Assembly (NCBI RefSeq): GCF_000027145.1
Contig: NC_013891.1
Location: forward strand, 620,001 to 684,000
Source: Listeria seeligeri serovar 1/2b str. SLCC3954
GTDB taxonomy: Bacteria > Bacillota > Bacilli > Lactobacillales > Listeriaceae
Length of the DNA stretch: 64,000 bases
Reading direction: 5' to 3'
Below are positions 1 through 64,000 of this stretch, piece by piece. Both the position numbers and the translations under genes were made by a program. The first letter of the stretch is position 1; each line of letters starts with the position of its first letter. Below the pieces are notes generated by a model. That model made no database searches, was not told where the DNA came from, and saw only the letters and a program-made list of their open reading frames with translations.

Positions 1-215
1 GAACTAGAAAAAGCGAAAATGACCTTATAAAGTTGGAAGATACGCTCTTAATCTCACATCAGTTACGTGCAGTTCTTCTGGAGGTGGACGGGGAGAAGGT
101 ATTGGCGATTATTTCAAATAATGATATTAGAACAGTGTCGTTAAAAGGAAATAATCAAGATGAGTCACTTTTCCGCGAATTACTTTTGAAAGAGGAGACT
201 AAGGAAAATGCGTAA
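1..215 (+). CDS. Partial flagellar-locus protein, 5' end outside window
   Basis: The reading frame is open from the left edge (first complete codon at position 3) to the TAA at 213-215, so the gene starts before the window. A TTG at 33 could be read as a start, but the frame upstream of it has no stop. The visible C-terminal part has about 70 residues, with a beta-rich middle and an acidic-basic tail. Its stop overlaps the fliP start by 8 nt, so the two are translationally coupled. In Listeria the gene before fliP is a small flagellar protein often labelled FliN-like. I see no clear SPOA signature in this piece and leave it unnamed. Confidence 0.6.
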   Translation, partial: TRKSENDLIKLEDTLLISHQLRAVLLEVDGEKVLAIISNNDIRTVSLKGNNQDESLFRELLLKEETKENA

Positions 216-975
216 AATAGCTTCTAAACGAGTTTTTCAAGTTTCTTTTGTCGTTATTTTTGTATTTTCATTGATTTTCTTTTGGCCTGGTACGAGTGTT
301 CATGCAGAAAGTTGGCTAGATTCACTTGGTGTGAACGGAACGGACGGTGTTAATTCTAGTGTGGCACTATTTGTTTTAGTGACAATTCTTTCTTTGTCTG
401 CTTCGATTGTATTAATGTTCACACATTTTACATACTGTATCATCGTTCTTGGATTAACAAGACAAGGACTAGGCGCGACGAATTTACCGCCCAACCAAGT
501 GCTTGTTGGACTCGCGTTATTTTTATCACTATTTATGATGCAGCCGCTGATTACGGCATGGTATGACGATGTGTATAAACCATCACAAACAGAAGAATGG
601 AGTGCATCGAAAGTTTGGGATGAAACAAAACCGCTCCTGACAAAGTATGTGGCTGAAAATACATATAAGCATGATATCAACATGATGTTAAAAGCAGAAG
701 GAGAAAAACCGGTAACAAAAAAAGAAGATGCACCGCTTATGGCGCTTATGCCGGCTTTTATTTTGACACAGATTACCCAAGGATTTTTAACTGGAATGTT
801 TATTTACTTGGCGTTTATATTTATAGACTTGATAGTTAGTACTTTACTAATGTATCTAGGCATGATGATGGTTCCACCGATGACGATTAGTTTACCATTT
901 AAGATTTTAGTCTTTATTTTCATTGGCGGATACGGGTTAATTACCAACATGATTTTTCAAACAATTCACTTTTAA
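208..975 (+). CDS. fliP: Flagellar export apparatus protein FliP
   Basis: FliP is an inner-membrane component of the flagellar type III export gate, forming the FliPQR pore through which rod, hook and filament subunits pass. The 255-residue product has an N-terminal signal-like segment (about residues 10-33), a membrane segment near 45-75, and the conserved C-terminal pair of membrane helices around the sequence MYLGMMMVPP. Length and hydrophobic layout are normal for the family. It overlaps the preceding gene by 8 nt and is followed 12 nt later by fliQ, so it belongs to a tight export-gate operon. No separate fliO is visible in the window. Confidence 0.97.
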   Translation: MRKIASKRVFQVSFVVIFVFSLIFFWPGTSVHAESWLDSLGVNGTDGVNSSVALFVLVTILSLSASIVLMFTHFTYCIIVLGLTRQGLGATNLPPNQVLVGLALFLSLFMMQPLITAWYDDVYKPSQTEEWSASKVWDETKPLLTKYVAENTYKHDINMMLKAEGEKPVTKKEDAPLMALMPAFILTQITQGFLTGMFIYLAFIFIDLIVSTLLMYLGMMMVPPMTISLPFKILVFIFIGGYGLITNMIFQTIHF

Positions 976-987
976 GGGAGTAGCAAA

Positions 988-1260
988 ATGAACTTAACGC
1001 CGATTACGCAAATTTTTCAAGATTTTTTCTATAGTGGGCTGGCGCTTATTTTGCCGGTGTCGCTTATTTGTATCGTAGTGGTGATTGTGGTAGCGATTTT
1101 GATGGCTATGATGCAAATTCAAGATCAATCGCTGACGTTTTTACCGAAGATTATTGCTTTTGTAGTGGCGCTTTTTATTCTTGGACCGTGGATGTTTGAA
1201 CACATGACGGATTTGTTTGTAGGAATCTTTTCCAAATTACCCCTGATGATTAGGGTGTAA
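988..1260 (+). CDS. fliQ: Flagellar export apparatus protein FliQ
   Basis: FliQ is the small two-helix subunit of the FliPQR export pore. The 90-residue product has two long hydrophobic helices (about residues 15-42 and 53-80), the family's usual size and layout. A GGGAG ribosome site lies just before the ATG. It sits between fliP and fliR with only 2 nt before fliR. Confidence 0.95.
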   Translation: MNLTPITQIFQDFFYSGLALILPVSLICIVVVIVVAILMAMMQIQDQSLTFLPKIIAFVVALFILGPWMFEHMTDLFVGIFSKLPLMIRV

Positions 1261-1262
1261 AC

Positions 1263-2024
1263 ATGGAGTTTGAATTTTTTCTTGCTGTAGTGATTGTTTT
1301 TTGCCGTATTGCTAGTTTTTTATTCTTTTTTCCGCTTTTAAAAGGGCGCCATATTCCGAACAGTGTCAAAGTGATATTTGGAATGGCGATTTCGATTCCA
1401 GTGGCAACGGTAGTCGATGTTTCTGGGATTACGACATTGCCTGATTTGCTTTTACGAGTAACGTCAGAAGTAGTGTTTGGTCTCGCACTTGCAAAATTAG
1501 TGGAAATTATTGCTGTCATTCCTAAAATGGCCGGTTTTATGATTGATTATGATTTAGGATTTTCACAAGTGAATTTAATAGATCCTTCGTACGGGACGCA
1601 AAATTCGATTACAGCAGCGATTTTAGATACGTTTTTTGTAGTTATTTTTCTATCTTTGCAGGGACTTGATTACTTGATTTTTTACTTAATGAAATCGTTT
1701 GAATTTACTGCTTCGGTTTCGATTTTATTTGAAAAAGGTTTTATTGATTTATTTCTCGGGACGCTTGGTTTTGCGCTTGCTTCGGCGGTGTCGATTGCGC
1801 TTCCGATTATGGGCAGTATTTTTATCGTCAATATTATCCTCGCTTTTATTTCCAAGAGTGCGCCGCAAATTAATATTTTTATGAATGCATTTATTATAAA
1901 AATCACCTTTGGGATTTTCATATTAGCGTGCGCGGTTCCTATCTTGAGTACAGTTTTTAAAAATTTGACAGATGAGATGATTCAGCAATATGTGTCGTTT
2001 TTTGATTATTTACTGAAAAAATAG
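1263..2024 (+). CDS. fliR: Flagellar export apparatus protein FliR
   Basis: FliR completes the FliPQR export pore in the cytoplasmic membrane. The 253-residue product is almost entirely hydrophobic, with about six membrane segments, and carries the family-like stretch around GFMIDYDLGFSQVNLIDP (residues about 88-105). The gene starts 2 nt after fliQ and is followed after 14 nt by flhB, the order seen across Firmicutes. Confidence 0.96.
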   Translation: MEFEFFLAVVIVFCRIASFLFFFPLLKGRHIPNSVKVIFGMAISIPVATVVDVSGITTLPDLLLRVTSEVVFGLALAKLVEIIAVIPKMAGFMIDYDLGFSQVNLIDPSYGTQNSITAAILDTFFVVIFLSLQGLDYLIFYLMKSFEFTASVSILFEKGFIDLFLGTLGFALASAVSIALPIMGSIFIVNIILAFISKSAPQINIFMNAFIIKITFGIFILACAVPILSTVFKNLTDEMIQQYVSFFDYLLKK

Positions 2025-2038
2025 GGAGGAAATGAAGC

Positions 2039-3085
2039 TTGGCGAAAGATAATAAAACGGAAAAAGCAACGCCGCGCCGCATTAAGAAAGCTAGAAACGA
2101 AGGTAATGTGGCGAAAAGTAAAGAACTTAATAATGCTTTTTCATTGCTGATTGTAGCAGGCCTGCTTTATTTTTTTGGTGGAATGTTTATTAAAAACACC
2201 ATTCAAGCGTTTGTTGCTCTTTTGAAACAGCCACCAAACCTTGCTAGTATCGAAAGTTATAGTTTATTTTACATAATGGAGTTTGGCAAAGTACTTCTTC
2301 CGGTGATGATAATGGTCGTGATTTTTGGCTTAATGAATTATGGGGTGCAAGTCGGGATTTTATTCTCAGCAAAGGCGGTAAAACCACAGTTTAAACGCTT
2401 AAATCCAGCTAATTATTTTAAACGGGTTTTTAGTGTTAAAGGGCTTGTGGAAGTTGTGAAGGCGCTCCTGTTGATCACGCTTCTGTCATATGTCGCGTAT
2501 ATTGGTTTCCGGGATCACCTCCAAACACTAATTAGTTACACCGGGCAAAATTGGCTTTATTCGCTCAAACAAATTTTTTCTTTATTTAAAAATGAATTCT
2601 TAGCATTATTTTTAGTTATTGCAGTAATTGGCTTGCTCGATTTTTTTTACCAGCGATACGATTATAAGAAAGGACTACGGATGTCAAAGCAAGAAATTAA
2701 AGACGAAATGAAAGATTCTGAGGGACGCCCGGAAGTGAAACAGCGCCAAAGAAGTATTGCTAGAGGACTTTTGCAAGGTTCGATTACGAAGAAAATGGCG
2801 GATGCGACGTTTGTTGTTAATAATCCAACACATATATCTGTTGTAATGCGTTATGACAAAGCGAAAGATCATGCACCAAAACTTCTTGCAAAAGGCGAAG
2901 ATGAGTTAGCGCTTTTTATTCGCCAAGTAGCAGAAACAGACGGAGTACCAATGATTACGAATAGACAGCTGGCTCGGAGTATTTATTACACGACGAATCC
3001 AGATGAATACATACAAGAAGATTTATATAAAGATGTGATTGAAGTAATGAAAGAATTGATGGACGCAGACAAAATCCAGTTCTAA
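2039..3085 (+). CDS. flhB: Flagellar export switch protein FlhB
   Basis: FlhB is the membrane protein that switches export specificity from rod/hook to filament substrates after self-cleavage. The 348-residue product has four membrane helices and a cytoplasmic C-terminal domain holding the autocleavage motif NPTH at residues 262-265. The start is a TTG with a strong AGGAGG site about 8 nt upstream; no ATG fits as well. The FliK-like protein encoded at 17800 would be its hook-length partner. Confidence 0.97.
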   Translation: MAKDNKTEKATPRRIKKARNEGNVAKSKELNNAFSLLIVAGLLYFFGGMFIKNTIQAFVALLKQPPNLASIESYSLFYIMEFGKVLLPVMIMVVIFGLMNYGVQVGILFSAKAVKPQFKRLNPANYFKRVFSVKGLVEVVKALLLITLLSYVAYIGFRDHLQTLISYTGQNWLYSLKQIFSLFKNEFLALFLVIAVIGLLDFFYQRYDYKKGLRMSKQEIKDEMKDSEGRPEVKQRQRSIARGLLQGSITKKMADATFVVNNPTHISVVMRYDKAKDHAPKLLAKGEDELALFIRQVAETDGVPMITNRQLARSIYYTTNPDEYIQEDLYKDVIEVMKELMDADKIQF

Positions 3086-3131
3086 CAACATATGAGCGAC
3101 CTTTCTAAAATTAGAAAAGGCGGGTTTCAAA

Positions 3132-5207
3132 ATGGGGAGTTTAGGGGCTATAAAAAAATATTTTGCTATCTTGATTGCAGTTTCATTTGTCATTGCGCTG
3201 ATTGTGCCGCTACCTCCATTTGTGTTGGATTTAGTGTTGGTAACGATACTAGCATTTTCAGTGTTAGTATACATGCGTGCGACGTCCATTAAAGATTGGA
3301 ATGAATTAAAGTCTTTTCCATCTTTGCTACTGTTAATGGGGATATTTCGGGTTTCAATTAATATTTCAACAACACGGGCGATTTTAACTACAGGAGACCC
3401 GGGACAAGTAATTAAGCAATTCGGGAACTTTGTTATTGGTAGTAATTTTGTTGTCGGTATTGTTATTTTTATCATTTTAATTGTCTTTCAGTTTATTGTT
3501 GCAAATGGTTCCTCGCGAACGGCGGAAGTAGCTGCGAGGTTTACGTTAGATGCGCTACCTGGGAAACAGATGGCGATTGACGCGGACTTGAATCAGCGGT
3601 TGATTACCGAACCAGAAGCAAAAGAAAAACGGGCTTACTTGAATATGGAGACGGAATTTTACGGCGCGATGGACGGGGCTGGGAAATTTGTTAAGGGTGA
3701 TGTCCTCTTTACGGTTCTGTTGGCAGTCGTTAATATCGTTTTTGGATTAATTGTCGGAATGGTCCAAGGTGGTCTTTCGTTTGGGGAGGCGGCGGTTAAG
3801 TATACCGAGCTTACAATTGGTGACGGGATTGTTAGTCAGATTGGCTCGCTACTCATGGCGATGTCAGCTGGTGTCATCGTTACCCGGGTATTTGATGGCT
3901 CTGATGATAACGTTGCGGTTGGTATTTTTAAAGAACTGATGCAAAATTCTGTTGTGGTCTATACGTTAGCTGGGATGTTTATCTTAATGGGTGTGTTTAG
4001 TCCATTGCCAGCGATTCCTTTTGTTGGGATTGGCGTAGTGCTTGGGATTATTGGTTACCGAACACAATTTAATATTAAGAAAAAGGAACAGCTAGAGATA
4101 GCGAAAGAAATGGAACTAATTCAGTCGGAAAATAATTCAGCAGAGGCAGAACATAACCAAGCATTTGGAGCAGCACGCGAGAAATTTCCAGTTGTTGTGG
4201 AGTTAGGTCTTAATATTGCGGCATTAGTCAAACAAAAAATGAACGGCGAAACTGCCAAAGACAAAGTGGTGTTAATGCGTAAATCAATCCTACAAGATTT
4301 AGGGATTGGCGTTCCGGGGATTAACTTCAAAGATAACACTAGCTTTCAACCACGTGGCAAATATGAAATTAAAGTTAAAGGAGTCGCTGTTGCAAGTGGC
4401 GTTTTGAAAGCTGGACATTTACTAGCGCTTAAAACACCGGGAGTGATGATTGACCTTGATGCTGAACCAACCAAGGACCCGATTTTTGGGGAAGATGGTT
4501 ACTGGATTTTGCCAGGCGAGTTAGAAGATGCTCAAATGAAAAATTATCAAGTGCTTGAACCATTGAGTATTTTAATCACCCATTTGGATGTTGTTTTACG
4601 GAAAAACTTACATGAACTTTTGATGCGACAACAAATTAAAGACTTAATTGATAGCTTGGCAGACGAAAATCAAATTTTAATTGATGAAATTAAGAAAAAA
4701 GAAATAGATTACTCACTGATTCAAGGTGTTTTAAGGCAATTGCTCAAAGAAGGGATTTCGGTTCGCGACTTACCAACGATTGTCGAAGGTATTATTGATG
4801 GGCAAACAATTTATCCGAATGATCTGGACGGAATTACTGCGTTTGTTAGAGAACGAATTTCGAAAGTTATCTGTGAGCAGGCGAAAAATCAAGATGGAAA
4901 AATATATGCTTTGCTATTACAAGATTCTATCGAAATGGATACCGAAATTGTTAACACGCCGTACTATGGATATGCACTGAATTGGGCGCTGGATAAGGAA
5001 TTACCGATTATTCAAAAGGTGCGAGATACAGTGAATAAAGCACAACTGACAGGGCGCGAACCAGTCATTTTAACTAGACGGAAAGATTTCCGTTTTGGCT
5101 TTGTACGTGTTTTAGAACGGTACCAATTAGACGTGCCGGTTTTATCTATTAGTGAACTCTCGCCAGAAACAGAAGTGGAACAAATTGCGCTTATTGAGCC
5201 AACTTGA
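3132..5207 (+). CDS. flhA: Flagellar export gate protein FlhA
   Basis: FlhA is the large export-gate subunit; its cytoplasmic domain forms a nonameric ring that docks chaperone-substrate complexes. The 691-residue product has an N-terminal membrane half (about eight helices, residues 10-320) and a C-terminal cytoplasmic half, matching the family length. The conserved FHIPEP-type loop falls around residues 140-170. An AAAGGCGGG stretch serves as the ribosome site. It is followed by flhF after 21 nt. Confidence 0.97.
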   Translation: MGSLGAIKKYFAILIAVSFVIALIVPLPPFVLDLVLVTILAFSVLVYMRATSIKDWNELKSFPSLLLLMGIFRVSINISTTRAILTTGDPGQVIKQFGNFVIGSNFVVGIVIFIILIVFQFIVANGSSRTAEVAARFTLDALPGKQMAIDADLNQRLITEPEAKEKRAYLNMETEFYGAMDGAGKFVKGDVLFTVLLAVVNIVFGLIVGMVQGGLSFGEAAVKYTELTIGDGIVSQIGSLLMAMSAGVIVTRVFDGSDDNVAVGIFKELMQNSVVVYTLAGMFILMGVFSPLPAIPFVGIGVVLGIIGYRTQFNIKKKEQLEIAKEMELIQSENNSAEAEHNQAFGAAREKFPVVVELGLNIAALVKQKMNGETAKDKVVLMRKSILQDLGIGVPGINFKDNTSFQPRGKYEIKVKGVAVASGVLKAGHLLALKTPGVMIDLDAEPTKDPIFGEDGYWILPGELEDAQMKNYQVLEPLSILITHLDVVLRKNLHELLMRQQIKDLIDSLADENQILIDEIKKKEIDYSLIQGVLRQLLKEGISVRDLPTIVEGIIDGQTIYPNDLDGITAFVRERISKVICEQAKNQDGKIYALLLQDSIEMDTEIVNTPYYGYALNWALDKELPIIQKVRDTVNKAQLTGREPVILTRRKDFRFGFVRVLERYQLDVPVLSISELSPETEVEQIALIEPT

Positions 5208-5228
5208 TGAAGGAGGTAATCCGTAGAA

Positions 5229-6452
5229 ATGGGAAAACATTTAGTCGAAAAGATGGAAATTTTTAAAGCGAATTCTAAGCGGGAAATTCATAAAAAGATT
5301 CGCTTAGTAACGAATGAACCTTATAGAATTACGGATGAACGTGTCACAAAAACAGGCATTTTTAAGAAGCAATATGAAGTGACAGCGGTCATTATGAGTG
5401 AAGTAGCAATCGCGGATGGACGTATGGATTTTCAAGAAACATTTGCAAAATCAGTAGTGAAAAATCGTCCGAAAACAGATGATTTACTCAAAAAGGAAAA
5501 ATTATTAGAAATGCTGGCTTCAGGAGCAGAACTTGCGACTTCAACGCCGCTTTTGGAAGAACGAAAAACACAGGAAGAAGAACTTTCAGCAATGCGACAA
5601 GAATTAGCAGCGTTAAACCGCGAGCTGGCTGTGAAGATGCGCGAAGAACGTGAACAAAATAGTGATTTCGTGAAATTTTTAAAGAGTCGGGGCATAAGCG
5701 ATACGTATGTTGCAGATTTTATGCAAGCGGGAAGAAAGCAGTTCAAACAAGTGGAATCGGCGCATTTGGATGATATTACGGATTGGTTTGTACCGTATTT
5801 ATCGGGCAAATTGGCGCTTGAAGACATGTTTGATTTAAGCAACCACCGGATTATTTCTTTAATTGGGCAAACTGGGGTTGGGAAAACAACTACACTCGTG
5901 AAACTAGGTTGGCAACTTTTGAAACAAAATCGGACAGTTGGTTTTATTACTACAGATACTTTCAGATCAGGGGCGGTAGAGCAGTTCCAAGGTTACGCGG
6001 ATAAACTTGATGTGGAACTCATTGTTGCGACAAGCCCAGCCGAACTAGAAGAAGCAGTACAATACATGACGTATGTAAGTGGTGTAGATCATATTTTGAT
6101 TGACACTGTGGGGAGAAATTATTTAGCAGAGGAATCGGTAAATGAAATCGCAGCCTATACAAATGTGGTTCATCCCGACTTAACTTGCTTTACTTTTTCA
6201 TCGGGTATGAAAAGTGCCGATGTGATGTCGATTTTACCGAAGTTAGCGGAAATTCCGATTGATGGTTTTATTATTACCAAAATGGATGAAACGACAAGAA
6301 TTGGTGATTTATACACGGTGATGCAGGAAACGAATTTACCGGTGTTATATATGACAGATGGGCAAAACATTACGGAGAACATTTTTAGACCAAAAAGTCG
6401 TTGGTTAGCGGAGCGGTTTGTTGGCGCAGATAGGAGGCAGGTGTTGGAATGA
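5229..6452 (+). CDS. flhF: SRP-type GTPase FlhF
   Basis: FlhF is a signal-recognition-particle-family GTPase that influences the position and number of flagella at the membrane. The 407-residue product has an N-terminal basic and charged B domain (to about 190), then the NG domain with P-loop GQTGVGKT at residues 213-220, DTFRSGA, and a DTVGR switch motif. Its usual regulator FlhG (a MinD-like ATPase normally encoded next door) is absent here: the next gene, overlapping by 4 nt, is flgG. Confidence 0.96.
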   Translation: MGKHLVEKMEIFKANSKREIHKKIRLVTNEPYRITDERVTKTGIFKKQYEVTAVIMSEVAIADGRMDFQETFAKSVVKNRPKTDDLLKKEKLLEMLASGAELATSTPLLEERKTQEEELSAMRQELAALNRELAVKMREEREQNSDFVKFLKSRGISDTYVADFMQAGRKQFKQVESAHLDDITDWFVPYLSGKLALEDMFDLSNHRIISLIGQTGVGKTTTLVKLGWQLLKQNRTVGFITTDTFRSGAVEQFQGYADKLDVELIVATSPAELEEAVQYMTYVSGVDHILIDTVGRNYLAEESVNEIAAYTNVVHPDLTCFTFSSGMKSADVMSILPKLAEIPIDGFIITKMDETTRIGDLYTVMQETNLPVLYMTDGQNITENIFRPKSRWLAERFVGADRRQVLE

Positions 6453-7228
6453 AAGGTTTATACATTGGTGCAGCTGGGATGATGAACTATATGCAACATA
6501 TTCAAGTCCATTCAAATAATGTGGCAAATGCACAAACGCCTGGTTTTAAATTCGACCAGTTAACAAGTGAAGTTATTTCAAAAAACAAGGTCAATTATCA
6601 AAACAACCCAGTCGCTAAGCAAGTAGGAACGATTGATTACGGGGTTCGCCCTGCCGCAACACATATCAATTTAACAGCTGGGTCAAGCTACATTACTAAT
6701 CGAGATCGAGATTTCTTCATGCAAGACGCAAACCCAGAACAAGGTAGTAATTTTTTCATCACTGCGAAAAATGGCGAGATTTCACTTTCTAGAGGTGGAC
6801 AGTTCCACTCAGATCAATTCGGCTTTTTGCGAACAGCTGATGGAGCTAACCTTTTAAGTGCAACAGGAGAGGCGGTTCAAGTTGGTGTGAAAACATCTAT
6901 CCGAGCTGAAGCGAATGGAGCTTTATACAATGCTGAAACAAATGCCTATCTCGGTCGCTTAGGAACAAGATTTGTATCCGCTGACCAAGTAGATAATTTG
7001 GCAAAAGATGGAGAAGGACGACTGCATGTAAACGGAACAAACACAATGAACTTACCAGCTGGACAAGGGATTATCCAAAACGGTGTACTCGAAACGTCTA
7101 ATGTCGATTTAGGTGTCGAAATGGTGCAACTGATGGATAACCAGCGAATGGTGCAAGCTTCGAAAAATATTGTGAATATGTTTGATAAGGTTTACGACAA
7201 AGAATCGAGCGGATTAATTCGCCAGTAA
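6449..7228 (+). CDS. flgG: Flagellar rod/hook basal-body protein FlgG
   Basis: This is a flagellar rod protein of the FlgE/F/G family, 259 residues. It has the N-terminal D0 motif (GLYIGAAGMMNYMQHIQVHSNN) and the C-terminal SNVDLGVEMVQLMDNQRMVQ motif typical of rod proteins. It is the only FlgG/FlgF-type gene in the window, so it may serve as the main distal rod protein. It overlaps flhF by 4 nt (ATGA) and is separated from the hook cluster (flgD-flgE, about 19 kb) by the chemotaxis and motor genes. Confidence 0.92.
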   Translation: MKGLYIGAAGMMNYMQHIQVHSNNVANAQTPGFKFDQLTSEVISKNKVNYQNNPVAKQVGTIDYGVRPAATHINLTAGSSYITNRDRDFFMQDANPEQGSNFFITAKNGEISLSRGGQFHSDQFGFLRTADGANLLSATGEAVQVGVKTSIRAEANGALYNAETNAYLGRLGTRFVSADQVDNLAKDGEGRLHVNGTNTMNLPAGQGIIQNGVLETSNVDLGVEMVQLMDNQRMVQASKNIVNMFDKVYDKESSGLIRQ

Positions 7229-7255
7229 CGGCCTAGCTAAGGGGGAGGAAAAAGA

Positions 7256-8044
7256 ATGATTCCAGATTTGGAAAAGGATTATCTTTACTTTACTCGTGTC
7301 GTCAAAAGGGATTTAGGTTTAGATCTTACGCTTTATAAAGAAACACAAATGAAACGGCGGATTCTGTCATTTATTGTAAAAAAGAAATATGTTACTTTTG
7401 GGGAATTTTTTAAGCATTTGAAAAAAGACACACTACTTTTAGATGAGTTTATTAGCTTGATAACGATTAATGTTTCGTCGTTTTTCCGGAACCGCAATCG
7501 TTGGGATGCATTAGAAAAGTCAGTGATTCCGCAGTTACTTGAAAATAGTCGCGGGAAACTTCGGGTTTGGAGTGCAGCTTGTTCGTCGGGCGAGGAGCCT
7601 TATTCCTTAGCTATGATGTTAGAGCGATCGGTTGGGGCGAGGAATTATGATATTTTAGCAACGGACCTTGAACCAGCGATTTTAAAACGAGCGGTGATTG
7701 GTGAATATCAAAGTCGCCAAATGGAAGAATTAAACGAACAAGAACGACAGAATGCGTTTATCCAAAACGATGATACATACCAAATTTCACCAAAATATCG
7801 CAGGTCGATTCGGTTCAGACGTCATGATTTATTAACGGATTACTATGAAAAAGGCTTTGATTTGATTGTCTGTCGGAATGTACTAATTTACTTTACGGCA
7901 GAGGGGAAGCATCAAGCGTATCAGAAATTTGCAGATTCATTGAGGCGTGGTGGCGTGTTATTCATTGGCGGTTCAGAGCAAATTCTTAATCCAGCTGAAT
8001 ATGGGCTGGCAACGTTAAATAACTTTTTTTACATAAAAACATAG
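7256..8044 (+). CDS. cheR: Chemoreceptor methyltransferase CheR
   Basis: CheR methylates glutamate residues of chemoreceptors with S-adenosylmethionine. The 262-residue product has the N-terminal helical domain, then the methyltransferase core with WSAACSSGEEPYSLAM (SAM-binding, residues about 104-119) and FDLIVCRNVLIYF (about 201-213). A GGGGGAGG ribosome site precedes the ATG. A matching CheB demethylase is not seen in this window. Confidence 0.97.
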   Translation: MIPDLEKDYLYFTRVVKRDLGLDLTLYKETQMKRRILSFIVKKKYVTFGEFFKHLKKDTLLLDEFISLITINVSSFFRNRNRWDALEKSVIPQLLENSRGKLRVWSAACSSGEEPYSLAMMLERSVGARNYDILATDLEPAILKRAVIGEYQSRQMEELNEQERQNAFIQNDDTYQISPKYRRSIRFRRHDLLTDYYEKGFDLIVCRNVLIYFTAEGKHQAYQKFADSLRRGGVLFIGGSEQILNPAEYGLATLNNFFYIKT

Positions 8045-8067
8045 CAAAAAGAAATGGAGTTGGTTAG

Positions 8068-8403
8068 ATGGGACGAATGGAAAATATTAAAAATTTAGCG
8101 TTTTTCGAGGATAAGCCTGGACTTGCCGAGCAAATTTTGGCACTTGAAAAGCAAGAACAAATTTTCTTACCAAATGAATTTGAGATTAGACAAACAGTCG
8201 CTTATCAAATCGGCGAAAAAGAAGTCATCTTAGGTCGATTAGAATCATTTTATTTCCTGGCTTTAAAAGGTGTGGAAGAAAGTGTTTACCGGTCGCAGGC
8301 ATTTGCCAGTGAAGCAGATGCAAAAGCGTTTTTCGTTCATTTGCCAGAAATGGAAAATGAACTAGTTGCTTTTTGGTTAAATGAAGTAGAATTAGTTCGC
8401 TGA
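8068..8403 (+). CDS. Conserved hypothetical protein between cheR and motA
   Basis: I do not recognise this 111-residue acidic protein. It is predicted soluble, with no signal peptide or membrane segment. A second in-frame ATG at 8077 is possible, but the ribosome site (GGAG, about 9 nt upstream) fits 8068. It lies 23 nt after cheR and 26 nt before motA, so it is co-transcribed with motility genes and probably has a flagellar or chemotaxis role. No motif identifies the function. Confidence 0.8.
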   Translation: MGRMENIKNLAFFEDKPGLAEQILALEKQEQIFLPNEFEIRQTVAYQIGEKEVILGRLESFYFLALKGVEESVYRSQAFASEADAKAFFVHLPEMENELVAFWLNEVELVR

Positions 8404-8429
8404 AAAAAGTAGGTGGGAGATGAGGTAAC

Positions 8430-9281
8430 GTGGAAATAACAACAATTGTTGGACTTGTTTTAGCAGTAATTGTCATCGCAGGTTCATTTATGATTCAAAA
8501 TATATCACTTGCAATGCTGTTTAGCGCAGAAGCTTTAATTGTTATTATACTTGGAACGATTACAGCGGTAATGATGGCGCACCCATGGAGTGATGTAAAA
8601 GTTGTACCAAAACTTTTTAAAATTCTATTCACGAAAGAACGAGGCCCAGACAAAGTAGACGTATTAATTCAGTACAAAGAATATGCTGATGAAATAAGAC
8701 GTAGCGGTGTGTTAGCTCTGGAAGACTCTGTTGATGAAATTGAAGATCCTTTTATGAAACGAGGTATGCGTTTAGTGGTTGATGGTCAATCTTCCCCAGA
8801 GTTTTTAAGAGATGTCCTTGAAGAAGAAGTTTCTAGCATGGAAGAGCGTCACGCAGCATACGCCAAGATTTTTGCATCTGCCGGAGCCTATGCGCCGACG
8901 CTCGGGGTACTAGGTGCTGCGATGGGGCTAATTCACGCCATGGGAGAAATGTCGAATCCAGACAAATTAAGCGAAGCGATTGCCGCCGCATTTATTTGTA
9001 CTATTTTCGGGATTTTCACCGGTTACGTACTTTGGACACCGTTTGCTAACAAACTAAAAGTAAAATCGCAAAAAGAAGTGCATTTGCGCTATATGATGAT
9101 TGAGGGAGTCGTTGCGCTTCAAGAAAGAAATGCACCACGTGTTGTTGAAGAACGTTTATTATCTTTTTTAAGTCCAAAAGAGAAAGATGTGCTGCGAAAT
9201 GGAAAAGGGAAGAAAACGAGAGAAGTGGAGGAATTTGAGCGTGGCCAAGCGTCGCAAGAAACCGCAGGAGGAACACGTTGA
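8430..9281 (+). CDS. motA: Flagellar stator protein MotA
   Basis: MotA is the membrane stator subunit that couples ion flow to rotor torque with MotB. The 283-residue product has four membrane segments (two near residues 2-50, two near 145-205) with a large cytoplasmic loop containing the conserved RRSGVLALE region. The start is GTG, with GGTGGGAGATGAGG upstream. Its 3' end overlaps motB, a common arrangement for stator pairs. Confidence 0.96.
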   Translation: MEITTIVGLVLAVIVIAGSFMIQNISLAMLFSAEALIVIILGTITAVMMAHPWSDVKVVPKLFKILFTKERGPDKVDVLIQYKEYADEIRRSGVLALEDSVDEIEDPFMKRGMRLVVDGQSSPEFLRDVLEEEVSSMEERHAAYAKIFASAGAYAPTLGVLGAAMGLIHAMGEMSNPDKLSEAIAAAFICTIFGIFTGYVLWTPFANKLKVKSQKEVHLRYMMIEGVVALQERNAPRVVEERLLSFLSPKEKDVLRNGKGKKTREVEEFERGQASQETAGGTR

Positions 9282-10068
9282 TGAGACGTGGTTAATTCCA
9301 TATAGTGATTTGCTGACACTTTTACTTGCTCTATTTATTGTTCTGTTTGCTTCTAGCTCAGTTGATGCGAAAAAATTTGAACAAATGGGAAATGCTTTTA
9401 AGAAGATTGTAGAAGAAGGCGCGGCAGGCAACCAAGCATATGTATCAAAAGGAGAAGGTCCGGATGATCCAAATGTAAATGCAGTACTAAAGGCGATGGA
9501 TGAGCAAGATAAGAAGAAGCAGGCAAATGAAGAAGAGAAAGCGAAAAAAGCAGCAGCTGCCTTACTTAAAAAGCAAAATGAAGAAAAAATCGAAGCGTTT
9601 AAAAAACAAATTGATAGCTATATCCAAGCAGAAAAATTAGGAACAAAAATGACGACGAAATATTCGGATGAGGGGCTTTTAATCACTATCCGTGATGATA
9701 TCTTGTTCCAATCTGGTAGCGCAGAATTATCCGCAGGCAAACGAGAAATTGCAAAAGAAATTGGCGATTTATTTGCTCAAGGTAAAGGAACGATGGAAGG
9801 AATCGTGTCAGGCCATACTGATAATGTACCGATAAGTACTTCCACCTATTCCTCCAACTGGGAACTAAGTGTAGCTCGGGCTGTTAATTTCATGGAAGCG
9901 ATAATCCAAGAAAATAATGAAGTGAACCCTGGTGAATTTAGTGCACGTGGATACGGCGAATTTAAACCAGTTGCGAAAAATGATGTCGCGACCAACCGAG
10001 AAAAAAATAGACGTGTTGAAATCATGGTTCGTCCGATTAACCCGGATAAACTGGACGAAGATAAATGA
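9241..10068 (+). CDS. motB: Flagellar stator protein MotB
   Basis: MotB forms the ion channel with MotA and anchors the stator to peptidoglycan. The 275-residue product has the single N-terminal membrane helix with the ion-binding aspartate (D23 in PYSD), a charged, coiled-coil-like linker (about 85-135), and an OmpA-type peptidoglycan-binding domain with SGHTDNVP and NRRVEI. I chose the GTG at 9241 because GGAGG lies about 9 nt upstream and the protein then begins with the usual short basic cytoplasmic tail. An upstream ATG at 9187 would add 18 unlikely residues. It overlaps motA by 41 nt. Confidence 0.95.
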   Translation: MAKRRKKPQEEHVDETWLIPYSDLLTLLLALFIVLFASSSVDAKKFEQMGNAFKKIVEEGAAGNQAYVSKGEGPDDPNVNAVLKAMDEQDKKKQANEEEKAKKAAAALLKKQNEEKIEAFKKQIDSYIQAEKLGTKMTTKYSDEGLLITIRDDILFQSGSAELSAGKREIAKEIGDLFAQGKGTMEGIVSGHTDNVPISTSTYSSNWELSVARAVNFMEAIIQENNEVNPGEFSARGYGEFKPVAKNDVATNREKNRRVEIMVRPINPDKLDEDK

Positions 10069-10078
10069 GGTGAATTAG

Positions 10079-10579
10079 TTGCAACTATTTTTAAGCGGTT
10101 CCCACACACTAACGGATTATGACAAACAAGAAATCGAAAGCTATTTAGAAAAATTTGTGCCTGTTAATCATATTCACTTACTCTGTTATAAGTCGATTGA
10201 AAATGAAGTTTTGCAGTTTTTTCTAAAAAAAGAACAGCTGGCTCCAAGGTTGTCTATTTACACTTTTGCGCCGAAAGAATGTTTACCAGAACCATTTTTA
10301 TCAGCCATTGATTATTTGGAACGACTGGGGAGTAGTTATCAGTCATTTGGCTATTTTAATACGATCATCGCAAAACCAACTTATGAAAAATTTTTAGCAC
10401 AGATTATTAGTAAAATGGATTTGGTGTGTTGTTTTTATAACGGAGATAAGCCAACTGACGTGATTCCAGTAGATGTGGCTAAAACATGCGATGTCCAAAG
10501 TATGATTTATGATTTACCGAAAACAAAAAAACATCTTCTGCACCGAACAAGTAGCGATAAAATAAAATTAGTGAATTAA
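10079..10579 (+). CDS. Conserved hypothetical protein upstream of gmaR
   Basis: This is a 166-residue soluble protein starting at TTG with GAGGTGA upstream. I do not know its function. The N-terminus (QLFLSGSHTLTDYD) and the later stretch LVCCFYNGDKP with a following helix are reminiscent of Rossmann-like SLOG or deoxyribosyltransferase-like nucleotide-binding folds, but this is only a visual resemblance. It is 10 nt after motB and 22 nt before gmaR, so it is a fixed member of the motility operon. A role linked to the GmaR switch is possible by position only. Confidence 0.75.
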   Translation: MQLFLSGSHTLTDYDKQEIESYLEKFVPVNHIHLLCYKSIENEVLQFFLKKEQLAPRLSIYTFAPKECLPEPFLSAIDYLERLGSSYQSFGYFNTIIAKPTYEKFLAQIISKMDLVCCFYNGDKPTDVIPVDVAKTCDVQSMIYDLPKTKKHLLHRTSSDKIKLVN

Positions 10580-10601
10580 TTGATAGAAAGAGGGAAAGTT
10601 C

Positions 10602-12515
10602 ATGCGGCCGTTAATCTCGATTTGTATGATTGTCAAAAATGAAGCGCATATTTTAAGACAAAGCCTAGCATCATTTAGAAAGTTTACTGAAGAAATCATT
10701 ATTTTAGACACTGGTTCCACGGATGAAACGAAAAAAATTGCCAAAGAATTCACTGATTTCGTCTATGATTTTGAATGGACCGGAAACTTCTCTGATGCAA
10801 GAAATTTTGCTGCAACTAAAGCAACTGGAAAATGGATTATGGCGATTGATGCAGATGAATGCTTGGAAGAAGAAAGTTATTTGAAACTAAAAAAACAATT
10901 GAAATTACAAACCGAATCCATCTACATGGCGCAAATCATTAGCTTTACAGGGGAAAAAGGGCGTGTGACGACAACGAACCATATGCCACGTATTTATAAA
11001 AATGATGGAACGATTTGTTTTCGTGGTGTTATTCATGAACAATTGGAAGCAGTTGATAAACATAGCATTGAAGCGGGAATTGCAGATGTGAAAATTTATC
11101 ATTATGGTTATATGTCGGAAATTGTTGAAAAACAAGGGAAATCGAATCGTAATCTGCGCTTGCTTGAAAAAGAAGTGAAAAATAATAAAGATAGTGGTTT
11201 CGTTCATTTTAATATTGGCCAAGAAATGAATCGACTTGGTAAGAAAGAAGAAGCATTAAAAGAGTTTTCGGAAGCATTTCGGCTGCGTGACGATAACCAG
11301 TATATTTGGGCGAAATTAAGTGCTTACCATATTGCGGATTTATTAGAGCAAGAAAAACGCTACGAAGAAAGCTTGGCGATTATTGAGGAAGCAAGAATTA
11401 TTTGGCCAAACGTGCCAGAATTCCCACTTAAAAAAGCGAACATTCTTTACCTAAGTCACCAACTAGAAGACGCCAAAGAAATTTATCAAAATTTGCTTGA
11501 AACGACAACAATCGACTATCAACCAATCGTTTTATACGAAGCAACCAACTTTATTCCACACAAAATGCTGGGGCACATTTACTTAGAAGAAAAAGATTAT
11601 ACTCGAGCAATGACATATTTTTCTAAAGCCTACGCTGAAAATAGTTCAGATTATGGCGTGATGTTCCAAATGATTATGCTACTAAGCAAATTCCACGAGC
11701 CAAAAGAAATTTTTGCTTTTATGGAACGTCATCAGTTTATTTCAAGTACGGAGACGGGGTTACGTTTGCTTTCGATGACGACACAACAAGGTTATGCAGA
11801 ACTGTCTGAGCTAATTGTTCAGTCACTTACCGATGTTTATCCGCCAGTCGCAGAAGCAACCGAAGTCAAAATCCGCACGATTCGCAACGTTTTCCCTGTT
11901 ATTAGTGAAACTGCAATTATATTTGGGATAAAAGAAGAATTGATTGACGCGGCAGATCTTTGTTTGTGGCATTACGAAAATCCACAATTACCAATTGAAC
12001 AAGTGATGAAAAATAGTGACGTTGGCGATATTTATAATTTTATTTTCGAAAATGGACCAAGAATTAGTAAAAAACGTTATTTATTTGTATTAGAACGAGC
12101 AATTGCACTCGGAAAAGGCGAATTTGCGGATTACTTATTGGCATTAAGAACTGGATATCATGATAGCATTAACAGTCATATTGCTGACTTATTCTTCCAA
12201 TATGATTTTGCTGATATCGCGCTTGATTTTTATAATATTGTTGATGCCGATGAAGTTACGAAACAAGGCTATATTAATTTAATTAATTATTTAGTGGATG
12301 CTGGCGTAGAAGAAGAGGCGCTTTCGATTGCTGAAAGAGGAATAGATAATTTTAGCACCGACTTCCGTTTTTACCTTTGGGCAATCAAAATTGATGCGGA
12401 AAACCGTGCGGACCGAATTAGCGAAGCAATGGACGAATTTCCGAATAACCGCTATTTAGCAAAACTGTTAGATGAAGTTACCGTGTTTCAAGATGCTATG
12501 ACCAATAATCGATAG
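10602..12515 (+). CDS. gmaR: Bifunctional flagellin glycosyltransferase and MogR antirepressor GmaR
   Basis: GmaR of Listeria transfers O-GlcNAc to flagellin and also binds the repressor MogR to release flagellar genes at low temperature (family knowledge). The 637-residue product has an N-terminal GT-A family-2 glycosyltransferase domain: SICMIVKNEA near residue 5, LDTGSTDET near 38, and the metal-binding AIDADECL near 86. TPR-like helical repeats follow (about 190-420), then a long helical C-terminal region. It lies in the same operon as motAB and cheV, upstream of flaA, its glycosylation substrate. Confidence 0.95.
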   Translation: MRPLISICMIVKNEAHILRQSLASFRKFTEEIIILDTGSTDETKKIAKEFTDFVYDFEWTGNFSDARNFAATKATGKWIMAIDADECLEEESYLKLKKQLKLQTESIYMAQIISFTGEKGRVTTTNHMPRIYKNDGTICFRGVIHEQLEAVDKHSIEAGIADVKIYHYGYMSEIVEKQGKSNRNLRLLEKEVKNNKDSGFVHFNIGQEMNRLGKKEEALKEFSEAFRLRDDNQYIWAKLSAYHIADLLEQEKRYEESLAIIEEARIIWPNVPEFPLKKANILYLSHQLEDAKEIYQNLLETTTIDYQPIVLYEATNFIPHKMLGHIYLEEKDYTRAMTYFSKAYAENSSDYGVMFQMIMLLSKFHEPKEIFAFMERHQFISSTETGLRLLSMTTQQGYAELSELIVQSLTDVYPPVAEATEVKIRTIRNVFPVISETAIIFGIKEELIDAADLCLWHYENPQLPIEQVMKNSDVGDIYNFIFENGPRISKKRYLFVLERAIALGKGEFADYLLALRTGYHDSINSHIADLFFQYDFADIALDFYNIVDADEVTKQGYINLINYLVDAGVEEEALSIAERGIDNFSTDFRFYLWAIKIDAENRADRISEAMDEFPNNRYLAKLLDEVTVFQDAMTNNR

Positions 12516-12527
12516 GAGGCCAGTAAT

Positions 12528-13436
12528 ATGACAGAAGAAAAAGGGATTTTACTACAAAGTGGTACAAATGAATTAGAAATTGTTACTTTTACAGTTGGCG
12601 AAAACTTATTTTGTATTAATGTTTTAAAAGTAAAGGAAATCATTCATCCGTTAGAAGTGACACCAGTACCAGATTCTAACCCGGCAATTGAAGGGGTTTC
12701 TCAAGTGCGTGGCGAGATTATGCCAGTTGTTAACCTTGCTCGTGTCATGAAACTTCCAGAAATTGAACCAGAAAACACTAAATTCATTATTACCGAATTA
12801 AACCAAATGAAAATCGTCTTCCGTGTCGATGAAGTACACCGGATTCAACGTATTTCTTGGGAACAAATTGAAGAGCCAGAAAAACTTTCGATTGGTTTAG
12901 AAGAATTGGCTGTTGGTATCGTGAAACTAGAGGGCAATTTAGTCCTACTACTTGACTACGAGAAAATTATTTATGAAATTAGCGGAAATGCTGATTTTGC
13001 AGTTACTGGAGAAGATCGGATTACAAGAAAAGTAAATCGTGAAGAGAAGACAATTTTCATTGCAGAAGATTCACAAATGCTTCGACAATTGCTGGAGGAC
13101 ACACTTCATGAGGCTGGTTATACGAATCTGCAATTCTTCGCTAATGGGAAAGAAGCCCAAGAACACATTTTCAAATTACTAAAAGAACAAAAACAACAAA
13201 CGTTTGATAATGTCAATTTGCTTATTACAGATATTGAAATGCCGCAAATGGACGGGCATCATTTAACAAAAGTAATAAAAGAAGATGAAATTGGACGCGA
13301 CTTGCCAGTTGTTATTTTCTCGTCGCTAATTACAGAAGATCTTGAACATAAAGGTGCCGGTGTAGGTGCTGATGCGCAAGTAAGTAAGCCTAATATCCAC
13401 CAATTGATTAATATATTAGATGAACTCGTATTATAA
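12528..13436 (+). CDS. cheV: Chemotaxis coupling protein CheV
   Basis: CheV couples receptors to CheA and carries its own phosphorylation domain for adaptation. The 302-residue product has an N-terminal CheW-like domain (about residues 15-150, ending with VLLLDYEKI) and a C-terminal receiver domain with acidic residues in FIAEDSQM and the phospho-acceptor Asp in LLITDIEMPQMDG. No cheW is present in the window, so CheV may be the main coupling protein here. It closes the operon: a strong hairpin terminator follows at once. Confidence 0.95.
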   Translation: MTEEKGILLQSGTNELEIVTFTVGENLFCINVLKVKEIIHPLEVTPVPDSNPAIEGVSQVRGEIMPVVNLARVMKLPEIEPENTKFIITELNQMKIVFRVDEVHRIQRISWEQIEEPEKLSIGLEELAVGIVKLEGNLVLLLDYEKIIYEISGNADFAVTGEDRITRKVNREEKTIFIAEDSQMLRQLLEDTLHEAGYTNLQFFANGKEAQEHIFKLLKEQKQQTFDNVNLLITDIEMPQMDGHHLTKVIKEDEIGRDLPVVIFSSLITEDLEHKGAGVGADAQVSKPNIHQLINILDELVL

Positions 13437-13440
13437 AGTT

Positions 13441-13482
13441 AAGTGTTTGGACAATCCATTTTGTCTAAACACTTATTTTTTT
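13441..13482 (+). terminator. Rho-independent terminator after cheV
   Basis: A 14-bp stem (AAGTGTTTGGACAA pairing with TTGTCTAAACACTT, one G-U) with a 6-nt loop is followed by a run of seven T after one A. It lies 5 nt after the cheV stop and separates the motility operon from flaA. Confidence 0.9.
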
Positions 13483-13569
13483 AAAAACTAATTAATTATA
13501 AAAACGGTTAAATGCTTATAAATAGCCATTTTTCCATATTTTTATAAATGAAAATAACTTATTTTTACG

Positions 13570-13603
13570 TTTTTAACAAAAAACATTTGATTTTTTTAAA
13601 AAA
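13570..13603 (+). promoter_or_regulatory. Two MogR-type operator boxes at flaA
   Basis: Two TTTT-N5-AAAA motifs are seen: 13570-13582 (TTTTTAACAAAAA) and 13591-13603 (TTTTTTTAAAAAA). MogR of Listeria is known to bind TTTT-N5-AAAA sites and to repress flaA at 37 C. The second box lies inside the -35 to -10 spacer of the flaA promoter, so binding would block RNA polymerase. A near-match (12 bp) overlaps the cheV terminator tail at 13476-13487. Confidence 0.85.
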
Positions 13604-13615
13604 TGAAGATATAAT
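13587..13615 (+). promoter_or_regulatory. Sigma-A-type promoter of flaA
   Basis: TTGATT (13587-13592), a 17-bp spacer and TATAAT (13610-13615) form a good vegetative promoter about 57 nt before the flaA start codon. The spacer contains the T7A6 MogR box. I see no sigma-D-type motif. Confidence 0.85.
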
Positions 13616-13671
13616 AAAGCATATAGAGAAGAGCAGTCTTTTCTAAACCGAAATCTAGGAGGGAAACACAA

Positions 13672-14535
13672 ATGAAAGTAAATACAAATATTATTAGCTT
13701 GAAAACACAAGAATATCTTCGTAAAAACAACGAAGGCATGACTCAAGCACAAGAACGTTTGGCATCTGGTAAACGTATTAACAGTTCTCTTGATGACGCT
13801 GCTGGTCTTGCAGTTGTAACTCGTATGAACGTTAAATCTACAGGCTTAGATGCAGCAAGCAAAAACTCATCCATGGGTATTGACTTGTTACAAACAGCGG
13901 ATTCAGCTCTTAGCTCCATGAGTTCAATCTTGCAACGTATGCGTCAATTAGCAGTACAATCTTCTAACGGTTCATTCAGTGACGAAGATCGTAAACAATA
14001 CACTGCTGAATTCGGTAGCTTAATCAAAGAACTTGATCACGTTGCTGACACTACTAACTACAACAACATCAAATTGCTAGATCAAACTGCTACAGGAGCT
14101 GCAACTCAAGTAAGCATCCAAGCGTCTGATAAAGCTAATGACTTAATCAACATTGATCTTTTCAATGCAAAAGGTCTTTCTGCTGGAACAATTACACTAG
14201 GTAGCGGTTCTACAGTAGCTGGTTATAGTGCGTTATCTGTTGCTGATGCTGATTCTTCCCAAGAAGCTACAGAAGCAATTGACGAATTAATCAACAACAT
14301 CTCTAACGGTCGTGCGCTTCTTGGTGCTGGTATGAGTCGCCTTAGCTACAATGTATCTAACGTGAACAACCAATCAATCGCGACAAAAGCATCTGCTTCC
14401 TCTATTGAAGATGCAGATATGGCTGCTGAAATGTCCGAAATGACTAAATACAAAATTCTTACACAAACATCAATCAGCATGCTTTCTCAAGCAAACCAAA
14501 CACCGCAAATGTTAACTCAATTAATTAACAGCTAA
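13672..14535 (+). CDS. flaA: Flagellin FlaA
   Basis: This is the filament subunit, 287 residues. It has the conserved N-terminal D0/D1 region (NTNIISLKTQEYL, then LASGKRINSSLDDAAGLAV) and C-terminal D1/D0 region (ending with SQANQTPQMLTQLINS), with a short variable D2/D3 middle (about residues 130-200). Length and sequence match Listeria flagellin. It is the only flagellin gene in the window and stands alone between terminators, with a strong GGAGGG ribosome site. Regulation is by MogR boxes over the promoter. The gene uses more preferred-looking codons than its neighbours, as expected for an abundant protein. GmaR is the expected glycosylating enzyme. Confidence 0.98.
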   Translation: MKVNTNIISLKTQEYLRKNNEGMTQAQERLASGKRINSSLDDAAGLAVVTRMNVKSTGLDAASKNSSMGIDLLQTADSALSSMSSILQRMRQLAVQSSNGSFSDEDRKQYTAEFGSLIKELDHVADTTNYNNIKLLDQTATGAATQVSIQASDKANDLINIDLFNAKGLSAGTITLGSGSTVAGYSALSVADADSSQEATEAIDELINNISNGRALLGAGMSRLSYNVSNVNNQSIATKASASSIEDADMAAEMSEMTKYKILTQTSISMLSQANQTPQMLTQLINS

Positions 14536-14575
14536 TAAACATATCAAATTCATTTATCGAACATTGTTTACCCCT

Positions 14576-14607
14576 AGCCCCTCGTCACCCCGGACGAGGG
14601 GCTTTTT
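14576..14607 (+). terminator. Rho-independent terminator after flaA
   Basis: A perfect 11-bp GC-rich stem (AGCCCCTCGTC with GACGAGGGGCT), a 6-nt loop and a T run lie 40 nt after the flaA stop. This makes flaA monocistronic. Confidence 0.95.
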
Positions 14608-14628
14608 AATTCACTTTATGAAAATATT

Positions 14629-14778
14629 TTTTAATTAAAAACAAGTTATAAAGCCAAATGAATGGAGATTAGTTATTTTTTTATTAAAATTATTATAAAA
14701 AACGGATATTTTTTCAGAAAAAGGTAGAAATTGTCTTGTTTTTATTATAAAATGATATTATGCGATTTTTTTAAAAAA
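14629..14778 (+). promoter_or_regulatory. Cluster of five MogR-type boxes upstream of cheY
   Basis: TTTT-N5-AAAA motifs occur at 14629-14641, 14677-14689, 14710-14722 (GC in the spacer, weaker), 14740-14752 and 14766-14778 (T7A6). The last is nearest the gene and is identical in core to the flaA box. A possible -10 (TTTAAT, 14782-14787) follows it. The region has no gene and appears to be a dedicated control region for the long cheY-cheA-hook operon. Confidence 0.8.
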
Positions 14779-14813
14779 TATTTTAATAGGTATAGGAATG
14801 GGAGTTGTATTTT

Positions 14814-15173
14814 ATGTTGAAGTTGTTGATTGTCGACGATGCGATGTTCATGCGTACGATGATTAAGAATATTGTGAAGGACAGTGATTTTGAAGTAGTT
14901 GCTGAAGCGGAAAACGGGCTAGAGGCAGTGAAAAAGTACGATGAAGTAAAACCGGATATTGTGACACTTGATATCACGATGCCTGAAATGGATGGGTTAG
15001 AAGCGTTGGCTCAAATTATGGCAAAAGATCCATCGGCTAAAGTAATCATGTGTTCGGCAATGGGGCAACAAGGTATGGTTGTTGACGCCATTAAAAAAGG
15101 AGCAAAAGACTTTATCGTAAAACCTTTCCAAGCGGATAGAGTGTTAGAGGCGTTAGAAAAAGCAGCAAGATAG
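14814..15173 (+). CDS. cheY: Chemotaxis response regulator CheY
   Basis: CheY is phosphorylated by CheA and binds the motor switch to change rotation. The 119-residue single receiver domain has the acidic pair D8-D9, the phospho-acceptor D53 in LDITMPEMDG, a Ser in the MCSAMG strand and the Lys of VKPF. The ATG at 14814 with GGGAG 9 nt upstream is the start; a TTG at 14805 lies too close to that site. It is the first gene of the second large operon, followed after 19 nt by cheA. Confidence 0.97.
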   Translation: MLKLLIVDDAMFMRTMIKNIVKDSDFEVVAEAENGLEAVKKYDEVKPDIVTLDITMPEMDGLEALAQIMAKDPSAKVIMCSAMGQQGMVVDAIKKGAKDFIVKPFQADRVLEALEKAAR

Positions 15174-15192
15174 AGAAATGGAGGTGGGTTGC

Positions 15193-17043
15193 ATGACTAC
15201 AAATATGTTAGACCTGTTTATAGAGGAAGCTTCAGAACATTTACAGGCACTAAATGATAATCTGTTACAACTTGAAAAAGACCCGACGAATGGCGGATTA
15301 GTAAGTGAAATTTTCCGTTCAGCTCATACTTTTAAAGGTATGTCAGCAACGATGGGATTTCAGCAAGTAGCTGATTTAACGCATGCAATGGAAAATGTAT
15401 TAGATGAGGTACGTAATAATCGATTAGTTGTAACAGAGCATTTGGTAGACATTATTTTTACATGCACTTCCCATTTGGAAACAATGGTTTCGGATATTCA
15501 GCACGGCGGACAAGGTGCTGCGGATATTACAAAAACAGTAGCTGACTTAGAAGCACTTCTCTCCCCAGAACAAGAAGAATCAACAGAAGCAACTTACCAA
15601 ATTAGCATAAAAATTGAAGATGCAGCGATTTTAAAAGCAGTGCGAGCAGTAATGTGTTTAGAACGCCTTGCAGAGATTGGCATTATTTCAGACACAACTC
15701 CAGACCGGGAAGCTATTGAGCTAGAAGAATTCGAACAAACTTTTGAAGTAGTCTTAGAATCATCCCAGACTAAAGAAGAAATCGAAGCGGTTCTCCTTGA
15801 TATTTCTGAAATTGAAAAAGTAACTGTCAAAGAAGAAGTAGAAGAGACGCAAATTGTCGAACCAATCAAAAAAACTGCCAAACAAACAACCAAACGATTA
15901 GAAAATAAAACTATTCGTGTACAACTTGAAAAAATCGAAAAATTAATGAATGTATTTGAAGAAAGCGTCATCGAACGAGCAAGAATTGATGAAATCGCTG
16001 AAAAAACCAATAACAAAGAATTAATGGAACATCTCGGCAGATTCAGTTCAATATCCAAGGAAATCCAAAATGGTTTGCTTAATATGAGAATGGTTCCGGT
16101 AGATAGTGTTTTCAATCGTTTTCCAAAGATGGTTCGGACGTTAGCGAAAGAACTAGGGAAAAAGATAGATTTAGTTATTGAAGGTGCCGATACAGAAGTG
16201 GACAAAATCGTTATTGACGAAATTGGCGATCCGCTTGTCCATTTAATTCGTAATTCCGTTGATCACGGCGCGGAAACTGTGGAAGTTAGACGTAAAAATG
16301 GCAAAAACGAAACAGCCACTATTAACTTAAAAGCATTCCATAGTGGCAACAATGTCGTTATCGAAATTGCCGATGATGGTGCAGGAATTAATAAGCGTAA
16401 AGTCTTAGAAAAAGCGATTGCTAAAAATGTAGTAACTCGAGCTGAATCAACCAAAATGACTGACACGGAGATTTTTGATTTGTTATTTGACTCTGGATTT
16501 AGTACCGCTGATCAAGTGTCTGATCTTTCTGGTCGCGGGGTTGGGCTAGATGTGGTTCGAAATACTATTTTGAAAATCGGTGGGAAAATAAGTGTTGAAT
16601 CGAGTGAAAATGCAGGTTCCACTTTTAGAATTGAGATTCCGCTAACACTTTCGATTATTCAGTCGATGCTTGTGGCTACAGCAGAATATCGCTATGCAGT
16701 GCCGCTTGCAAACGTCGCAGAAGCAATCACCATTGATCGTGCGGATATTCAGCATGTTCACGGTAAGGATTTAATCAATTACCGCGAAACAATTATTGAA
16801 GTGCTTGATTTAGGCGAATGCTTCCATGAAACACCGCTGAAAGATACAGAAGAATTGCTATTACTTGTTGTTAAAAATGCCAAACGAACTTTTGGACTAG
16901 TAATTAAAGACATTATTGGTCAACGAGAAATCGTTTTAAAAACACTGGGAAGCTTTTTCAGTGAAAGCCAAATTGCCTTTTCCGGAGCAACTATTTTAGG
17001 TGATGGGCGCGTTGTTTTAATTTTAAACTTAGAGACTTTTTAA
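15193..17043 (+). CDS. cheA: Chemotaxis histidine kinase CheA
   Basis: CheA is the receptor-coupled kinase that phosphorylates CheY and CheV. The 616-residue product has the P1 HPt domain with phospho-accepting H45 (FRSAHTFKGM), a P2-like region (about 130-215), the P3 dimerisation helices, the P4 ATPase with HLIRNSVDHG, DDGAGI and GRGVGLDVV, and the C-terminal CheW-like P5 domain. I prefer the ATG at 15193 (preceded by GGAGGTGGG) over the ATG at 15178. Confidence 0.97.
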   Translation: MTTNMLDLFIEEASEHLQALNDNLLQLEKDPTNGGLVSEIFRSAHTFKGMSATMGFQQVADLTHAMENVLDEVRNNRLVVTEHLVDIIFTCTSHLETMVSDIQHGGQGAADITKTVADLEALLSPEQEESTEATYQISIKIEDAAILKAVRAVMCLERLAEIGIISDTTPDREAIELEEFEQTFEVVLESSQTKEEIEAVLLDISEIEKVTVKEEVEETQIVEPIKKTAKQTTKRLENKTIRVQLEKIEKLMNVFEESVIERARIDEIAEKTNNKELMEHLGRFSSISKEIQNGLLNMRMVPVDSVFNRFPKMVRTLAKELGKKIDLVIEGADTEVDKIVIDEIGDPLVHLIRNSVDHGAETVEVRRKNGKNETATINLKAFHSGNNVVIEIADDGAGINKRKVLEKAIAKNVVTRAESTKMTDTEIFDLLFDSGFSTADQVSDLSGRGVGLDVVRNTILKIGGKISVESSENAGSTFRIEIPLTLSIIQSMLVATAEYRYAVPLANVAEAITIDRADIQHVHGKDLINYRETIIEVLDLGECFHETPLKDTEELLLLVVKNAKRTFGLVIKDIIGQREIVLKTLGSFFSESQIAFSGATILGDGRVVLILNLETF

Positions 17044-17055
17044 GGAGGAACCAGG

Positions 17056-17355
17056 ATGGAACAAATATTTCAAGTAGAACTTCCTGAATGGGAACCAAAT
17101 GAAACGACGCAAGAAGGTCGTGAAAAAGGAACCATCCGCCAAGTGGAAAATATTGGCGTGAACTTAATCGTTCGCCTAGGAAAACGAGAAATGCCTGTTG
17201 GGGATATTGCCGAGTTAAGCATTGGCGATGTCCTCGAAGTAGAGAAAAAACCAGGCCATAAAGTAGAGATTTTTTTAGATGAAAAGAAAGTTGGCATCGG
17301 TGAAGCTATTTTGATGGATGAGAACTTTGGAATTGTAATCTCAGAAATCGACTAA
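17056..17355 (+). CDS. Small SPOA-domain (FliN-like) switch protein
   Basis: This 99-residue protein has a short N-terminal extension, then a SPOA domain: NIGVNLIVRLGKREMPVGDIAELSIGDVLE followed by VEIFLDEKKVGIGEAILMDENFGIVI. SPOA domains build the C-ring of the flagellar switch and also occur in export proteins. A related 78-residue SPOA protein is encoded at 20526, and FliY carries a third copy. Which of these is the true C-ring FliN cannot be settled from sequence alone. Confidence 0.85.
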   Translation: MEQIFQVELPEWEPNETTQEGREKGTIRQVENIGVNLIVRLGKREMPVGDIAELSIGDVLEVEKKPGHKVEIFLDEKKVGIGEAILMDENFGIVISEID

Positions 17356-17373
17356 AGAAAGAAGGCAAGAGAT

Positions 17374-17784
17374 TTGAAACAAGAGGCTTATAACGCAGTG
17401 AAGATGAAAGTGGACCAAGAAAAAACGGCCATTTTAAAAGAGTTGCAGTTACTTTTAGCAAAACGGGAACAAGTCGCTTCAAAATTAGCGCACGAACAAG
17501 AGGTTTATTATTCGAGAACAAAAAAAGAAAGACTCCAAGTATGTGTGTTAGCCGGTAGTATGCAACTTGACGCATTCTCACCAAGCCGCATCAAACAAAT
17601 GGAGCGCGAAATCAGTCAAATAAGCCAGTACATTCAGAGCAATGAGCAGATTTTGGAACAACTAGAAGAAAAAGGCAAGCAAGCGAAGAAAATGTACGAT
17701 GAAACACGAAAAAAATGGCAACAACTTGAAAATAAAAAGGAAGAACAAACATTACGTGATTTAAAAATGGTGCTACTAAAGTAA
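17374..17784 (+). CDS. Coiled-coil protein, FliJ-like by size and position
   Basis: This is a 136-residue, highly charged, almost wholly helical protein with long heptad-like stretches (residues about 10-45 and 70-130). The start is TTG with AAGGCAAGAG upstream. It lies directly before a FliK-like gene, the place FliJ takes in many flagellar operons. FliJ is a coiled-coil stalk that works with the FliI ATPase in export. Assignment is by size, coiled coil and synteny; no residue-level motif proves it. Confidence 0.6.
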   Translation: MKQEAYNAVKMKVDQEKTAILKELQLLLAKREQVASKLAHEQEVYYSRTKKERLQVCVLAGSMQLDAFSPSRIKQMEREISQISQYIQSNEQILEQLEEKGKQAKKMYDETRKKWQQLENKKEEQTLRDLKMVLLK

Positions 17785-17799
17785 AAGGGAGGAAAAATC

Positions 17800-18834
17800 G
17801 TGCTAATCCCAGATAATTTGCTACAACCACTTATCGGAAAAAAAGAAATAGAGCCAAAAGAGCTGTTAGCAGAAGAATTAGTAGACTTACCATTTATTTC
17901 ACTTTTAATGGAGAAAAATCCTGCACCGCTTTTAAAGGGAGATTCGAAAAACGAAAGCGAAGTGCAGCTGCCGATAAAAGAAATCGTAACACCACTCGTT
18001 TCAGCAAAACTACTAGAGAAAGACGAAGCGCCGAAACTAACTGCTGAACCTTTAGAACTAAAAGAAGTAAAAGATACCCTTATAGCCATCGCGAAACAAG
18101 CAATTAAACCCCAAGTAGAAACATTTCCTCAAGAAGCAAAAGAACCAGTGAAAAATCCCACTCAACAGCAGCCGATGACGGTGCCATTAATAGTACCTGT
18201 TCAGACTCCGCCCACTAAAGAAACACCAAAATTGGCAGAAAACGTCCTAAATAATCAACCAATACTCACTAAATTACCTCAAGAAAAAGAAGCTATCCAA
18301 CTTTTTAAAGCAACGATAAAAGAACCAACTACGGTCAAAGAAGAGATAGTTATTAAAAAGCCAGCAGAAACAACGAATATTTGGCATGAATCAACCAAAC
18401 AAGCCGCGCCAACAGCCAAACTTGAAAGCCCTGTCACATTAAAACAACTCGATAAAACAATCACCGACCAAATCGAGCAACTTCAAAAATTTCAAGTTAA
18501 ACAAAATAAAGCTTTCTTTGCCATTCAACCTGAATCGCTTGGGAAAGTAGAAGTTTTACTCAAAAAAATGCCAGATAAAATCTTTGTACATATTGAATAT
18601 CAAGAGCAGTCCGCCAAACAAAAACTCGAACAGATGGCGCAAGATTTGCATAATCGTTTCCGGGACCGCGGCGTAGAAGTGGCTGTGACCATGACCGAAA
18701 AGCAAGCACCAAAAGATAGCGGACAAGGGTCAGAAGGAAGACAACAAGGAGAAGCTAAAAAAGAAAAAGAACGTGAAAACCCACACCGGGAGCAGCACAA
18801 ACCGAAAGTATTTGATTTAGAGGAGGAGACGTAA
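17800..18834 (+). CDS. FliK-like hook-length control protein
   Basis: This 344-residue protein has a long, low-complexity middle rich in Pro, Thr, Lys and Glu (about residues 60-215). A conserved C-terminal domain (about 225-310) contains the FliK motif IQPESLGKVEVLLKKM followed by VHIEYQ. That layout, a disordered ruler plus the Flg_hook C-terminal domain, is the FliK pattern. It is followed at once by flgD and flgE, the hook cap and hook genes it would serve. The start is GTG with GGGAGG upstream. No other fliK candidate is present in the window. Confidence 0.85.
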   Translation: MLIPDNLLQPLIGKKEIEPKELLAEELVDLPFISLLMEKNPAPLLKGDSKNESEVQLPIKEIVTPLVSAKLLEKDEAPKLTAEPLELKEVKDTLIAIAKQAIKPQVETFPQEAKEPVKNPTQQQPMTVPLIVPVQTPPTKETPKLAENVLNNQPILTKLPQEKEAIQLFKATIKEPTTVKEEIVIKKPAETTNIWHESTKQAAPTAKLESPVTLKQLDKTITDQIEQLQKFQVKQNKAFFAIQPESLGKVEVLLKKMPDKIFVHIEYQEQSAKQKLEQMAQDLHNRFRDRGVEVAVTMTEKQAPKDSGQGSEGRQQGEAKKEKERENPHREQHKPKVFDLEEET

Positions 18835-18835
18835 T

Positions 18836-19258
18836 TTGGACGGAATTAGCAGCTTATCAGGGGCTACTCAAGATACGAATAACGCTGTCACATCAAGTGT
18901 ATCGAAAACACTTGGTAAAGACGATTTTATGAAATTATTTTTAACAAGCTTACAGTATCAAGATCCATCTAGTCCACTTGATACGAATGAAATGATGTCG
19001 CAAATGGCGCAACTCTCTTTGATGGAACAAGTTGCTAATATGACGACCGCTGTCGACAAACTTTCCGAACAAGCACAAAATTCAGCTTTGCAATCTGCTG
19101 TTAATTTTATCGGTAAAGATATTAAAGGCGTTTCACTAAACGGAGAAGTGATTAGCGGTCAAGTAGAAAGCGTTCAGCAGACGACAAATGGCGTAATGTT
19201 GAAATTAAAAGAACAAGATAGTCTCGTGCCACTGACTTATGTAACAGAAATTAATTAA
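18836..19258 (+). CDS. flgD: Hook assembly scaffold FlgD
   Basis: FlgD caps the growing hook. The 140-residue product keeps the conserved N-terminal motif LGKDDFMKLFLTSLQYQDPSSPLDTNEMMSQ in its first 55 residues, as expected; it is a short FlgD, without the extended C-terminal part of enteric forms. The start is TTG, 1 nt after the fliK-like stop, with GGAGGAG upstream. flgE follows. Confidence 0.94.
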   Translation: MDGISSLSGATQDTNNAVTSSVSKTLGKDDFMKLFLTSLQYQDPSSPLDTNEMMSQMAQLSLMEQVANMTTAVDKLSEQAQNSALQSAVNFIGKDIKGVSLNGEVISGQVESVQQTTNGVMLKLKEQDSLVPLTYVTEIN

Positions 19259-19276
19259 AATTTGGGAGTGTGACTT

Positions 19277-20512
19277 ATGAATCAAACTATGTACACAGCT
19301 ATTTCGGGGATGAATGCGTTTCAACAAGCGCTATCAGTTACATCAAATAATATTGCCAACGCTAACACAACAGGATATAAAAAACAAAGCGTCGTTTTCA
19401 ATGACTTACTTTACCAAAACACGATGGGTTCAGTAGCAGGTGGATTGTATGCTGGAACAAACCCAATGAGCTTCGGTTCAGGCGCAAAAATTGGTGCAAT
19501 TTTAACAGATTATACAGCAGGTTCACCAACATCGACTGGCAGAAACAAAGATGCCGCACTTCAAGGTCGTGGTTTTTTCATCGCTGGAGATAATGCTGGC
19601 GGAAATATCGTCTACACTCGTGATGGTAGTTTTGCCGTATCAGATAATAATTATTTAACTACGCAACAAGGTAAATACGTCATGGGCTACGCAACCGACA
19701 AAAACGGGAATGTCTTAAGTGGAAATCTGCAACCAATTCAAATTCCTTTAAATAGTGCCATTCCTGGTGAAGCAACGAAAACAGGTAGCTTGAGCGGGAA
19801 CATTCCACTTGATTGGGGCGAAAAAGATACCATTAATTCTGAGCTTTCGGTTTATGATAACGCCGGCGGAAAACACAAACTACAAGTAAATATGAAAGCT
19901 GGTACTCCAGACGCAAACGGTAATGTTTCTTATGATTACGAAATCCAAATGGACGGAAAAGAGCTGACACCACCAGTAACTGGAACGCTTAACTATAATG
20001 CGCAAGGAGAACTTACGAACGCTGCAGCTCTAAGAAATATCCAAATCAATACGACAGTGAACGGCAAACAAATTGATATGGACTTAAACTTAAGCGGATT
20101 AACTAACTACGGCACTAACCAAGTCTTCTCTCCAACTTCAGATGGAAAAGGTGCAGCAACAGTGAAAGACTACGCGATAACTGATTCTGGCTATATCGCA
20201 GTAAGCTATTCAGACGGTACTGTAATTCCAGTTGCCCAACTCGCAGTCGCTACTTTTTCAAATGAAGATGGTCTTGTGAAAATGGGGAACGGCGAATATG
20301 TTCCTGGACTTTCTTCAGGCGATGCAGTATACGGTGTTGCAGGACAAAACGGCGCAGGGGGAATTAGTGGTTCTTCTCTAGAAGGCTCGAATGTAGATTT
20401 ATCACGGGAGTTTGTTAATTTAATGACTTATCAAAGTGGTTTCCAAGGCAACACAAAAGTTATTCGTGTAGCCGATGACGTGATGAAACAAATCGTAAAC
20501 TTGATTCAGTAG
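19277..20512 (+). CDS. flgE: Flagellar hook protein FlgE
   Basis: FlgE is the hook subunit. The 411-residue product has the N-terminal TAISGMNAFQQALSVTSNNIANANTTGYK and C-terminal GSNVDLSREFVNLMTYQSGFQGNTKVI motifs that form the D0 coiled coil, with a beta-rich variable middle. Length is normal for a Gram-positive hook protein. Confidence 0.96.
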   Translation: MNQTMYTAISGMNAFQQALSVTSNNIANANTTGYKKQSVVFNDLLYQNTMGSVAGGLYAGTNPMSFGSGAKIGAILTDYTAGSPTSTGRNKDAALQGRGFFIAGDNAGGNIVYTRDGSFAVSDNNYLTTQQGKYVMGYATDKNGNVLSGNLQPIQIPLNSAIPGEATKTGSLSGNIPLDWGEKDTINSELSVYDNAGGKHKLQVNMKAGTPDANGNVSYDYEIQMDGKELTPPVTGTLNYNAQGELTNAAALRNIQINTTVNGKQIDMDLNLSGLTNYGTNQVFSPTSDGKGAATVKDYAITDSGYIAVSYSDGTVIPVAQLAVATFSNEDGLVKMGNGEYVPGLSSGDAVYGVAGQNGAGGISGSSLEGSNVDLSREFVNLMTYQSGFQGNTKVIRVADDVMKQIVNLIQ

Positions 20513-20525
20513 GGAGTTTAGCTAA

Positions 20526-20762
20526 ATGAAAATAAATCATAATATTCCACTCAGAATCGACTTTGAGCTAGGGCGAACCAAACAACCAATCGCCAGTTTG
20601 CTAGACGTGAAAAAAGGGACCGTTTTTAGGTTAGAAGATTCTGTCGCTAATGTTGTCAAAATTACGATTTCTGGCAAATGTATTGGTTACGGTGAAATTC
20701 TGACAAAAGACGGAAAAATGTTTGTTAAAATAACCAAATTAGGAGAGGGAAGTTCTTCATGA
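20526..20762 (+). CDS. Small SPOA-domain (FliN-like) protein
   Basis: The 78-residue product is essentially one SPOA domain (PLRIDFELGRTKQPIASLLDV ... KITISGKCIGYGEILTKDGKMFVKI). It lies between flgE and fliM, so it is a likely extra C-ring or export component. It is distinct in sequence from the 99-residue SPOA protein at 17056. Confidence 0.85.
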   Translation: MKINHNIPLRIDFELGRTKQPIASLLDVKKGTVFRLEDSVANVVKITISGKCIGYGEILTKDGKMFVKITKLGEGSSS

Positions 20763-20783
20763 GAGCTAGGGAGTGACAAAAAA

Positions 20784-21776
20784 ATGAGCGATAAATTAAG
20801 TCAAGAACAAATTGACGCCCTGCTTTCCCAAATGAGTGAAGGTAAGGTAGTCGATGAAAGTACGGAAATTGGCGACTTTGGGCGCTTTCATCCCTATGAT
20901 TTTCATAAACCAGAAAAATTTGGTGCTGAACACCTCGAAAGCCTAAAAACCGTTGCATCTGCTTTTACGAAAAAAAGTATGGAGTTTGTTTCCCAGCGTA
21001 TTCGAATTCCGATTCATACCGAAGCAACTCTTGCGGATCAAGTTTCTTTTGCGAGTGGTTATATTGAAACCATGCCAAATGACAGCTACATTTTTTGCAT
21101 TATTGACCTTGGTGACCCAGAACTTGGCCAAATCATTATTGAACTTGATCTGGCTTATGTCATTTATATTCATGAATGCTTGTCTGGCGGAAATCCAAAA
21201 CGGAAACTAAGCGAACGTAGATTACTCTCTGTTTTTGAAGAGCTGACACTGAAGTCGATTTTAGAAAAATTTTGCGAAGCGCTGAAAGAAAGTTTTAAAT
21301 CTGTGCACCCAATTGCACCAGAAATCGTCAGCGTCGAAACTAACCCAGCACTTATTCGTGTGACATCACCAAACGATATGATGGCGCTTGTAAATGTGGA
21401 TATCAAATCAGAGTTTTGGATTAGCACGATGCGGATTGGTGTGCCATTTTTCTCTGTAGAAGAGATTATGAATAAACTCGAAAATGTCGTTGAATACACG
21501 TTTGACAAGCGACGGAATTTTGATGCAGAAGTGGAACAAGAACTGCATCAAGTCGAAAAAGAAGCGCGCATTCGGGTTGGTGAAATTAAAACTACTTGGA
21601 AAGAACTGAATAAGCTAGAAGTGGGCGATGTTTTGCTAACGGAAACACACATCCGCGACACGCTAAAAGGATATGTAACCGAAAAATGGAAATTTGAATG
21701 TTATATGGGAAAAAGTGGTAACCAAAAAGCCGTTAAATTTATGCGTCATACAGGGCGGACAGAGCAGGAGAGGTAG
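20784..21776 (+). CDS. fliM: Flagellar motor switch protein FliM
   Basis: FliM is the C-ring protein that binds phosphorylated CheY. The 330-residue product begins with the CheY-binding peptide (LSQEQIDALLSQM, residues 4-16), then a middle CheC-like domain and a C-terminal SPOA domain. The match to FliM in order and length is good. fliY follows after 2 nt. Confidence 0.96.
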   Translation: MSDKLSQEQIDALLSQMSEGKVVDESTEIGDFGRFHPYDFHKPEKFGAEHLESLKTVASAFTKKSMEFVSQRIRIPIHTEATLADQVSFASGYIETMPNDSYIFCIIDLGDPELGQIIIELDLAYVIYIHECLSGGNPKRKLSERRLLSVFEELTLKSILEKFCEALKESFKSVHPIAPEIVSVETNPALIRVTSPNDMMALVNVDIKSEFWISTMRIGVPFFSVEEIMNKLENVVEYTFDKRRNFDAEVEQELHQVEKEARIRVGEIKTTWKELNKLEVGDVLLTETHIRDTLKGYVTEKWKFECYMGKSGNQKAVKFMRHTGRTEQER

Positions 21777-21778
21777 AA

Positions 21779-23287
21779 GTGGAGCAATTACTAGATAAAA
21801 ATATCACGCAAATGGAACTAGATGTGATAGGAGAAATCGCCAACATTTCGTTTGGCTCAGCTTCTACGGTCTTATCTGATTTATTACACCAACAAGTGAC
21901 AATTTCCACGCCTAAAGTAGAAATTGTTGATATTTATAATACGAAAGACATTGATATTCCGCATGTTGTCTTAGAAGTGAATTTCCACAAAGGAATCGAA
22001 ATGCGGAATTTATTTGTGTTGCAATCAGAAGTTGCTGCCGCTATCGCTGACTTAATGATGATGGGCGACGGAAATATTGATCCAAACGAGGAACTATCAG
22101 AACTTCATTTAAGTGCAGTACAAGAAGCGATGAACCAAATGATGGGGCACTCGGCAACCGCGATGAGTAATATGTTTGGAGAAATGATTGATATCACCAC
22201 ACCAGACATTAAAGTCATTGCTTTAAAAGAACAATTAGAAGATAGCGAAGACCAAACGATGATAAAAGTTGGTTTTGATTTAATCATTGGCGATCTTATT
22301 ACCTCCAATTTAATGCAACTGATTCCCGTAAATAAAGGAAAAGAGCTTGCCAAGAGGTTACTTGGTGATACCGAGCCAGAAAAAGAAGAAATCAATTTAA
22401 CTGCTGAAGAATTAGACGTGTTTTTAGAAGTATGTAATATCGGTATTGGTTCTGCTTCTACCGTCTTATCCAAGCTACTAAATCGAAAAGTTTCGTTAAA
22501 AATCCCAACAGCCAGAGTAATTGATAGTAAAGAGTTTGAATTTAACGAACGTCCTTGTCTCGTGACTAGTGTCGAATTTGTCGAGGGATTACGTTCGAGC
22601 AACACCTTTATTATTAGCAAAAACGCCGCGCTAATTATGGCAGATTTAATGATGATGGGTGATGGCAAAGTTCAAGAAGATGCAGAATTAACTGAGCTTG
22701 AAGTCAGCGCCGTGCAAGAGTTAATGAACCAGATGATGGGCTTTTCTGCTACAGCAATGTCAGAAATGCTCGGGACAAAAATTGATATTAGCCCCCCAAC
22801 GATGGAATTTTGTAATTTTGGCGATACGATGATTCAAAAAAATATCGCTGAAGGTAAAACAGTGGAAGTGATTTTTCCGCTTGAAGTAGAAGGCTTACTA
22901 AAAACACCAATGTACCAAATCTTCAACCCAGCCGCTGCAAAAGAAATGGCGCAACTAATGCTTGCCATTCAAGCTCAAGAAGTAGCAAATAAAGCTGACA
23001 TGCAAGAAATAGAACCTGAAATGCCACTTCCAATCGAGGAAAAAGAAACTTTGTCGGAAATGGAAGCAATTTTAGAAGATATTCCAGTGAAGCTAGAAGT
23101 AGTTTTTGGAACAGCAAAAGTGAAACTAGAAACATTTATTTCCTGGTGTGAAAAAGATGTGATTATTTTAAAAGAAAGTATGAATGAGCCACTTGCCCTG
23201 ATGTTAAATGGCGTCATCATTGGCAAAGGGATTTTAGTCCGTGTCGATGATCATTTTGGGATACAAATGACTGAGTTAGTTAGGTGA
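21779..23287 (+). CDS. fliY: Switch protein FliY with duplicated CheC module
   Basis: FliY combines CheC-type CheY-P phosphatase and switch functions. This product (502 residues, GTG start) is longer than the usual FliY of about 380 because the CheC module occurs twice. Module 1 (about 5-200) has the helices LDVIGEIANISFGSASTVLS and LSAVQEAMNQMMGHSATAMS. Module 2 (about 210-405) has LDVFLEVCNIGIGSASTVLS and VSAVQELMNQMMGFSATAMS. A SPOA domain follows at about 430-502. Each module keeps the E-x-x-N type catalytic pairs, so four phosphatase sites are possible. It overlaps the next gene by 4 nt. Confidence 0.93.
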   Translation: MEQLLDKNITQMELDVIGEIANISFGSASTVLSDLLHQQVTISTPKVEIVDIYNTKDIDIPHVVLEVNFHKGIEMRNLFVLQSEVAAAIADLMMMGDGNIDPNEELSELHLSAVQEAMNQMMGHSATAMSNMFGEMIDITTPDIKVIALKEQLEDSEDQTMIKVGFDLIIGDLITSNLMQLIPVNKGKELAKRLLGDTEPEKEEINLTAEELDVFLEVCNIGIGSASTVLSKLLNRKVSLKIPTARVIDSKEFEFNERPCLVTSVEFVEGLRSSNTFIISKNAALIMADLMMMGDGKVQEDAELTELEVSAVQELMNQMMGFSATAMSEMLGTKIDISPPTMEFCNFGDTMIQKNIAEGKTVEVIFPLEVEGLLKTPMYQIFNPAAAKEMAQLMLAIQAQEVANKADMQEIEPEMPLPIEEKETLSEMEAILEDIPVKLEVVFGTAKVKLETFISWCEKDVIILKESMNEPLALMLNGVIIGKGILVRVDDHFGIQMTELVR

Positions 23288-24702
23288 AAAATGTGCGTAA
23301 ACTGGGAGTATTAATCATTTTGTTTTGGATGGCTTTTTCGTATCAAGCAGATGCTACGGAAATAATTCCACCGATGATTTCACTTGAAAATGAACAAACA
23401 GAATATACGGCCGGAGAAGAAATTCACTTTCGCCTTGAAAATGCGGAAGACTTAAAAATCGTTTTAATTAATGAACAAGGTCAGAAGCGTTTTTTGAAGG
23501 AGCCGGTTTATACGGTAACTGATTCGGATTTAGATGGTAGCTACCGCGCCGAGCTATATCAAAAAGAGAAGCTTGAACCAGTGTTAGTTGCCGAAGATTT
23601 ATTTCAGGTGAAGCAACTTGATGAAATAACTCCAGACGATACACCGCCCAGTTTTTCAGCTATAGATATTAGCCATGATACCGATATTTTACCAACAATC
23701 GTGCTGCACGTATCCATCGAAGCTAGCGATGATGAATCAGGAGTGAAAGCTGCAACACTCATCATTCAAGGGGATTCTAACAAAGCGGAAGTACAATTAA
23801 CTCAAAACATTTGGACGGAAAAATGGGAAGGCGAACTAGCATTAACAGATTTTCAGCTAGGAGAAAAAATTACTTTTGCGGTAAGACTGATGGATTTTGC
23901 TGACAATGAAATAACCGTGGATACTTTAAAAGAACTACAACTATATCAGCCAAAAGCACCTACTATCAGCTATAACGGAATGGATATCTTAGCTGAACAG
24001 AAGAAAATCGTCCAAGTTGGTGATGAAATCGAGCTGACATTGGATAAATATGCAACTGAATTTCCCACTTTTGAATCCGAAAGTGGAAAAGTAATCCCGT
24101 TAATCTGGCAAAAAAATCCAACTGGCTGGCAAGGAAGTTTGACGCTTACGCAAGATCTTGTAGGCGAAATCATCCAAATACCAGCGTTTGGACCGAAACT
24201 ACTAATTCGAACCAATAGCAAACCATTTCATTCCATCGAATTAATTAAAAACACTATTTTAACAGGAATAATTAATGAAGATTTTGCTACTATTTCACAA
24301 CTTTATATTGATGTAAATGGTAGTCGCTATGCGGTGATACGGGATGGTGTGCGATTTACAAGTGAAGAAATAACGACCACTGGAAACATTACGCTTTACT
24401 GGACAGACTGGGACGGGCAAATTTACAGTGAAGTACTAGTGCAAAAAATTAAGCCGATACTTCCTCCAATACATAAAGAAATAATTACCAGTAAACCAGT
24501 TATACCAAAAGAAAATCACCCAATTTTCACAACACCAGCTCCTAAGCCAGAAAATCCAGTGAAAAAGCTTGAAAATACGTCAAATAAGCAAGCAAAGAAA
24601 GAAAATAAATCAACTAACAACTCTAGCAGTATCCCGTTTTGGGTTCCTTCGCTTATCATTATTGGCATCATTATTTTTTCGGGAAATAAAGCAATGAAAT
24701 AA
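23284..24702 (+). CDS. Secreted membrane-anchored protein of unknown function
   Basis: This 472-residue protein has an N-terminal signal peptide (residues 5-25), beta-rich regions that look Ig-like (about 30-380), a Pro/Lys-rich stretch and a C-terminal membrane helix (about 447-465). I do not recognise the family. The start GTG overlaps the fliY stop. Because it is in the middle of the hook-filament operon and would expose a large domain outside the membrane, a wall-facing flagellar role is plausible, but that is inference. No sortase LPXTG motif is present. Confidence 0.75.
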   Translation: MKNVRKLGVLIILFWMAFSYQADATEIIPPMISLENEQTEYTAGEEIHFRLENAEDLKIVLINEQGQKRFLKEPVYTVTDSDLDGSYRAELYQKEKLEPVLVAEDLFQVKQLDEITPDDTPPSFSAIDISHDTDILPTIVLHVSIEASDDESGVKAATLIIQGDSNKAEVQLTQNIWTEKWEGELALTDFQLGEKITFAVRLMDFADNEITVDTLKELQLYQPKAPTISYNGMDILAEQKKIVQVGDEIELTLDKYATEFPTFESESGKVIPLIWQKNPTGWQGSLTLTQDLVGEIIQIPAFGPKLLIRTNSKPFHSIELIKNTILTGIINEDFATISQLYIDVNGSRYAVIRDGVRFTSEEITTTGNITLYWTDWDGQIYSEVLVQKIKPILPPIHKEIITSKPVIPKENHPIFTTPAPKPENPVKKLENTSNKQAKKENKSTNNSSSIPFWVPSLIIIGIIIFSGNKAMK

Positions 24703-24725
24703 AAAGCAGAAGTGAGGTGGAGGGT

Positions 24726-25886
24726 ATGAAAATAGATGGCATTCAAGAATCCGCGGAAAATCGTAACCAATTAGACCGGGAAATAATTAAACAAAATCCA
24801 CTGGCAAAAGAAGTGACAAAAGCCCAGATGACTACCGAAGTTGCAACAGGAAAAACACCGCCCGTATCATTTTCCTTTCAAGAGTTAAGTAATTTACAAC
24901 TGAGTGGAACTGCAACAAATTTAGAACTATACATGAAATTAATGATGAACAATGCTAAAAAAGCCAATGACTTAATTTTCTATGTGATGCGTGCTGGAAT
25001 TAAAAATCCGACTGATTCAACAAAATGGCAAACTGTTAGAAGAGAAATTAGCAGCCAACTAAGCACGATTTTAATGAAACAACATAATTTTGAAGCGTAT
25101 TTTTCAGAAAACCCAGCAAATCAAAAACTTTTTTTAGCCAATCAGAAGATAATGAACGAAATATCGTTTCTGCTAAAAATGCTACCAACTTTGACATTTG
25201 AGACAACTGGCAAGTACGATTTCTTGCGGACGATGCAAATTGCTTCCGGAAACATGGAAAAAGGTATTCAAATGATGCGCGAGTTTCAAGGACACATTGA
25301 GCATGCGACGAAGCTAGATCCGATTGTGGAAGCAAAACAAGAAACGAACTGGATGATTAAAGTTTTGCGTGAATTTGGCAATATGTTTCACGCACGTCAC
25401 TTAATGCCTTATGAACTACAAGCGGAAAACATTAATATTTGGAAATTTGGTAGTGAATATTTAAAAATGATGAACCAACTTTTACCTCAAATCGGCGCTT
25501 TTCCAAATGGCAATATCCAAATTTTTCATCAGCAAGCGACCAAACCACTAACAGAACTTTTCCAAGAGTTGCAAAGATTAGCTGACGGACAAATGACGCA
25601 AGGAAGTATCGCTGTGATTTTGGACCGAATGCAAGGACAATTAACTAGACTGTCGCAACTTTTTCAAAAAATGGAGGTGGAGGCAGGTTTTACAGAGGCT
25701 GAACGAATTTTAGGAAGTGTTGACGCCGAATTTGCTAGTGATATGACAAAAATGATGCTATTAGCGCAACAAGAAATGTCATTTTTAGATTTATTAGTTA
25801 AAGATTTCCGAAGCGTGTCGAAACAACCAGTCTTTTTTATGATAGTAGCCATTTTTATTATTTTATTATTTTTTATTTTATTTTAA
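24726..25886 (+). CDS. Helical tail-anchored protein of unknown function
   Basis: This 386-residue, mainly helical cytoplasmic protein ends in one membrane helix right at the C-terminus (FFMIVAIFIILLFFILF), so it is a likely tail-anchored protein. I do not recognise a family. The ATG at 24726 fits the AGGTGGAGGG site; a GTG at 24717 lies inside that site. It is the last gene before a gap with MogR boxes, so it ends the cheY operon segment. Confidence 0.75.
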   Translation: MKIDGIQESAENRNQLDREIIKQNPLAKEVTKAQMTTEVATGKTPPVSFSFQELSNLQLSGTATNLELYMKLMMNNAKKANDLIFYVMRAGIKNPTDSTKWQTVRREISSQLSTILMKQHNFEAYFSENPANQKLFLANQKIMNEISFLLKMLPTLTFETTGKYDFLRTMQIASGNMEKGIQMMREFQGHIEHATKLDPIVEAKQETNWMIKVLREFGNMFHARHLMPYELQAENINIWKFGSEYLKMMNQLLPQIGAFPNGNIQIFHQQATKPLTELFQELQRLADGQMTQGSIAVILDRMQGQLTRLSQLFQKMEVEAGFTEAERILGSVDAEFASDMTKMMLLAQQEMSFLDLLVKDFRSVSKQPVFFMIVAIFIILLFFILF

Positions 25887-25907
25887 AAAAGATATTTTTT
25901 AAAAAAA
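25876..25907 (+). promoter_or_regulatory. Two MogR-type boxes before the yaaR-flgK segment
   Basis: TTTT-N5-AAAA motifs occur at 25876-25888 (overlapping the preceding stop codon) and 25895-25907 (T6A7). A TATAAT follows at 25933-25938; no good -35 is visible. This suggests an internal MogR-controlled promoter for the downstream filament and basal-body genes. Confidence 0.7.
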
Positions 25908-25992
25908 TATATACTTTTTAGGATTGTTTCAGTATAATTGAATAGAAAAATAACGTTTAGAAAGCGAAAATGAGTTTTTCGGGGGAAAAAGG

Positions 25993-26457
25993 ATGAATAA
26001 TGTTTCAATAAGCCAGATTTCGCAGTCCAAACAGACAAATTTAGTTAGGGGAATGCAAGAATTAAACCAAACGCAGCAGCTTTATTTCGAGCAAATGAAA
26101 GCAAATGGCAAGAAACAAAGTCCATCCCTTACAGAAATCAAGGAATTAATTACCGAAGTTACAGATAAAAAAACGCTCGTCGAAATGGATATGACGGTCG
26201 ATAACGTTTTAAGCTATAAAAAAGCTGTCCAATCATTTTTGAATTTTTATGTAAATAATGTGATGGATTACGATAATGTCGAAAGCAGGCATCCGAAATA
26301 TGGCTTTTCTCAAAAAATGACGATTTTAAAGCAAGTAGAAAAACAAACAAGTGAATTAGATGATGTGATGAATTTAATTGATACAAAAACTGGACATTTA
26401 GACATGCTAAACCGAATTGGTGAAATTACTGGCATGATTCTCGATGTTGTATTGTAG
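25993..26457 (+). CDS. YaaR-like protein (DUF327 family)
   Basis: This 154-residue soluble protein has a C-terminal half that follows the YaaR/DUF327 pattern: YKKAVQSFLNFYV, then a charged gap, KMTILKQVEKQTSELDDV, and the closing LNRIGEITGMILDVVL. The family is widespread in Firmicutes and its biochemical role is unknown to me. Here it is embedded in the flagellar operon, 9 nt ahead of a FlgN-like gene, which ties this member to motility. Confidence 0.8.
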   Translation: MNNVSISQISQSKQTNLVRGMQELNQTQQLYFEQMKANGKKQSPSLTEIKELITEVTDKKTLVEMDMTVDNVLSYKKAVQSFLNFYVNNVMDYDNVESRHPKYGFSQKMTILKQVEKQTSELDDVMNLIDTKTGHLDMLNRIGEITGMILDVVL

Positions 26458-26466
26458 GTGATGGGA

Positions 26467-26895
26467 ATGCAGGAAGAAATCCAAAAACAATTGGAAAAGT
26501 TAATCGAATGTAATGAAAAAGCGAATCAAGAAGCCATTTTACTAGGAAAACTTATCCAAGCCGAAAATTGGTTAGAAGCGGAAGAGCACCAATTAGGGCT
26601 CCAACGTGAATTAGCCATTTTACAAAAAGAATATGAAGCTTTGAAAGTGGCGATTGGTGAAAATAATACCTTACAACAATGGCAAAGAACTTTGACACCA
26701 GCTGAAAATGCGCTTATCAATGAACGAAAAGGATTACTGCTTGAAAAAGAAGCTGCCTTACGAGTGAGCGTGCAAGAAAATCAAATTAAAACCGAAATGC
26801 AGCTAGCGTTTTCTGAACATATGGTGGATGTTATTACCGGCCATCACGCAGAAACGCAAGCCGAAAATAATATGATGATTAACGAGACTTTTTAG
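26467..26895 (+). CDS. FlgN-like export chaperone (by position and coiled coil)
   Basis: This is a 142-residue acidic helical protein. It lies directly upstream of flgK-flgL, where flgN is normally found, and its length is typical for FlgN, the chaperone of the hook-filament junction proteins. The repeated helical pattern and the N-terminal EEIQKQLEKLIECNEKANQEAILLG fit, but sequence identity within this family is always low. I prefer the ATG at 26467, 7 nt after AGGTG, over GTG 26458 or ATG 26461. Confidence 0.65.
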   Translation: MQEEIQKQLEKLIECNEKANQEAILLGKLIQAENWLEAEEHQLGLQRELAILQKEYEALKVAIGENNTLQQWQRTLTPAENALINERKGLLLEKEAALRVSVQENQIKTEMQLAFSEHMVDVITGHHAETQAENNMMINETF

Positions 26896-26913
26896 TAAAC
26901 GGAGGGATTTTTT

Positions 26914-28437
26914 GTGCGTTTAAGTGATTTTAATACGTCATTATCGGGCATGTCAGCGGCGCAAATCGCTAATATGGTCGCTCAGCAAAATATTAGTAAT
27001 ATGAATACGCCAGGCTATATTAGGCAAGCAGTGGATCAACAAGCGCTTTATAGTGATGGTGGGCTTCTAGGTGGAAACAAGCAAACGGGATACGGAGTCA
27101 AAGTTACAGACATAAAACGACTGACCAATGTAGCACTTACAACGCAATATAACAATCAAATTGCCAAACAATCCGCTTCGTTGTATGAAAGTGGCGCATT
27201 AAACCAAGCATTAAATTTATTTGGAACACCTGGTAAAAATACGCCAAGTGATAATTTAGATAACTTTTTCACTGCTTGGGGTGCACTTGCAAAAAATCCT
27301 GACCAAGCAACCAATACAACTGCACTTCTTTCAAGCATGACGATTTTCACCGATCAATTAAACCAACTTCATTCAGGCTTAAAAGAGCTAGAAACAACCA
27401 TTACTGCTGATACAGAAGCGGCCGTGAAAGACTTAAACACATTAATTAAAAAACTAGGCAGTATCAATAAAGCAATTGGGAATGCAGGTTCCAATCCGCC
27501 AAACGATTTACTAAATCAACGGGATCAAATTTTAACGACCATGTCAGGATATGCAGGGATTTCTGTGAGTGCGCATCCGAATAACCCGGATGTATACGAT
27601 GTGACAATTGGCGGTCGCTTAGTTGTTCAAGGCGACGAAACGACTGAAATTACTTCAACGCGTACAGCAAGCGGTTTTGAATTCTTCGTAAGTGGTCAAA
27701 CGCTAAATATGCCAGAAGGTTCCATTAGTGCTTCCGTTCGCGTCAATCAAAACGAAATTAAATCCTATCAAGCTAAAATCGAAACTTTTTCAAATGATTT
27801 AGCGAAAGCGTTAGACGATATCCAAGTGAAAAACGTCAATAAAACAATGGACGACTTACAAAAAATAGGTGATGAGCTCCAAGCAAATCCAAATGATGAA
27901 AAACTACTTAGTAATCGCGAAGAACTTTTACGTCAATTGGAAAAATTCCCTGGGGTAACACGCTCTGGAGACACAATTGATATTGGCGGAACGAGCCATT
28001 CGATTGATTCACTTGGCACAAGCACGTATGTAAATGATGTGAGCGACTTTTCGATACCAATTTTTGTTCAAAATGCGGGAAAATGGATGATTAATCCTAC
28101 AATTACAAATAATGCAGAAAACAAACAATTCTTAGGTGTGATTGCGGCGGATATCGCTTCTTTAAAAACAGATAAAAATATCGAAGGAACCACTTTTCCC
28201 AATTTTATGGACGGATTAATTACCGAAGTAGCAACAGATGCAAGTAAAAGTAGTGCAACATCTACCGCAGATACACAGGCTTTAAGTTCACTTTCAGAGT
28301 CAAAATCGTCGCTTGAAGGAGTCAATATTGATGAAGAAATGACGAACATTATGCAGTATCAAAGCTATTATGTAGCAAATACGAAAGCAATGAATACTGT
28401 AAACGATATGATGAAAGCACTCTTAGCAATGTTATAA
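26914..28437 (+). CDS. flgK: Hook-filament junction protein FlgK (HAP1)
   Basis: FlgK joins hook and filament. The 507-residue product has the N-terminal SLSGMSAAQIANMVAQQNISNMNTPGY motif (D0) and the C-terminal GVNIDEEMTNIMQYQSYYVANTKAMNTVNDMM motif. The start is GTG with GGAGGG upstream. flgL follows directly. Confidence 0.96.
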   Translation: MRLSDFNTSLSGMSAAQIANMVAQQNISNMNTPGYIRQAVDQQALYSDGGLLGGNKQTGYGVKVTDIKRLTNVALTTQYNNQIAKQSASLYESGALNQALNLFGTPGKNTPSDNLDNFFTAWGALAKNPDQATNTTALLSSMTIFTDQLNQLHSGLKELETTITADTEAAVKDLNTLIKKLGSINKAIGNAGSNPPNDLLNQRDQILTTMSGYAGISVSAHPNNPDVYDVTIGGRLVVQGDETTEITSTRTASGFEFFVSGQTLNMPEGSISASVRVNQNEIKSYQAKIETFSNDLAKALDDIQVKNVNKTMDDLQKIGDELQANPNDEKLLSNREELLRQLEKFPGVTRSGDTIDIGGTSHSIDSLGTSTYVNDVSDFSIPIFVQNAGKWMINPTITNNAENKQFLGVIAADIASLKTDKNIEGTTFPNFMDGLITEVATDASKSSATSTADTQALSSLSESKSSLEGVNIDEEMTNIMQYQSYYVANTKAMNTVNDMMKALLAML

Positions 28438-28448
28438 GGAGGAAAATG

Positions 28449-29324
28449 ATGCGAATTTCAACGAACCAACAAGCAAATACAATTATAAATCAGTTGAACA
28501 ATGTCTCAGGAAATCTTGCTAAATACCAATTACAAGTTTCATCTGGGAAGAAATATGAGTCAATGAGCCAAAATCCTGGTGCGACGGCGCAAATTTTATC
28601 CTATAACCACGTACTTAGCCAGTTGAACCGCGAAAAGACTGATGTGACAGAAGCTAAGTCATTACTTAATACGGCAGAAACGTCCCTTTCTTCGATGACA
28701 ACCTCGATGAACCGAGTGAACGCGTTAGTTTTACAAGCGATTAATGGCACGAGTGATAAAAATAATATGTCTCAATCGGCCGAAGAAATTAAAGGATTAC
28801 TAGGTGTACTTCTTTCTGTTGCTAATGCAGAAGATGATGGACGCTACGTTTTCAGTGGGTCCAGCACTAGCGTTAAGCCCTTTACAACCGATAAAACAAC
28901 CGGCGAAATCATTTACAATGGAACAACCGAAAACAAAAATTTCCGTGTTACTGACACGCTCGAAGTCGAAGTTTTCCACGATGGAAGCGCGATGACCGAT
29001 GTATTCAATAATATCCAAAAGATTGTCGACGCAATGAAAACTGGCGACAAAGATGCGCTTTCTGGTTTGCAAGAAATTAATAGCCAAAATATCGAAATTA
29101 TCACCAATTCGATGACAAATATTGGCGGGCAAAAAAATGGTGTTGCTGCTTATGATAATGTACTTTCCAGCAAAATCACCGACTTCTCAGAACGTAAATC
29201 GAATGTAGAAGAAGTGAACATGCCAGAAGCAGTAAGCAATTTAAATAAAACATCTATTGCCTACCAAGCAGCATTACAATCAAGTGTCATGGTACAAAAA
29301 TTAAGCATTCTAAATTATATGTGA
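28449..29324 (+). CDS. flgL: Hook-filament junction protein FlgL (HAP3)
   Basis: This is the second junction protein, 291 residues. It has a flagellin-like N-terminus (RISTNQQANTIINQLNNVSGNLAKYQLQVSSGKKYE) and a C-terminal helix with TSIAYQAALQSSVMVQKLSILNYM. Two ATG codons are adjacent (28446 and 28449); the second is better spaced from AGGAGG. Confidence 0.95.
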   Translation: MRISTNQQANTIINQLNNVSGNLAKYQLQVSSGKKYESMSQNPGATAQILSYNHVLSQLNREKTDVTEAKSLLNTAETSLSSMTTSMNRVNALVLQAINGTSDKNNMSQSAEEIKGLLGVLLSVANAEDDGRYVFSGSSTSVKPFTTDKTTGEIIYNGTTENKNFRVTDTLEVEVFHDGSAMTDVFNNIQKIVDAMKTGDKDALSGLQEINSQNIEIITNSMTNIGGQKNGVAAYDNVLSSKITDFSERKSNVEEVNMPEAVSNLNKTSIAYQAALQSSVMVQKLSILNYM

Positions 29325-29335
29325 GGTGAATCCAA

Positions 29336-30625
29336 GTGGGAAGTTCGATTGCAAGCAGTTTAATGGACCCAACGCAATATTATTCACAATTTATTAGTCT
29401 TCAAAAAGCTAGTCTGGAAAAAGCAAAAACGCCTTATCAAAACCAAATTTCTAGCTATCAGTCAAGAATTGATCTTTACGCCAGTTTGAAAAATGCTTTA
29501 TCGGATTCACTGAAAACGATGAGTTCTTTTACTACATACGAAAGCAAAACGAAACTCGCAACGTCATCCAACGAAACAAGTTTTACCGTTTCTTCGACGA
29601 GTAGTTCCGTTAATGGCAGTTATTCGATTGAAGTTGAGAACCTTGCAACAGCAGACACATACAATAAAGCAGTTCCAGACATTGAAGCAAAAATCGGCGT
29701 GAGTGGCACGATAAAAATCAATGGCAAAGAAATCAAAGTAGACGCAGATAGCTCAATGAAAAATGTTATGAATACAATTAACAGCGCCGGAGCTAAAGTG
29801 AATTTATATACGTTAGGCGAAAATATGGTTGTGACTTCAGCGACAACAGGTGTAGAAAACAGCATTAAATTCGAAGGTGACTCCGCCGTTTTAGAAGCAC
29901 TCGGTTTAGTACAAAATTCTCCAGACCACTTAGCTGCCGAAGATGCCAAGTTACGAATCAACGGGGCAACTGTCACTAGCGCAACGAACAAAGTAACAAA
30001 CTACATCCCAGGAGTTACGATTAACCTCAAAAAAGAAACAACCGGCACGGAAAAACTAACTATCCAAGACCAATCCGATGAGAATGCCGCGAAAATGATT
30101 ACTAGTTTTGTAAATACATACAACGCACTAACAAGCACAATGAAAACTTATACGGGAAAAGGAACTATTTTACAAGCCTCTCTTGCCGACCTAGAAGCTA
30201 ATCGCGCACTAAACAATGTCTTCCAACACAAAAAAGATGGAAATACATTATTTGATTTTGGTATTAGTGTCGACAAAGAAGGCGTTTTGAAAGTAGATGA
30301 AACAGCAATGAAAAAAATCGTAGCCGAAGATCCAACCGCCGTGGAAAGATTTTTCTTTGGTATTGGTGGGCTTGGCGACGAACTTTATCAATCTTTGAAC
30401 AAAACATTTGGCTCGACTGGTTTTATTACAGATGAAACTACCTCGATGTCGAATGAAATCAATAAATTAAACTTAAAACTAACCGATATTACTAGCAGAA
30501 ATGACACACTACTAACGAATATTACCGATCAATATAATAAATGGCTTGAAATGATGCAGGCGATGCAAAGTGATGCAATGACACTCGACGCGCTAATTGA
30601 CGGCATGAACAGTTCTAATAAATAA
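29336..30625 (+). CDS. fliD: Filament cap protein FliD (HAP2)
   Basis: FliD caps the filament and folds incoming flagellin. The 429-residue product has FliD N-terminal features (SSLMDPTQYYSQFISLQKASLEKAKTPYQNQIS) and a C-terminal coiled coil ending in MMQAMQSDAMTLDALIDGM. The start is GTG. It is followed by its usual neighbours fliS and a FliT-like gene. Confidence 0.95.
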   Translation: MGSSIASSLMDPTQYYSQFISLQKASLEKAKTPYQNQISSYQSRIDLYASLKNALSDSLKTMSSFTTYESKTKLATSSNETSFTVSSTSSSVNGSYSIEVENLATADTYNKAVPDIEAKIGVSGTIKINGKEIKVDADSSMKNVMNTINSAGAKVNLYTLGENMVVTSATTGVENSIKFEGDSAVLEALGLVQNSPDHLAAEDAKLRINGATVTSATNKVTNYIPGVTINLKKETTGTEKLTIQDQSDENAAKMITSFVNTYNALTSTMKTYTGKGTILQASLADLEANRALNNVFQHKKDGNTLFDFGISVDKEGVLKVDETAMKKIVAEDPTAVERFFFGIGGLGDELYQSLNKTFGSTGFITDETTSMSNEINKLNLKLTDITSRNDTLLTNITDQYNKWLEMMQAMQSDAMTLDALIDGMNSSNK

Positions 30626-30644
30626 ACAAGGGTAGGTGAAATAA

Positions 30645-31031
30645 ATGCAAGCTTGGAAACGGTATACCCAAAATGAACTAAATACAAGCAACCCCATCAA
30701 AAACACGATTTATATATACGAACGTTGTATTATCGAATTTAAAAAGTTAGAAAAAGCACTAGAAGCACTACATTTTTCTGAAGCAGATTTAATTCTCGAT
30801 AAAATGGAAAAAATCTTTGAAGAATTAAAATTACAACTAAATCCAGAAGCCGGTCAAGAATTATACGATAATATTTTTGGACTGTACGAATGGATTTCCG
30901 AACAAATTCGCCAAATGCAATTACTAAAACAACCAGTTAACATCGACACAATCATTCACGTCATCACGCAGCTGAAAGAAGGCTACGAGGGAGTGATGAA
31001 ACATGAATCAAGCAAAGACACATTTGGCTGA
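30645..31031 (+). CDS. fliS: Flagellin export chaperone FliS
   Basis: FliS binds the C-terminus of flagellin and prevents early polymerisation. The 128-residue helical product has the family stretch NPIKNTIYIYERCIIEFKKLEKAL near the N-terminus and LYDNIFGLYEWISEQIRQ in the middle. The next gene overlaps it by 29 nt. Confidence 0.93.
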   Translation: MQAWKRYTQNELNTSNPIKNTIYIYERCIIEFKKLEKALEALHFSEADLILDKMEKIFEELKLQLNPEAGQELYDNIFGLYEWISEQIRQMQLLKQPVNIDTIIHVITQLKEGYEGVMKHESSKDTFG

Positions 31032-31284
31032 GTTAAAGGCGATGTTTCACACAACAGGCCAATTAACCGTTTCACTGCAAGAATATCAAACTAAACTAAA
31101 AGAACTTCTTAAAAGTGCTGAAATATTACCAAACGACCAAAAGAAAGCATTTTATCAGGAAACAAAAGCAGTCATAAATAAAGGCATCCTTTTTACCGAA
31201 ACGCAATTAGAACGAACCGAAAATGCCTTTACAGAAAACAAAAGTCGTCAAGCCGCCAACCGAAATTATGCGAAATTTTTCTAA
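31003..31284 (+). CDS. FliT-like small helical chaperone (by position)
   Basis: This is a 93-residue charged helical protein overlapping the 3' end of fliS. The fliD-fliS-fliT order is typical, and size and helicity fit FliT, the FliD chaperone. Sequence alone is not diagnostic. The ATG at 31003 has GGGAG upstream. Confidence 0.6.
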   Translation: MNQAKTHLAELKAMFHTTGQLTVSLQEYQTKLKELLKSAEILPNDQKKAFYQETKAVINKGILFTETQLERTENAFTENKSRQAANRNYAKFF

Positions 31285-31304
31285 AAGAAAGAAGGAAACA
31301 ATCA

Positions 31305-31706
31305 GTGGAAAATTACACTACGCATATTGGTAATTATTTAAATTATCTCCAAACTGCCAACCAAGTAGTTTCGAATAATATCGCCAATGCCAATACATCG
31401 AATTTCAAAGCAAGTGAGACAAGTTTCGAGGAATCGCTTGGATCAAGTCTTCGTCCGTCTGGCCAAAACAATGAGACAACAACGGGTAGTTTAACCAAGA
31501 CGAACAGCAAACATTTAACTGGCACAGAAATAGACCAAACAAATGCGAAAGTAACAACTAAAGGCGGTTCTATTAATGAAGATGGCAATAATGTAAATGT
31601 TACTTCTGAAATGATTAGCTTAACGAAAAACAACCAAATGTACGCGCTCGCGATCAGTGCACTCAACTATAACTCATCAATCAACACAGCAGCTCGTGGA
31701 AAGTAA
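31305..31706 (+). CDS. flgB: Proximal rod protein FlgB
   Basis: FlgB is a rod subunit. The 133-residue product has the QTANQVVSNNIANANTSNFKASE motif near residue 15 and the C-terminal MISLTKNNQMYALAISALNYN helix. The start is GTG. It begins the flgBC-fliE basal-body block. Confidence 0.95.
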   Translation: MENYTTHIGNYLNYLQTANQVVSNNIANANTSNFKASETSFEESLGSSLRPSGQNNETTTGSLTKTNSKHLTGTEIDQTNAKVTTKGGSINEDGNNVNVTSEMISLTKNNQMYALAISALNYNSSINTAARGK

Positions 31707-31717
31707 GGTGAAGAACC

Positions 31718-32128
31718 ATGTTTGAAGGGATAAACACAAGTGGCTCAGCGTTAAATGCTGCGAAACAATGGATGGAAGTTAGTTCGAATAATATTGCGAA
31801 CGCGGACTCAAGCGCCGCACCTGGCGAAACACCTTTCCTTAGAAAACGTGTCGTCATGTCAGAAATAAGCCCATTCGAAACCGCACTTACCGGTACAAAA
31901 GGCGTCAAAGTAAGCGAAATATCAAGCGATACAGGCAGCGTCAAGCGTGTCTATGATCCAACACATCCAAATGCAAATGAAGCTGGCTACGTAAATTACG
32001 CAAACGTTGATATGACTGCCGAAATGACCAATTTAATGGTCGGTCAAAAAATGTATGCTGCAAATACTTCCGCTTTACAAGCAAATGAAAAAATGATGGA
32101 AAAAGATTTAGAGATTGGCAAAGTATAA
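31718..32128 (+). CDS. flgC: Proximal rod protein FlgC
   Basis: This is a rod subunit of 136 residues with the N-terminal NTSGSALNAAKQWMEVSSNNIANAD motif and the C-terminal NVDMTAEMTNLMVGQKMYAANTSALQ motif. It is spaced 11 nt from flgB and 16 nt from fliE. Confidence 0.96.
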   Translation: MFEGINTSGSALNAAKQWMEVSSNNIANADSSAAPGETPFLRKRVVMSEISPFETALTGTKGVKVSEISSDTGSVKRVYDPTHPNANEAGYVNYANVDMTAEMTNLMVGQKMYAANTSALQANEKMMEKDLEIGKV

Positions 32129-32144
32129 AGGAGTGTCGTAATCA

Positions 32145-32441
32145 ATGGCAATGGAAAGTATTAATACAGCAAGCGTTATGCCCAAAGTCACGCTTGCTGA
32201 AACCGCAAAAACAGACAACGCGGCTGGTGCCGGAAATACCTTCACGCAAATGCTGGATAGTATGAGTGATGTACAATCAAACGCACAAAATTCCGTTTCC
32301 AACCTATTAACTACCGGAGAAGGAAATGCAAGTGATGTACTTATTCAAATGAAAAAAGCAGAATCAGAAATGAAAACTGCTGCGGTCATTCGTGATAATG
32401 TAATCGAAAGCTACAAACAGCTTTTAAATATGCAAGTGTAG
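32145..32441 (+). CDS. fliE: Basal-body adaptor FliE
   Basis: FliE links the MS ring to the rod. The 98-residue product has the family ending, with VLIQMKKAESEMKTAAVIRDNVIESYKQLLNMQV at the C-terminus. It precedes fliF. Confidence 0.94.
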   Translation: MAMESINTASVMPKVTLAETAKTDNAAGAGNTFTQMLDSMSDVQSNAQNSVSNLLTTGEGNASDVLIQMKKAESEMKTAAVIRDNVIESYKQLLNMQV

Positions 32442-32508
32442 CGGTTAGACTAGTCGGGGGAGTTTTAGTCAATCGTTCACACGAGAAAAATGGAGCGAAG
32501 TTTTTAAA

Positions 32509-34152
32509 ATGGCAAAAATAAAAACAATGTATTCGAAATTGAAGAATTGGCACAAAGGCGCGATTTTTGTCGGCCTTTTTGTCGTAGTCACGGTCTTTTT
32601 ACTCTATTTAAACACGCCTAAGACAGAAATTACACTTTATAAAAATTTATCAGAAACAAGCCAGCAACAAGTTACCGATCAATTAGCTAAAATGGGCGTT
32701 GATTATACCGTCGATAAAAGCGGTAATATTTTAGTAGACGAAAAAGTCGAAACACTCGTACGCGACAAATTCGCTGACCTAGGCATACCTTACACAGGTC
32801 AAGACGGTAACGACATTTTACTTAATAGTTCTCTTGGTGCCAGTGAAGAAGATAAAAAAATGCAAGAAAAAGTCGGAACAAAAGTTAATTTAGAAAAAGA
32901 AATCGTTCAAAGCTATGGAACAACAGTAGATAGTGCCTCAGTTCAGCTAACATTGCCAGAATCAAGCTCGATTTTTGAAGAAGCTAGCCAAAAAGGAAGC
33001 GCCGCAGTTACACTTAAAACCAAAAACAATCAAACACTGACGAGCGAACAAGTCCTTGGCATCCAACGAACCGTAAGTGCAGCAGTACCAAACGTTGCTA
33101 GCGAAGATGTAGCAATAATTGATACGAAGAATGGCGTTATTTCAGAAGCAGACACAACAAAAGAAGAAGGCAGTTCCGCGTACAAAAATGAAGTAGACAT
33201 CCAGAATGCGATTGGAAAAAATGTTAAAACCGACATTGAAGGTACACTTTCGAGCATTTTTGCCTTAGATAATTTCCGTGTCAATACAAGCGTTACTGTA
33301 AATTTTGATGAAATAAAACAAAACACTGAACGTTATCCAAATGACGGAAAAGTTCGTAGTAATCAAAAAGACACCTCGACTGACACATCGAAAGGTTCCA
33401 CAAATACGACCGAATCAGGCACCGCTGCCAATGCTGACGTACCAAACTACACAGAAGAAAACGGCGGGGACACGAATACATACACCAGTGAAAAATCAAG
33501 CGAAACAACCAATTATGAATTAGACTCCACTATCCAAGAAATCAAAAAACACCCAGCACTTGCGAAAACAAATGTGGTTGTTTGGGTAGATCAACAAGCA
33601 TTAAACAATAATGGCGTAGATATGGCTGAATTTACGAAAGCAGTGGGCGTTTCAGCTGGATTAACTCCAAATATGGCAACTCCAGAGGGCGCCGAAGAAG
33701 GAGCTACACCAACTTTTGAAGGTACTTTCCAAAACGGAGACGTAACCATCATGCCAATTCAATTCCTAGATAACCAAGCACCAGTAGAAAAAGACACCGG
33801 GAAAACTCCTGAACCAGCAAGTAAAGCTTGGATTTGGTGGCTAGCAGGTGGTTTACTATTTGCAATTATTGCTGCTGGAATCATCGGCTACATCATCTTC
33901 CTTAAACGTAAAGAACAACTAGAAGAAGCACTCGAACCGGAAGAAGTAGATTATATCCCTGCCGAAGAAGCAATCGTGGTGCCAGAGGATCATCCAGATT
34001 TCAATTTCCAAACGGACGCATTCCATTTATCTGAACCAGAACTGAAAGCTAGAAAAGAAAGTTTGAAAAATAAACTCGGTGAAATGGCCAAAGAAGATCC
34101 AGGGCGCGCCGCCGCAGTCATCCAAAAATGGCTGAATGAAAGGCAGGAATAA
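32509..34152 (+). CDS. fliF: MS-ring protein FliF
   Basis: FliF forms the membrane MS ring on which the motor is built. The 547-residue product has an N-terminal membrane helix (about 17-36), periplasmic ring-building motifs (YKNLSETSQQQVTDQLAKMGVDYTV and VNLEKEIVQSYGTTVDSASVQLTLPE), a Thr/Ser-rich loop near 285-330, a second membrane helix (about 440-463) and a short cytoplasmic tail for FliG. fliG follows after 3 nt. Confidence 0.97.
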   Translation: MAKIKTMYSKLKNWHKGAIFVGLFVVVTVFLLYLNTPKTEITLYKNLSETSQQQVTDQLAKMGVDYTVDKSGNILVDEKVETLVRDKFADLGIPYTGQDGNDILLNSSLGASEEDKKMQEKVGTKVNLEKEIVQSYGTTVDSASVQLTLPESSSIFEEASQKGSAAVTLKTKNNQTLTSEQVLGIQRTVSAAVPNVASEDVAIIDTKNGVISEADTTKEEGSSAYKNEVDIQNAIGKNVKTDIEGTLSSIFALDNFRVNTSVTVNFDEIKQNTERYPNDGKVRSNQKDTSTDTSKGSTNTTESGTAANADVPNYTEENGGDTNTYTSEKSSETTNYELDSTIQEIKKHPALAKTNVVVWVDQQALNNNGVDMAEFTKAVGVSAGLTPNMATPEGAEEGATPTFEGTFQNGDVTIMPIQFLDNQAPVEKDTGKTPEPASKAWIWWLAGGLLFAIIAAGIIGYIIFLKRKEQLEEALEPEEVDYIPAEEAIVVPEDHPDFNFQTDAFHLSEPELKARKESLKNKLGEMAKEDPGRAAAVIQKWLNERQE

Positions 34153-34155
34153 AAA

Positions 34156-35268
34156 ATGGCAGAAACACTAAAAGAAACCTTAGAAGATACAATGTCTGAG
34201 CAAGAAACAGTTACAGAAGAAGAAACGACAACAGATGAAACCACAACACTCGCATCAGAATCAGGTATTTCAAGACGTGAAAAAGCCGCACTTATTATTT
34301 GGAGTCTAGAGGAAGAAATCGCGACAGAAGTAGTTGATTTATTACCAGATGCCTCCAAACAACGCCTTGCGCGCGAAATGGCTAAAATGAAAGAAATGGA
34401 CGGAGGAGCGGTGGAAGAAGCAACCAAAGAATTTTTAGGTGAACTAGAACTTCTTTCCGGAGGCATTGCCAAACTTGACCGTGAACATTTACAACGTTTA
34501 TTCCCAGATATGACAACAGAAGAGCTCAACCAACTAATTTATGGTGTCGAAGCAGAATCCAGAATCGGCGAAACAGCGTTAGATATTTTACGCGAAATTG
34601 ATGATGTAGACTCATTATTCACGATAATAAGCGATGAGTCTCCACAAACAATAGCGATGATTGCTTCCTACATGAAACCAGAAGAAGCCTCCAAATTACT
34701 CGCACTTTTACCTGAAGAAAAAATGATTAATACCGTCATCGGCATCGCTAGCTTGGAGCAATTTGATAGCGAAGTAATGCAAAATGTATCGAATTTACTC
34801 CGAATTAAACTAGACACGATGACGAATAGTTCTCTAAATAAAACGGATGGAATTAAAAATGTCGCAAACATTCTAAATAACGTAACTCGTGGTCTAGAAC
34901 GGACGATTTTCGAGTATTTAGATGTCCAACAAGCAGAACTTTCCGAACGAATCAAAGAAAAAATGTTTATGTTTGAAGATATTATCTTGCTTGATAATAT
35001 GACCTTACAACAAGTACTTGCCGAAATTCAAGACAACAACAAAATCGCCCGCGCACTCAAAAACGAAAAAGAAGAACTCAAAGAAAAAATCTTATCTTGC
35101 GTATCGAAAAACCGTCGCGATATGATTACCGAAGAACTAGAAGTCTTAGGACCAATCAGACTTTCAGATGTGGAACAAGCACAACAAGATATCGCGAATG
35201 TCGTTAAAAACTTAGAAAAAGACGGAAAAATAGTTATTCAACGGGGTGAACAGGATGTCCTTATCTAA
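34156..35268 (+). CDS. fliG: Motor switch protein FliG
   Basis: FliG sits on FliF and interacts with the stator through its C-terminal charged helix. The 370-residue product starts with an unusual acidic Thr/Glu tail (about residues 1-35), then the normal three armadillo-like domains, with EEIATEVVDLLPDASKQRLAREMA, an ESPQTIAMIASYMKPEEASKLLALLP repeat and the motor domain near FEDIILLDN. The 3' end overlaps fliH by 14 nt. Confidence 0.96.
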   Translation: MAETLKETLEDTMSEQETVTEEETTTDETTTLASESGISRREKAALIIWSLEEEIATEVVDLLPDASKQRLAREMAKMKEMDGGAVEEATKEFLGELELLSGGIAKLDREHLQRLFPDMTTEELNQLIYGVEAESRIGETALDILREIDDVDSLFTIISDESPQTIAMIASYMKPEEASKLLALLPEEKMINTVIGIASLEQFDSEVMQNVSNLLRIKLDTMTNSSLNKTDGIKNVANILNNVTRGLERTIFEYLDVQQAELSERIKEKMFMFEDIILLDNMTLQQVLAEIQDNNKIARALKNEKEELKEKILSCVSKNRRDMITEELEVLGPIRLSDVEQAQQDIANVVKNLEKDGKIVIQRGEQDVLI

Positions 35269-35947
35269 TCCGCGCATCCCGAAAACCGACGTAACGCTAT
35301 CCGACGTGAAAATGGAACTAATTTATTTGGATGACATTGCCGAAACAGCAGAGGCCGAGTCACCCTATGCAAAAGAACTAGAACAACTTGAAAATCACCA
35401 AAAGGAACTTGAAAAACATAAGTCAACCATTGAAATCGAACAACAAAAAATAGCAAATGAAAAAGCCCTATTAGCTGCTGAACGCGCAGAAATTGCTGAA
35501 CTGAAAAAACAAGCAGCAGCAGAAATCGAACAGCAAAAAATAGCTTTCGAACAAGAAAAAGAACAAATCTATCTAACCATTACCGATTTTCTGTGGGATG
35601 AAAGCATTGATCTTGCCGAAAGAATTGTTCATCAAGCAATTGATACACGCCAAATCGAAGTCTTGCCAATGCTAACCGAAGTCATCCAAAAACTCCCAGT
35701 AGCTTTCGACAAACTAAACGTCACAACCCATCCAGAAACATTACAAGCACTAAAAGAAGAAAACACCGGCACAAAATACGATTGGTTGCTAGAAAATATT
35801 CACTGGAATTTTGATATGAGACTTGATTACGGCGAATTTACAGTAGAAGAAGAAAAAGAATACTTTGACTACCGAATCACCGAAATCTTCCAGACACTTC
35901 ATAAACAAAATGACGAACGGAAAATTCTAGGAGGCGATAATTCGTGA
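35255..35947 (+). CDS. fliH: Flagellar export ATPase regulator FliH
   Basis: FliH binds and restrains the FliI ATPase. The 230-residue product has a long central coiled coil (about 45-110, rich in Gln, Glu, Lys and Ala) and a C-terminal conserved domain. I chose the ATG at 35255 (GGGGTGA 7 nt upstream) over GTG at 35246. It overlaps fliI by 4 nt. Confidence 0.9.
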   Translation: MSLSNPRIPKTDVTLSDVKMELIYLDDIAETAEAESPYAKELEQLENHQKELEKHKSTIEIEQQKIANEKALLAAERAEIAELKKQAAAEIEQQKIAFEQEKEQIYLTITDFLWDESIDLAERIVHQAIDTRQIEVLPMLTEVIQKLPVAFDKLNVTTHPETLQALKEENTGTKYDWLLENIHWNFDMRLDYGEFTVEEEKEYFDYRITEIFQTLHKQNDERKILGGDNS

Positions 35948-37245
35948 ATTGGTCGCCTAAAAACCAAGCCTGGCAGGAACTGAAAAACACCGTTCCTTAC
36001 ATCCAAAAAGGCAAAATCCACACCGTCCAAGAACAAATGTATATTTCCAAAGGCCCACAAGTGAAAATTGGCGACACAGTCATGGTCGGCGAAAATAAAG
36101 TCCTTTGCGAAGTTATTTCCATCGAAAAAGAAAACAATATGCTATTACCTTTTAATCAAAGTGATAAAGTAGCATATGGTGACTGGGTTTACGTAACAGA
36201 TACAAAAATCACCATCCCCGCGGACGAATTTTTACTTGGAAAAGTTTTAAATGCCTCAGGAGAAATCTTAAATGAAGAAGCAGGTACAGCAAAATTCAAG
36301 CAAAAAATGCCACTTGAAGCACCACCAATCCATGCTTTTAACCGGGCAGAAATCACTGAAACACTCGAAACAGGTATTAAAGCAATTGACGGCATGTTAA
36401 CGATTGGAATTGGTCAAAAAATCGGTATTTTCGCAGGCTCTGGGGTGGGGAAATCGACCTTACTAGGAATGATTGCTAGAAATGCCAAAGCAGATATCAA
36501 CATTATTGGCTTAGTTGGTGAACGTGGTCGGGAAGTAAAAGATTTCTTACGGAAAGACCTAGGCGAAGAAGGACTGCGAAAAAGTGTGATTGTTGCTGCT
36601 ACTTCTGATGAAAGCCACCTAATGCAACTACGCGCGGCAAAACTTGCCACATCAATTGCCGAACACTTCCGCGACCAAGGAAAAACCGTTCTGTTGATGA
36701 TGGATTCCGTGACGCGATTTGCAGATGCAAGAAGAAGTGTGGATATCGCAGTAAAAGAACTACCAATTGGCGGGAAAACATTGCTAATGGAGTCTTATAT
36801 GAAGAAATTACTAGAACGTTCTGGGAAAACAAAGCTTGGTTCAATAACAGGGATTTATACAGTGCTCGTAGACGGAGACGATATGAATGGACCTGTACCC
36901 GATTTAGCACGAGGGATTTTAGACGGACATATTGTTTTAACCAGAGAATTAGCTACAAAAAATCATTATCCAGCAATTGATGTTCTTGGTTCCGTTAGCC
37001 GGGTAATGGAAGAAATCGTCCCAGAAAACCAGTGGGAAAATGCTTCGAAAATCCGCGAATGGATGAGTATTTATCAAGAAAATGAACTTTATTTTAAACT
37101 AGGAACGATTGAACAAACGAACGATAATGCTTCTATTTTTACAAGTAAAGAAAAATCCTATTTTATCCATCAATTTTTAAAACAGTTGCGTGACGAAAAT
37201 GTCTCGCTAGAAGAAACGAACCAATTGATGGAAACTTTAGTATAA
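35944..37245 (+). CDS. fliI: Flagellar export ATPase FliI
   Basis: FliI is the F1-beta-like ATPase of the export apparatus. The 433-residue product has Walker A GSGVGKST (near residue 165), GLVGERGREVKDFL, Walker B VLLMMDSVTRFADA, and a C-terminal helical domain. The start is GTG. Confidence 0.97.
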   Translation: MNWSPKNQAWQELKNTVPYIQKGKIHTVQEQMYISKGPQVKIGDTVMVGENKVLCEVISIEKENNMLLPFNQSDKVAYGDWVYVTDTKITIPADEFLLGKVLNASGEILNEEAGTAKFKQKMPLEAPPIHAFNRAEITETLETGIKAIDGMLTIGIGQKIGIFAGSGVGKSTLLGMIARNAKADINIIGLVGERGREVKDFLRKDLGEEGLRKSVIVAATSDESHLMQLRAAKLATSIAEHFRDQGKTVLLMMDSVTRFADARRSVDIAVKELPIGGKTLLMESYMKKLLERSGKTKLGSITGIYTVLVDGDDMNGPVPDLARGILDGHIVLTRELATKNHYPAIDVLGSVSRVMEEIVPENQWENASKIREWMSIYQENELYFKLGTIEQTNDNASIFTSKEKSYFIHQFLKQLRDENVSLEETNQLMETLV

Positions 37246-37260
37246 AAAGGAGTGCCGCAA

Positions 37261-37935
37261 ATGAATCCTGTAGAACATGTTATTAGTACAAGACAAGCCG
37301 AGTTCGAACGCGCCTTCGAAGCAGCAAAACAATCAAGTACTACCTTTGAAACTAAATTAAATGAACGATTAAATGCCACAACAGAACAGAAAACTACGAG
37401 CATCCAAACCGTAACAGATGCGGAACTAAACCGAGCTCGAGAAGTCTATGAAGCTTTAATCAATCAAGCTGACAACACGTCCACGACAATTCCAAACACA
37501 ACAGCTGAAACTACAGCAACAGAAACTAAACCAACAACAGAATCAACTAACTGGAATAACTACCAAATCAAACCAATCAGTGCAGAAAATGAAGGAAAAT
37601 ATAGCGAATTAATTAAAACTGCAGCTGCAAAATATGATGTCCCAGAAGCACTCATTAAACGAGTTATTCAAGTAGAATCCAATTTTAATCCGAGTGTCGT
37701 TTCCAGTGCCGGTGCAACAGGCTTAATGCAACTAATGTACGGCTCGAACCGAACAGATCCAGCGACCAATATCGACTTAGGTACGAAACAACTTGCTGGG
37801 TACATTAAGAAATACGATGGCGATTTAAAACTAGCGCTCGCAGCCTACAACGCCGGACCAGGCAATGTCAGTAAATACGGCGGGGTTCCACCATTCAAAG
37901 AAACGCAAAACTATCTAACGAAAATTATCGAATAG
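37261..37935 (+). CDS. Lytic transglycosylase (SLT domain) of the flagellar operon
   Basis: This 224-residue protein has a helical, Thr-rich N-terminal half. Its C-terminal SLT lysozyme-like domain (about 115-224) has the catalytic Glu in IQVESNFNP, SAGATGLMQLM, and ALAAYNAGPGNV. It would cut glycan strands so that the rod can pass the wall. There is no classical signal peptide, so it may be exported through the flagellar system. ATG 37261 fits AAAGGAG. It follows fliI by 15 nt. Confidence 0.88.
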   Translation: MNPVEHVISTRQAEFERAFEAAKQSSTTFETKLNERLNATTEQKTTSIQTVTDAELNRAREVYEALINQADNTSTTIPNTTAETTATETKPTTESTNWNNYQIKPISAENEGKYSELIKTAAAKYDVPEALIKRVIQVESNFNPSVVSSAGATGLMQLMYGSNRTDPATNIDLGTKQLAGYIKKYDGDLKLALAAYNAGPGNVSKYGGVPPFKETQNYLTKIIE

Positions 37936-37948
37936 GGAGACAAAAGTT

Positions 37949-38593
37949 ATGGGAAACTGGCAACAAAAATGGGAGTCATGGCGTGATATGACTACAGCGA
38001 TGCAGCTAGAAATTAAAATAGAAGCTGCCGAAAAAGTTACTTCTTACATAAAAAACGCACAATTTGAAGAAGCGATAAATGTTATCAGACAAACAGAAGC
38101 ACTTCTAAACGAACTTGATTTCGAAACGAAAATGTCGCGCGTAGAAGAGCAACTCCAGGCCTTCACATCCGACCAAGAAGCCGCTAAGTCTTTTGAAGCA
38201 AGCCAACTTCAAAATCTAGAAAAACCGTCAGTAAATGTCACATTTGATTTATCTGACGTAAAAGCAGAAGCAATGAACCAGTTCACTAAACGCGATTTCA
38301 AACTAGTAGACTCAAGCGAAACTCATATGCAATTTTTACGAGGTAACCGCAATTTCTACTTAGACATTTTTAACCCCGAAAAAGATGCAGAAACGCATTA
38401 CAATAACCTTGATGAAAAATGCCAATACAAAAACATCGGGTTCATTTGTCAAAACGAAGCAACCACACAAACCGCTACCGAACTCACGAATGCTTGGCTC
38501 GAAACCTTAGATGCCCCTAAAAAGAAATTTTTAACAATCAATATCGCTAACTTAGAGGCAATGAAACAAAATCAAGAAGTACTTTTTCAATAA
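37949..38593 (+). CDS. Conserved hypothetical, last gene of the flagellar operon
   Basis: This 214-residue soluble protein has a helical N-terminal half (about 1-95) and a mixed C-terminal domain with aromatic and acidic clusters (FLRGNRNFYLDIFNPEKDAE). I do not recognise it. The transcript appears to stop after it at a clear hairpin terminator, so it is the final member of the flagellar run. Confidence 0.75.
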   Translation: MGNWQQKWESWRDMTTAMQLEIKIEAAEKVTSYIKNAQFEEAINVIRQTEALLNELDFETKMSRVEEQLQAFTSDQEAAKSFEASQLQNLEKPSVNVTFDLSDVKAEAMNQFTKRDFKLVDSSETHMQFLRGNRNFYLDIFNPEKDAETHYNNLDEKCQYKNIGFICQNEATTQTATELTNAWLETLDAPKKKFLTINIANLEAMKQNQEVLFQ

Positions 38594-38601
38594 ATAAACA
38601 G

Positions 38602-38634
38602 ACTGCTCACTAGATGTAAATAGTGGGCAGTTTT
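38602..38634 (+). terminator. Terminator ending the flagellar operon
   Basis: An 11-bp stem (ACTGCTCACTA with TAGTGGGCAGT, one wobble) with an 8-nt loop and a short T run lies 8 nt after the last flagellar gene. Confidence 0.8.
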
Positions 38635-38747
38635 GTATAAAAAGGAGTAATATGATAAATGTGTCCAAATAGTACTTTTTACACTAGTATTCTCTCCATT
38701 TTTTGTCTAAATATTCACTAAAAGCTCATAAAACATCTGGCTGAAGG

Positions 38748-38951
38748 TGTTATAATAGTATATAAAAAGGAACTAAACGGTAAAAGGGGAATTACTTCTT
38801 ATCAATTGGGGAAAAGTAGATAAATAGAAAATGGTTTCTTTGGGCTATAGCAACTATCAACAGCTCTGAGTCAGACTATTCATACTTCGGTTTAAACAAG
38901 CAATTGTTAGCTAAAAAAAAGAGAACTCTAAATCGAAAAGGATTTGTTAAG
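38748..38951 (+). promoter_or_regulatory. Extended -10 promoter and long leader of the P-type ATPase gene
   Basis: TG-T-TATAAT (38748-38756) is an extended -10 element; no good -35 is seen. From the expected start near 38763 the leader runs about 190 nt to the ATG at 38952. It contains AAAAGGGGAATTAC (from 38782) and GCTCTGAGTCAGAC (from 38863), and an unsupported 12-codon frame at 38831-38869. MgtA/YoaB-type ATPases in related bacteria often have a manganese-sensing yybP-ykoY riboswitch. This leader has only a loose likeness to that class, so I call it an unassigned structured-leader candidate. The rest of 38635-38747 shows nothing else. Confidence 0.45.
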
Positions 38952-41297
38952 ATGGAAACAAACACGCACATCCCACAAGGCTTATCCAGCGAAGAAGTAG
39001 CAGAACGGGTAAGGAACGGCCAAGTTAACCATGCGCTAAAACCACTAACACGTAGCATTACCGGCATTATCCGCGACAATACATTTACGCTTTTTAATAT
39101 TATTAATGTAGTTATTGCCAGTTTTATTATTTTTGTAGGCAGTTATAAAAATCTGCTCTTTCTTGGTGTTGCCCTTTGTAATACCGCAATGGGGATTTTT
39201 CAAGAAATTAGAGCAAAGCGAAATATTGATAAACTAACGATACTCACACAAGCAAAAGTAAAAGTCATGCGTAATGGACAAGTTTGCGAACTAGAGCAAG
39301 GTGAAATAGTGCTTGGTGATATTATTGTATTAAACCGTGAAGATCAGATTTGTGCTGATGGTGTCATATATCAGACAGATGGTTTAGAAGTAGATGAATC
39401 TCAGTTAACAGGTGAATCAGAACCTGTCATAAAAAATACAACAGACTCAGTAATGTCAGGCAGTTTTATTGTAAGTGGGCAAGCATATGTGGAAGTTTCA
39501 GCAGTTGGAGAACAAAGCTTCGTCTCCAAAATTTCCATGGAAGTAAAACAAGAGAAACGACCAGATAGTGAACTAATTCGTTCGATTAAGAAAATTATTA
39601 AAGTGCTTACGTTCATCATTATTCCACTAGGACTAGCTTTATTTTTCTCCAAATATTTGCAAGGATTGCCGCTCAGAGAATCAGTGCTCGGAACATCTGC
39701 TGCAATGATAGGGATGATTCCAGAAGGATTAGTGTTATTAACAAGTATTGCCCTTGCAGTTGGAGTAATTAATTTAGCAAAACAAAAAGTACTTGTGAAA
39801 TCCATGCCTTGTATAGAAACGCTCGCACGGGTGGACGTACTTTGTTTGGATAAAACAGGAACAATAACAGATGGAAAATTAGATGTAACAGATATTATTC
39901 TAAAAAATCCAAAAGTAACAGCCACGCAAATAAGCGCGAGTGTTGGCGCAATCGTAGGCAGTTTGGCAGATAATAATGCGACTAGTATTGCCTTAAGAAA
40001 ACACTTTGTTGAAAATCCAGAGTGGCAAACCACTGCACGTTTTCCATTCTCTTCCGCCAGAAAATGGAGCGGTTGTAGTTTTGCCGAAAAAGGAACGTTT
40101 TTAATTGGCGCGCCAGAATTTATTTTTAAAGATTTATCAGTAGCAAACAAACAAGAGCTAGACGGATATGCCAACCAAGGCTTCCGCGTTTTAGCTGTAG
40201 CGCATGCAGATGAACAAATAGAAAGCCCTGTGCTACCTGAAAAAAGCGAGCTGCTTGCCTATATCCTGATTGCTGATAATATTCGCGAAGAAGCACCCAG
40301 TACCTTTGCATTTTTTGCGAATGAAGGTGTATCAATTAAAGTAATTTCAGGCGATAATCCTGTGACAGTTTCTAATGTAGCTGTTCGGGCGGGAATTGCA
40401 AACGGAGACAAATATATTGATATGAACACAGTTGGCGAAGATGCCGACATGGTAAGTTTGATTGAAACCTATACTGTATTTGGTCGCGTCACACCACATC
40501 AAAAAAGAGCATTAATTAAAGCGTACCAAAAACAAGGACATACCGTTGCGATGACTGGCGATGGCGTCAATGACGTGCTTGCTTTGAAAGAAGCTGATTG
40601 TAGTATTGCGATGGCTGAAGGAAGTGACGCAGCACGTAGCGTTTCTGACTTCGTTTTGCTATCAAATAATTTTGATTCGATGATCGATGTCCTTCGTGAA
40701 GGTCGCCGTGTTGTAAATAATATTGAACGTGTTGCAGCGCTTTACTTGATTAAAACAATGTATTCCACAGTGTTAGCACTCACCTTTATCTTTGTACCGG
40801 GAGCTTATCCGTTCCAACCAATTCAGCTAAGTCCAATTTCTTCACTAACAGTAGGAATCCCGTCATTCTTCCTAGCATTGAAACCAAATTATGACCGGAT
40901 TAAAGGACAGTTCTTACACAAAGTCTTACAAACCTCTGTACCTGCTGCCACCTGTGTAATTGCATATATCATGTTGATTTTAGCATTTGGAAATATGTTG
41001 GGCTTAACTTTCGCGGAAACATCAACTATGAATGTGATGCTAACAGGCGCAACTTGCTTTGTAGCCTTGATTAGTGTAGGTCATCCATTTGGACCAAAAA
41101 CAAAATTACTAGTCGGAACGATGATGGCAGCTTTCGTTTGTTTATTCTTATTTGCTGGCCAATTCTTCTCATTAGTACCGATTTTTGATTTAGAAATGAT
41201 GCTTATTTATGTACCACTATTAATTTCATGTGGACCGTTATATTGGTTTATCAGACATATCATCACACGCTTTAGTTGGGCTGGAGCACACGACTAA
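38952..41297 (+). CDS. P-type cation-transporting ATPase (CtpE/MgtA/YoaB type)
   Basis: This 781-residue membrane pump has the phosphorylation motif DKTGTITDGK, the actuator motif LTGESEP, the hinge TGDGVNDVLALKEAD, and about eight to ten membrane helices with IGMIPEGLVLL in helix 4. There is no N-terminal metal-binding CXXC domain. The short N-terminus and PEGL helix resemble the CtpE/MgtA/YoaB group, linked in other Firmicutes to calcium or manganese export. The ion here is not proven. I chose ATG 38952 because AAAAGGA lies about 10 nt upstream; a TTG at 38904 lacks a ribosome site. It is monocistronic, between its own leader and terminator. Confidence 0.9.
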   Translation: METNTHIPQGLSSEEVAERVRNGQVNHALKPLTRSITGIIRDNTFTLFNIINVVIASFIIFVGSYKNLLFLGVALCNTAMGIFQEIRAKRNIDKLTILTQAKVKVMRNGQVCELEQGEIVLGDIIVLNREDQICADGVIYQTDGLEVDESQLTGESEPVIKNTTDSVMSGSFIVSGQAYVEVSAVGEQSFVSKISMEVKQEKRPDSELIRSIKKIIKVLTFIIIPLGLALFFSKYLQGLPLRESVLGTSAAMIGMIPEGLVLLTSIALAVGVINLAKQKVLVKSMPCIETLARVDVLCLDKTGTITDGKLDVTDIILKNPKVTATQISASVGAIVGSLADNNATSIALRKHFVENPEWQTTARFPFSSARKWSGCSFAEKGTFLIGAPEFIFKDLSVANKQELDGYANQGFRVLAVAHADEQIESPVLPEKSELLAYILIADNIREEAPSTFAFFANEGVSIKVISGDNPVTVSNVAVRAGIANGDKYIDMNTVGEDADMVSLIETYTVFGRVTPHQKRALIKAYQKQGHTVAMTGDGVNDVLALKEADCSIAMAEGSDAARSVSDFVLLSNNFDSMIDVLREGRRVVNNIERVAALYLIKTMYSTVLALTFIFVPGAYPFQPIQLSPISSLTVGIPSFFLALKPNYDRIKGQFLHKVLQTSVPAATCVIAYIMLILAFGNMLGLTFAETSTMNVMLTGATCFVALISVGHPFGPKTKLLVGTMMAAFVCLFLFAGQFFSLVPIFDLEMMLIYVPLLISCGPLYWFIRHIITRFSWAGAHD

Positions 41298-41307
41298 TTT
41301 TAAAATA

Positions 41308-41354
41308 AAGCTGGAACAAACTGGAATCATTATCCATTTGTTCCAGCTTTTTTT
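41308..41354 (+). terminator. Terminator after the P-type ATPase gene
   Basis: A perfect 13-bp stem (AAGCTGGAACAAA with TTTGTTCCAGCTT), a 16-nt loop and a T run lie about 10 nt after the stop codon. Confidence 0.9.
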
Positions 41355-41365
41355 AATCAAAGTGT

Positions 41366-41422
41366 TTGACATCTAATCTACTTTGTATTACTATGTAGTT
41401 GTACCTAGTAATACAAAGTAGA
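41366..41422 (+). promoter_or_regulatory. padR operon promoter with perfect inverted-repeat operator
   Basis: TTGACA (41366-41371), a 17-bp spacer and TACTAT (41389-41394) form the promoter. A perfect 17-bp inverted repeat (41377-41393 and 41406-41422, 12-nt spacer; half-site core TTTGTATTACTA/TAGTAATACAAA) covers the -10 element and runs up to the ribosome site. Its place at the padR promoter argues for autorepression by the PadR protein. Confidence 0.85.
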
Positions 41423-41435
41423 GGAGTGAATTCGA

Positions 41436-41762
41436 GTGAGAGGACTAACAGAGCTACTTAAAGGGAGTTTAGAAGGCATGATATTAGAGCGCATTTCCAG
41501 AGGCGAAACGTATGGCTACGAAATTACGAAATACCTCAATGATTTGGGTTTTGATGAGATAGTAGAGGGAACCGTATATACAATTCTTCTCCGTATTGAA
41601 AAAAAGGGATTAGTAGAAGTAGAAAAGAAAAAATCGGATTTAGGTCCAGCTAGAAAATTTTACACATTAAGTGAAAGTGGCAAAGAAGAGTTAGCGCTTT
41701 TTTGGAAACGTTGGGAATTTATTCAAGCGAAAATGATTCAAGTAAAAGGAGGGCAAGTATAA
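41436..41762 (+). CDS. PadR-family transcriptional repressor (LftR-like)
   Basis: This 108-residue winged-helix protein of the PadR family has RGLTELLKGSLEGMILERISRGETYGYEIT at the start and VEGTVYTILLRIEKKGLVE as the recognition helix and wing. In Listeria, a PadR protein with a DUF1048 partner (LftRS) controls multidrug ABC transporters; this pair has the same arrangement. The start is GTG with GAGGAG upstream. The stop overlaps the next start by 1 nt (TAATG). Confidence 0.9.
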   Translation: MRGLTELLKGSLEGMILERISRGETYGYEITKYLNDLGFDEIVEGTVYTILLRIEKKGLVEVEKKKSDLGPARKFYTLSESGKEELALFWKRWEFIQAKMIQVKGGQV

Positions 41763-42085
41763 TGTTTAAATGGTATAAGAAATATCGTGAAGAAAAACGA
41801 GATTATAAACTATATAAGAAAAGAATTGCAGCTTTGCCTGAAGACTATCAAACAGCAATGAAAGCAATCGAAACATATTTATGGAGTTTTGCTAAAGGTG
41901 CAGGGATGTTTTATGTGCTAAAAAATGTCTTAGAAATGTTTGAAAATGCGGCCGCGGATAATCTCGAATTAAAAGCAGTTGTTGGTGACGATTTAGCTGA
42001 GTTTGCCGATAATTTACTACTTGAATACCCCGAAGAAACATGGCTAGACAAAGAGCGCAAAAAACTACGCAAATCAATGAAATAG
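41762..42085 (+). CDS. DUF1048 protein, partner of the PadR regulator (LftS-like)
   Basis: This 107-residue charged helical protein of the DUF1048 type begins MFKWYKKYREEKRDYKLYKKRIAALPEDY. DUF1048 genes regularly sit next to padR regulators and likely help control them. It overlaps padR by 1 nt and is followed 15 nt later by the ABC transporter ATPase, so all four genes form one operon. Confidence 0.85.
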   Translation: MFKWYKKYREEKRDYKLYKKRIAALPEDYQTAMKAIETYLWSFAKGAGMFYVLKNVLEMFENAAADNLELKAVVGDDLAEFADNLLLEYPEETWLDKERKKLRKSMK

Positions 42086-42100
42086 GAAGAAGGGCTGATC

Positions 42101-43009
42101 ATGGCTATCATTGATATTCAGCAAGTCAAAAAGAATTTTAAAAAACAAGAAGTTTTAAAGCAAGTCACAATTCAAGTGGAAACCGGAAAGATTTACGCTT
42201 TACTAGGTGCAAATGGAGCAGGAAAGAGCACGCTTCTTAAAATTATCACTGGCTTACTCTCAAGTGATGGCGGGGAAGTAACAATCAAAAACTTATCCGT
42301 TCAAAAAAACACCAAAGCAGTACAGCGCTTATTTAGTTACAATGCGCAACAAGCTAGTGTAGACGAGGTGCTCACTGGATATGAAAATTTACTGTTGATT
42401 GGAAAACTCCGTCACGAAAAACGGCCAAAAGAAGTCGCACTTTCACTACTAGAACAATTTGGCATATTAGATAGTAAAGACAAGCCTGTCTCTGCCTATT
42501 CAGGTGGGATGAAACGCCGCCTTGACTTAGCGATGAGTTTGGTCGGGGATGCAGAAATACTTTTTTTAGATGAACCCACTACTGGTCTTGATCCAAGCAG
42601 TCGTTTCGAATTATGGGAAGTTATTCAAAAACTCAAAAACAAGGGAAAAACGATTTTTTTAACGACGCAATATTTAGAAGAAGCAGATAAATTGGCTGAC
42701 ACGATTGGTTTCTTGAAAAATGGTGAAATTATTGCGACAGGAACGCCAAAAGAAATGAAGCGTTTAGCTGGGGAAAACAGTCTGATGCTTACATTCGCTC
42801 CAACAGACATCGAAAAAGCAAAAGAAGTACTCAGAGCATTTAATCCAAAACAACTAAGCGATGTAATTTTATCAGTAGAGCTTGTGGAGGAAATAAAAAC
42901 AACTTTAGACATTTTGAAAGAATTATCTTTGAATCAGCTTGAACCACAAGACTTTGAGACTATTCGTCCAACGCTTGATGACGTATTTATCGCGTTAACG
43001 AAAGGGTGA
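42101..43009 (+). CDS. ABC transporter ATPase (DrrA type)
   Basis: This 302-residue ATPase has Walker A GANGAGKST, a Q-loop near SYNAQQASVDE, signature YSGGMKRRLDLAMSL, Walker B AEILFLDEPTTGLDP and H-loop-like TTQYLEEADKL. The C-terminal extension is typical of DrrA-like drug or lipid exporters. It is paired with the permease gene that follows 6 nt later and is controlled by the padR promoter. Confidence 0.93.
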   Translation: MAIIDIQQVKKNFKKQEVLKQVTIQVETGKIYALLGANGAGKSTLLKIITGLLSSDGGEVTIKNLSVQKNTKAVQRLFSYNAQQASVDEVLTGYENLLLIGKLRHEKRPKEVALSLLEQFGILDSKDKPVSAYSGGMKRRLDLAMSLVGDAEILFLDEPTTGLDPSSRFELWEVIQKLKNKGKTIFLTTQYLEEADKLADTIGFLKNGEIIATGTPKEMKRLAGENSLMLTFAPTDIEKAKEVLRAFNPKQLSDVILSVELVEEIKTTLDILKELSLNQLEPQDFETIRPTLDDVFIALTKG

Positions 43010-43015
43010 ATTAGA

Positions 43016-43783
43016 ATGATGATAAAAGAATATTTTGAGGATATTTTTGCTTTAGCAGGGCGGATTATTAAACATAACATCCGCAGTCTGGACACGATGA
43101 TTACAGTTGTTGCAATGCCGATTATGTTAATGCTTGGAATGGTTTATATTTTTGGTGGGTCGGTGAAGATCGAAGGCTTGTCACAGCAAGATTATATTGA
43201 CTATATTGTCCCAGGAATTCTCTTGATGACCATTGCAACAGGATCCGCTTATACAGCACTTCGAATTAATTTAGATAAAACAGCCGGTATGTTTGAACGC
43301 TTTAAATCAATGCCAATTGCTAAATCAGCAGTAATAGGTGGACACGTGGTTGCATCCGTTATTTTCATGTTAATCTCTTGTTTAGCTGTTTTGATTGTGG
43401 CATGGTTAATTGGTTTTAGAACAGATGCGAATTTTGGTGAATGGAGCTTGATTGTATTATTGCTCGTTTTGTTTGCCTTCATGCTTACTTGGCTTTCTGT
43501 ACCATTTGGCTTAATGGCTGGGAGCGTTGAAGGAGCAGGAGCATTTTCTTACATTATCTTGATGCTCTTGTTTGTTAGCTCGGCGTTCGTTCCAGTGGCA
43601 GGAATGGCAAAGGTTGTCCGAATATTTGCTGAAAACCAGCCAATGACTCCAATTATCCAATCCTTGCGCGATTTGTTTACATCCGCACCACTTTCAAATG
43701 ATATCTGGTTAGCGCTAGGATGGATGTTTGCTATATTGATTGTTTCTTATATTGGTGGAATGTTTGTTTATAAGAAAATCTAA
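43016..43783 (+). CDS. ABC-2 type transporter permease (DrrB type)
   Basis: This 255-residue membrane protein has six hydrophobic segments and the ABC-2 family layout, with DYIVPGILLMTIATGSAYTALRINLDKTAGMFERFKSMPI and the C-terminal ENQPMTPIIQSLRDLF motif. It is the partner of the upstream ATPase; the pair probably exports hydrophobic drugs or lipids. A bidirectional terminator follows. Confidence 0.92.
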   Translation: MMIKEYFEDIFALAGRIIKHNIRSLDTMITVVAMPIMLMLGMVYIFGGSVKIEGLSQQDYIDYIVPGILLMTIATGSAYTALRINLDKTAGMFERFKSMPIAKSAVIGGHVVASVIFMLISCLAVLIVAWLIGFRTDANFGEWSLIVLLLVLFAFMLTWLSVPFGLMAGSVEGAGAFSYIILMLLFVSSAFVPVAGMAKVVRIFAENQPMTPIIQSLRDLFTSAPLSNDIWLALGWMFAILIVSYIGGMFVYKKI

Positions 43784-43784
43784 C

Positions 43785-43818
43785 AAAAAGCTCGTAATCT
43801 GAGGATTACGAGCTTTTA
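43785..43818. terminator. Bidirectional terminator between ABC operon and LRR gene
   Basis: A 15-bp stem (AAAAAGCTCGTAATC with GATTACGAGCTTTT) with a 4-nt loop has A and T runs on both sides. It can end both the + strand ABC operon and the - strand LRR gene. Confidence 0.9.
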
Positions 43819-43822
43819 TCGT

Positions 43823-46800
43823 TTATTGTCTACGGATTTTTTTGCGCTTCCTTGTGCTAGATAAAACACAAAAAGCTAGTAACAGAAGGTTGAAACCAAT
43901 GAAAATTAAATGATTATTTGTATCACCCGTTCTAGGGAGAATAATATTGGTTTGTTGGGCACTTTTTTTATTATCAGTGTTATCGCTATTATTGATATTA
44001 CTGTTTCCGCTACCATTGCCATTGTTGCTATTACTGCTATTACTGCTATTACTGCTGTTCCCATTGTTATCTGGAGGAACTGGCGGAGTAGGCTTACTCG
44101 GAGTAATATGAACAATTACTTTAACAGGATTTGCGGCCAATCCATCTTTGTTAATAGCTTGAAGTGTAACAGTATAATCCCCTGGAGTATTAAAATCGAC
44201 CACAGTTAAAAAGTCACTGGTAATTGACGAGCCATCATTCGTTGTCGCGTGAATATCTGCATAAAATTTTTCTTGGCTGATCACACTATTTATTGGATAA
44301 GTAATTTCTTTATCTGCTGTAATAATAGGTTTTGCAGTGGCTTTTTTTACATGAACAATAACTGTCACTGGATCTGCTGTTATCCCATCTGCATTTATAG
44401 AATTTAATGTCACTGTGTAATCTCCTGCAGTACTAAAATCGACCACAGTTGTAAAATCGCTGGTAATTGGCGAGCCATCGCTGGTTTTTGCATGAATCGC
44501 TGACAGAAACTCTGCTTCGGTTACTTCCGAAAATAAAGGATACGTAATGCTTGTATCAGCAGTTATTATAGGAGCAGGAGTTTGTTCCACATGGACAGTG
44601 ACAGAAACAGGAACGGCAGGAACTCCATCTTCATTAATTGCTTGAAGAGTCACTGTATAATCTCCCGGAGTTGACAAGTCTACTACCGTGAAAAAGTCGC
44701 TTGTAACCGGCGAACCGTCATTAGTTGTGGCATGGATATCGCTTAAAAATTTGCTTGAACTAACTGTGCTATTTTTCATATAACTAATTTCACTGTCTGC
44801 TGTAATTATTGGAGCGGGCGCTTTTTCGACATGAACAATGACTGTCACTGGATCTGCAGTAACCCCATCCTCATTGACTGAATTCAATGTCACCGTGTAA
44901 TTTCCCGCCGTACTAAAATCAACAGCCGTCAAAAAGTCACTTGTAACCGGTGAGCCGTCATTAGTTGTAGCATGAATATCACTTAAAAATTCGCTTGAAC
45001 TAACTGTGCTATTTTTCATATAACTAATTTCACTGTCTGCTGTAATTATTGGAGCGGGCGCTTTTTCGACATGAACAATGACTGTCACTGGATCTGCAGT
45101 AACCCCATCCTCATTGACTGAATTTAATGTTACCGTGTAATTTCCCGCCGTACTAAAATCAACAGCCGTCAAAAAGTCACTTGTAACCGGTGAGCCATCA
45201 TTCGTAGTTGCGTGAACATCTATCAGAAAGGCTGCCTCAGTTATCGTAGAGAATTTCGGATATGTGATACTTTCATCCGCAGTTATTACTGGTGGTAACG
45301 AAATTTTAAATGGTTGCGTTACTTTCCCTGAAAAAGTACCAGAAACAGCTGGATAATTAACTGGTTCACTAAAGTTATACGATACGCTTGTTAAGTCTTT
45401 AATATTATTGTATTCCCAAATCACATTTCCGTTTTCATATACACCACTATTTGAGATAGCAGTCGGTGGAGAAATCACACCATCATTACTAATTTTGTTT
45501 TCCACTGACAAACGATCCGAAACAATTTTATTTGGTAAAGAGATGGTTTGGTTAGTTCCAGTCAAGCTTTGAAGTACAGGCGCTTCCGTTTCTAAACTAG
45601 TTGGTAAAACGCCAATGCTATTATTACTTACATCTAAGCTATTCAGTACAGGGAGATCTGATAATTGATCAAGCTCTGTTAATTTATTGTTATAGAGAGT
45701 TAATGTTTTTAGATTATCCATGTTCTCTACCAGCACATTAGTAAGTTGATTGTTGCTTAAATTAACATTAGAAATTTGAGGAAGCCCCGTAATTTTTGCT
45801 TTACTGAGATAGTCCGAGTAATTACTGAAATTAACAGAACCAGCATAAGGCGCATTAGTTAAAGCAGGCAAATTAGAAAGTGTTAACTCTTCTAGTTGAG
45901 TGGTTTGACCACCAGAAACATCTATAGATAGGAGTTTTAATTTTGGTTGATCTTCGAGACTTATTTTGGTCATAGTTGGATTGTCATTTAAATGTAGACT
46001 AGCTAAGTTAGGGAACTCGGCAGCGTTTTCAGCGTCTAAAATAAAGCTATTCCATTGATTGTCTATTACATCTAAGTCATTCAAAAGTGGAAGGTTTTGT
46101 AATTTCATTTGAGCCATGTCAGTTAACTTGTTGTCAGATAAATTTAATTTAGTTAATTTAGCTAGGTCTTCAATCGTTACATCATTAATTTGGGTGTCAT
46201 TTAAAGTAACACTAGAAATTTGAGGAAGCCCTGTTAGTTTAACTTTACTAAGATAGTCCGAGTAATTACTGAAATTAACAGAACCAGCATAAGGCGCATT
46301 AGTTAAAGCAGGCAAATTAGAAAGTGTTAACTCTTCTAGTTGAGTGGTTTGACCACCAGAAACATCTATAGATAGGAGTTTTAATTTTGGTTGATCTTCG
46401 AGACTTATTTTGGTCATAGTTGGATTGTCATTTAAATGTAGACTAGCTAAGTTAGGGAACTCGACAGCGTTTTCAGCGTCTAAAATAAAGCTATTCCATT
46501 GATTGTCTATTACATCTAAGTCATTCAAAAGTGGAAGGTTTTGTAATTTCATTTGAGCCATGTCAGTTAACTTGTTGTCAGATAAATTTAATTTAGTTAA
46601 TTTAGCTAGGTCTTCAATCGTTACATCATTAATTTGGGTGTCATTTAAAGTAACACTAGAAATTTGAGGAAGCCCTGTTAGTTTAACTTTACTAAGATAG
46701 TCCGAGTAATTACTGAAATTAACAAAACCAGCATAAGGTGCACTAGTTAAAGCTGGTAAATTAGAAAGAGTTAACTCTGCTAGTTGAGCGGTTTGACCAG

Positions 46801-47908
46801 TATTAACAGATATAGAGACAGTTTTTAATTTTGGCTGGTCTTCTAGACTTATATTTGTCATAGTTGGATTGCCATTTAAATGTAGACTAGCTAAGTTAGG
46901 GAACTCGGTTGCGTTTTCTGCGTCTAAAATAAAGCTATTCCATTGATTGTCTGCTACATCTAAGTCATTCAGTAGTGGAAGATCTTGTAATTTCATTTGA
47001 GCCATATCTGTTAACTTGTTGTCAGATAAATTTAATTTAGTTAATTTAGCTAGGTCTTCAATCGTCACATCATTAATTTGGGTGTCATTTAAAGTAACAC
47101 TAGAAATTTGAGGAAGCCCCGTTAGTTTAACTTTACTAAGATAGTCCGAGTAATTACTGAAATTAACAGAACCAGCATAAGGTGCACTAGTTAAAGCAGG
47201 CAAGTTAGAAAGTGTCAACTCTGCTAGTTGAGCGGCTTGGTCATTGTCAACCGATATGGAGATTGATGTTAATTTTGCTTGATCTTCAATGCTTAATTTT
47301 TTTATCGTTGGATTATTTAATACAGAAAGAGCAGTTAGATTAGGAATATTTTGTGCACTTGTGATGGATATTTCCTCAAGTAAATTAGCGGATACGTCAA
47401 GTGTAGTTAAGGCAGTGAGATTAGTAATTGGCGCAATACTTGTTAGGTTGTTTTTACTTAAATTAATAGACTTAAGCTTAGTCAATTGTTGGATTCCAGT
47501 TACATCCGTAATATTTTTAGAAGGAGCATTTAAACTAGTTAGCGAATCAAGTTGTGCTTGAGTGACTGTTTGAGAGGTGTCATTACTGCCGGTTATTTCT
47601 AAGGCAATAACTTCTGCGAAAGCTTCATCTGGAAATATATCCAGGTAGGTATCGTCTGCCTCAACTGCCACTTCCTTAGCTTTAGTACTACCGCTATTAG
47701 AATCAGAGCGCTCTACATTTAGTCTGTCAGTTTCCGTCGTTTCTTTACTTATAGGTTGTGAGGCAGACACATCAGATGTTTCTTCTGAACTATGATTGAC
47801 AGCATTTTTTTTCATGGCATTGGCTGTAGCCTGCACATTTGCTGGAATAGGAATAATCGCAGTGAAAATGAGACAAGCTATCACGACAGACGAATAGAAT
47901 TTTTTCAA
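43823..47908 (-). CDS. Large LRR and Ig-like repeat LPXTG surface protein (internalin-like)
   Basis: This 1361-residue wall-anchored protein has a signal peptide (1-28), a Ser/Thr-rich linker, an internalin-type cap (YLDIFPDEAFAEVIALEI), then LRRs. The LRR region contains three nearly identical 148-residue blocks plus part of a fourth. After an Ig-like inter-repeat region come five Ig-like repeats of about 80 residues, a Ser/Asn/Gly linker and a sorting signal (LPRTGD, membrane helix, KRKKIRRQ). The start is TTG with AGGAG 9 nt upstream. Sortase A would anchor it. Such proteins usually mediate adhesion; the ligand is unknown. Repeat number probably varies between strains. Confidence 0.92.
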   Translation of the reverse strand: MKKFYSSVVIACLIFTAIIPIPANVQATANAMKKNAVNHSSEETSDVSASQPISKETTETDRLNVERSDSNSGSTKAKEVAVEADDTYLDIFPDEAFAEVIALEITGSNDTSQTVTQAQLDSLTSLNAPSKNITDVTGIQQLTKLKSINLSKNNLTSIAPITNLTALTTLDVSANLLEEISITSAQNIPNLTALSVLNNPTIKKLSIEDQAKLTSISISVDNDQAAQLAELTLSNLPALTSAPYAGSVNFSNYSDYLSKVKLTGLPQISSVTLNDTQINDVTIEDLAKLTKLNLSDNKLTDMAQMKLQDLPLLNDLDVADNQWNSFILDAENATEFPNLASLHLNGNPTMTNISLEDQPKLKTVSISVNTGQTAQLAELTLSNLPALTSAPYAGFVNFSNYSDYLSKVKLTGLPQISSVTLNDTQINDVTIEDLAKLTKLNLSDNKLTDMAQMKLQNLPLLNDLDVIDNQWNSFILDAENAVEFPNLASLHLNDNPTMTKISLEDQPKLKLLSIDVSGGQTTQLEELTLSNLPALTNAPYAGSVNFSNYSDYLSKVKLTGLPQISSVTLNDTQINDVTIEDLAKLTKLNLSDNKLTDMAQMKLQNLPLLNDLDVIDNQWNSFILDAENAAEFPNLASLHLNDNPTMTKISLEDQPKLKLLSIDVSGGQTTQLEELTLSNLPALTNAPYAGSVNFSNYSDYLSKAKITGLPQISNVNLSNNQLTNVLVENMDNLKTLTLYNNKLTELDQLSDLPVLNSLDVSNNSIGVLPTSLETEAPVLQSLTGTNQTISLPNKIVSDRLSVENKISNDGVISPPTAISNSGVYENGNVIWEYNNIKDLTSVSYNFSEPVNYPAVSGTFSGKVTQPFKISLPPVITADESITYPKFSTITEAAFLIDVHATTNDGSPVTSDFLTAVDFSTAGNYTVTLNSVNEDGVTADPVTVIVHVEKAPAPIITADSEISYMKNSTVSSSEFLSDIHATTNDGSPVTSDFLTAVDFSTAGNYTVTLNSVNEDGVTADPVTVIVHVEKAPAPIITADSEISYMKNSTVSSSKFLSDIHATTNDGSPVTSDFFTVVDLSTPGDYTVTLQAINEDGVPAVPVSVTVHVEQTPAPIITADTSITYPLFSEVTEAEFLSAIHAKTSDGSPITSDFTTVVDFSTAGDYTVTLNSINADGITADPVTVIVHVKKATAKPIITADKEITYPINSVISQEKFYADIHATTNDGSSITSDFLTVVDFNTPGDYTVTLQAINKDGLAANPVKVIVHITPSKPTPPVPPDNNGNSSNSSNSSNSNNGNGSGNSNINNSDNTDNKKSAQQTNIILPRTGDTNNHLIFIGFNLLLLAFCVLSSTRKRKKIRRQ
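44280..45280. repeat. Tandem repeats of about 240 bp encoding Ig-like domains
   Basis: Five related units of about 240 bp encode 80-residue Ig-like repeats. Two neighbouring units are almost identical at the DNA level: the block starting TAACTGTGCT occurs at 44761 and again at 45001, exactly 240 bp apart. Confidence 0.85.
45811..47290. repeat. Near-identical 444-bp tandem repeats in the LRR region
   Basis: The string AGTCCGAGTA occurs at 45811, 46255, 46699 and 47143, spaced exactly 444 bp (148 codons). The first two blocks differ at very few positions; the third is more diverged, and the fourth is partial and merges into the unique N-terminal part. Confidence 0.92.
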
Positions 47909-47986
47909 AAGTAATAACTCCTATCATGATAAATTTTTATATGAAAATTAATGTAGTCTCAGAATTTTGGTTCTATATAGTATTAC

Positions 47987-48090
47987 TTTCCCGAAAACAA
48001 CCAAAACAAACGGGTTTGTAAGATATCAGTTAATTAGTTCCAATGATTAATCCTGACGACAATTTTTAAACTTTGAATTTTATTATAGCA
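47987..48090 (-). promoter_or_regulatory. Candidate promoters of the LRR gene
   Basis: Two candidates are seen on the - strand. One resembles a sigma-B promoter: GTTT (48011-48008), 15 nt, then GGGAAA (47992-47987). The other is an extended -10 (TG-C-TATAAT, 48090-48082) with a weak -35. Both lie within 180 nt of the start codon. The remaining 47909-48275 sequence shows only the downstream terminator of the next gene. Confidence 0.4.
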
Positions 48091-48238
48091 GAGTATCAAT
48101 AGGCAGAAGTCTATATAAAGTACTGAAAGAGCAGGGTTTGTTCATATGTTTGTCAAACTACCCTTATATTTATCAAAATGGGTAATCATATTACACAAAT
48201 TATCATTAAAAAGGCTAAATTAGGTAGCTCCAAACTAC

Positions 48239-48268
48239 AAAAAAAGCTCGCAACCAAAAGATTGCGAG
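48239..48268 (-). terminator. Terminator of the FusB-like gene
   Basis: On the - strand, AAAGCTCGCAA, an 8-nt loop and TTGCGAGCTTT with a following T run form a strong hairpin just after the stop at 48276. Confidence 0.88.
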
Positions 48269-48275
48269 CTTTGCC

Positions 48276-48923
48276 TTATTTTCGTTTCCGAACAACCGCA
48301 ATAAATTCATCTAAAGTTTCCCGAGCTTTTATTTGCTCATTACATACATCGCTATCATAACAAATATAATTTCCATTTGTCGTATAGATTCCATCGCCCG
48401 AAGATTTTGTTTTTGCCATGAAAAGCGAGACTTTCGAGTGGGAATGACAAATAGAGCAGACGCCTTTTTGGATATCAGCAGAAATAGTTCCTTCTACACC
48501 AACTAAGTTTCCGTCGTCATAAGTAATGATATATTTCCGTTGTTGAGCAATATCATTCCAACCATAAAACGTGTAATCGCGCAAATTGAGTTTTGACCAA
48601 GCAGGGATTTTTAATTTCTTCGTTTTTGCAAATACCTTTTTAAGTTTCGCGTCACTAGGTGATACAAAAGGAATAACAAATGCTTTCAATTCTTCGAGAA
48701 ATGGCTCAGCTTCTTTCGTAGTAGTAATCGCATGCATTTGGATAAATAAATCCTGATGTGCTTCTAATTCAGCTTGCGAAAAAATTTGATTGATTTTCTC
48801 CTCCGTTAATGACTTCAAAGCCTTAAGCGTCGAAGTATCATTTGCGGATCGGTATGCGCGGGAAATATTGTTTAATTGGTTTTTAATAAAATTATATTGG
48901 TAAGGTTCTATAAACTCTTTCAT
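48276..48923 (-). CDS. FusB/FBP-type elongation factor G-binding protein
   Basis: This 215-residue protein is of the FusB/FBP family, which binds elongation factor G and can rescue it from fusidic acid (family knowledge). There is an N-terminal helical domain (1-80) and a C-terminal domain with a four-cysteine zinc site: C156 and C159 (GVCSICH) and C188 and C194 (YICYDSDVC). Older annotations of such genes as fibronectin-binding are misleading. The start ATG has AAAGGAG upstream, and the gene is preceded by a 150-nt leader that encodes a small peptide, as described separately. It is read divergently from the pyruvate oxidase gene. Confidence 0.88.
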   Translation of the reverse strand: MKEFIEPYQYNFIKNQLNNISRAYRSANDTSTLKALKSLTEEKINQIFSQAELEAHQDLFIQMHAITTTKEAEPFLEELKAFVIPFVSPSDAKLKKVFAKTKKLKIPAWSKLNLRDYTFYGWNDIAQQRKYIITYDDGNLVGVEGTISADIQKGVCSICHSHSKVSLFMAKTKSSGDGIYTTNGNYICYDSDVCNEQIKARETLDEFIAVVRKRK

Positions 48924-48931
48924 TAGTAAAT

Positions 48932-49000
48932 CTCCTTTAATAGTTTAATTTTGGTTAAACTAGCTTCGGATTGAAGAGTTTATGTTTTTCACTCTTACTT
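48932..49000 (-). promoter_or_regulatory. Leader hairpins before the FusB-like gene
   Basis: On the - strand, three pairings are visible: CTCTGTACTTTCTA with TAGAAAGTAAGAG (overlapping the end of the leader peptide), AAGAGT with ACTCTT (sharing bases with the first, so exclusive) inside GGATTG/CAATCC, and TAGTTTAA with TTAAACTA directly before the ribosome site. This is the layout of a translation attenuator. Confidence 0.65.
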
Positions 49001-49001
49001 T

Positions 49002-49058
49002 CTAGGCAATCCAAAAGCCATTGTTAGAAAGTACAGAGCAGTGCAATTTTAAATGCAT
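49002..49058 (-). CDS. 18-residue leader peptide upstream of the FusB-like gene
   Basis: A short open frame encodes MHLKLHCSVLSNNGFWIA. It is preceded by an almost perfect ribosome site (AAGGTGGTGATC, 49076-49065) with 6 nt to the ATG, and lies at the very 5' end of a transcript from a strong promoter. It ends 79 nt before the FusB-like start. Its last codons overlap a strong hairpin. The arrangement matches leader peptides that sense ribosome-targeting drugs by stalling (erm, fusB and similar). No protein function of its own is expected. Confidence 0.75.
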   Translation of the reverse strand: MHLKLHCSVLSNNGFWIA

Positions 49059-49082
49059 CTGTTTGATCACCACCTTGCCTTC

Positions 49083-49111
49083 ATTATAAGCACTTCCGAA
49101 TTCTTCGTCAA
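49083..49111 (-). promoter_or_regulatory. Strong sigma-A promoter of leader peptide and FusB-like gene
   Basis: On the - strand, TTGACG (49111-49106), 17 nt and TATAAT (49088-49083). Transcription would begin only a few bases before the leader peptide's ribosome site. Confidence 0.88.
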
Positions 49112-49193
49112 TGCTAGGTCATGAATATTCTTCACAAAATAGGGTAAACGAAAACTATTACACAAAAAAAGTCCTATGGGAGGAGAAATAGCA

Positions 49194-50924
49194 ATGTCAA
49201 AAGTAAAAGCAAGTGAAACACTCGTACAAACATTAAAAAATTGGGGGATCGATCACGTATACGGTTTACCAGGAGATTCGATTGATACGGTGGTGGATGC
49301 ATTAAGAAAAGATCAAGAAGAAATCGAGTTTATCCATGTACGCCACGAGGAAGTAGCAACTTTAGCCGCAGCCGCTTATTCCAAACTAACAGGGAAAATT
49401 GGTGTCGCCTTATCCATCGGTGGTCCTGGTGCAATTCACATGTTAAATGGTATGTATGATGCCAAAATGGACCATGTACCAATGCTCGTTCTTGCTGGTC
49501 AAGTAACGACAGATATGCTAAATACAGGTTTTTTCCAAGAAGTGAATTTGCCAGCGATTTTTGAAGATGTAGCGGTTTATAATAAACAAATTGATAATCC
49601 AGAAACACTCGCCGAGATAGTAGACGAGGCAATTCGGACCGCCTATAAAGAAAAAGGTGTTGCCGTTCTTACAATTCCAAACGATATTCCCGCACAAGAA
49701 ATTAAAGCAAGCTTAGAATCAAGACCAGTGAAATTTGAGCAAGAAAATCCAAAATTGCCAGAAACAAATATTCAAGAAGCCGTGAAATTAATCGACAAAG
49801 CGAAAAAACCAGTTATTTTAGCCGGACTAGGAACAAAACATGCTGGAGGAGAACTACTTGCCTTCGCGGAAAAAGCCAAAATCCCAATTATTCACTCCTT
49901 ACCTGCGAAAACAATCATTCCTGATGACCACCCAAACGCACTCGGCAATCTCGGGAAAATTGGAACTAAACCAGCCTATGAAGCGATGCAAGAAACCGAT
50001 TTGCTATTAATGTTCGGAAATGATTACCCATACACCAATTACTTACCGAAAAAAGCAGATTGTATCCAAATTGATATTGATCCAGCTAAAATCAGCAAAC
50101 GCTATCCTGCGACAGTTGGACTAGTTGGTGATGCCGCAGAAATTCTCACAAGTTTAACTACCAAAATCACTCCAGTAGAAGAACGCAAATTCCTCCAAGC
50201 CTGCCAAGAAAACATGCAAGAATGGTGGAAATGGCTAGAAGAAGATACAAGTAAAACAACTGATCCAATCGCGCCAGAAGTTGTGATGGCAAACATTCAG
50301 AAAATCGCCGAAAAAGACGCTATTTTCTCCATTGATGTCGGGACAGCTACTGTTTGGAGTACACGTTATTTACATTTAACCCCACAAAATGATTTCCTTG
50401 TTTCCGCTTGGCTAGGCACAATGGGTTGCGGTTTACCTGGAGCAATCGCTGCGAAAAAAGCTTTCCCAGACCGCCAAGCTATTGCCATCGTAGGGGACGG
50501 AGGTTTTTCGATGGTAATGCAAGACTTCGTAACCGCAGTCGGACAAAAAATGCCAATGATTGTCGTAGTTTTAAATAACCAAGAGCTTTCTTTCATTAAA
50601 TACGAACAACAATCAGCCGGAGAATTAAATTATGCAATTGACTTACCAGATATCAATTACGCAAAATTTGCAGAAAGCTGTGGCGGCATCGGTTTCCGAG
50701 TAGAAAAAATGGCCGACCTAGAAAATGCTTTTGAAAGCGCAAAACTCGCAACTAAACCAGTAATCATAGATGTTTCCGTAGACAGTTCAGCCGCACCACT
50801 ACCAGGAAAAATTATCATGGACGAAGCACTTGGCTACACAAAATTTGAAATCGGATCAATTATAGAAGATCACCGTTTTGCTAAAATGCCACCACTAAAA
50901 ACAATTTTACGTAGATTTTTATAA
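49194..50924 (+). CDS. Thiamine-diphosphate-dependent pyruvate oxidase (PoxB/YdaP type)
   Basis: This 576-residue enzyme of the pyruvate oxidase/acetolactate synthase family decarboxylates pyruvate. It has an N-terminal PYR domain with the catalytic Glu region FIHVRHEEVA, a middle FAD/Rossmann-like domain, and the C-terminal ThDP-binding motif GDGGFSMVMQDF ending in NN. YdaP-type enzymes feed electrons to quinone or oxygen and make acetate or acetyl phosphate. I prefer the ATG at 49194 (GGGAGGAG upstream) over ATG 49176. It is divergent from the FusB-like gene and no clear promoter is visible. Confidence 0.9.
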   Translation: MSKVKASETLVQTLKNWGIDHVYGLPGDSIDTVVDALRKDQEEIEFIHVRHEEVATLAAAAYSKLTGKIGVALSIGGPGAIHMLNGMYDAKMDHVPMLVLAGQVTTDMLNTGFFQEVNLPAIFEDVAVYNKQIDNPETLAEIVDEAIRTAYKEKGVAVLTIPNDIPAQEIKASLESRPVKFEQENPKLPETNIQEAVKLIDKAKKPVILAGLGTKHAGGELLAFAEKAKIPIIHSLPAKTIIPDDHPNALGNLGKIGTKPAYEAMQETDLLLMFGNDYPYTNYLPKKADCIQIDIDPAKISKRYPATVGLVGDAAEILTSLTTKITPVEERKFLQACQENMQEWWKWLEEDTSKTTDPIAPEVVMANIQKIAEKDAIFSIDVGTATVWSTRYLHLTPQNDFLVSAWLGTMGCGLPGAIAAKKAFPDRQAIAIVGDGGFSMVMQDFVTAVGQKMPMIVVVLNNQELSFIKYEQQSAGELNYAIDLPDINYAKFAESCGGIGFRVEKMADLENAFESAKLATKPVIIDVSVDSSAAPLPGKIIMDEALGYTKFEIGSIIEDHRFAKMPPLKTILRRFL

Positions 50925-50988
50925 AAAATTAATAAAAAAATAACTTTATCACCCATTTCAAGCCGATATCCTCTAACTTCCATTTATA

Positions 50989-51041
50989 TTTTTTATTAAA
51001 ACTAATTATTTTACAATAAAATATGGAGTTTTTTTAAAAAA
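50989..51041 (+). promoter_or_regulatory. Three MogR-type boxes upstream of the chemoreceptor gene
   Basis: TTTT-N5-AAAA motifs occur at 50989-51001, 51009-51021 and 51029-51041 (T7A6, same core as at flaA). A -10-like GATAAT follows at 51047-51052, spaced from the last box almost as in flaA. This marks the chemoreceptor gene as part of the MogR regulon, although it lies 12 kb from the flagellar locus. Confidence 0.82.
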
Positions 51042-51085
51042 TATGAGATAATAAAGTGGAATTAGAGAATAGGAGTGTGGAATGG

Positions 51086-52885
51086 GTGAATTTAATTAAA
51101 AATCGTAAATTAAAAACAAAATTAAGCATCAATATTGTTATAACTACCATTATGTTAATTGGACTTGGGGCGACTAGCTTTCTTGGGTTTCGTCATGTAG
51201 CAGACCTTTCAGATAATATGGTCGATAATAACGTGGCGCCGATGAGAGAAATTGCAACAATCCAAACAAATATGGCACAAATCAATATCGACATCCTGAC
51301 CATGTTCGATACAATCAACGGCAAAGCAACACTGATCAAAGATATTGATTCACTTTATGCGGCAAACGACGAAGCGCTCCATGCGTTCAAAAAAGCCAAT
51401 TTAACAGCAGAAGATAAAAAACAGTTAGCTTACTTTGAAGAAAAACTAGCTGATATGAAATCCGCCGCATCTTCTGTCATTAGCGATACATCAAGCGCTT
51501 TAGACGATGCAGAACTATTAGGTGCACAAAACCGCTATTACCAAAATGTCAAAACAAAATTTGATGACGCAACAAAACAATTAAACGTTTTAAATGATAT
51601 GAATTATGAAGAAGTAGAAAAATCTTCCCAAGCTATTTCCGACTTCGGAGTGAAAATTAGCTTGATTTTCACAGCCGTGATTGTCGCAATGTTAATTTCC
51701 TTATTTATTTTCAACGCTTATATCACAAAAGTAATTTTAAAAGGAATTCGTCACTTACAAACAGCTGTACATAAAGTTTCGAGTGGAGACCTATCTTACC
51801 GAAGCACATACAATGGTAGAGATGAGTTAGGGGATATTACCAACGACCTTAACGAAATGAGCGAAAACCTGCGTTTAATGATAGAAGACGTGAAAAAAGC
51901 TTCCACTGATGTAAAATCTTCTAGCGATAACGTAATTATCAGTTCGGAAATTATTTCTGCTATGACAACAGAAATGGATATTGAAATGAAAATGATGGGC
52001 GAACAAATCCAAACGCAAATCGGTAGTATGAAAGAAAGTACCGAAGCAATGGATCAAATGACTGGCGGGGTTCAAAACGTGGCCGAGTATGCCTTGAAGG
52101 TTTCCGATTTAACGAAAGACTCTGCTGAAAAAACCAATGATGGAATTGCTGTTATCAATAATTTAGTATCACAAATGGATCGTATTAGTGGTGTAATGCG
52201 CTCAAGTACCGACGTCGTTTCCCAGTTAGTAAATCGGGTTGGCGAAGTGGAAAAAGCATTAGACACAGTTACGAATATCGCAGACCAAACGAATTTACTA
52301 GCACTAAATGCAGCCATCGAATCTGCACGTGCAGGTGAACATGGTCGAGGATTTGCTGTTGTAGCGGAAGAAGTTCGTAAATTAGCCGAACAATCACGCC
52401 TTGCTGTTGTTGATATTAATACAGTGCTGAAAAAAATTCAAACTGAATCGAAAACAACAATCGAAGTCATGAATAATGGACTTTCTGAATCCGAAGCAGG
52501 ACAAAAAATTATTTCTGAAACAGAAGAGACATTCTCAGACCTTTTAAACCGAGTAAACGATATTTCCTTACAAATGCAAAATGTATCCCAAGAAACCGAA
52601 GAAATGGCTGCTGGAATTGAAGAAGTAAATACATCTATTAGCGATGTAACCGAAATTTCCAACCAAATCGGTGAAAAATCAACCGCTGCACTTGAATTTG
52701 CAGAAGTAAACAAAATGAAAGTAGACGAGTTAGTTGTAATCTCTGAAGAAATGCAAAAAATATCAGGTTCATTAGAAGGGTATGTAGCAAACTTTAACAC
52801 AGAAGTAAGCGAAGAAGAAATCGAAGTGGCAAAAGAAACCGAGCCAAAAGATAGCGGAGAGCCAGTCCTAGCTGAGAACGTCTAG
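51086..52885 (+). CDS. Methyl-accepting chemotaxis protein
   Basis: This 599-residue chemoreceptor has an N-terminal membrane helix (about 12-32), an extracellular four-helix-bundle sensor (about 35-185), a second membrane helix (about 190-212), a HAMP domain, and a signalling domain with the hairpin tip [37 protein letters not shown] chose GTG 51086, 10 nt after AGGAG; a GTG at 51056 would lie before the predicted transcription start. The only receptor gene in the window, it is under MogR boxes and followed 12 nt later by a C39-like gene. Confidence 0.95.
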
Positions 52886-52897
52886 GAAATAGGTAAT

Positions 52898-53629
52898 ATG
52901 CGAATTTGGATAAAATCGCTACTTGTAATTACAGCATGTATTTTTAGCTTCACCCTTCTAAATACAAAATACAACTTTTATTCGCCTAGCGTGAAACTCG
53001 AAAGCGCCAAAGTAGTTTATAAAATTGATCAAGCACCTTTCGACGTTCGACTTGATGTACCACTTCTTAACCAAATGGACGCACCAGCACTTTTCAACGG
53101 ATGTGAAGTCACAAGTTTGGCCATGCTGTTGCAATTTTCTGGTAAAAATGTAACTAAAAATCAACTCGCCCATGAACTGCCAACAACTCCAATTGAGCAA
53201 AACAGCCAATACGGAAATCCGGATAAAGCTTTTGTCGGAAGCATTAGTGGCGCGAATAGCCCAGGCCTTGGCGTGAATCATGCACCAATCGCCAAGCTAG
53301 CAACGAAATACATTGATAAAGCCCATGTTCATGATATTACCGGAAGCGAACTGAAAGATATAATTACTGTTCTTAGCACGGGTGCTCCTGTCTGGATTAT
53401 CACAACAACAGATTATCAAGCACCAAAAAATTGGCAAACCGTCACAACGAAAGAGGGCAAAAAGAAAATTACTTATTCCATGCACAGTGTCGTCATTACC
53501 GGCTACGACAAAGAAAATTTCTACATCAACGACCCATACGGACATAAAAACCGTGCCGTGAAAAAAAGCATACTGGAAGAAGGCTGGACTGCAATGGGTA
53601 AGCAAGCTATTTATCTAAGTCACCCATAA
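52898..53629 (+). CDS. Secreted C39-like peptidase family protein
   Basis: This 243-residue protein has an N-terminal signal or anchor helix (4-22) and a C39-like cysteine peptidase domain. The likely Cys69 is in NGCEVTSLAMLLQF, the His in MHSVVITGYD and the Asp in INDPYG, so the catalytic set is complete. Its substrate is unknown. Being 12 nt after the chemoreceptor gene, it is probably co-transcribed and so also under MogR control. There is no clear terminator after it. Confidence 0.85.
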   Translation: MRIWIKSLLVITACIFSFTLLNTKYNFYSPSVKLESAKVVYKIDQAPFDVRLDVPLLNQMDAPALFNGCEVTSLAMLLQFSGKNVTKNQLAHELPTTPIEQNSQYGNPDKAFVGSISGANSPGLGVNHAPIAKLATKYIDKAHVHDITGSELKDIITVLSTGAPVWIITTTDYQAPKNWQTVTTKEGKKKITYSMHSVVITGYDKENFYINDPYGHKNRAVKKSILEEGWTAMGKQAIYLSHP

Positions 53630-53902
53630 AAAAAGACAGGAACATAAGTCTAGAATAATAGAAACCAGAAACGAAAATCGCGCAAATAGATTTTTGTTAG
53701 AACTTAATTTTTTGCGGTTTTGACCATGGAAACAATATTAATTGAAAAAATATTATGAGAAAGTCACTTAACCTATTAATAAGGCGAAACGTTGGGGGCA
53801 ATACTTGAAGACTATTTTAGTTAATAGAATTATTGAGCAAAATATAGAAATAATCTCGACTAAAAGGTTGTTATTTTCATGTCCTATCGGGATAAAGATA
53901 TA
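53630..53902. other. Gene-poor stretch after the C39-like gene
   Basis: This stretch is AT-rich with no convincing gene. Two tiny frames (from 53805 and 53879) have poor or no ribosome sites. I see no promoter or repeat of note. Confidence 0.5.
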
Positions 53903-53954
53903 AAAAAAGGATTTGAGAATTTCCCTAGAAAAGAAATTCTCAAATCCTTTTTTC
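53903..53954. terminator. Long bidirectional terminator
   Basis: A perfect 20-bp stem (AAAAAGGATTTGAGAATTTC with GAAATTCTCAAATCCTTTTT) with a 9-nt loop has A and T runs at the two ends. It can stop the + strand C39-like transcript and the - strand mini-LPXTG transcript. Confidence 0.9.
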
Positions 53955-53985
53955 TATTTACTAATATTCATACCCAAGCCGCTTT

Positions 53986-54198
53986 TTAAATCTTTTTCTT
54001 AAGAAATAACACAATGGCTACTAAAACAAGAAAAACACCAACAACTATCGGCCAAATTGAAATTTTATCGCCTGTAGTTGGAAGAAGCGTGGCGCTAGCT
54101 GTATTCTGAACTGCTCGCACTGCCTCAAATTGGAAATAAGCATACCCAAGAGAAATAATCACGATAATACTAGAAATCATTTTTTTTGAAAAAACCAT
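53986..54198 (-). CDS. Mini-LPXTG protein (70 residues)
   Basis: The 70-residue product is little more than a signal peptide (MVFSKKMISSIIVIISLGYA ... AVRA) and a sorting signal (LPTTGD, membrane helix, KKKI). After processing, about a dozen residues (VQNTASATLLPT) would be left on the wall. It has its own ribosome site (AAGGAG, 8 nt), a strong promoter and a terminator, so it looks like a real expressed unit rather than debris. It may also be an internal-deletion remnant of a larger surface protein. Function unknown. Confidence 0.7.
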   Translation of the reverse strand: MVFSKKMISSIIVIISLGYAYFQFEAVRAVQNTASATLLPTTGDKISIWPIVVGVFLVLVAIVLFLKKKI

Positions 54199-54228
54199 TC
54201 CGCACACTCCTTTTTGAATCTTAACTAT

Positions 54229-54257
54229 ATTATTAGTCATTTGGTATTTTTTGTCAA
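54229..54257 (-). promoter_or_regulatory. Promoter of the mini-LPXTG gene
   Basis: On the - strand, TTGACA (54257-54252), 17 nt and AATAAT (54234-54229), about 31 nt before the start codon. It is divergent from the glmS promoter 40 bp away. Confidence 0.8.
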
Positions 54258-54296
54258 TGTATAGACCAATTTCGGTTAAATGGCTTTGTATAATGC

Positions 54297-54325
54297 TTGA
54301 CCTAGTATACATATTGTTGTAAAAT
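54297..54325 (+). promoter_or_regulatory. Promoter of glmS
   Basis: TTGACC (54297-54302), 17 nt and TAAAAT (54320-54325) lie upstream of the ribozyme. Confidence 0.8.
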
Positions 54326-54365
54326 GAATTTGTTTCCTTGAAAACGAATAAGGAGGATAGTATAA

Positions 54366-54550
54366 CTGAATAGAAGCGCCAGAACTGGTTGGATCGAAAT
54401 TACTTCCAAGGTGAAATTCCCAAGAAGTAAGCAATCAGTTGACGAGGAGGAGATTAATCGAAGTTTCGGCGGGAGTCTCCCGGCTGTGCATGCAGTCGTT
54501 AAGTCTTACTTACAAATCACTTGGGCGACCAGGTGGACAGAGTAGTAAAG
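54366..54550 (+). ncRNA. glmS self-cleaving ribozyme (riboswitch)
   Basis: The sequence shows the conserved glmS ribozyme elements: the cleavage-site region GAAGCGCCAGAACTGG, with predicted cleavage between A54375 and G54376, then GGTGAAATTCCCAAG, GTTGACGAGGAGG and GGCGGGAGTCTCCCGGCTG, ending near GGGCGACCAGGTGGAC. Glucosamine-6-phosphate acts as a cofactor for cleavage of the glmS mRNA, giving feedback control. It lies about 95 nt before the glmS start. Confidence 0.96.
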
Positions 54551-54645
54551 AAACATGCGTTACACCCTCCAAGGAAACCCAAAAAATGAAGAGGGCTTGA
54601 AATTGGATAAGTCTGCCCTCAAGTTGATTATTGGAGGAATTTATT

Positions 54646-56451
54646 ATGTGTGGAATCGTTGGATATATTGGAGAAAATAATGCAAAGAACATTTTACTAG
54701 AAGGACTTGAAAAATTAGAATATCGTGGCTATGATTCAGCCGGTATCGCTTTACAAAATAATGAAGTAGTCACAGTTGTTAAAGAAAAGGGCAGAATTGC
54801 GGACCTAGCAAGTTTGGTACCAACAGATGCATTTGGAACAACCGGAATTGGCCACACACGCTGGGCAACTCACGGTAAACCAAACCACGAAAACGCGCAT
54901 CCGCACCAAAGCAAAACAGCTCGTTTTACAATCGTTCATAATGGCGTCATCGAAAATTACACCTTGCTAAAAGAAGAATATTTAAAAGATCATACATTCA
55001 TCAGTGATACAGATACAGAGGTAATCGTTCAACTTATCGAACTCTTTGCGGAAAATCTTTCTACAAAAGAAGCATTTAAAAAAGCTTTATCGCTACTTCA
55101 CGGTTCGTATGCAATTTGCTTAATTGATCAAGCCGACAGCGAAACTCTTTACGCAGCAAAAAACAAAAGTCCGCTATTAATTGGAAAAGGGAATGGTTTC
55201 AATGTAATCGCTAGTGACGCAATGGCTGTTTTAAAACAAACCGATCAATTTGTAGAAATTATGGATAAAGAATTAGTAATTTTGACAAAAGATGCTTTCC
55301 GTCTTGAAACACTAGAAGGTGAAGAAGTAGTTCGCGAAAGCTATACTGCTGAACTTGACGCATCTGATATCGAAAAAGGCACATATCCGCACTACATGTT
55401 AAAAGAAATAGATGAACAACCAGCTGTTACTCGAAAAATCATCCAAGCTTACCAAAATGAAGCTGGTGAAATCAATGTAAACCAAACCATTATTGATGAA
55501 ATTTTAGCGTCTGATCGTATTCATATCATCGCCTGCGGAACGAGTTACCATGCGGGATTGGTTGGGAAAAATCTTATCGAAAAAATGGCTGAAATCCCAG
55601 TCGAAGTGCATGTTTCTAGTGAGTTCGGTTATAATTTACCATTAATGTCTAAAAAACCATTATTTATTTTTATCACCCAAAGTGGCGAAACTGCGGATAG
55701 CCGTCAATGCCTAGTGAAAGTTAAAGAACTTGGTTACCGGACTCTAACTTTGACGAACGTTCCTGGCTCTACACTTGACCGTGAAGCTGATCATTCGATG
55801 TATCTTTATGCAGGTCCAGAAATCGCAGTCGCTTCTACAAAAGCATATACAGCACAAATTTCTGTATTAGCTGTTTTAGCAGTATCGCTTGGACGTGCAA
55901 TTGGAAATGAAGAAGCTAAAAAAATCAATCTAGCAGCTGAACTTGGAATTGTAGCAAATGCAATGGAAGCAATGGTTTCGAGTAAAGAAGTTATCGAACA
56001 TATTGCTGGTGAATTCTTGGCAACTTCACGCAATGCCTTTTTCCTAGGTCGGAATATTGATTATTTCGTAGCGATGGAAGCCGCACTTAAATTAAAAGAA
56101 ATCTCTTATATTCAAGCGGAAGGTTTTGCGAGCGGAGAACTAAAACATGGAACAATCGCGCTTATTGAAGACGGTACGCCAGTTTTAGCACTTATCACGC
56201 AAGAATCAATCAACTGGAATATTCGTGGTAATGTGAATGAAGTTTTAGCTCGTGGTGCAAATACTTGTATCTTCGCAATGGAAAATGTGGCTCAACCAGG
56301 TGACCGCTTCTTAATTCCACAAGTACATCCACTGTTAACTCCACTAGCAAGCGTTATCCCGTGTCAATTGCTCGCTTATTATGCAGCACTTCACCGTGAT
56401 TGTGACGTGGATAAACCAAGAAACTTAGCGAAAAGTGTTACGGTAGAATAG
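54646..56451 (+). CDS. glmS: Glutamine-fructose-6-phosphate aminotransferase GlmS
   Basis: GlmS makes glucosamine-6-phosphate from fructose-6-phosphate and glutamine, the first step to UDP-GlcNAc for peptidoglycan and teichoic acid. The 601-residue product starts MCGIVGYIG with the nucleophile Cys directly after Met, which fixes the start at 54646 (GGAGG upstream). It has the glutaminase domain (to about 240) and two SIS sugar isomerase domains (CGTSYHAG and TQSGETADS), ending [12 protein letters not shown]. It is controlled by the upstream ribozyme and ends at a terminator. Confidence 0.98.
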
Positions 56452-56458
56452 AGTTTAC

Positions 56459-56490
56459 AAGACCTTCTCCTATTTGGAGGGGGTCTTTTT
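56459..56490 (+). terminator. Terminator after glmS
   Basis: A 12-bp stem with two wobble pairs (AAGACCTTCTCC with GGAGGGGGTCTT), a 5-nt loop and a T run. Confidence 0.82.
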
Positions 56491-56508
56491 AAATGCCAAT
56501 CAATAAGT

Positions 56509-56536
56509 TTGCGCCACCCCCTTGTTTTGCTATAAA
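56509..56536 (+). promoter_or_regulatory. Promoter of the RibF-like gene
   Basis: TTGCGC (56509-56514), 16 nt and TATAAA (56531-56536), 28 nt before the start codon. Confidence 0.6.
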
Positions 56537-56563
56537 CTAGATAGGAATGGGGGAAGTAAGCCA

Positions 56564-57301
56564 ATGGAAGTATCACACGTAACGCTTGAACCAAATAAAG
56601 ATAGCCGCCCAGCAGTCTTAACAATCGGCAAATTTGATGGAGTACATATCGGTCACCAAAAGATTTTAAATACAGCATTATCACTAAAAAAATCAGATGA
56701 AATATTAACAGCTATCAGTTTCAGTCCGCATCCACTTTGGGCTTTAAAACAAATTGAGATATATCGTGAAATGTTAACACCACGCATGGAAAAAGAACGT
56801 TGGCTTGCACATTTCGGCGTAGATTACCTTATTGAAACAGCCTTCACACCAAGATATGCAGAAACAACACCAGAACAATTTGTAACAAATCATTTGAGCA
56901 ATTTAAACTTGTCTCATATTGTCGTTGGTTCTGAATTTAATTTTGGTAAAGGACGCGACTCTGATGTAGAATTGCTTCGGGACCTTTGTGCTCCCTATAA
57001 CATCGGTGTCACATCCGTCCCAGTTATCGAAACAAATCAAACAAAAATTAGCTCTACTAATATTCGTGCTTTTATTCGGCGTGGTCATTTTCAAGAAGCA
57101 GAAGAGTTACTTGGACATCCTTGGTATATTTCTGGAATGGTTGAGAATGGCGAAATGATAGATCTAGACGATTACGTACTCCCAGCAACGGGTGAATACC
57201 AAACCGACACGGGATTAATAAAGATTACAAACCGCCGGACGATTAAAGTAGATTTACCAAACGGACTCCATCAAATACATATAAATAATAAACTTTCCTA
57301 G
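56564..57301 (+). CDS. FAD synthetase, RibF paralogue without riboflavin kinase domain
   Basis: This 245-residue protein matches the N-terminal FMN adenylyltransferase half of RibF: TIGKFDGVHIGHQKIL (nucleotide-binding), FSPHP, IVVGSEFNFGKGRDSD and SSTNIRAFIRRG. Normal bifunctional RibF has about 310 residues. Here the C-terminal riboflavin kinase domain is reduced to about 60 residues and its PTAN motif is missing. The protein is therefore probably a monofunctional FAD synthetase; I recall such an enzyme being reported from L. monocytogenes. ATG 56564 fits GGGGGAAG. Confidence 0.85.
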   Translation: MEVSHVTLEPNKDSRPAVLTIGKFDGVHIGHQKILNTALSLKKSDEILTAISFSPHPLWALKQIEIYREMLTPRMEKERWLAHFGVDYLIETAFTPRYAETTPEQFVTNHLSNLNLSHIVVGSEFNFGKGRDSDVELLRDLCAPYNIGVTSVPVIETNQTKISSTNIRAFIRRGHFQEAEELLGHPWYISGMVENGEMIDLDDYVLPATGEYQTDTGLIKITNRRTIKVDLPNGLHQIHINNKLS

Positions 57302-57318
57302 AAATAGGGAAGTTTTTC

Positions 57319-57374
57319 TTTACATTTTTAAATTTTAGTAATATACTAATTTAGTAAATTACTAAAATTTAAAA
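57319..57374 (+). promoter_or_regulatory. Promoter embedded in a large palindromic operator
   Basis: TTTACA (57319-57324), 17 nt and TATACT (57342-57347) form a good promoter. The -10 lies inside a perfect 17-bp inverted repeat: TTTTAAATTTTAGTAAT (57326-57342) and ATTACTAAAATTTAAAA (57358-57374), with a 15-bp centre that is itself symmetric (TACTAA-T-TTAGTA, 57344-57356). Four TTAGTA/TACTAA half-sites result, centred on 57350. A dimeric repressor, perhaps two dimers, should bind; its identity is unknown. Confidence 0.85.
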
Positions 57375-57385
57375 GGAGAAATCTA

Positions 57386-57865
57386 ATGAAGATTCCAACT
57401 ACCTTAAAACATAAACCAGTTATTGTTGTTGAAAATTACGAAGAAGTGGACGGGAAGAATGCTTACGACTCCGATGCTAAAGGACTTTCACTTGGACTCG
57501 CACAATGGAATGATCGTGGCAAAGTAGATATCTCTGCAAAAGTTTGGCGTCATACCGGCGATAAATGGTCCAGACAGTCCGAGGAATTACCACTGCATCG
57601 CGTACTTGATCTGGCTATCCTAATTGCTAGAACAAAAGTACATTTTAAAGATGCCTACCGTTTACCTGATTTTTATGATAAAGAAAATCCAACACTTGAC
57701 CGAATTGGGATGCAAGGAGATGCAATGACCATTTCCGTTTGTGAAGAGAATGAATACATCAATGAAGATATTGCGCTATTTGAACAAGCATTAAAAAATG
57801 ATGACGAGCTTCTTAGTGAACGCCTCCGCACACTTAGCAAACTTTTACAAGAAGCCGGCTATTAA
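57386..57865 (+). CDS. DUF6530-type protein
   Basis: This 159-residue soluble protein resembles the DUF6530 family (HKPVIVVENYEEVDGKNAYDSDAKGLSLGLAQWNDRGKVDISAKVWRHTGDKWSRQSEELPLHRVLDLAILI). Function unknown. It is the first gene of a two-gene operon under the palindromic operator at 57326-57374; AAAGGAG lies 7 nt before the ATG. The next gene begins 14 nt later. Confidence 0.8.
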   Translation: MKIPTTLKHKPVIVVENYEEVDGKNAYDSDAKGLSLGLAQWNDRGKVDISAKVWRHTGDKWSRQSEELPLHRVLDLAILIARTKVHFKDAYRLPDFYDKENPTLDRIGMQGDAMTISVCEENEYINEDIALFEQALKNDDELLSERLRTLSKLLQEAGY

Positions 57866-57879
57866 GGACGTGAAATAAA

Positions 57880-58218
57880 TTGAACAAAAATAACCGCAAA
57901 GAACTTATTCGGGCATACAAAGAAAAAGCGCCTGACGCAGGAGTATATCGCTTCATCAGCCGAGAAAGCGGGAAGTTTCTCATTGATAACACCATGGATT
58001 TAAAAGGAATCGCAAACAAGCTAGCTTTCGGAGTGAAAATTGGCGCCGGAAATATGCTTCCCCCTGAAATGGCAAAAGAAGCAAAACAATACGGAATTGA
58101 AACAATTGATTTTGAAATACTAGAAAAAGTAGACATCAAGCCTGAAATGACAAAAGAAGATATTAAAGAAGAAAATGATGTCCTTTTGAGCTTATGGTTG
58201 GAACGAGAAGACATTTGA
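57880..58218 (+). CDS. Divergent GIY-YIG-fold protein
   Basis: This 112-residue protein has a region (AGVYRFISRESGKFLIDNTMDLKG, residues about 21-44) that resembles the GIY-YIG nuclease fold, with GVY for GIY and FLI for YIG; the usual catalytic Arg/Glu set is not evident. Small proteins of this sort are common in Bacillales and their role is unknown. It starts at TTG 57880 and ends at a terminator, in an operon with the DUF6530 gene. It may be catalytically inactive. Confidence 0.6.
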   Translation: MNKNNRKELIRAYKEKAPDAGVYRFISRESGKFLIDNTMDLKGIANKLAFGVKIGAGNMLPPEMAKEAKQYGIETIDFEILEKVDIKPEMTKEDIKEENDVLLSLWLEREDI

Positions 58219-58224
58219 CGTAAG

Positions 58225-58255
58225 AAAATACTATCTAATTCGATAGTATTTTTTG
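58225..58255 (+). terminator. Terminator after the GIY-YIG-like gene
   Basis: A perfect 11-bp stem (AAAATACTATC with GATAGTATTTT), a 6-nt loop and a T run. Confidence 0.88.
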
Positions 58256-58314
58256 TTATATAGGCAATTATTAGAAAAATACACAAAACATCTATTTTTC
58301 TGGAGTATGAATAA

Positions 58315-58323
58315 TGTTATAAT
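58315..58323 (+). promoter_or_regulatory. Extended -10 promoter of the DUF4064 gene
   Basis: TG-T-TATAAT ending at 58323 with a T-rich, weak -35 region. Confidence 0.6.
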
Positions 58324-58358
58324 GAAATTTGAATATTTTAAAAGGGAGGTTTAAAAAA

Positions 58359-58757
58359 ATGAATCCAAGAAAAACAGAATTTGTTTTGACTTTAATAGCA
58401 GGAATTACTGGTGTGATTGCAGGCTTTACAGGGATTATGGGCGGTGGACTTATGACTGCAGCACTTAGTTCTTCTGAATTGACTTCAGAAGCTGGTATAT
58501 ATGGTTCTGATGTAGACGCCATCGTTAGTGCTAGTGGGATAATGGTTGTTGTTGCTAGTTTTGCACTTATTATTGGAGTGGTATTATTTGTTTTTGCATT
58601 TCTAATTAAGAAAAATGCAAAAGTTTTCGGTATCTTAACGCTTATATTAGGCGTAGTCGGTTTCTTCTTAGTCGGTTTACTCTGGATTGTCCCAGGTATA
58701 CTTGCAATTATCGCAGGTATTATGTGCTTAGCAAGAAAAGTACCAGACTTTTATTAA
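58359..58757 (+). CDS. Small membrane protein, DUF4064 type
   Basis: This 132-residue protein has about three membrane helices (8-34, 60-88, 93-125) with Gly-rich stretches. It resembles the DUF4064 family (PRKTEFVLTLIAGITGVIAGFTGI). Function unknown. ATG 58359 has GGGAGG 8 nt upstream. It is monocistronic, with its own promoter and terminator. Confidence 0.78.
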   Translation: MNPRKTEFVLTLIAGITGVIAGFTGIMGGGLMTAALSSSELTSEAGIYGSDVDAIVSASGIMVVVASFALIIGVVLFVFAFLIKKNAKVFGILTLILGVVGFFLVGLLWIVPGILAIIAGIMCLARKVPDFY

Positions 58758-58778
58758 GCAATAAAACAAAGTAAAATG

Positions 58779-58813
58779 AAAAAACTGTGAGCCATTAAGC
58801 TTACAGTTTTTTT
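58779..58813 (+). terminator. Terminator after the DUF4064 gene
   Basis: A stem of about 13 bp (AAAAACTGTGAGC with GCTTACAGTTTTT, one wobble), a short loop and a T run. Confidence 0.85.
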
Positions 58814-58972
58814 AATTGTCCCAGATAGGAAAAAACTACTAATTAAACCGTCGAATAATAGTATGATGACTTTTTAGACACATTATTATGTCAGACTAGT
58901 ATTAGATTAGGAAAAAAATAAAAACTAAGTGATGTATTATAGATGGAGTAGAAACAAAGGAGTGAATGACTA

Positions 58973-61372
58973 ATGTGGAAAAAAGTAGGATTAGTAATAT
59001 TGAGTTTTTCATTATGTTTACCAACCGTTATAGCATCTGCTGAAGAACCGACTAAAACGCAAATGATAGTAAATGCAGAGAACTTTCCAGAAGGGAAGAC
59101 ATATGCCGAGTTTTTCCCAGATCAAAACTTAGCTATTAGAGTAGCTGCATTAAATGGAAAACAAACAACAGATATCGTCACGAAGACGGATTTAGATAGT
59201 ATTACTGAACTTGATGTTACTTCTGCAGGGATTAGTAGTATTTCTGGCCTTGAATATATGGAAAATCTAACAGGAATTGATTTTACTTATTGTAGTGTTA
59301 CGGATTTAACTCCATTAACAAATTTGACAAAATTAACTTATGTTGATTTTGACGGAAATAATAATATTGTAAATTTAGAGCCGTTAGCTGGTTTAACTAA
59401 TTTAGAAACATTAAATTTAGGTGCTTTTGACGGGAATAGCGTGGTTGATATAAGCCCGTTAGCTAATCTAACAAACTTAAAAGCGCTTGATTTAGAAGGA
59501 AATAATATTGTTGATGTTAGCCCGCTCAGTGGACTTACTAACCTAGAAAGTTTAGATATTTATAATAACGAAATTAGTGACATTAGTGCTTTAAGTTCAC
59601 TAACAAAGTTAAATTCACTTTTTATAGGTGCCAATACGATAAGCGATTTAACTCCTTTAACTTCCATGCAAAATTTGACAATACTGGAATCAAGGGGTAA
59701 TGGTTTAGTGAATAAAGACTTAGAGATAATCAACTCTTTATCAAGTTTAAAAACACTAAGAATGCAAGATAATGACATCACTGACTTATCTTTTTTCAAT
59801 ACGTGTTCTTCTACTAGTTTGAACATGGTGGATTTTGGTGGTAATCATATAAGTGATATTCGACCAATAATGACTTACAGAAACGGCCATCGAAATTTGT
59901 CTACTTATGATGTCACTTCACAAGTGATTACTTTACCTACCATTGAAACTAAAGAAAATGCTATTACGATAGAAAATAAGATTTTTGATATAAATGGCAG
60001 TTTGCTAGCACCTAAGTCAATCGATAATAAAGGGACTTATACAGCACCGAATGTGACTTGGGGTAACTTAACTGCTAATCCAAGTAAAGTTTCTTACACA
60101 TTTAATAATGGCGGAAGATTCTCTGGAACGGTAAATCAACCAATTAATTATTTGGCGCCTGAACTTACTTTTGATTCAGAGATAACGTATACCGTGAATA
60201 CACTGAAAGATGAAGCAACATTTTTGTCAGATGTTTCCGCTGAGACAGATGATAATGCAGAAATTGACTCAAATTTCGAAAGTAAGGTAAGAATGAATAC
60301 TGTTGGTGATTACAGTGTCTCTATTTGGAGTTCCAATACACATACAGATTCACAAGGAACAATAACCGTTCATGTTGTAGCAGCGCCAACATTACCGACC
60401 ATCACGGCGGACCCAGAAATAACGTATGATGAGGGAACTGTAAAAAACGAAGCGGAATTTTTAAATGATGTATCTGCTACAACTGAAGAAGATGCAACAA
60501 TAACAAGCGATTTTGACCAAGCTGTTAATTTAGACGTACCGGGAGATTATGAAGTAACGCTGACTTCAACAAATGCAGTGGGTTACGTAACAACGAAGGT
60601 TATTGTCCATGTGGTAGCCGTACCAGCTTTACCAACCATTACAGCGAATCCGGAAGTAACGTATGATGAGGAAACTGTAAAAACCGAAGCGGAATTTTTA
60701 AATGATGTATCTGCTACAACTGAAGAAGATGCAACAATAACAAGCGATTTTGACCAAGCTGTTAATTTAGATGTACCGGGAGATTATGAAGTAACGCTGA
60801 CTTCAACAAATGCAGTGGGTTACGTAACAACGAAGGTTATTGTCCATGTAGTAGCCGTACCAGCCTTACCAACCATCACAGCAGACAAAGAAATAACATA
60901 TGAAACAGGAACAGAGAAATCTGAAGCCCAATTTTTTAGTGATGTCTCTGCAAAAACGGAAGAAGATGCAGTGATAACAAGTGATTTTGATCAAGTAGTA
61001 AACTTGGACGTACCAGGTGATTATGAAGTGACACTTACTTCAACGAATGCCGCCGGATTAACATCAATGAAGGTCATTGTCCATGTAGTGGAAAACACCA
61101 CACCAGTTGATCCTAAAACACCAGATGACCCAAAAACACCAGCTAATCCCAAAAAACCGGTAGATCCTTTAGAACCAGTCAATCCAGTGGACACCAAGAA
61201 CCCAACATACTCTATAAATTCTGAGGGTTCCAAAACAACGAATAAAAAAGCTACTACTCAAGGTTCCGAAAAAACACTTCCGAAAACAGGTGATAGCTCC
61301 TCTTATTGGGTGTTGCTTGGATTATTATGTGTCGGCATCGCAGGTTTTACTTTGAATAAAAAACGTATTTAA
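58973..61372 (+). CDS. Internalin-like LRR protein with LPXTG anchor
   Basis: This 799-residue surface protein has a signal peptide (1-24), an internalin cap (YAEFFPDQNLAIRVAALNGK), about eight 22-residue LRRs (about 75-300; for example LTNLKALDLEGNNIVDVSPLSG), an inter-repeat Ig-like region, then four Ig-like repeats of about 80 residues (two nearly identical), a Pro-rich wall linker and the sorting signal LPKTGD with membrane helix and KKRI. It is likely anchored by sortase A; the ligand is unknown. The start has GGAG about 10 nt upstream. The gap before it (58814-58972) has only weak promoter candidates. Confidence 0.92.
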   Translation: MWKKVGLVILSFSLCLPTVIASAEEPTKTQMIVNAENFPEGKTYAEFFPDQNLAIRVAALNGKQTTDIVTKTDLDSITELDVTSAGISSISGLEYMENLTGIDFTYCSVTDLTPLTNLTKLTYVDFDGNNNIVNLEPLAGLTNLETLNLGAFDGNSVVDISPLANLTNLKALDLEGNNIVDVSPLSGLTNLESLDIYNNEISDISALSSLTKLNSLFIGANTISDLTPLTSMQNLTILESRGNGLVNKDLEIINSLSSLKTLRMQDNDITDLSFFNTCSSTSLNMVDFGGNHISDIRPIMTYRNGHRNLSTYDVTSQVITLPTIETKENAITIENKIFDINGSLLAPKSIDNKGTYTAPNVTWGNLTANPSKVSYTFNNGGRFSGTVNQPINYLAPELTFDSEITYTVNTLKDEATFLSDVSAETDDNAEIDSNFESKVRMNTVGDYSVSIWSSNTHTDSQGTITVHVVAAPTLPTITADPEITYDEGTVKNEAEFLNDVSATTEEDATITSDFDQAVNLDVPGDYEVTLTSTNAVGYVTTKVIVHVVAVPALPTITANPEVTYDEETVKTEAEFLNDVSATTEEDATITSDFDQAVNLDVPGDYEVTLTSTNAVGYVTTKVIVHVVAVPALPTITADKEITYETGTEKSEAQFFSDVSAKTEEDAVITSDFDQVVNLDVPGDYEVTLTSTNAAGLTSMKVIVHVVENTTPVDPKTPDDPKTPANPKKPVDPLEPVNPVDTKNPTYSINSEGSKTTNKKATTQGSEKTLPKTGDSSSYWVLLGLLCVGIAGFTLNKKRI
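60400..61090. repeat. Tandem repeats of about 237 bp encoding Ig-like domains
   Basis: Three units of 79 codons lie in tandem. The first two are almost identical at DNA level (GATGCAACAA at 60491 and 60728, 237 bp apart); the third is diverged. Confidence 0.85.
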
Positions 61373-61374
61373 TT

Positions 61375-61422
61375 AAAAAACAGAAATTCTCTCTACTTTT
61401 TAAAGAGAATTTCTGTTTTTTT
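61375..61422 (+). terminator. Terminator after the LRR gene
   Basis: A long stem (AAAAAACAGAAATTCTCT with AGAGAATTTCTGTTTTTT) with a loop of about 11 nt and a T run. Confidence 0.9.
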
Positions 61423-61436
61423 GTTTATATTTGCGA

Positions 61437-61850
61437 TTATTTATCATGTATCGCGGGGGTTTTAATGATTAACTTAAATGTTCCTTTGTCACTTAATGCG
61501 GTGATACTTCCTGTTTTAGGTCGGGTAAATAGTGTGTCCATTATTTTTTGATTCAGTTCGCTTGTGGCATTAGCTACTTCGAGTAAAAATAATCCGCTCT
61601 GTTGCTTCAACCATCGTGAAATAAAGCTATCATAAGATCCAGTGCAGCTTGTTTAGTATTGGCTAGATTCTTAGCTAATATCGGTAGGAGAACATCTTTT
61701 TCAAAAGGCAGACTCTATAGCGCAACTTGCAAATCGGTTCGAAAGCTGGTGCTAGCAATCTGAAGTTTTTTTTCTGTCGTTACAAGCCAAGCAGAAACAT
61801 CCGGACGTTCATTAAAGCCTAAATAAATAACTATTTTAAAACGGTTTTTT
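61437..61850 (-). pseudogene. Decayed gene of unknown family
   Basis: On the - strand, coding-like sequence continues across frames: a part reading FNERPDVSAWLVTTEKKLQ, an in-frame TAG at 61717-61715, then SLPFEKDVLLPILAKNL, a frame change near 61608, and QQSGLFLLEVANATSEL ending at a TAA at 61437. No start codon is preserved and the upstream frame is closed near 61850. I do not recognise the parent family. It fills most of the gap between the two LPXTG genes; 61851-62044 holds no other clear feature. Confidence 0.65.
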
Positions 61851-62044
61851 CAAATTTTATGGAGAAACTGTTTTTATTTGTCAAGCTTTTTTTGTAAAGC
61901 AAAGCATATATCTAGTTATATTTCCGGAGTTAGTTCACATGTTCTTCACAAAACGGAATAAAAAACTACTTAAAACCTACTGTTATTCGGCCGTAATATA
62001 GTATTATGAAAACACGAAATACAGAAATATCAGGAGGCAATCAA

Positions 62045-63886
62045 ATGAAAAAAAGCTTTATCTTTCTTCTAATATTAGCTACTTGCTTTAGTTTTCACCT
62101 GAATACTAGCATGGCTTTTGATGGAGAAAATACCATATCAACTAATGAAAAAATAGATGTGGTAACAGAGGCTGACTTGGGTGGGCAAGGCTGGCTTATA
62201 AATGAAGTAAATCGACAACTTTCACCAAAAAAAGTGGGAACAGACTTAACGTTTGAAGATCTTGCTAAAATAACAAGAATCATTTTGCCGAATAAAAATC
62301 TCACTGGAGAGGTTCCACCAGAAATCAAAAATTTAGTCTCACTACAGGACTTGCTTTTATATAGTAATAAATTGACGGGGACTATCCCGGCGGAACTCGG
62401 GGAGCTAAAAAAACTTAAAACACTTCGATTAGATTATAATCAACTAACAGGAACCGTTCCAGAAGGGCTTGGGAATATTAGTTTCATTCAACTACAAATG
62501 AATAAACTTGTTGGACAATTACCTCTAAGTTTATATGAAAACAGAACAGGATCAAATGAGGTCAATGTTTCTGGAAATCAAGTAACCATTGACGGAACAA
62601 CAAATGTACCAAGCGTTTATTCTGCTTATACTTTTGTTTATCCATACCCATACTCTGAATATAGCGGGAAAATAAAAGCCCTTCACCCTTATATTTATAA
62701 TTTGGATAATAGCATGAATTTTACTCCATTCTTAAAGGGCAGTGCGACTTTTATTGATTTACAGGCGGCAAATATGTTTGATTCTGCTCTATTTGCTGGA
62801 CATCATGTGACAATTACAGATGAGGGGAATTTGAAAGTACTATACGACGGAGAACTTACAGAAGATGTTAGTATTCCGCTTTCTGGTTGGAATTCGGGTT
62901 CTCATAGACTTAGCGTTGTACTTGATAAAGCATTTAATAATCCTCAAAATAAAGTGGAAATCTTGTTAAATCTTTTAGCCGTGCAAGGGGAAGATGTCAC
63001 AGTTGAATATGTGAACGAAAATGGAGAATCGATTCATGCTTCCCAATTAATCAGTGGAAACGTTGGGGATGAATATGATGCAACAATAGAAGAATATAAA
63101 TTAGCAATTGATAAATACACACTAGATGAGTCTAAATTACCTGCCAATGCTGTTGGAACTTTTTCTAATGAAGCGAAAACGGTGACCTATGTATATAACA
63201 AAATAGACGGAGCGCCAATAACTGTAAAATATCTTGATGAAAATGGAACGGAGATAGCAGAAGCAGATACATTAACTGGAAAAATAGATGCTCCTTATGA
63301 AACAACACCAAAAGAAATTTCTGGTTGGGTTGTAGATGAAAACAAACTTCCAACGAATAAAACAGGGGATTTTACAGCAGATAGTCAAAATGTCACTTAT
63401 ACGTACAAAACCAATCAAACAAAAATAACCGCACATGATTCTACTATATACGTAGACGATGCTTGGAATGCGAAAGACAATTTCGACACAGCTTATGATA
63501 AATATGGCAATGAAGTACCATTTGACAAGGTTAGCGCAGAAGGAACAGTAAATACCTCCAAACCGGGCGTTTACTCTGTGAAATATATTTATGATGGAGC
63601 AGAAACAGTAATTAAAGTCACTGTGAAAGCGAAAGATGTTCCAGTTGAACCAACAAACCTGATTGACCCAACAAATCCGGTTGAGCCAGCGCATTCTCCA
63701 GCAGTCACTCCAAGTCAATCGTCCAATTCAGCAGTAAAATTAATCTCTGTTCCAAGTGAGCGAGGAGAGTGGAAGCTTCCGACAACAGGCGATGATAGGT
63801 TTGATAGCATTCTCTATATTGGAGCAGGCATAGCGGTCATTTTCGCAGCGATTAGTTTACTGAGAAAAAGAAAAATTCATTTATAA
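62045..63886 (+). CDS. LPXTG surface protein with plant-type LRRs and MucBP-like repeats
   Basis: This 613-residue protein has a signal peptide (1-25). A short LRR domain (about 70-150) follows the plant pattern, with NLTGEVPPEIKNLVSLQDL, NKLTGTIPAELGELKKLKTL and NQLTGTVPEGLGN, unlike the SDS22-type LRRs of internalins. Next come a beta-rich region, two MucBP-like repeats (VTVEYVNENGESI and ITVKYLDENGTEI), an Ig-like domain, a Pro-rich linker and the sorting signal LPTTGD with membrane helix and RKRK. I chose ATG 62045, with AGGAGG upstream, over ATG 62006. Role probably adhesive; unknown. Confidence 0.9.
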   Translation: MKKSFIFLLILATCFSFHLNTSMAFDGENTISTNEKIDVVTEADLGGQGWLINEVNRQLSPKKVGTDLTFEDLAKITRIILPNKNLTGEVPPEIKNLVSLQDLLLYSNKLTGTIPAELGELKKLKTLRLDYNQLTGTVPEGLGNISFIQLQMNKLVGQLPLSLYENRTGSNEVNVSGNQVTIDGTTNVPSVYSAYTFVYPYPYSEYSGKIKALHPYIYNLDNSMNFTPFLKGSATFIDLQAANMFDSALFAGHHVTITDEGNLKVLYDGELTEDVSIPLSGWNSGSHRLSVVLDKAFNNPQNKVEILLNLLAVQGEDVTVEYVNENGESIHASQLISGNVGDEYDATIEEYKLAIDKYTLDESKLPANAVGTFSNEAKTVTYVYNKIDGAPITVKYLDENGTEIAEADTLTGKIDAPYETTPKEISGWVVDENKLPTNKTGDFTADSQNVTYTYKTNQTKITAHDSTIYVDDAWNAKDNFDTAYDKYGNEVPFDKVSAEGTVNTSKPGVYSVKYIYDGAETVIKVTVKAKDVPVEPTNLIDPTNPVEPAHSPAVTPSQSSNSAVKLISVPSERGEWKLPTTGDDRFDSILYIGAGIAVIFAAISLLRKRKIHL

Positions 63887-63893
63887 TCCAACG

Positions 63894-63923
63894 AGTCCTT
63901 ATCTATTCGATAAGGGCTTTTTT
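63894..63923 (+). terminator. Terminator after the plant-type LRR gene
   Basis: A 10-bp stem (AGTCCTTATC with GATAAGGGCT, one wobble), a 5-nt loop and a T run. Confidence 0.85.
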
Positions 63924-63946
63924 ATGTAACAATTCTAACAAATCAG

Positions 63947-63975
63947 TTTAACGCTAAACGATTAACTGCTATAAT
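63947..63975 (+). promoter_or_regulatory. Promoter for a gene beyond the window
   Basis: TTTAAC (63947-63952), 17 nt and TATAAT (63970-63975) with an upstream TG. The sequence from 63944 to 63969 has partial dyad symmetry (CAGTTTAAC ... ATTAACTG), which may be an operator. The gene itself lies past the right edge. Confidence 0.6.
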
Positions 63976-64000
63976 GGGTCTAGATTTACTAATTAATGCA

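What the first reader, a model, noticed from the sequence alone, without database searches (positions are those of the whole stretch)
48932..49111. Leader-peptide attenuator controlling a FusB/FBP-type EF-G protection gene
Seen: strong promoter (TTGACG-17-TATAAT), an 18-codon frame at the very start of the transcript with a near-perfect ribosome site (AAGGTGGTGATC), then mutually exclusive hairpins, one overlapping the peptide's last codons and one just before the target's ribosome site. Known: fusB and erm-type genes in Gram-positives use stalling leader peptides, and Listeria has attenuators before other resistance genes. Inferred: drug-stalled ribosomes on the peptide open the structure and allow expression of the EF-G-binding protein. 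I do not know of a description of this element in Listeria.
Basis: partly seen in the sequence, partly recalled or inferred. Interest (0 to 1): 0.8.

Follow-up and report, generated by a model that had tools for sequence, protein, structure and literature searches.

The report
Stall-sensing leader before Listeria FusB-type gene
A short peptide gene and a switchable RNA fold sit in front of a Listeria gene for a protein related to ones that free jammed ribosomes; the layout suggests that jammed ribosomes themselves switch the gene on, and similar layouts precede related genes in many other Gram-positive bacteria.

Summary
On the minus strand a near-consensus promoter, a very strong ribosome site and an 18-codon frame (49058-49002) precede a FusB-family gene (48923-48276). 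The leader is found in 15 of 25 Listeria genomes, one copy each, beside this gene. Among 205 genes with free upstream DNA it is the only leader frame with an anti-SD duplex at or below -12 kcal/mol; the next is -11.9.

One detail is wrong: the two hairpins named coexist. The switch is segment ACTCTTCAATCC, which pairs either with the target's ribosome site and start region (off) or with the end of the leader (on). In folding models, opening the target site costs 5.8-9.3 kcal/mol in 15 Listeria sequences and 1.2-2.7 at best with a ribosome near codons 6-9. No terminator-like site lies in the leader, so translational attenuation, as published for staphylococcal fusB, is likeliest.

Leader frames also precede 97 of 111 FusB/C/D-like genes on a tree, with peptides that differ by clade. 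A 2025 review calls regulation of FusB homologues unknown. The inducer is inferred; covariation within genera is absent; the peptide motif across genera is weak; some clades show no predicted switch.

The parts
49106..49111 (-). -35 hexamer TTGACG
   Evidence: kept in 15 of 15 orthologues
49083..49088 (-). -10 hexamer TATAAT, 17 nt spacer
   Evidence: kept in 15 of 15
49065..49076 (-). leader ribosome-binding site AAGGTGGTGATC
   Evidence: duplex -15.7 kcal/mol, first of 205 genes
49002..49058 (-). leader frame, 18 codons, MHLKLHCSVLSNNGFWIA
   Evidence: frame kept in 15 of 15
49029..49043 (-). codons 6-10 (HCSVL), core of the modelled stall window
   Evidence: opening cost of the target site 2.1-2.5 kcal/mol with the P site here, 6.0 with no ribosome
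49025..49038 (-). segment 1, CTCTGTACTTTCTA, inside the leader frame
   Evidence: pairs with segment 2 in the minimum-energy fold
49007..49012 (-). segment 2a, GGATTG, alternative partner of segment 3
   Evidence: 6 pairs with segment 3, standard wherever both letters are present
48991..49004 (-). segment 2b, TAGAAAGTAAGAGT: pairs with segment 1, or its last six bases with segment 3
48968..48983 (-). segment 3, ATAAACTCTTCAATCC, the element with two exclusive partners
   Evidence: core invariant in 15 of 15 except one C missing in the window's sequence
48941..48962 (-). small hairpin TAGTTTAA..TTAAACTA between segment 3 and the target SD
48931..48938 (-). target ribosome-binding site AAAGGAGA
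   Evidence: its GGA pairs with segment 3 in the off fold
48910..48924 (-). segment 4, AATGAAAGAGTTTAT, start codon and first codons of the target
   Evidence: pairs with segment 3 in the off fold
48276..48923 (-). target gene, 215 aa, FusB-family EF-G-binding protein homologue
   Evidence: PF07299 and PF16571 above cut-off; solved FusB 6.7e-49, FusC 1.2e-35

Best explanation
It is a ribosome-sensing translational attenuator. Without a stall, ribosomes pass through the 18-codon frame; segment 1 pairs with segment 2, and segment 3 pairs with the target's ribosome site and start region, so little EF-G-binding protein is made. When ribosomes are held on the middle of the frame (modelled window codons 6-11 in the window's sequence, mainly 6-9 over Listeria), segment 1 is covered, segment 2 is free to pair with segment 3, and the target site opens. 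Shown by computation: conservation, the alternative pairings, and the dependence on stall position. Inferred: transcription start, translation of the frame, the stall itself, and the inducer, most likely fusidic acid or another agent or stress that holds EF-G on the ribosome (about 0.6, given an attenuator).
For: Leader DNA in 15 of 25 Listeria genomes, once each and adjoining the gene; promoter, SD and frame in 15 of 15; strongest leader SD of 205 genes; fold z -4.2; paired columns vary at 2 of 66, unpaired at 20 of 43; opening cost drops only with the P site at codons 5-11; 0 of 60 shuffles reach the drop for L001 and 0 of 60 for L014; no terminator-like site in the leader. Leader frames with strong SD precede 97 of 111 genes of the FusB/C/D-like branch; over 28 unlike leaders the modelled drop has median 3.5 against 0.8 in shuffles, p 4e-8. 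Staphylococcal fusB itself behaves the same way in the model (0 of 60 shuffles; flip shown), and its translational attenuation is published (passages of PMC12008383 and PMC12493156).
Against: No expression, probing or ribosome-position data. No pair in Listeria has changes on both sides, nor in the pairs counted in the Levilactobacillus group. In the window's own sequence the lowest single fold with a ribosome at codon 8 still holds the target site; of five leaders folded this way it is the one that does not flip. 17 of 28 unlike leaders do not exceed all of their own 11 shuffles, and L029 (E. faecalis), L035, L044 and L049 show practically no drop in the codons scanned. The paired/unpaired contrast is partly circular, since one fold came from the consensus.
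Confidence: 0.85

Rival explanations
1. Same switch, but tuned to inhibitors of the peptidyl-transfer centre or exit tunnel, or to several translation inhibitors or stresses, rather than to EF-G trapping (a sub-case of the attenuator, differing in the inducer).
For: Listeria hflXr is controlled by a leader with an RLR motif and responds to lincomycin and erythromycin, and rli59 responds to several inhibitors (passages of PMC6310831 and PMC8079631). A weak peptide pattern at codons 3-9 exists across genera.
Against: The target acts on EF-G by homology, and published fusB is induced by fusidic acid. The leader shows no RLR motif. Peptides diverge strongly across genera and the shared pattern is weak, unlike what a peptide-dependent stall would ask for (inference).
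Confidence: 0.3
2. Transcription attenuation: the leader ends transcription unless ribosomes stall, as for rli53 and rli80 in Listeria.
For: This is the kind of leader control described in Listeria (passages of PMC8079631 and PMC6310831).
Against: No terminator-like site in the leader on the minus strand; the off fold covers the target SD and start region instead.
Confidence: 0.05
3. The 18-codon frame encodes a peptide with a function of its own, and the RNA fold is incidental or serves only stability.
For: The frame is conserved in 15 of 15.
Against: Codons 2, 3, 9, 14, 16 and 18 change amino acid, with silent changes only at 13 and within 18; across genera the peptides diverge while a leader frame stays at a similar place.
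Confidence: 0.04

Closest known systems
fusB leader of staphylococcal plasmids (pUB101 type)
   Same: Leader frame with strong SD before a FusB-type gene; modelled stall frees the target site; translational attenuation by fusidic acid is published (passages)
   Different: Other peptide and RNA letters; plasmid-borne there, chromosomal here; induction not tested here
Listeria rli53-lmo0919 and rli80-hflXr attenuators
   Same: Leader frame in Listeria before a gene for resistance to translation inhibitors
   Different: Those act on transcription termination (passages of PMC8079631 and PMC6310831); no terminator-like site is found here
ermC-type translational attenuators
   Same: Four-segment logic in which a stalled ribosome frees the target ribosome site (ermC named as translational in a passage of PMC6310831; details recalled)
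   Different: Target is an EF-G-binding protein homologue, not a methyltransferase; not homologous as far as tested

Membership tests
FusB-type translational attenuator | Short leader frame with strong SD upstream of a FusB-type gene | tested here: met
FusB-type translational attenuator | Target SD and start sequestered in one of two alternative folds, released by a ribosome on the leader | tested here: met
   by folding model only; weaker for the window's own sequence
FusB-type translational attenuator | Induction by fusidic acid through stalled ribosomes | not testable with these tools
   needs reporter or toeprint
[quoted passage not shown]
   PF07299 91.7 bits and PF16571 45.1 bits, both above cut-off; four cysteine columns invariant with FusB and enterococcal proteins
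FusB, FusC, FusD or FusF proper | NCBIfam cut-off for the named determinant | tested here: not met
   171.8 of 375 bits for FusB, lower shares for FusF, FusD and FusC; it is a homologue
Transcription attenuators of Listeria (rli53, rli80) | Intrinsic terminator in the leader | tested here: not met
   none found by a simple consensus scan
Rfam RNA families | Match to any of 4227 models | tested here: not met
   none at E up to 1 in 48900-49175

The most novel reading that the evidence does not exclude
Chromosomal FusB-type proteins of Listeria, Enterococcus, lactobacilli and relatives are not housekeeping factors that give fusidic acid tolerance by chance, but the output of an old, family-wide stress circuit: a fast-evolving leader peptide senses ribosomes halted with EF-G, needs little peptide specificity, and releases an EF-G-dislodging protein. 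The plasmid fusB leader of staphylococci would be one recruited member of this circuit.
Probability: 0.4. Interest if true: 0.75.

Novelty: new member of a known kind. Interest (0 to 1): 0.6.

Why it matters
[quoted passage not shown] A leader frame in front of 97 of 111 genes of the FusB/C/D-like branch, with a modelled stall-sensing switch in many of them, argues for inducible, stress-linked use and makes the question directly testable with reporters. It may also mean that tolerance measured in uninduced cultures is an underestimate (inference).

Tried and rejected
Rejected: a Cys-Ser/His pair at or near the end as a common signature (seen in the first four leaders; not held). Rejected: one strong universal stall motif; the pattern shrinks when similar peptides are left out of training (7 of 28 below 0.05) and does not carry to the second branch (0 of 11 below 0.05). 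Rejected: transcription attenuation. Looked for and not found: changes on both sides of a pair in Listeria; in the Levilactobacillus and E. avium alignments the automatic consensus has one such pair each, both outside the switch helices I counted; an Rfam match; papers with lmo0721 (that name for the L. monocytogenes orthologue is recalled) or on leaders of FusB homologues outside staphylococci (listings of an open-access library only). One search aligned loci not turned to one strand and one search used wrong coordinates; searches replaced them.

Rows dropped: L022-L027 (fragments of divergent Listeria genes) from the tree, and 10 identical proteins of the remaining 197 loci, leaving 187; relatives beyond the best 80 of 129; of the matches printed that were not already loci, 60 were fetched, and that list was itself cut. 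The 28 representatives come from 98 leaders of 112 loci, chosen with looser cut-offs than. One search used those 98 plus 11 of the second branch. The genome control stops at the neighbouring gene, whereas the family scan takes 300 nt whatever lies there, so the two rates are not strictly alike.

Full report
What is there. The window lies in a Listeria genome of 2,797,636 bases (genus from named neighbours, species recalled). Between a divergent gene with three thiamine-pyrophosphate-enzyme domains (49176 +) and a 215-aa FusB-family gene (48923-48276 -), the minus strand carries TTGACG-17-TATAAT, a Shine-Dalgarno AAGGTGGTGATC at 49076-49065 and an 18-codon frame at 49058-49002. The target protein matches EF-G-binding_N and FBP_C, lies well below the curated FusB/C/D/F cut-offs, and matches solved FusB (6.7e-49) and FusC (1.2e-35) chains.

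More than chance. In the window and 20 further stretches of 20 kb of the same genome, 205 genes have at least 100 nt of free upstream DNA; this leader frame has an anti-SD duplex of -15.7 kcal/mol, no other is at or below -12, and the next is -11.9. At the cut-offs used later for the family (-9.3 or stronger, 60-200 nt upstream, at least 10 residues), I count 3 of the other 204 genes in the printed rows. The leader folds at z = -4.2 (0 of 200 shuffles). The promoter is the best of six candidates, but the number of candidates is not above chance.

Conservation in Listeria. 24 of 25 genomes have a relative of the gene: 15 close (82-100%), 9 divergent (best piece 29-37%), and 1 has none. The leader DNA is found in exactly those 15, once each and adjoining the gene. 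Promoter, SD and frame are kept in 15 of 15; the peptide is MxxKLHCSxLSNNxFxI(A/V). None of the 9 divergent genes has a comparable leader; their best SD is -6.6. Leader columns that pair in either fold vary at 2 of 66, unpaired ones at 20 of 43 (Fisher p 3.5e-8); this is partly circular because one fold came from the consensus. No pair shows changes on both sides, so covariation neither supports nor refutes the stems. Segments with two partners are expected to be frozen (inference).

The switch. Segment 3 (ATAAACTCTTCAATCC, 48983-48968) pairs there with GGA of the target SD and with the start region AATGAAAGAGTTTAT. It can instead pair with GGATTG and AAGAGT at and after the leader's end; 12 pairs, 131 of 131 cells standard over 11 distinct sequences. 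With a 30-nt ribosome footprint slid along the frame of the window's sequence, opening the target SD and start costs 6.0 kcal/mol without a ribosome, 5.3-6.1 with one at codons 1-4 or from 12 to the stop, 4.2 at codon 5, and 2.1-3.0 at codons 6-11. Over the 15 Listeria sequences the free cost is 5.8-9.3 and the minimum 1.2-2.7, mainly at codons 6-9. Shuffled interiors do not reach the drop: 0 of 60 for L001, 0 of 60 for L014, 0 of 60 for staphylococcal fusB, 1 of 60 for L030. Caveat: with a ribosome at codon 8 the lowest single fold of the window's sequence still holds the target site, while L014, L060, L030 and L028, folded the same way, form the alternative helix.

Beyond Listeria. A scan of named genomes gave 80 loci, the best of 129; of 398 genomes of the class 162 had a match. 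On a FastTree tree of 187 distinct proteins, 97 of 111 members of the FusB/C/D-like branch (support 99) have a leader frame at the cut-offs. Named genera with leaders include Enterococcus, Levilactobacillus, Lactiplantibacillus, Vagococcus, Mammaliicoccus, Lysinibacillus and Listeria, and a Staphylococcus plasmid. The 14 without are L034, L052, L055, L057, L075, L117, L123, L125, L127, L130-L133 and L194; L117 misses the cut-off narrowly, and L034 has the frame without its stop. A second branch of unnamed large-genome Bacilli has 11 of 16, 10 of 10 in its inner fork, with another peptide type, farther upstream. Six further rows pass the cut-offs elsewhere, probably by chance in part.

Same logic, other letters. 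22 Levilactobacillus-type leaders show three-way pairing: 1:2 and 3:4 (CCTTTCAGA with TCTGAAAGG, which holds the SD) 98.9% standard, and the alternative 2:3 (GACACTTTTC with GAGAAGTGTC) 99.5%. In the E. avium group the 1:2 helix is in the consensus; TTTCCTC with GAGGAAA (3:4) and the alternative are seen in the fold of L030, since the alignment is shifted there. Over 28 unlike leaders the modelled drop has median 3.5 against 0.8 in shuffles (Mann-Whitney p 4e-8); 11 of 28 exceed all 11 of their own shuffles, 2.3 expected, and 17 do not. L029 (E. faecalis), L035, L044 and L049 show practically no drop.

The peptide. A six-residue pattern, mostly at codons 3-9, stands out against shuffled peptides (94.6 against 66.1, sd 3.8, 40 shuffles). 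With similar peptides left out of training only 7 of 28 reach 0.05 (Fisher p 1e-4), and none of 11 in the second branch does. I read this as position and layout mattering more than peptide, which would suit an inhibitor acting through EF-G (inference).

Known and new. Translational attenuation of staphylococcal fusB by fusidic acid is published (O'Neill and Chopra 2006, not read; cited in passages of PMC3352095, PMC12008383 and PMC12493156). Listeria has transcription attenuators at lmo0919 and hflXr (passages of PMC8079631 and PMC6310831). The review PMC12493156 says that regulation of FusB homologues is unknown. In the listings of searches I saw no paper on this element or on leaders of FusB homologues outside staphylococci; the library is open access only, and the 2016 term-seq paper is not held, so an entry in its tables cannot be excluded. 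I file the element as a new member of a known kind, with the wide family behind it as the newer part.

Noticed in passing
window 43823-47908 (-): A 1361-aa frame with an LPRTG-type C terminus (cell-wall sorting motif, recalled) and two sets of internal repeats: 4 copies of 300 nt spaced by 444, and 4 copies of 240 nt.
   Followed up: partly
window 54364-54560 (+): glmS ribozyme/riboswitch, 137.4 bits, the only Rfam match in the window at gathering score.
   Followed up: no
L172, L173, L175, L181, L187, L191, L195, L197, L198, L200, L203, about 173-191 nt before the gene: A second type of leader frame before FusB relatives in unnamed large-genome Bacilli, with peptides such as MLMLVCPLARSSSCKA; opening costs in the model are high and the switch there is unclear.
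   Followed up: partly
L034, upstream of the gene (Enterococcus gilvus plasmid record): The leader frame (SSCIVRTK type) has no stop before the target start; the record annotates a hypothetical protein overlapping the gene start.
   Followed up: partly
L052, L055, L057: Three Enterococcus loci lack the leader frame that their close relatives (L049, L053, L058, L105) have; the DNA upstream looks replaced.
   Followed up: no
L022-L027 (three divergent Listeria genomes): The FusB relative is matched in two pieces in each of three genomes, with stops inside some pieces.
   Followed up: no
L005, beyond the 3' end of the gene: A run of N in the fetched stretch of this genome.
   Followed up: no
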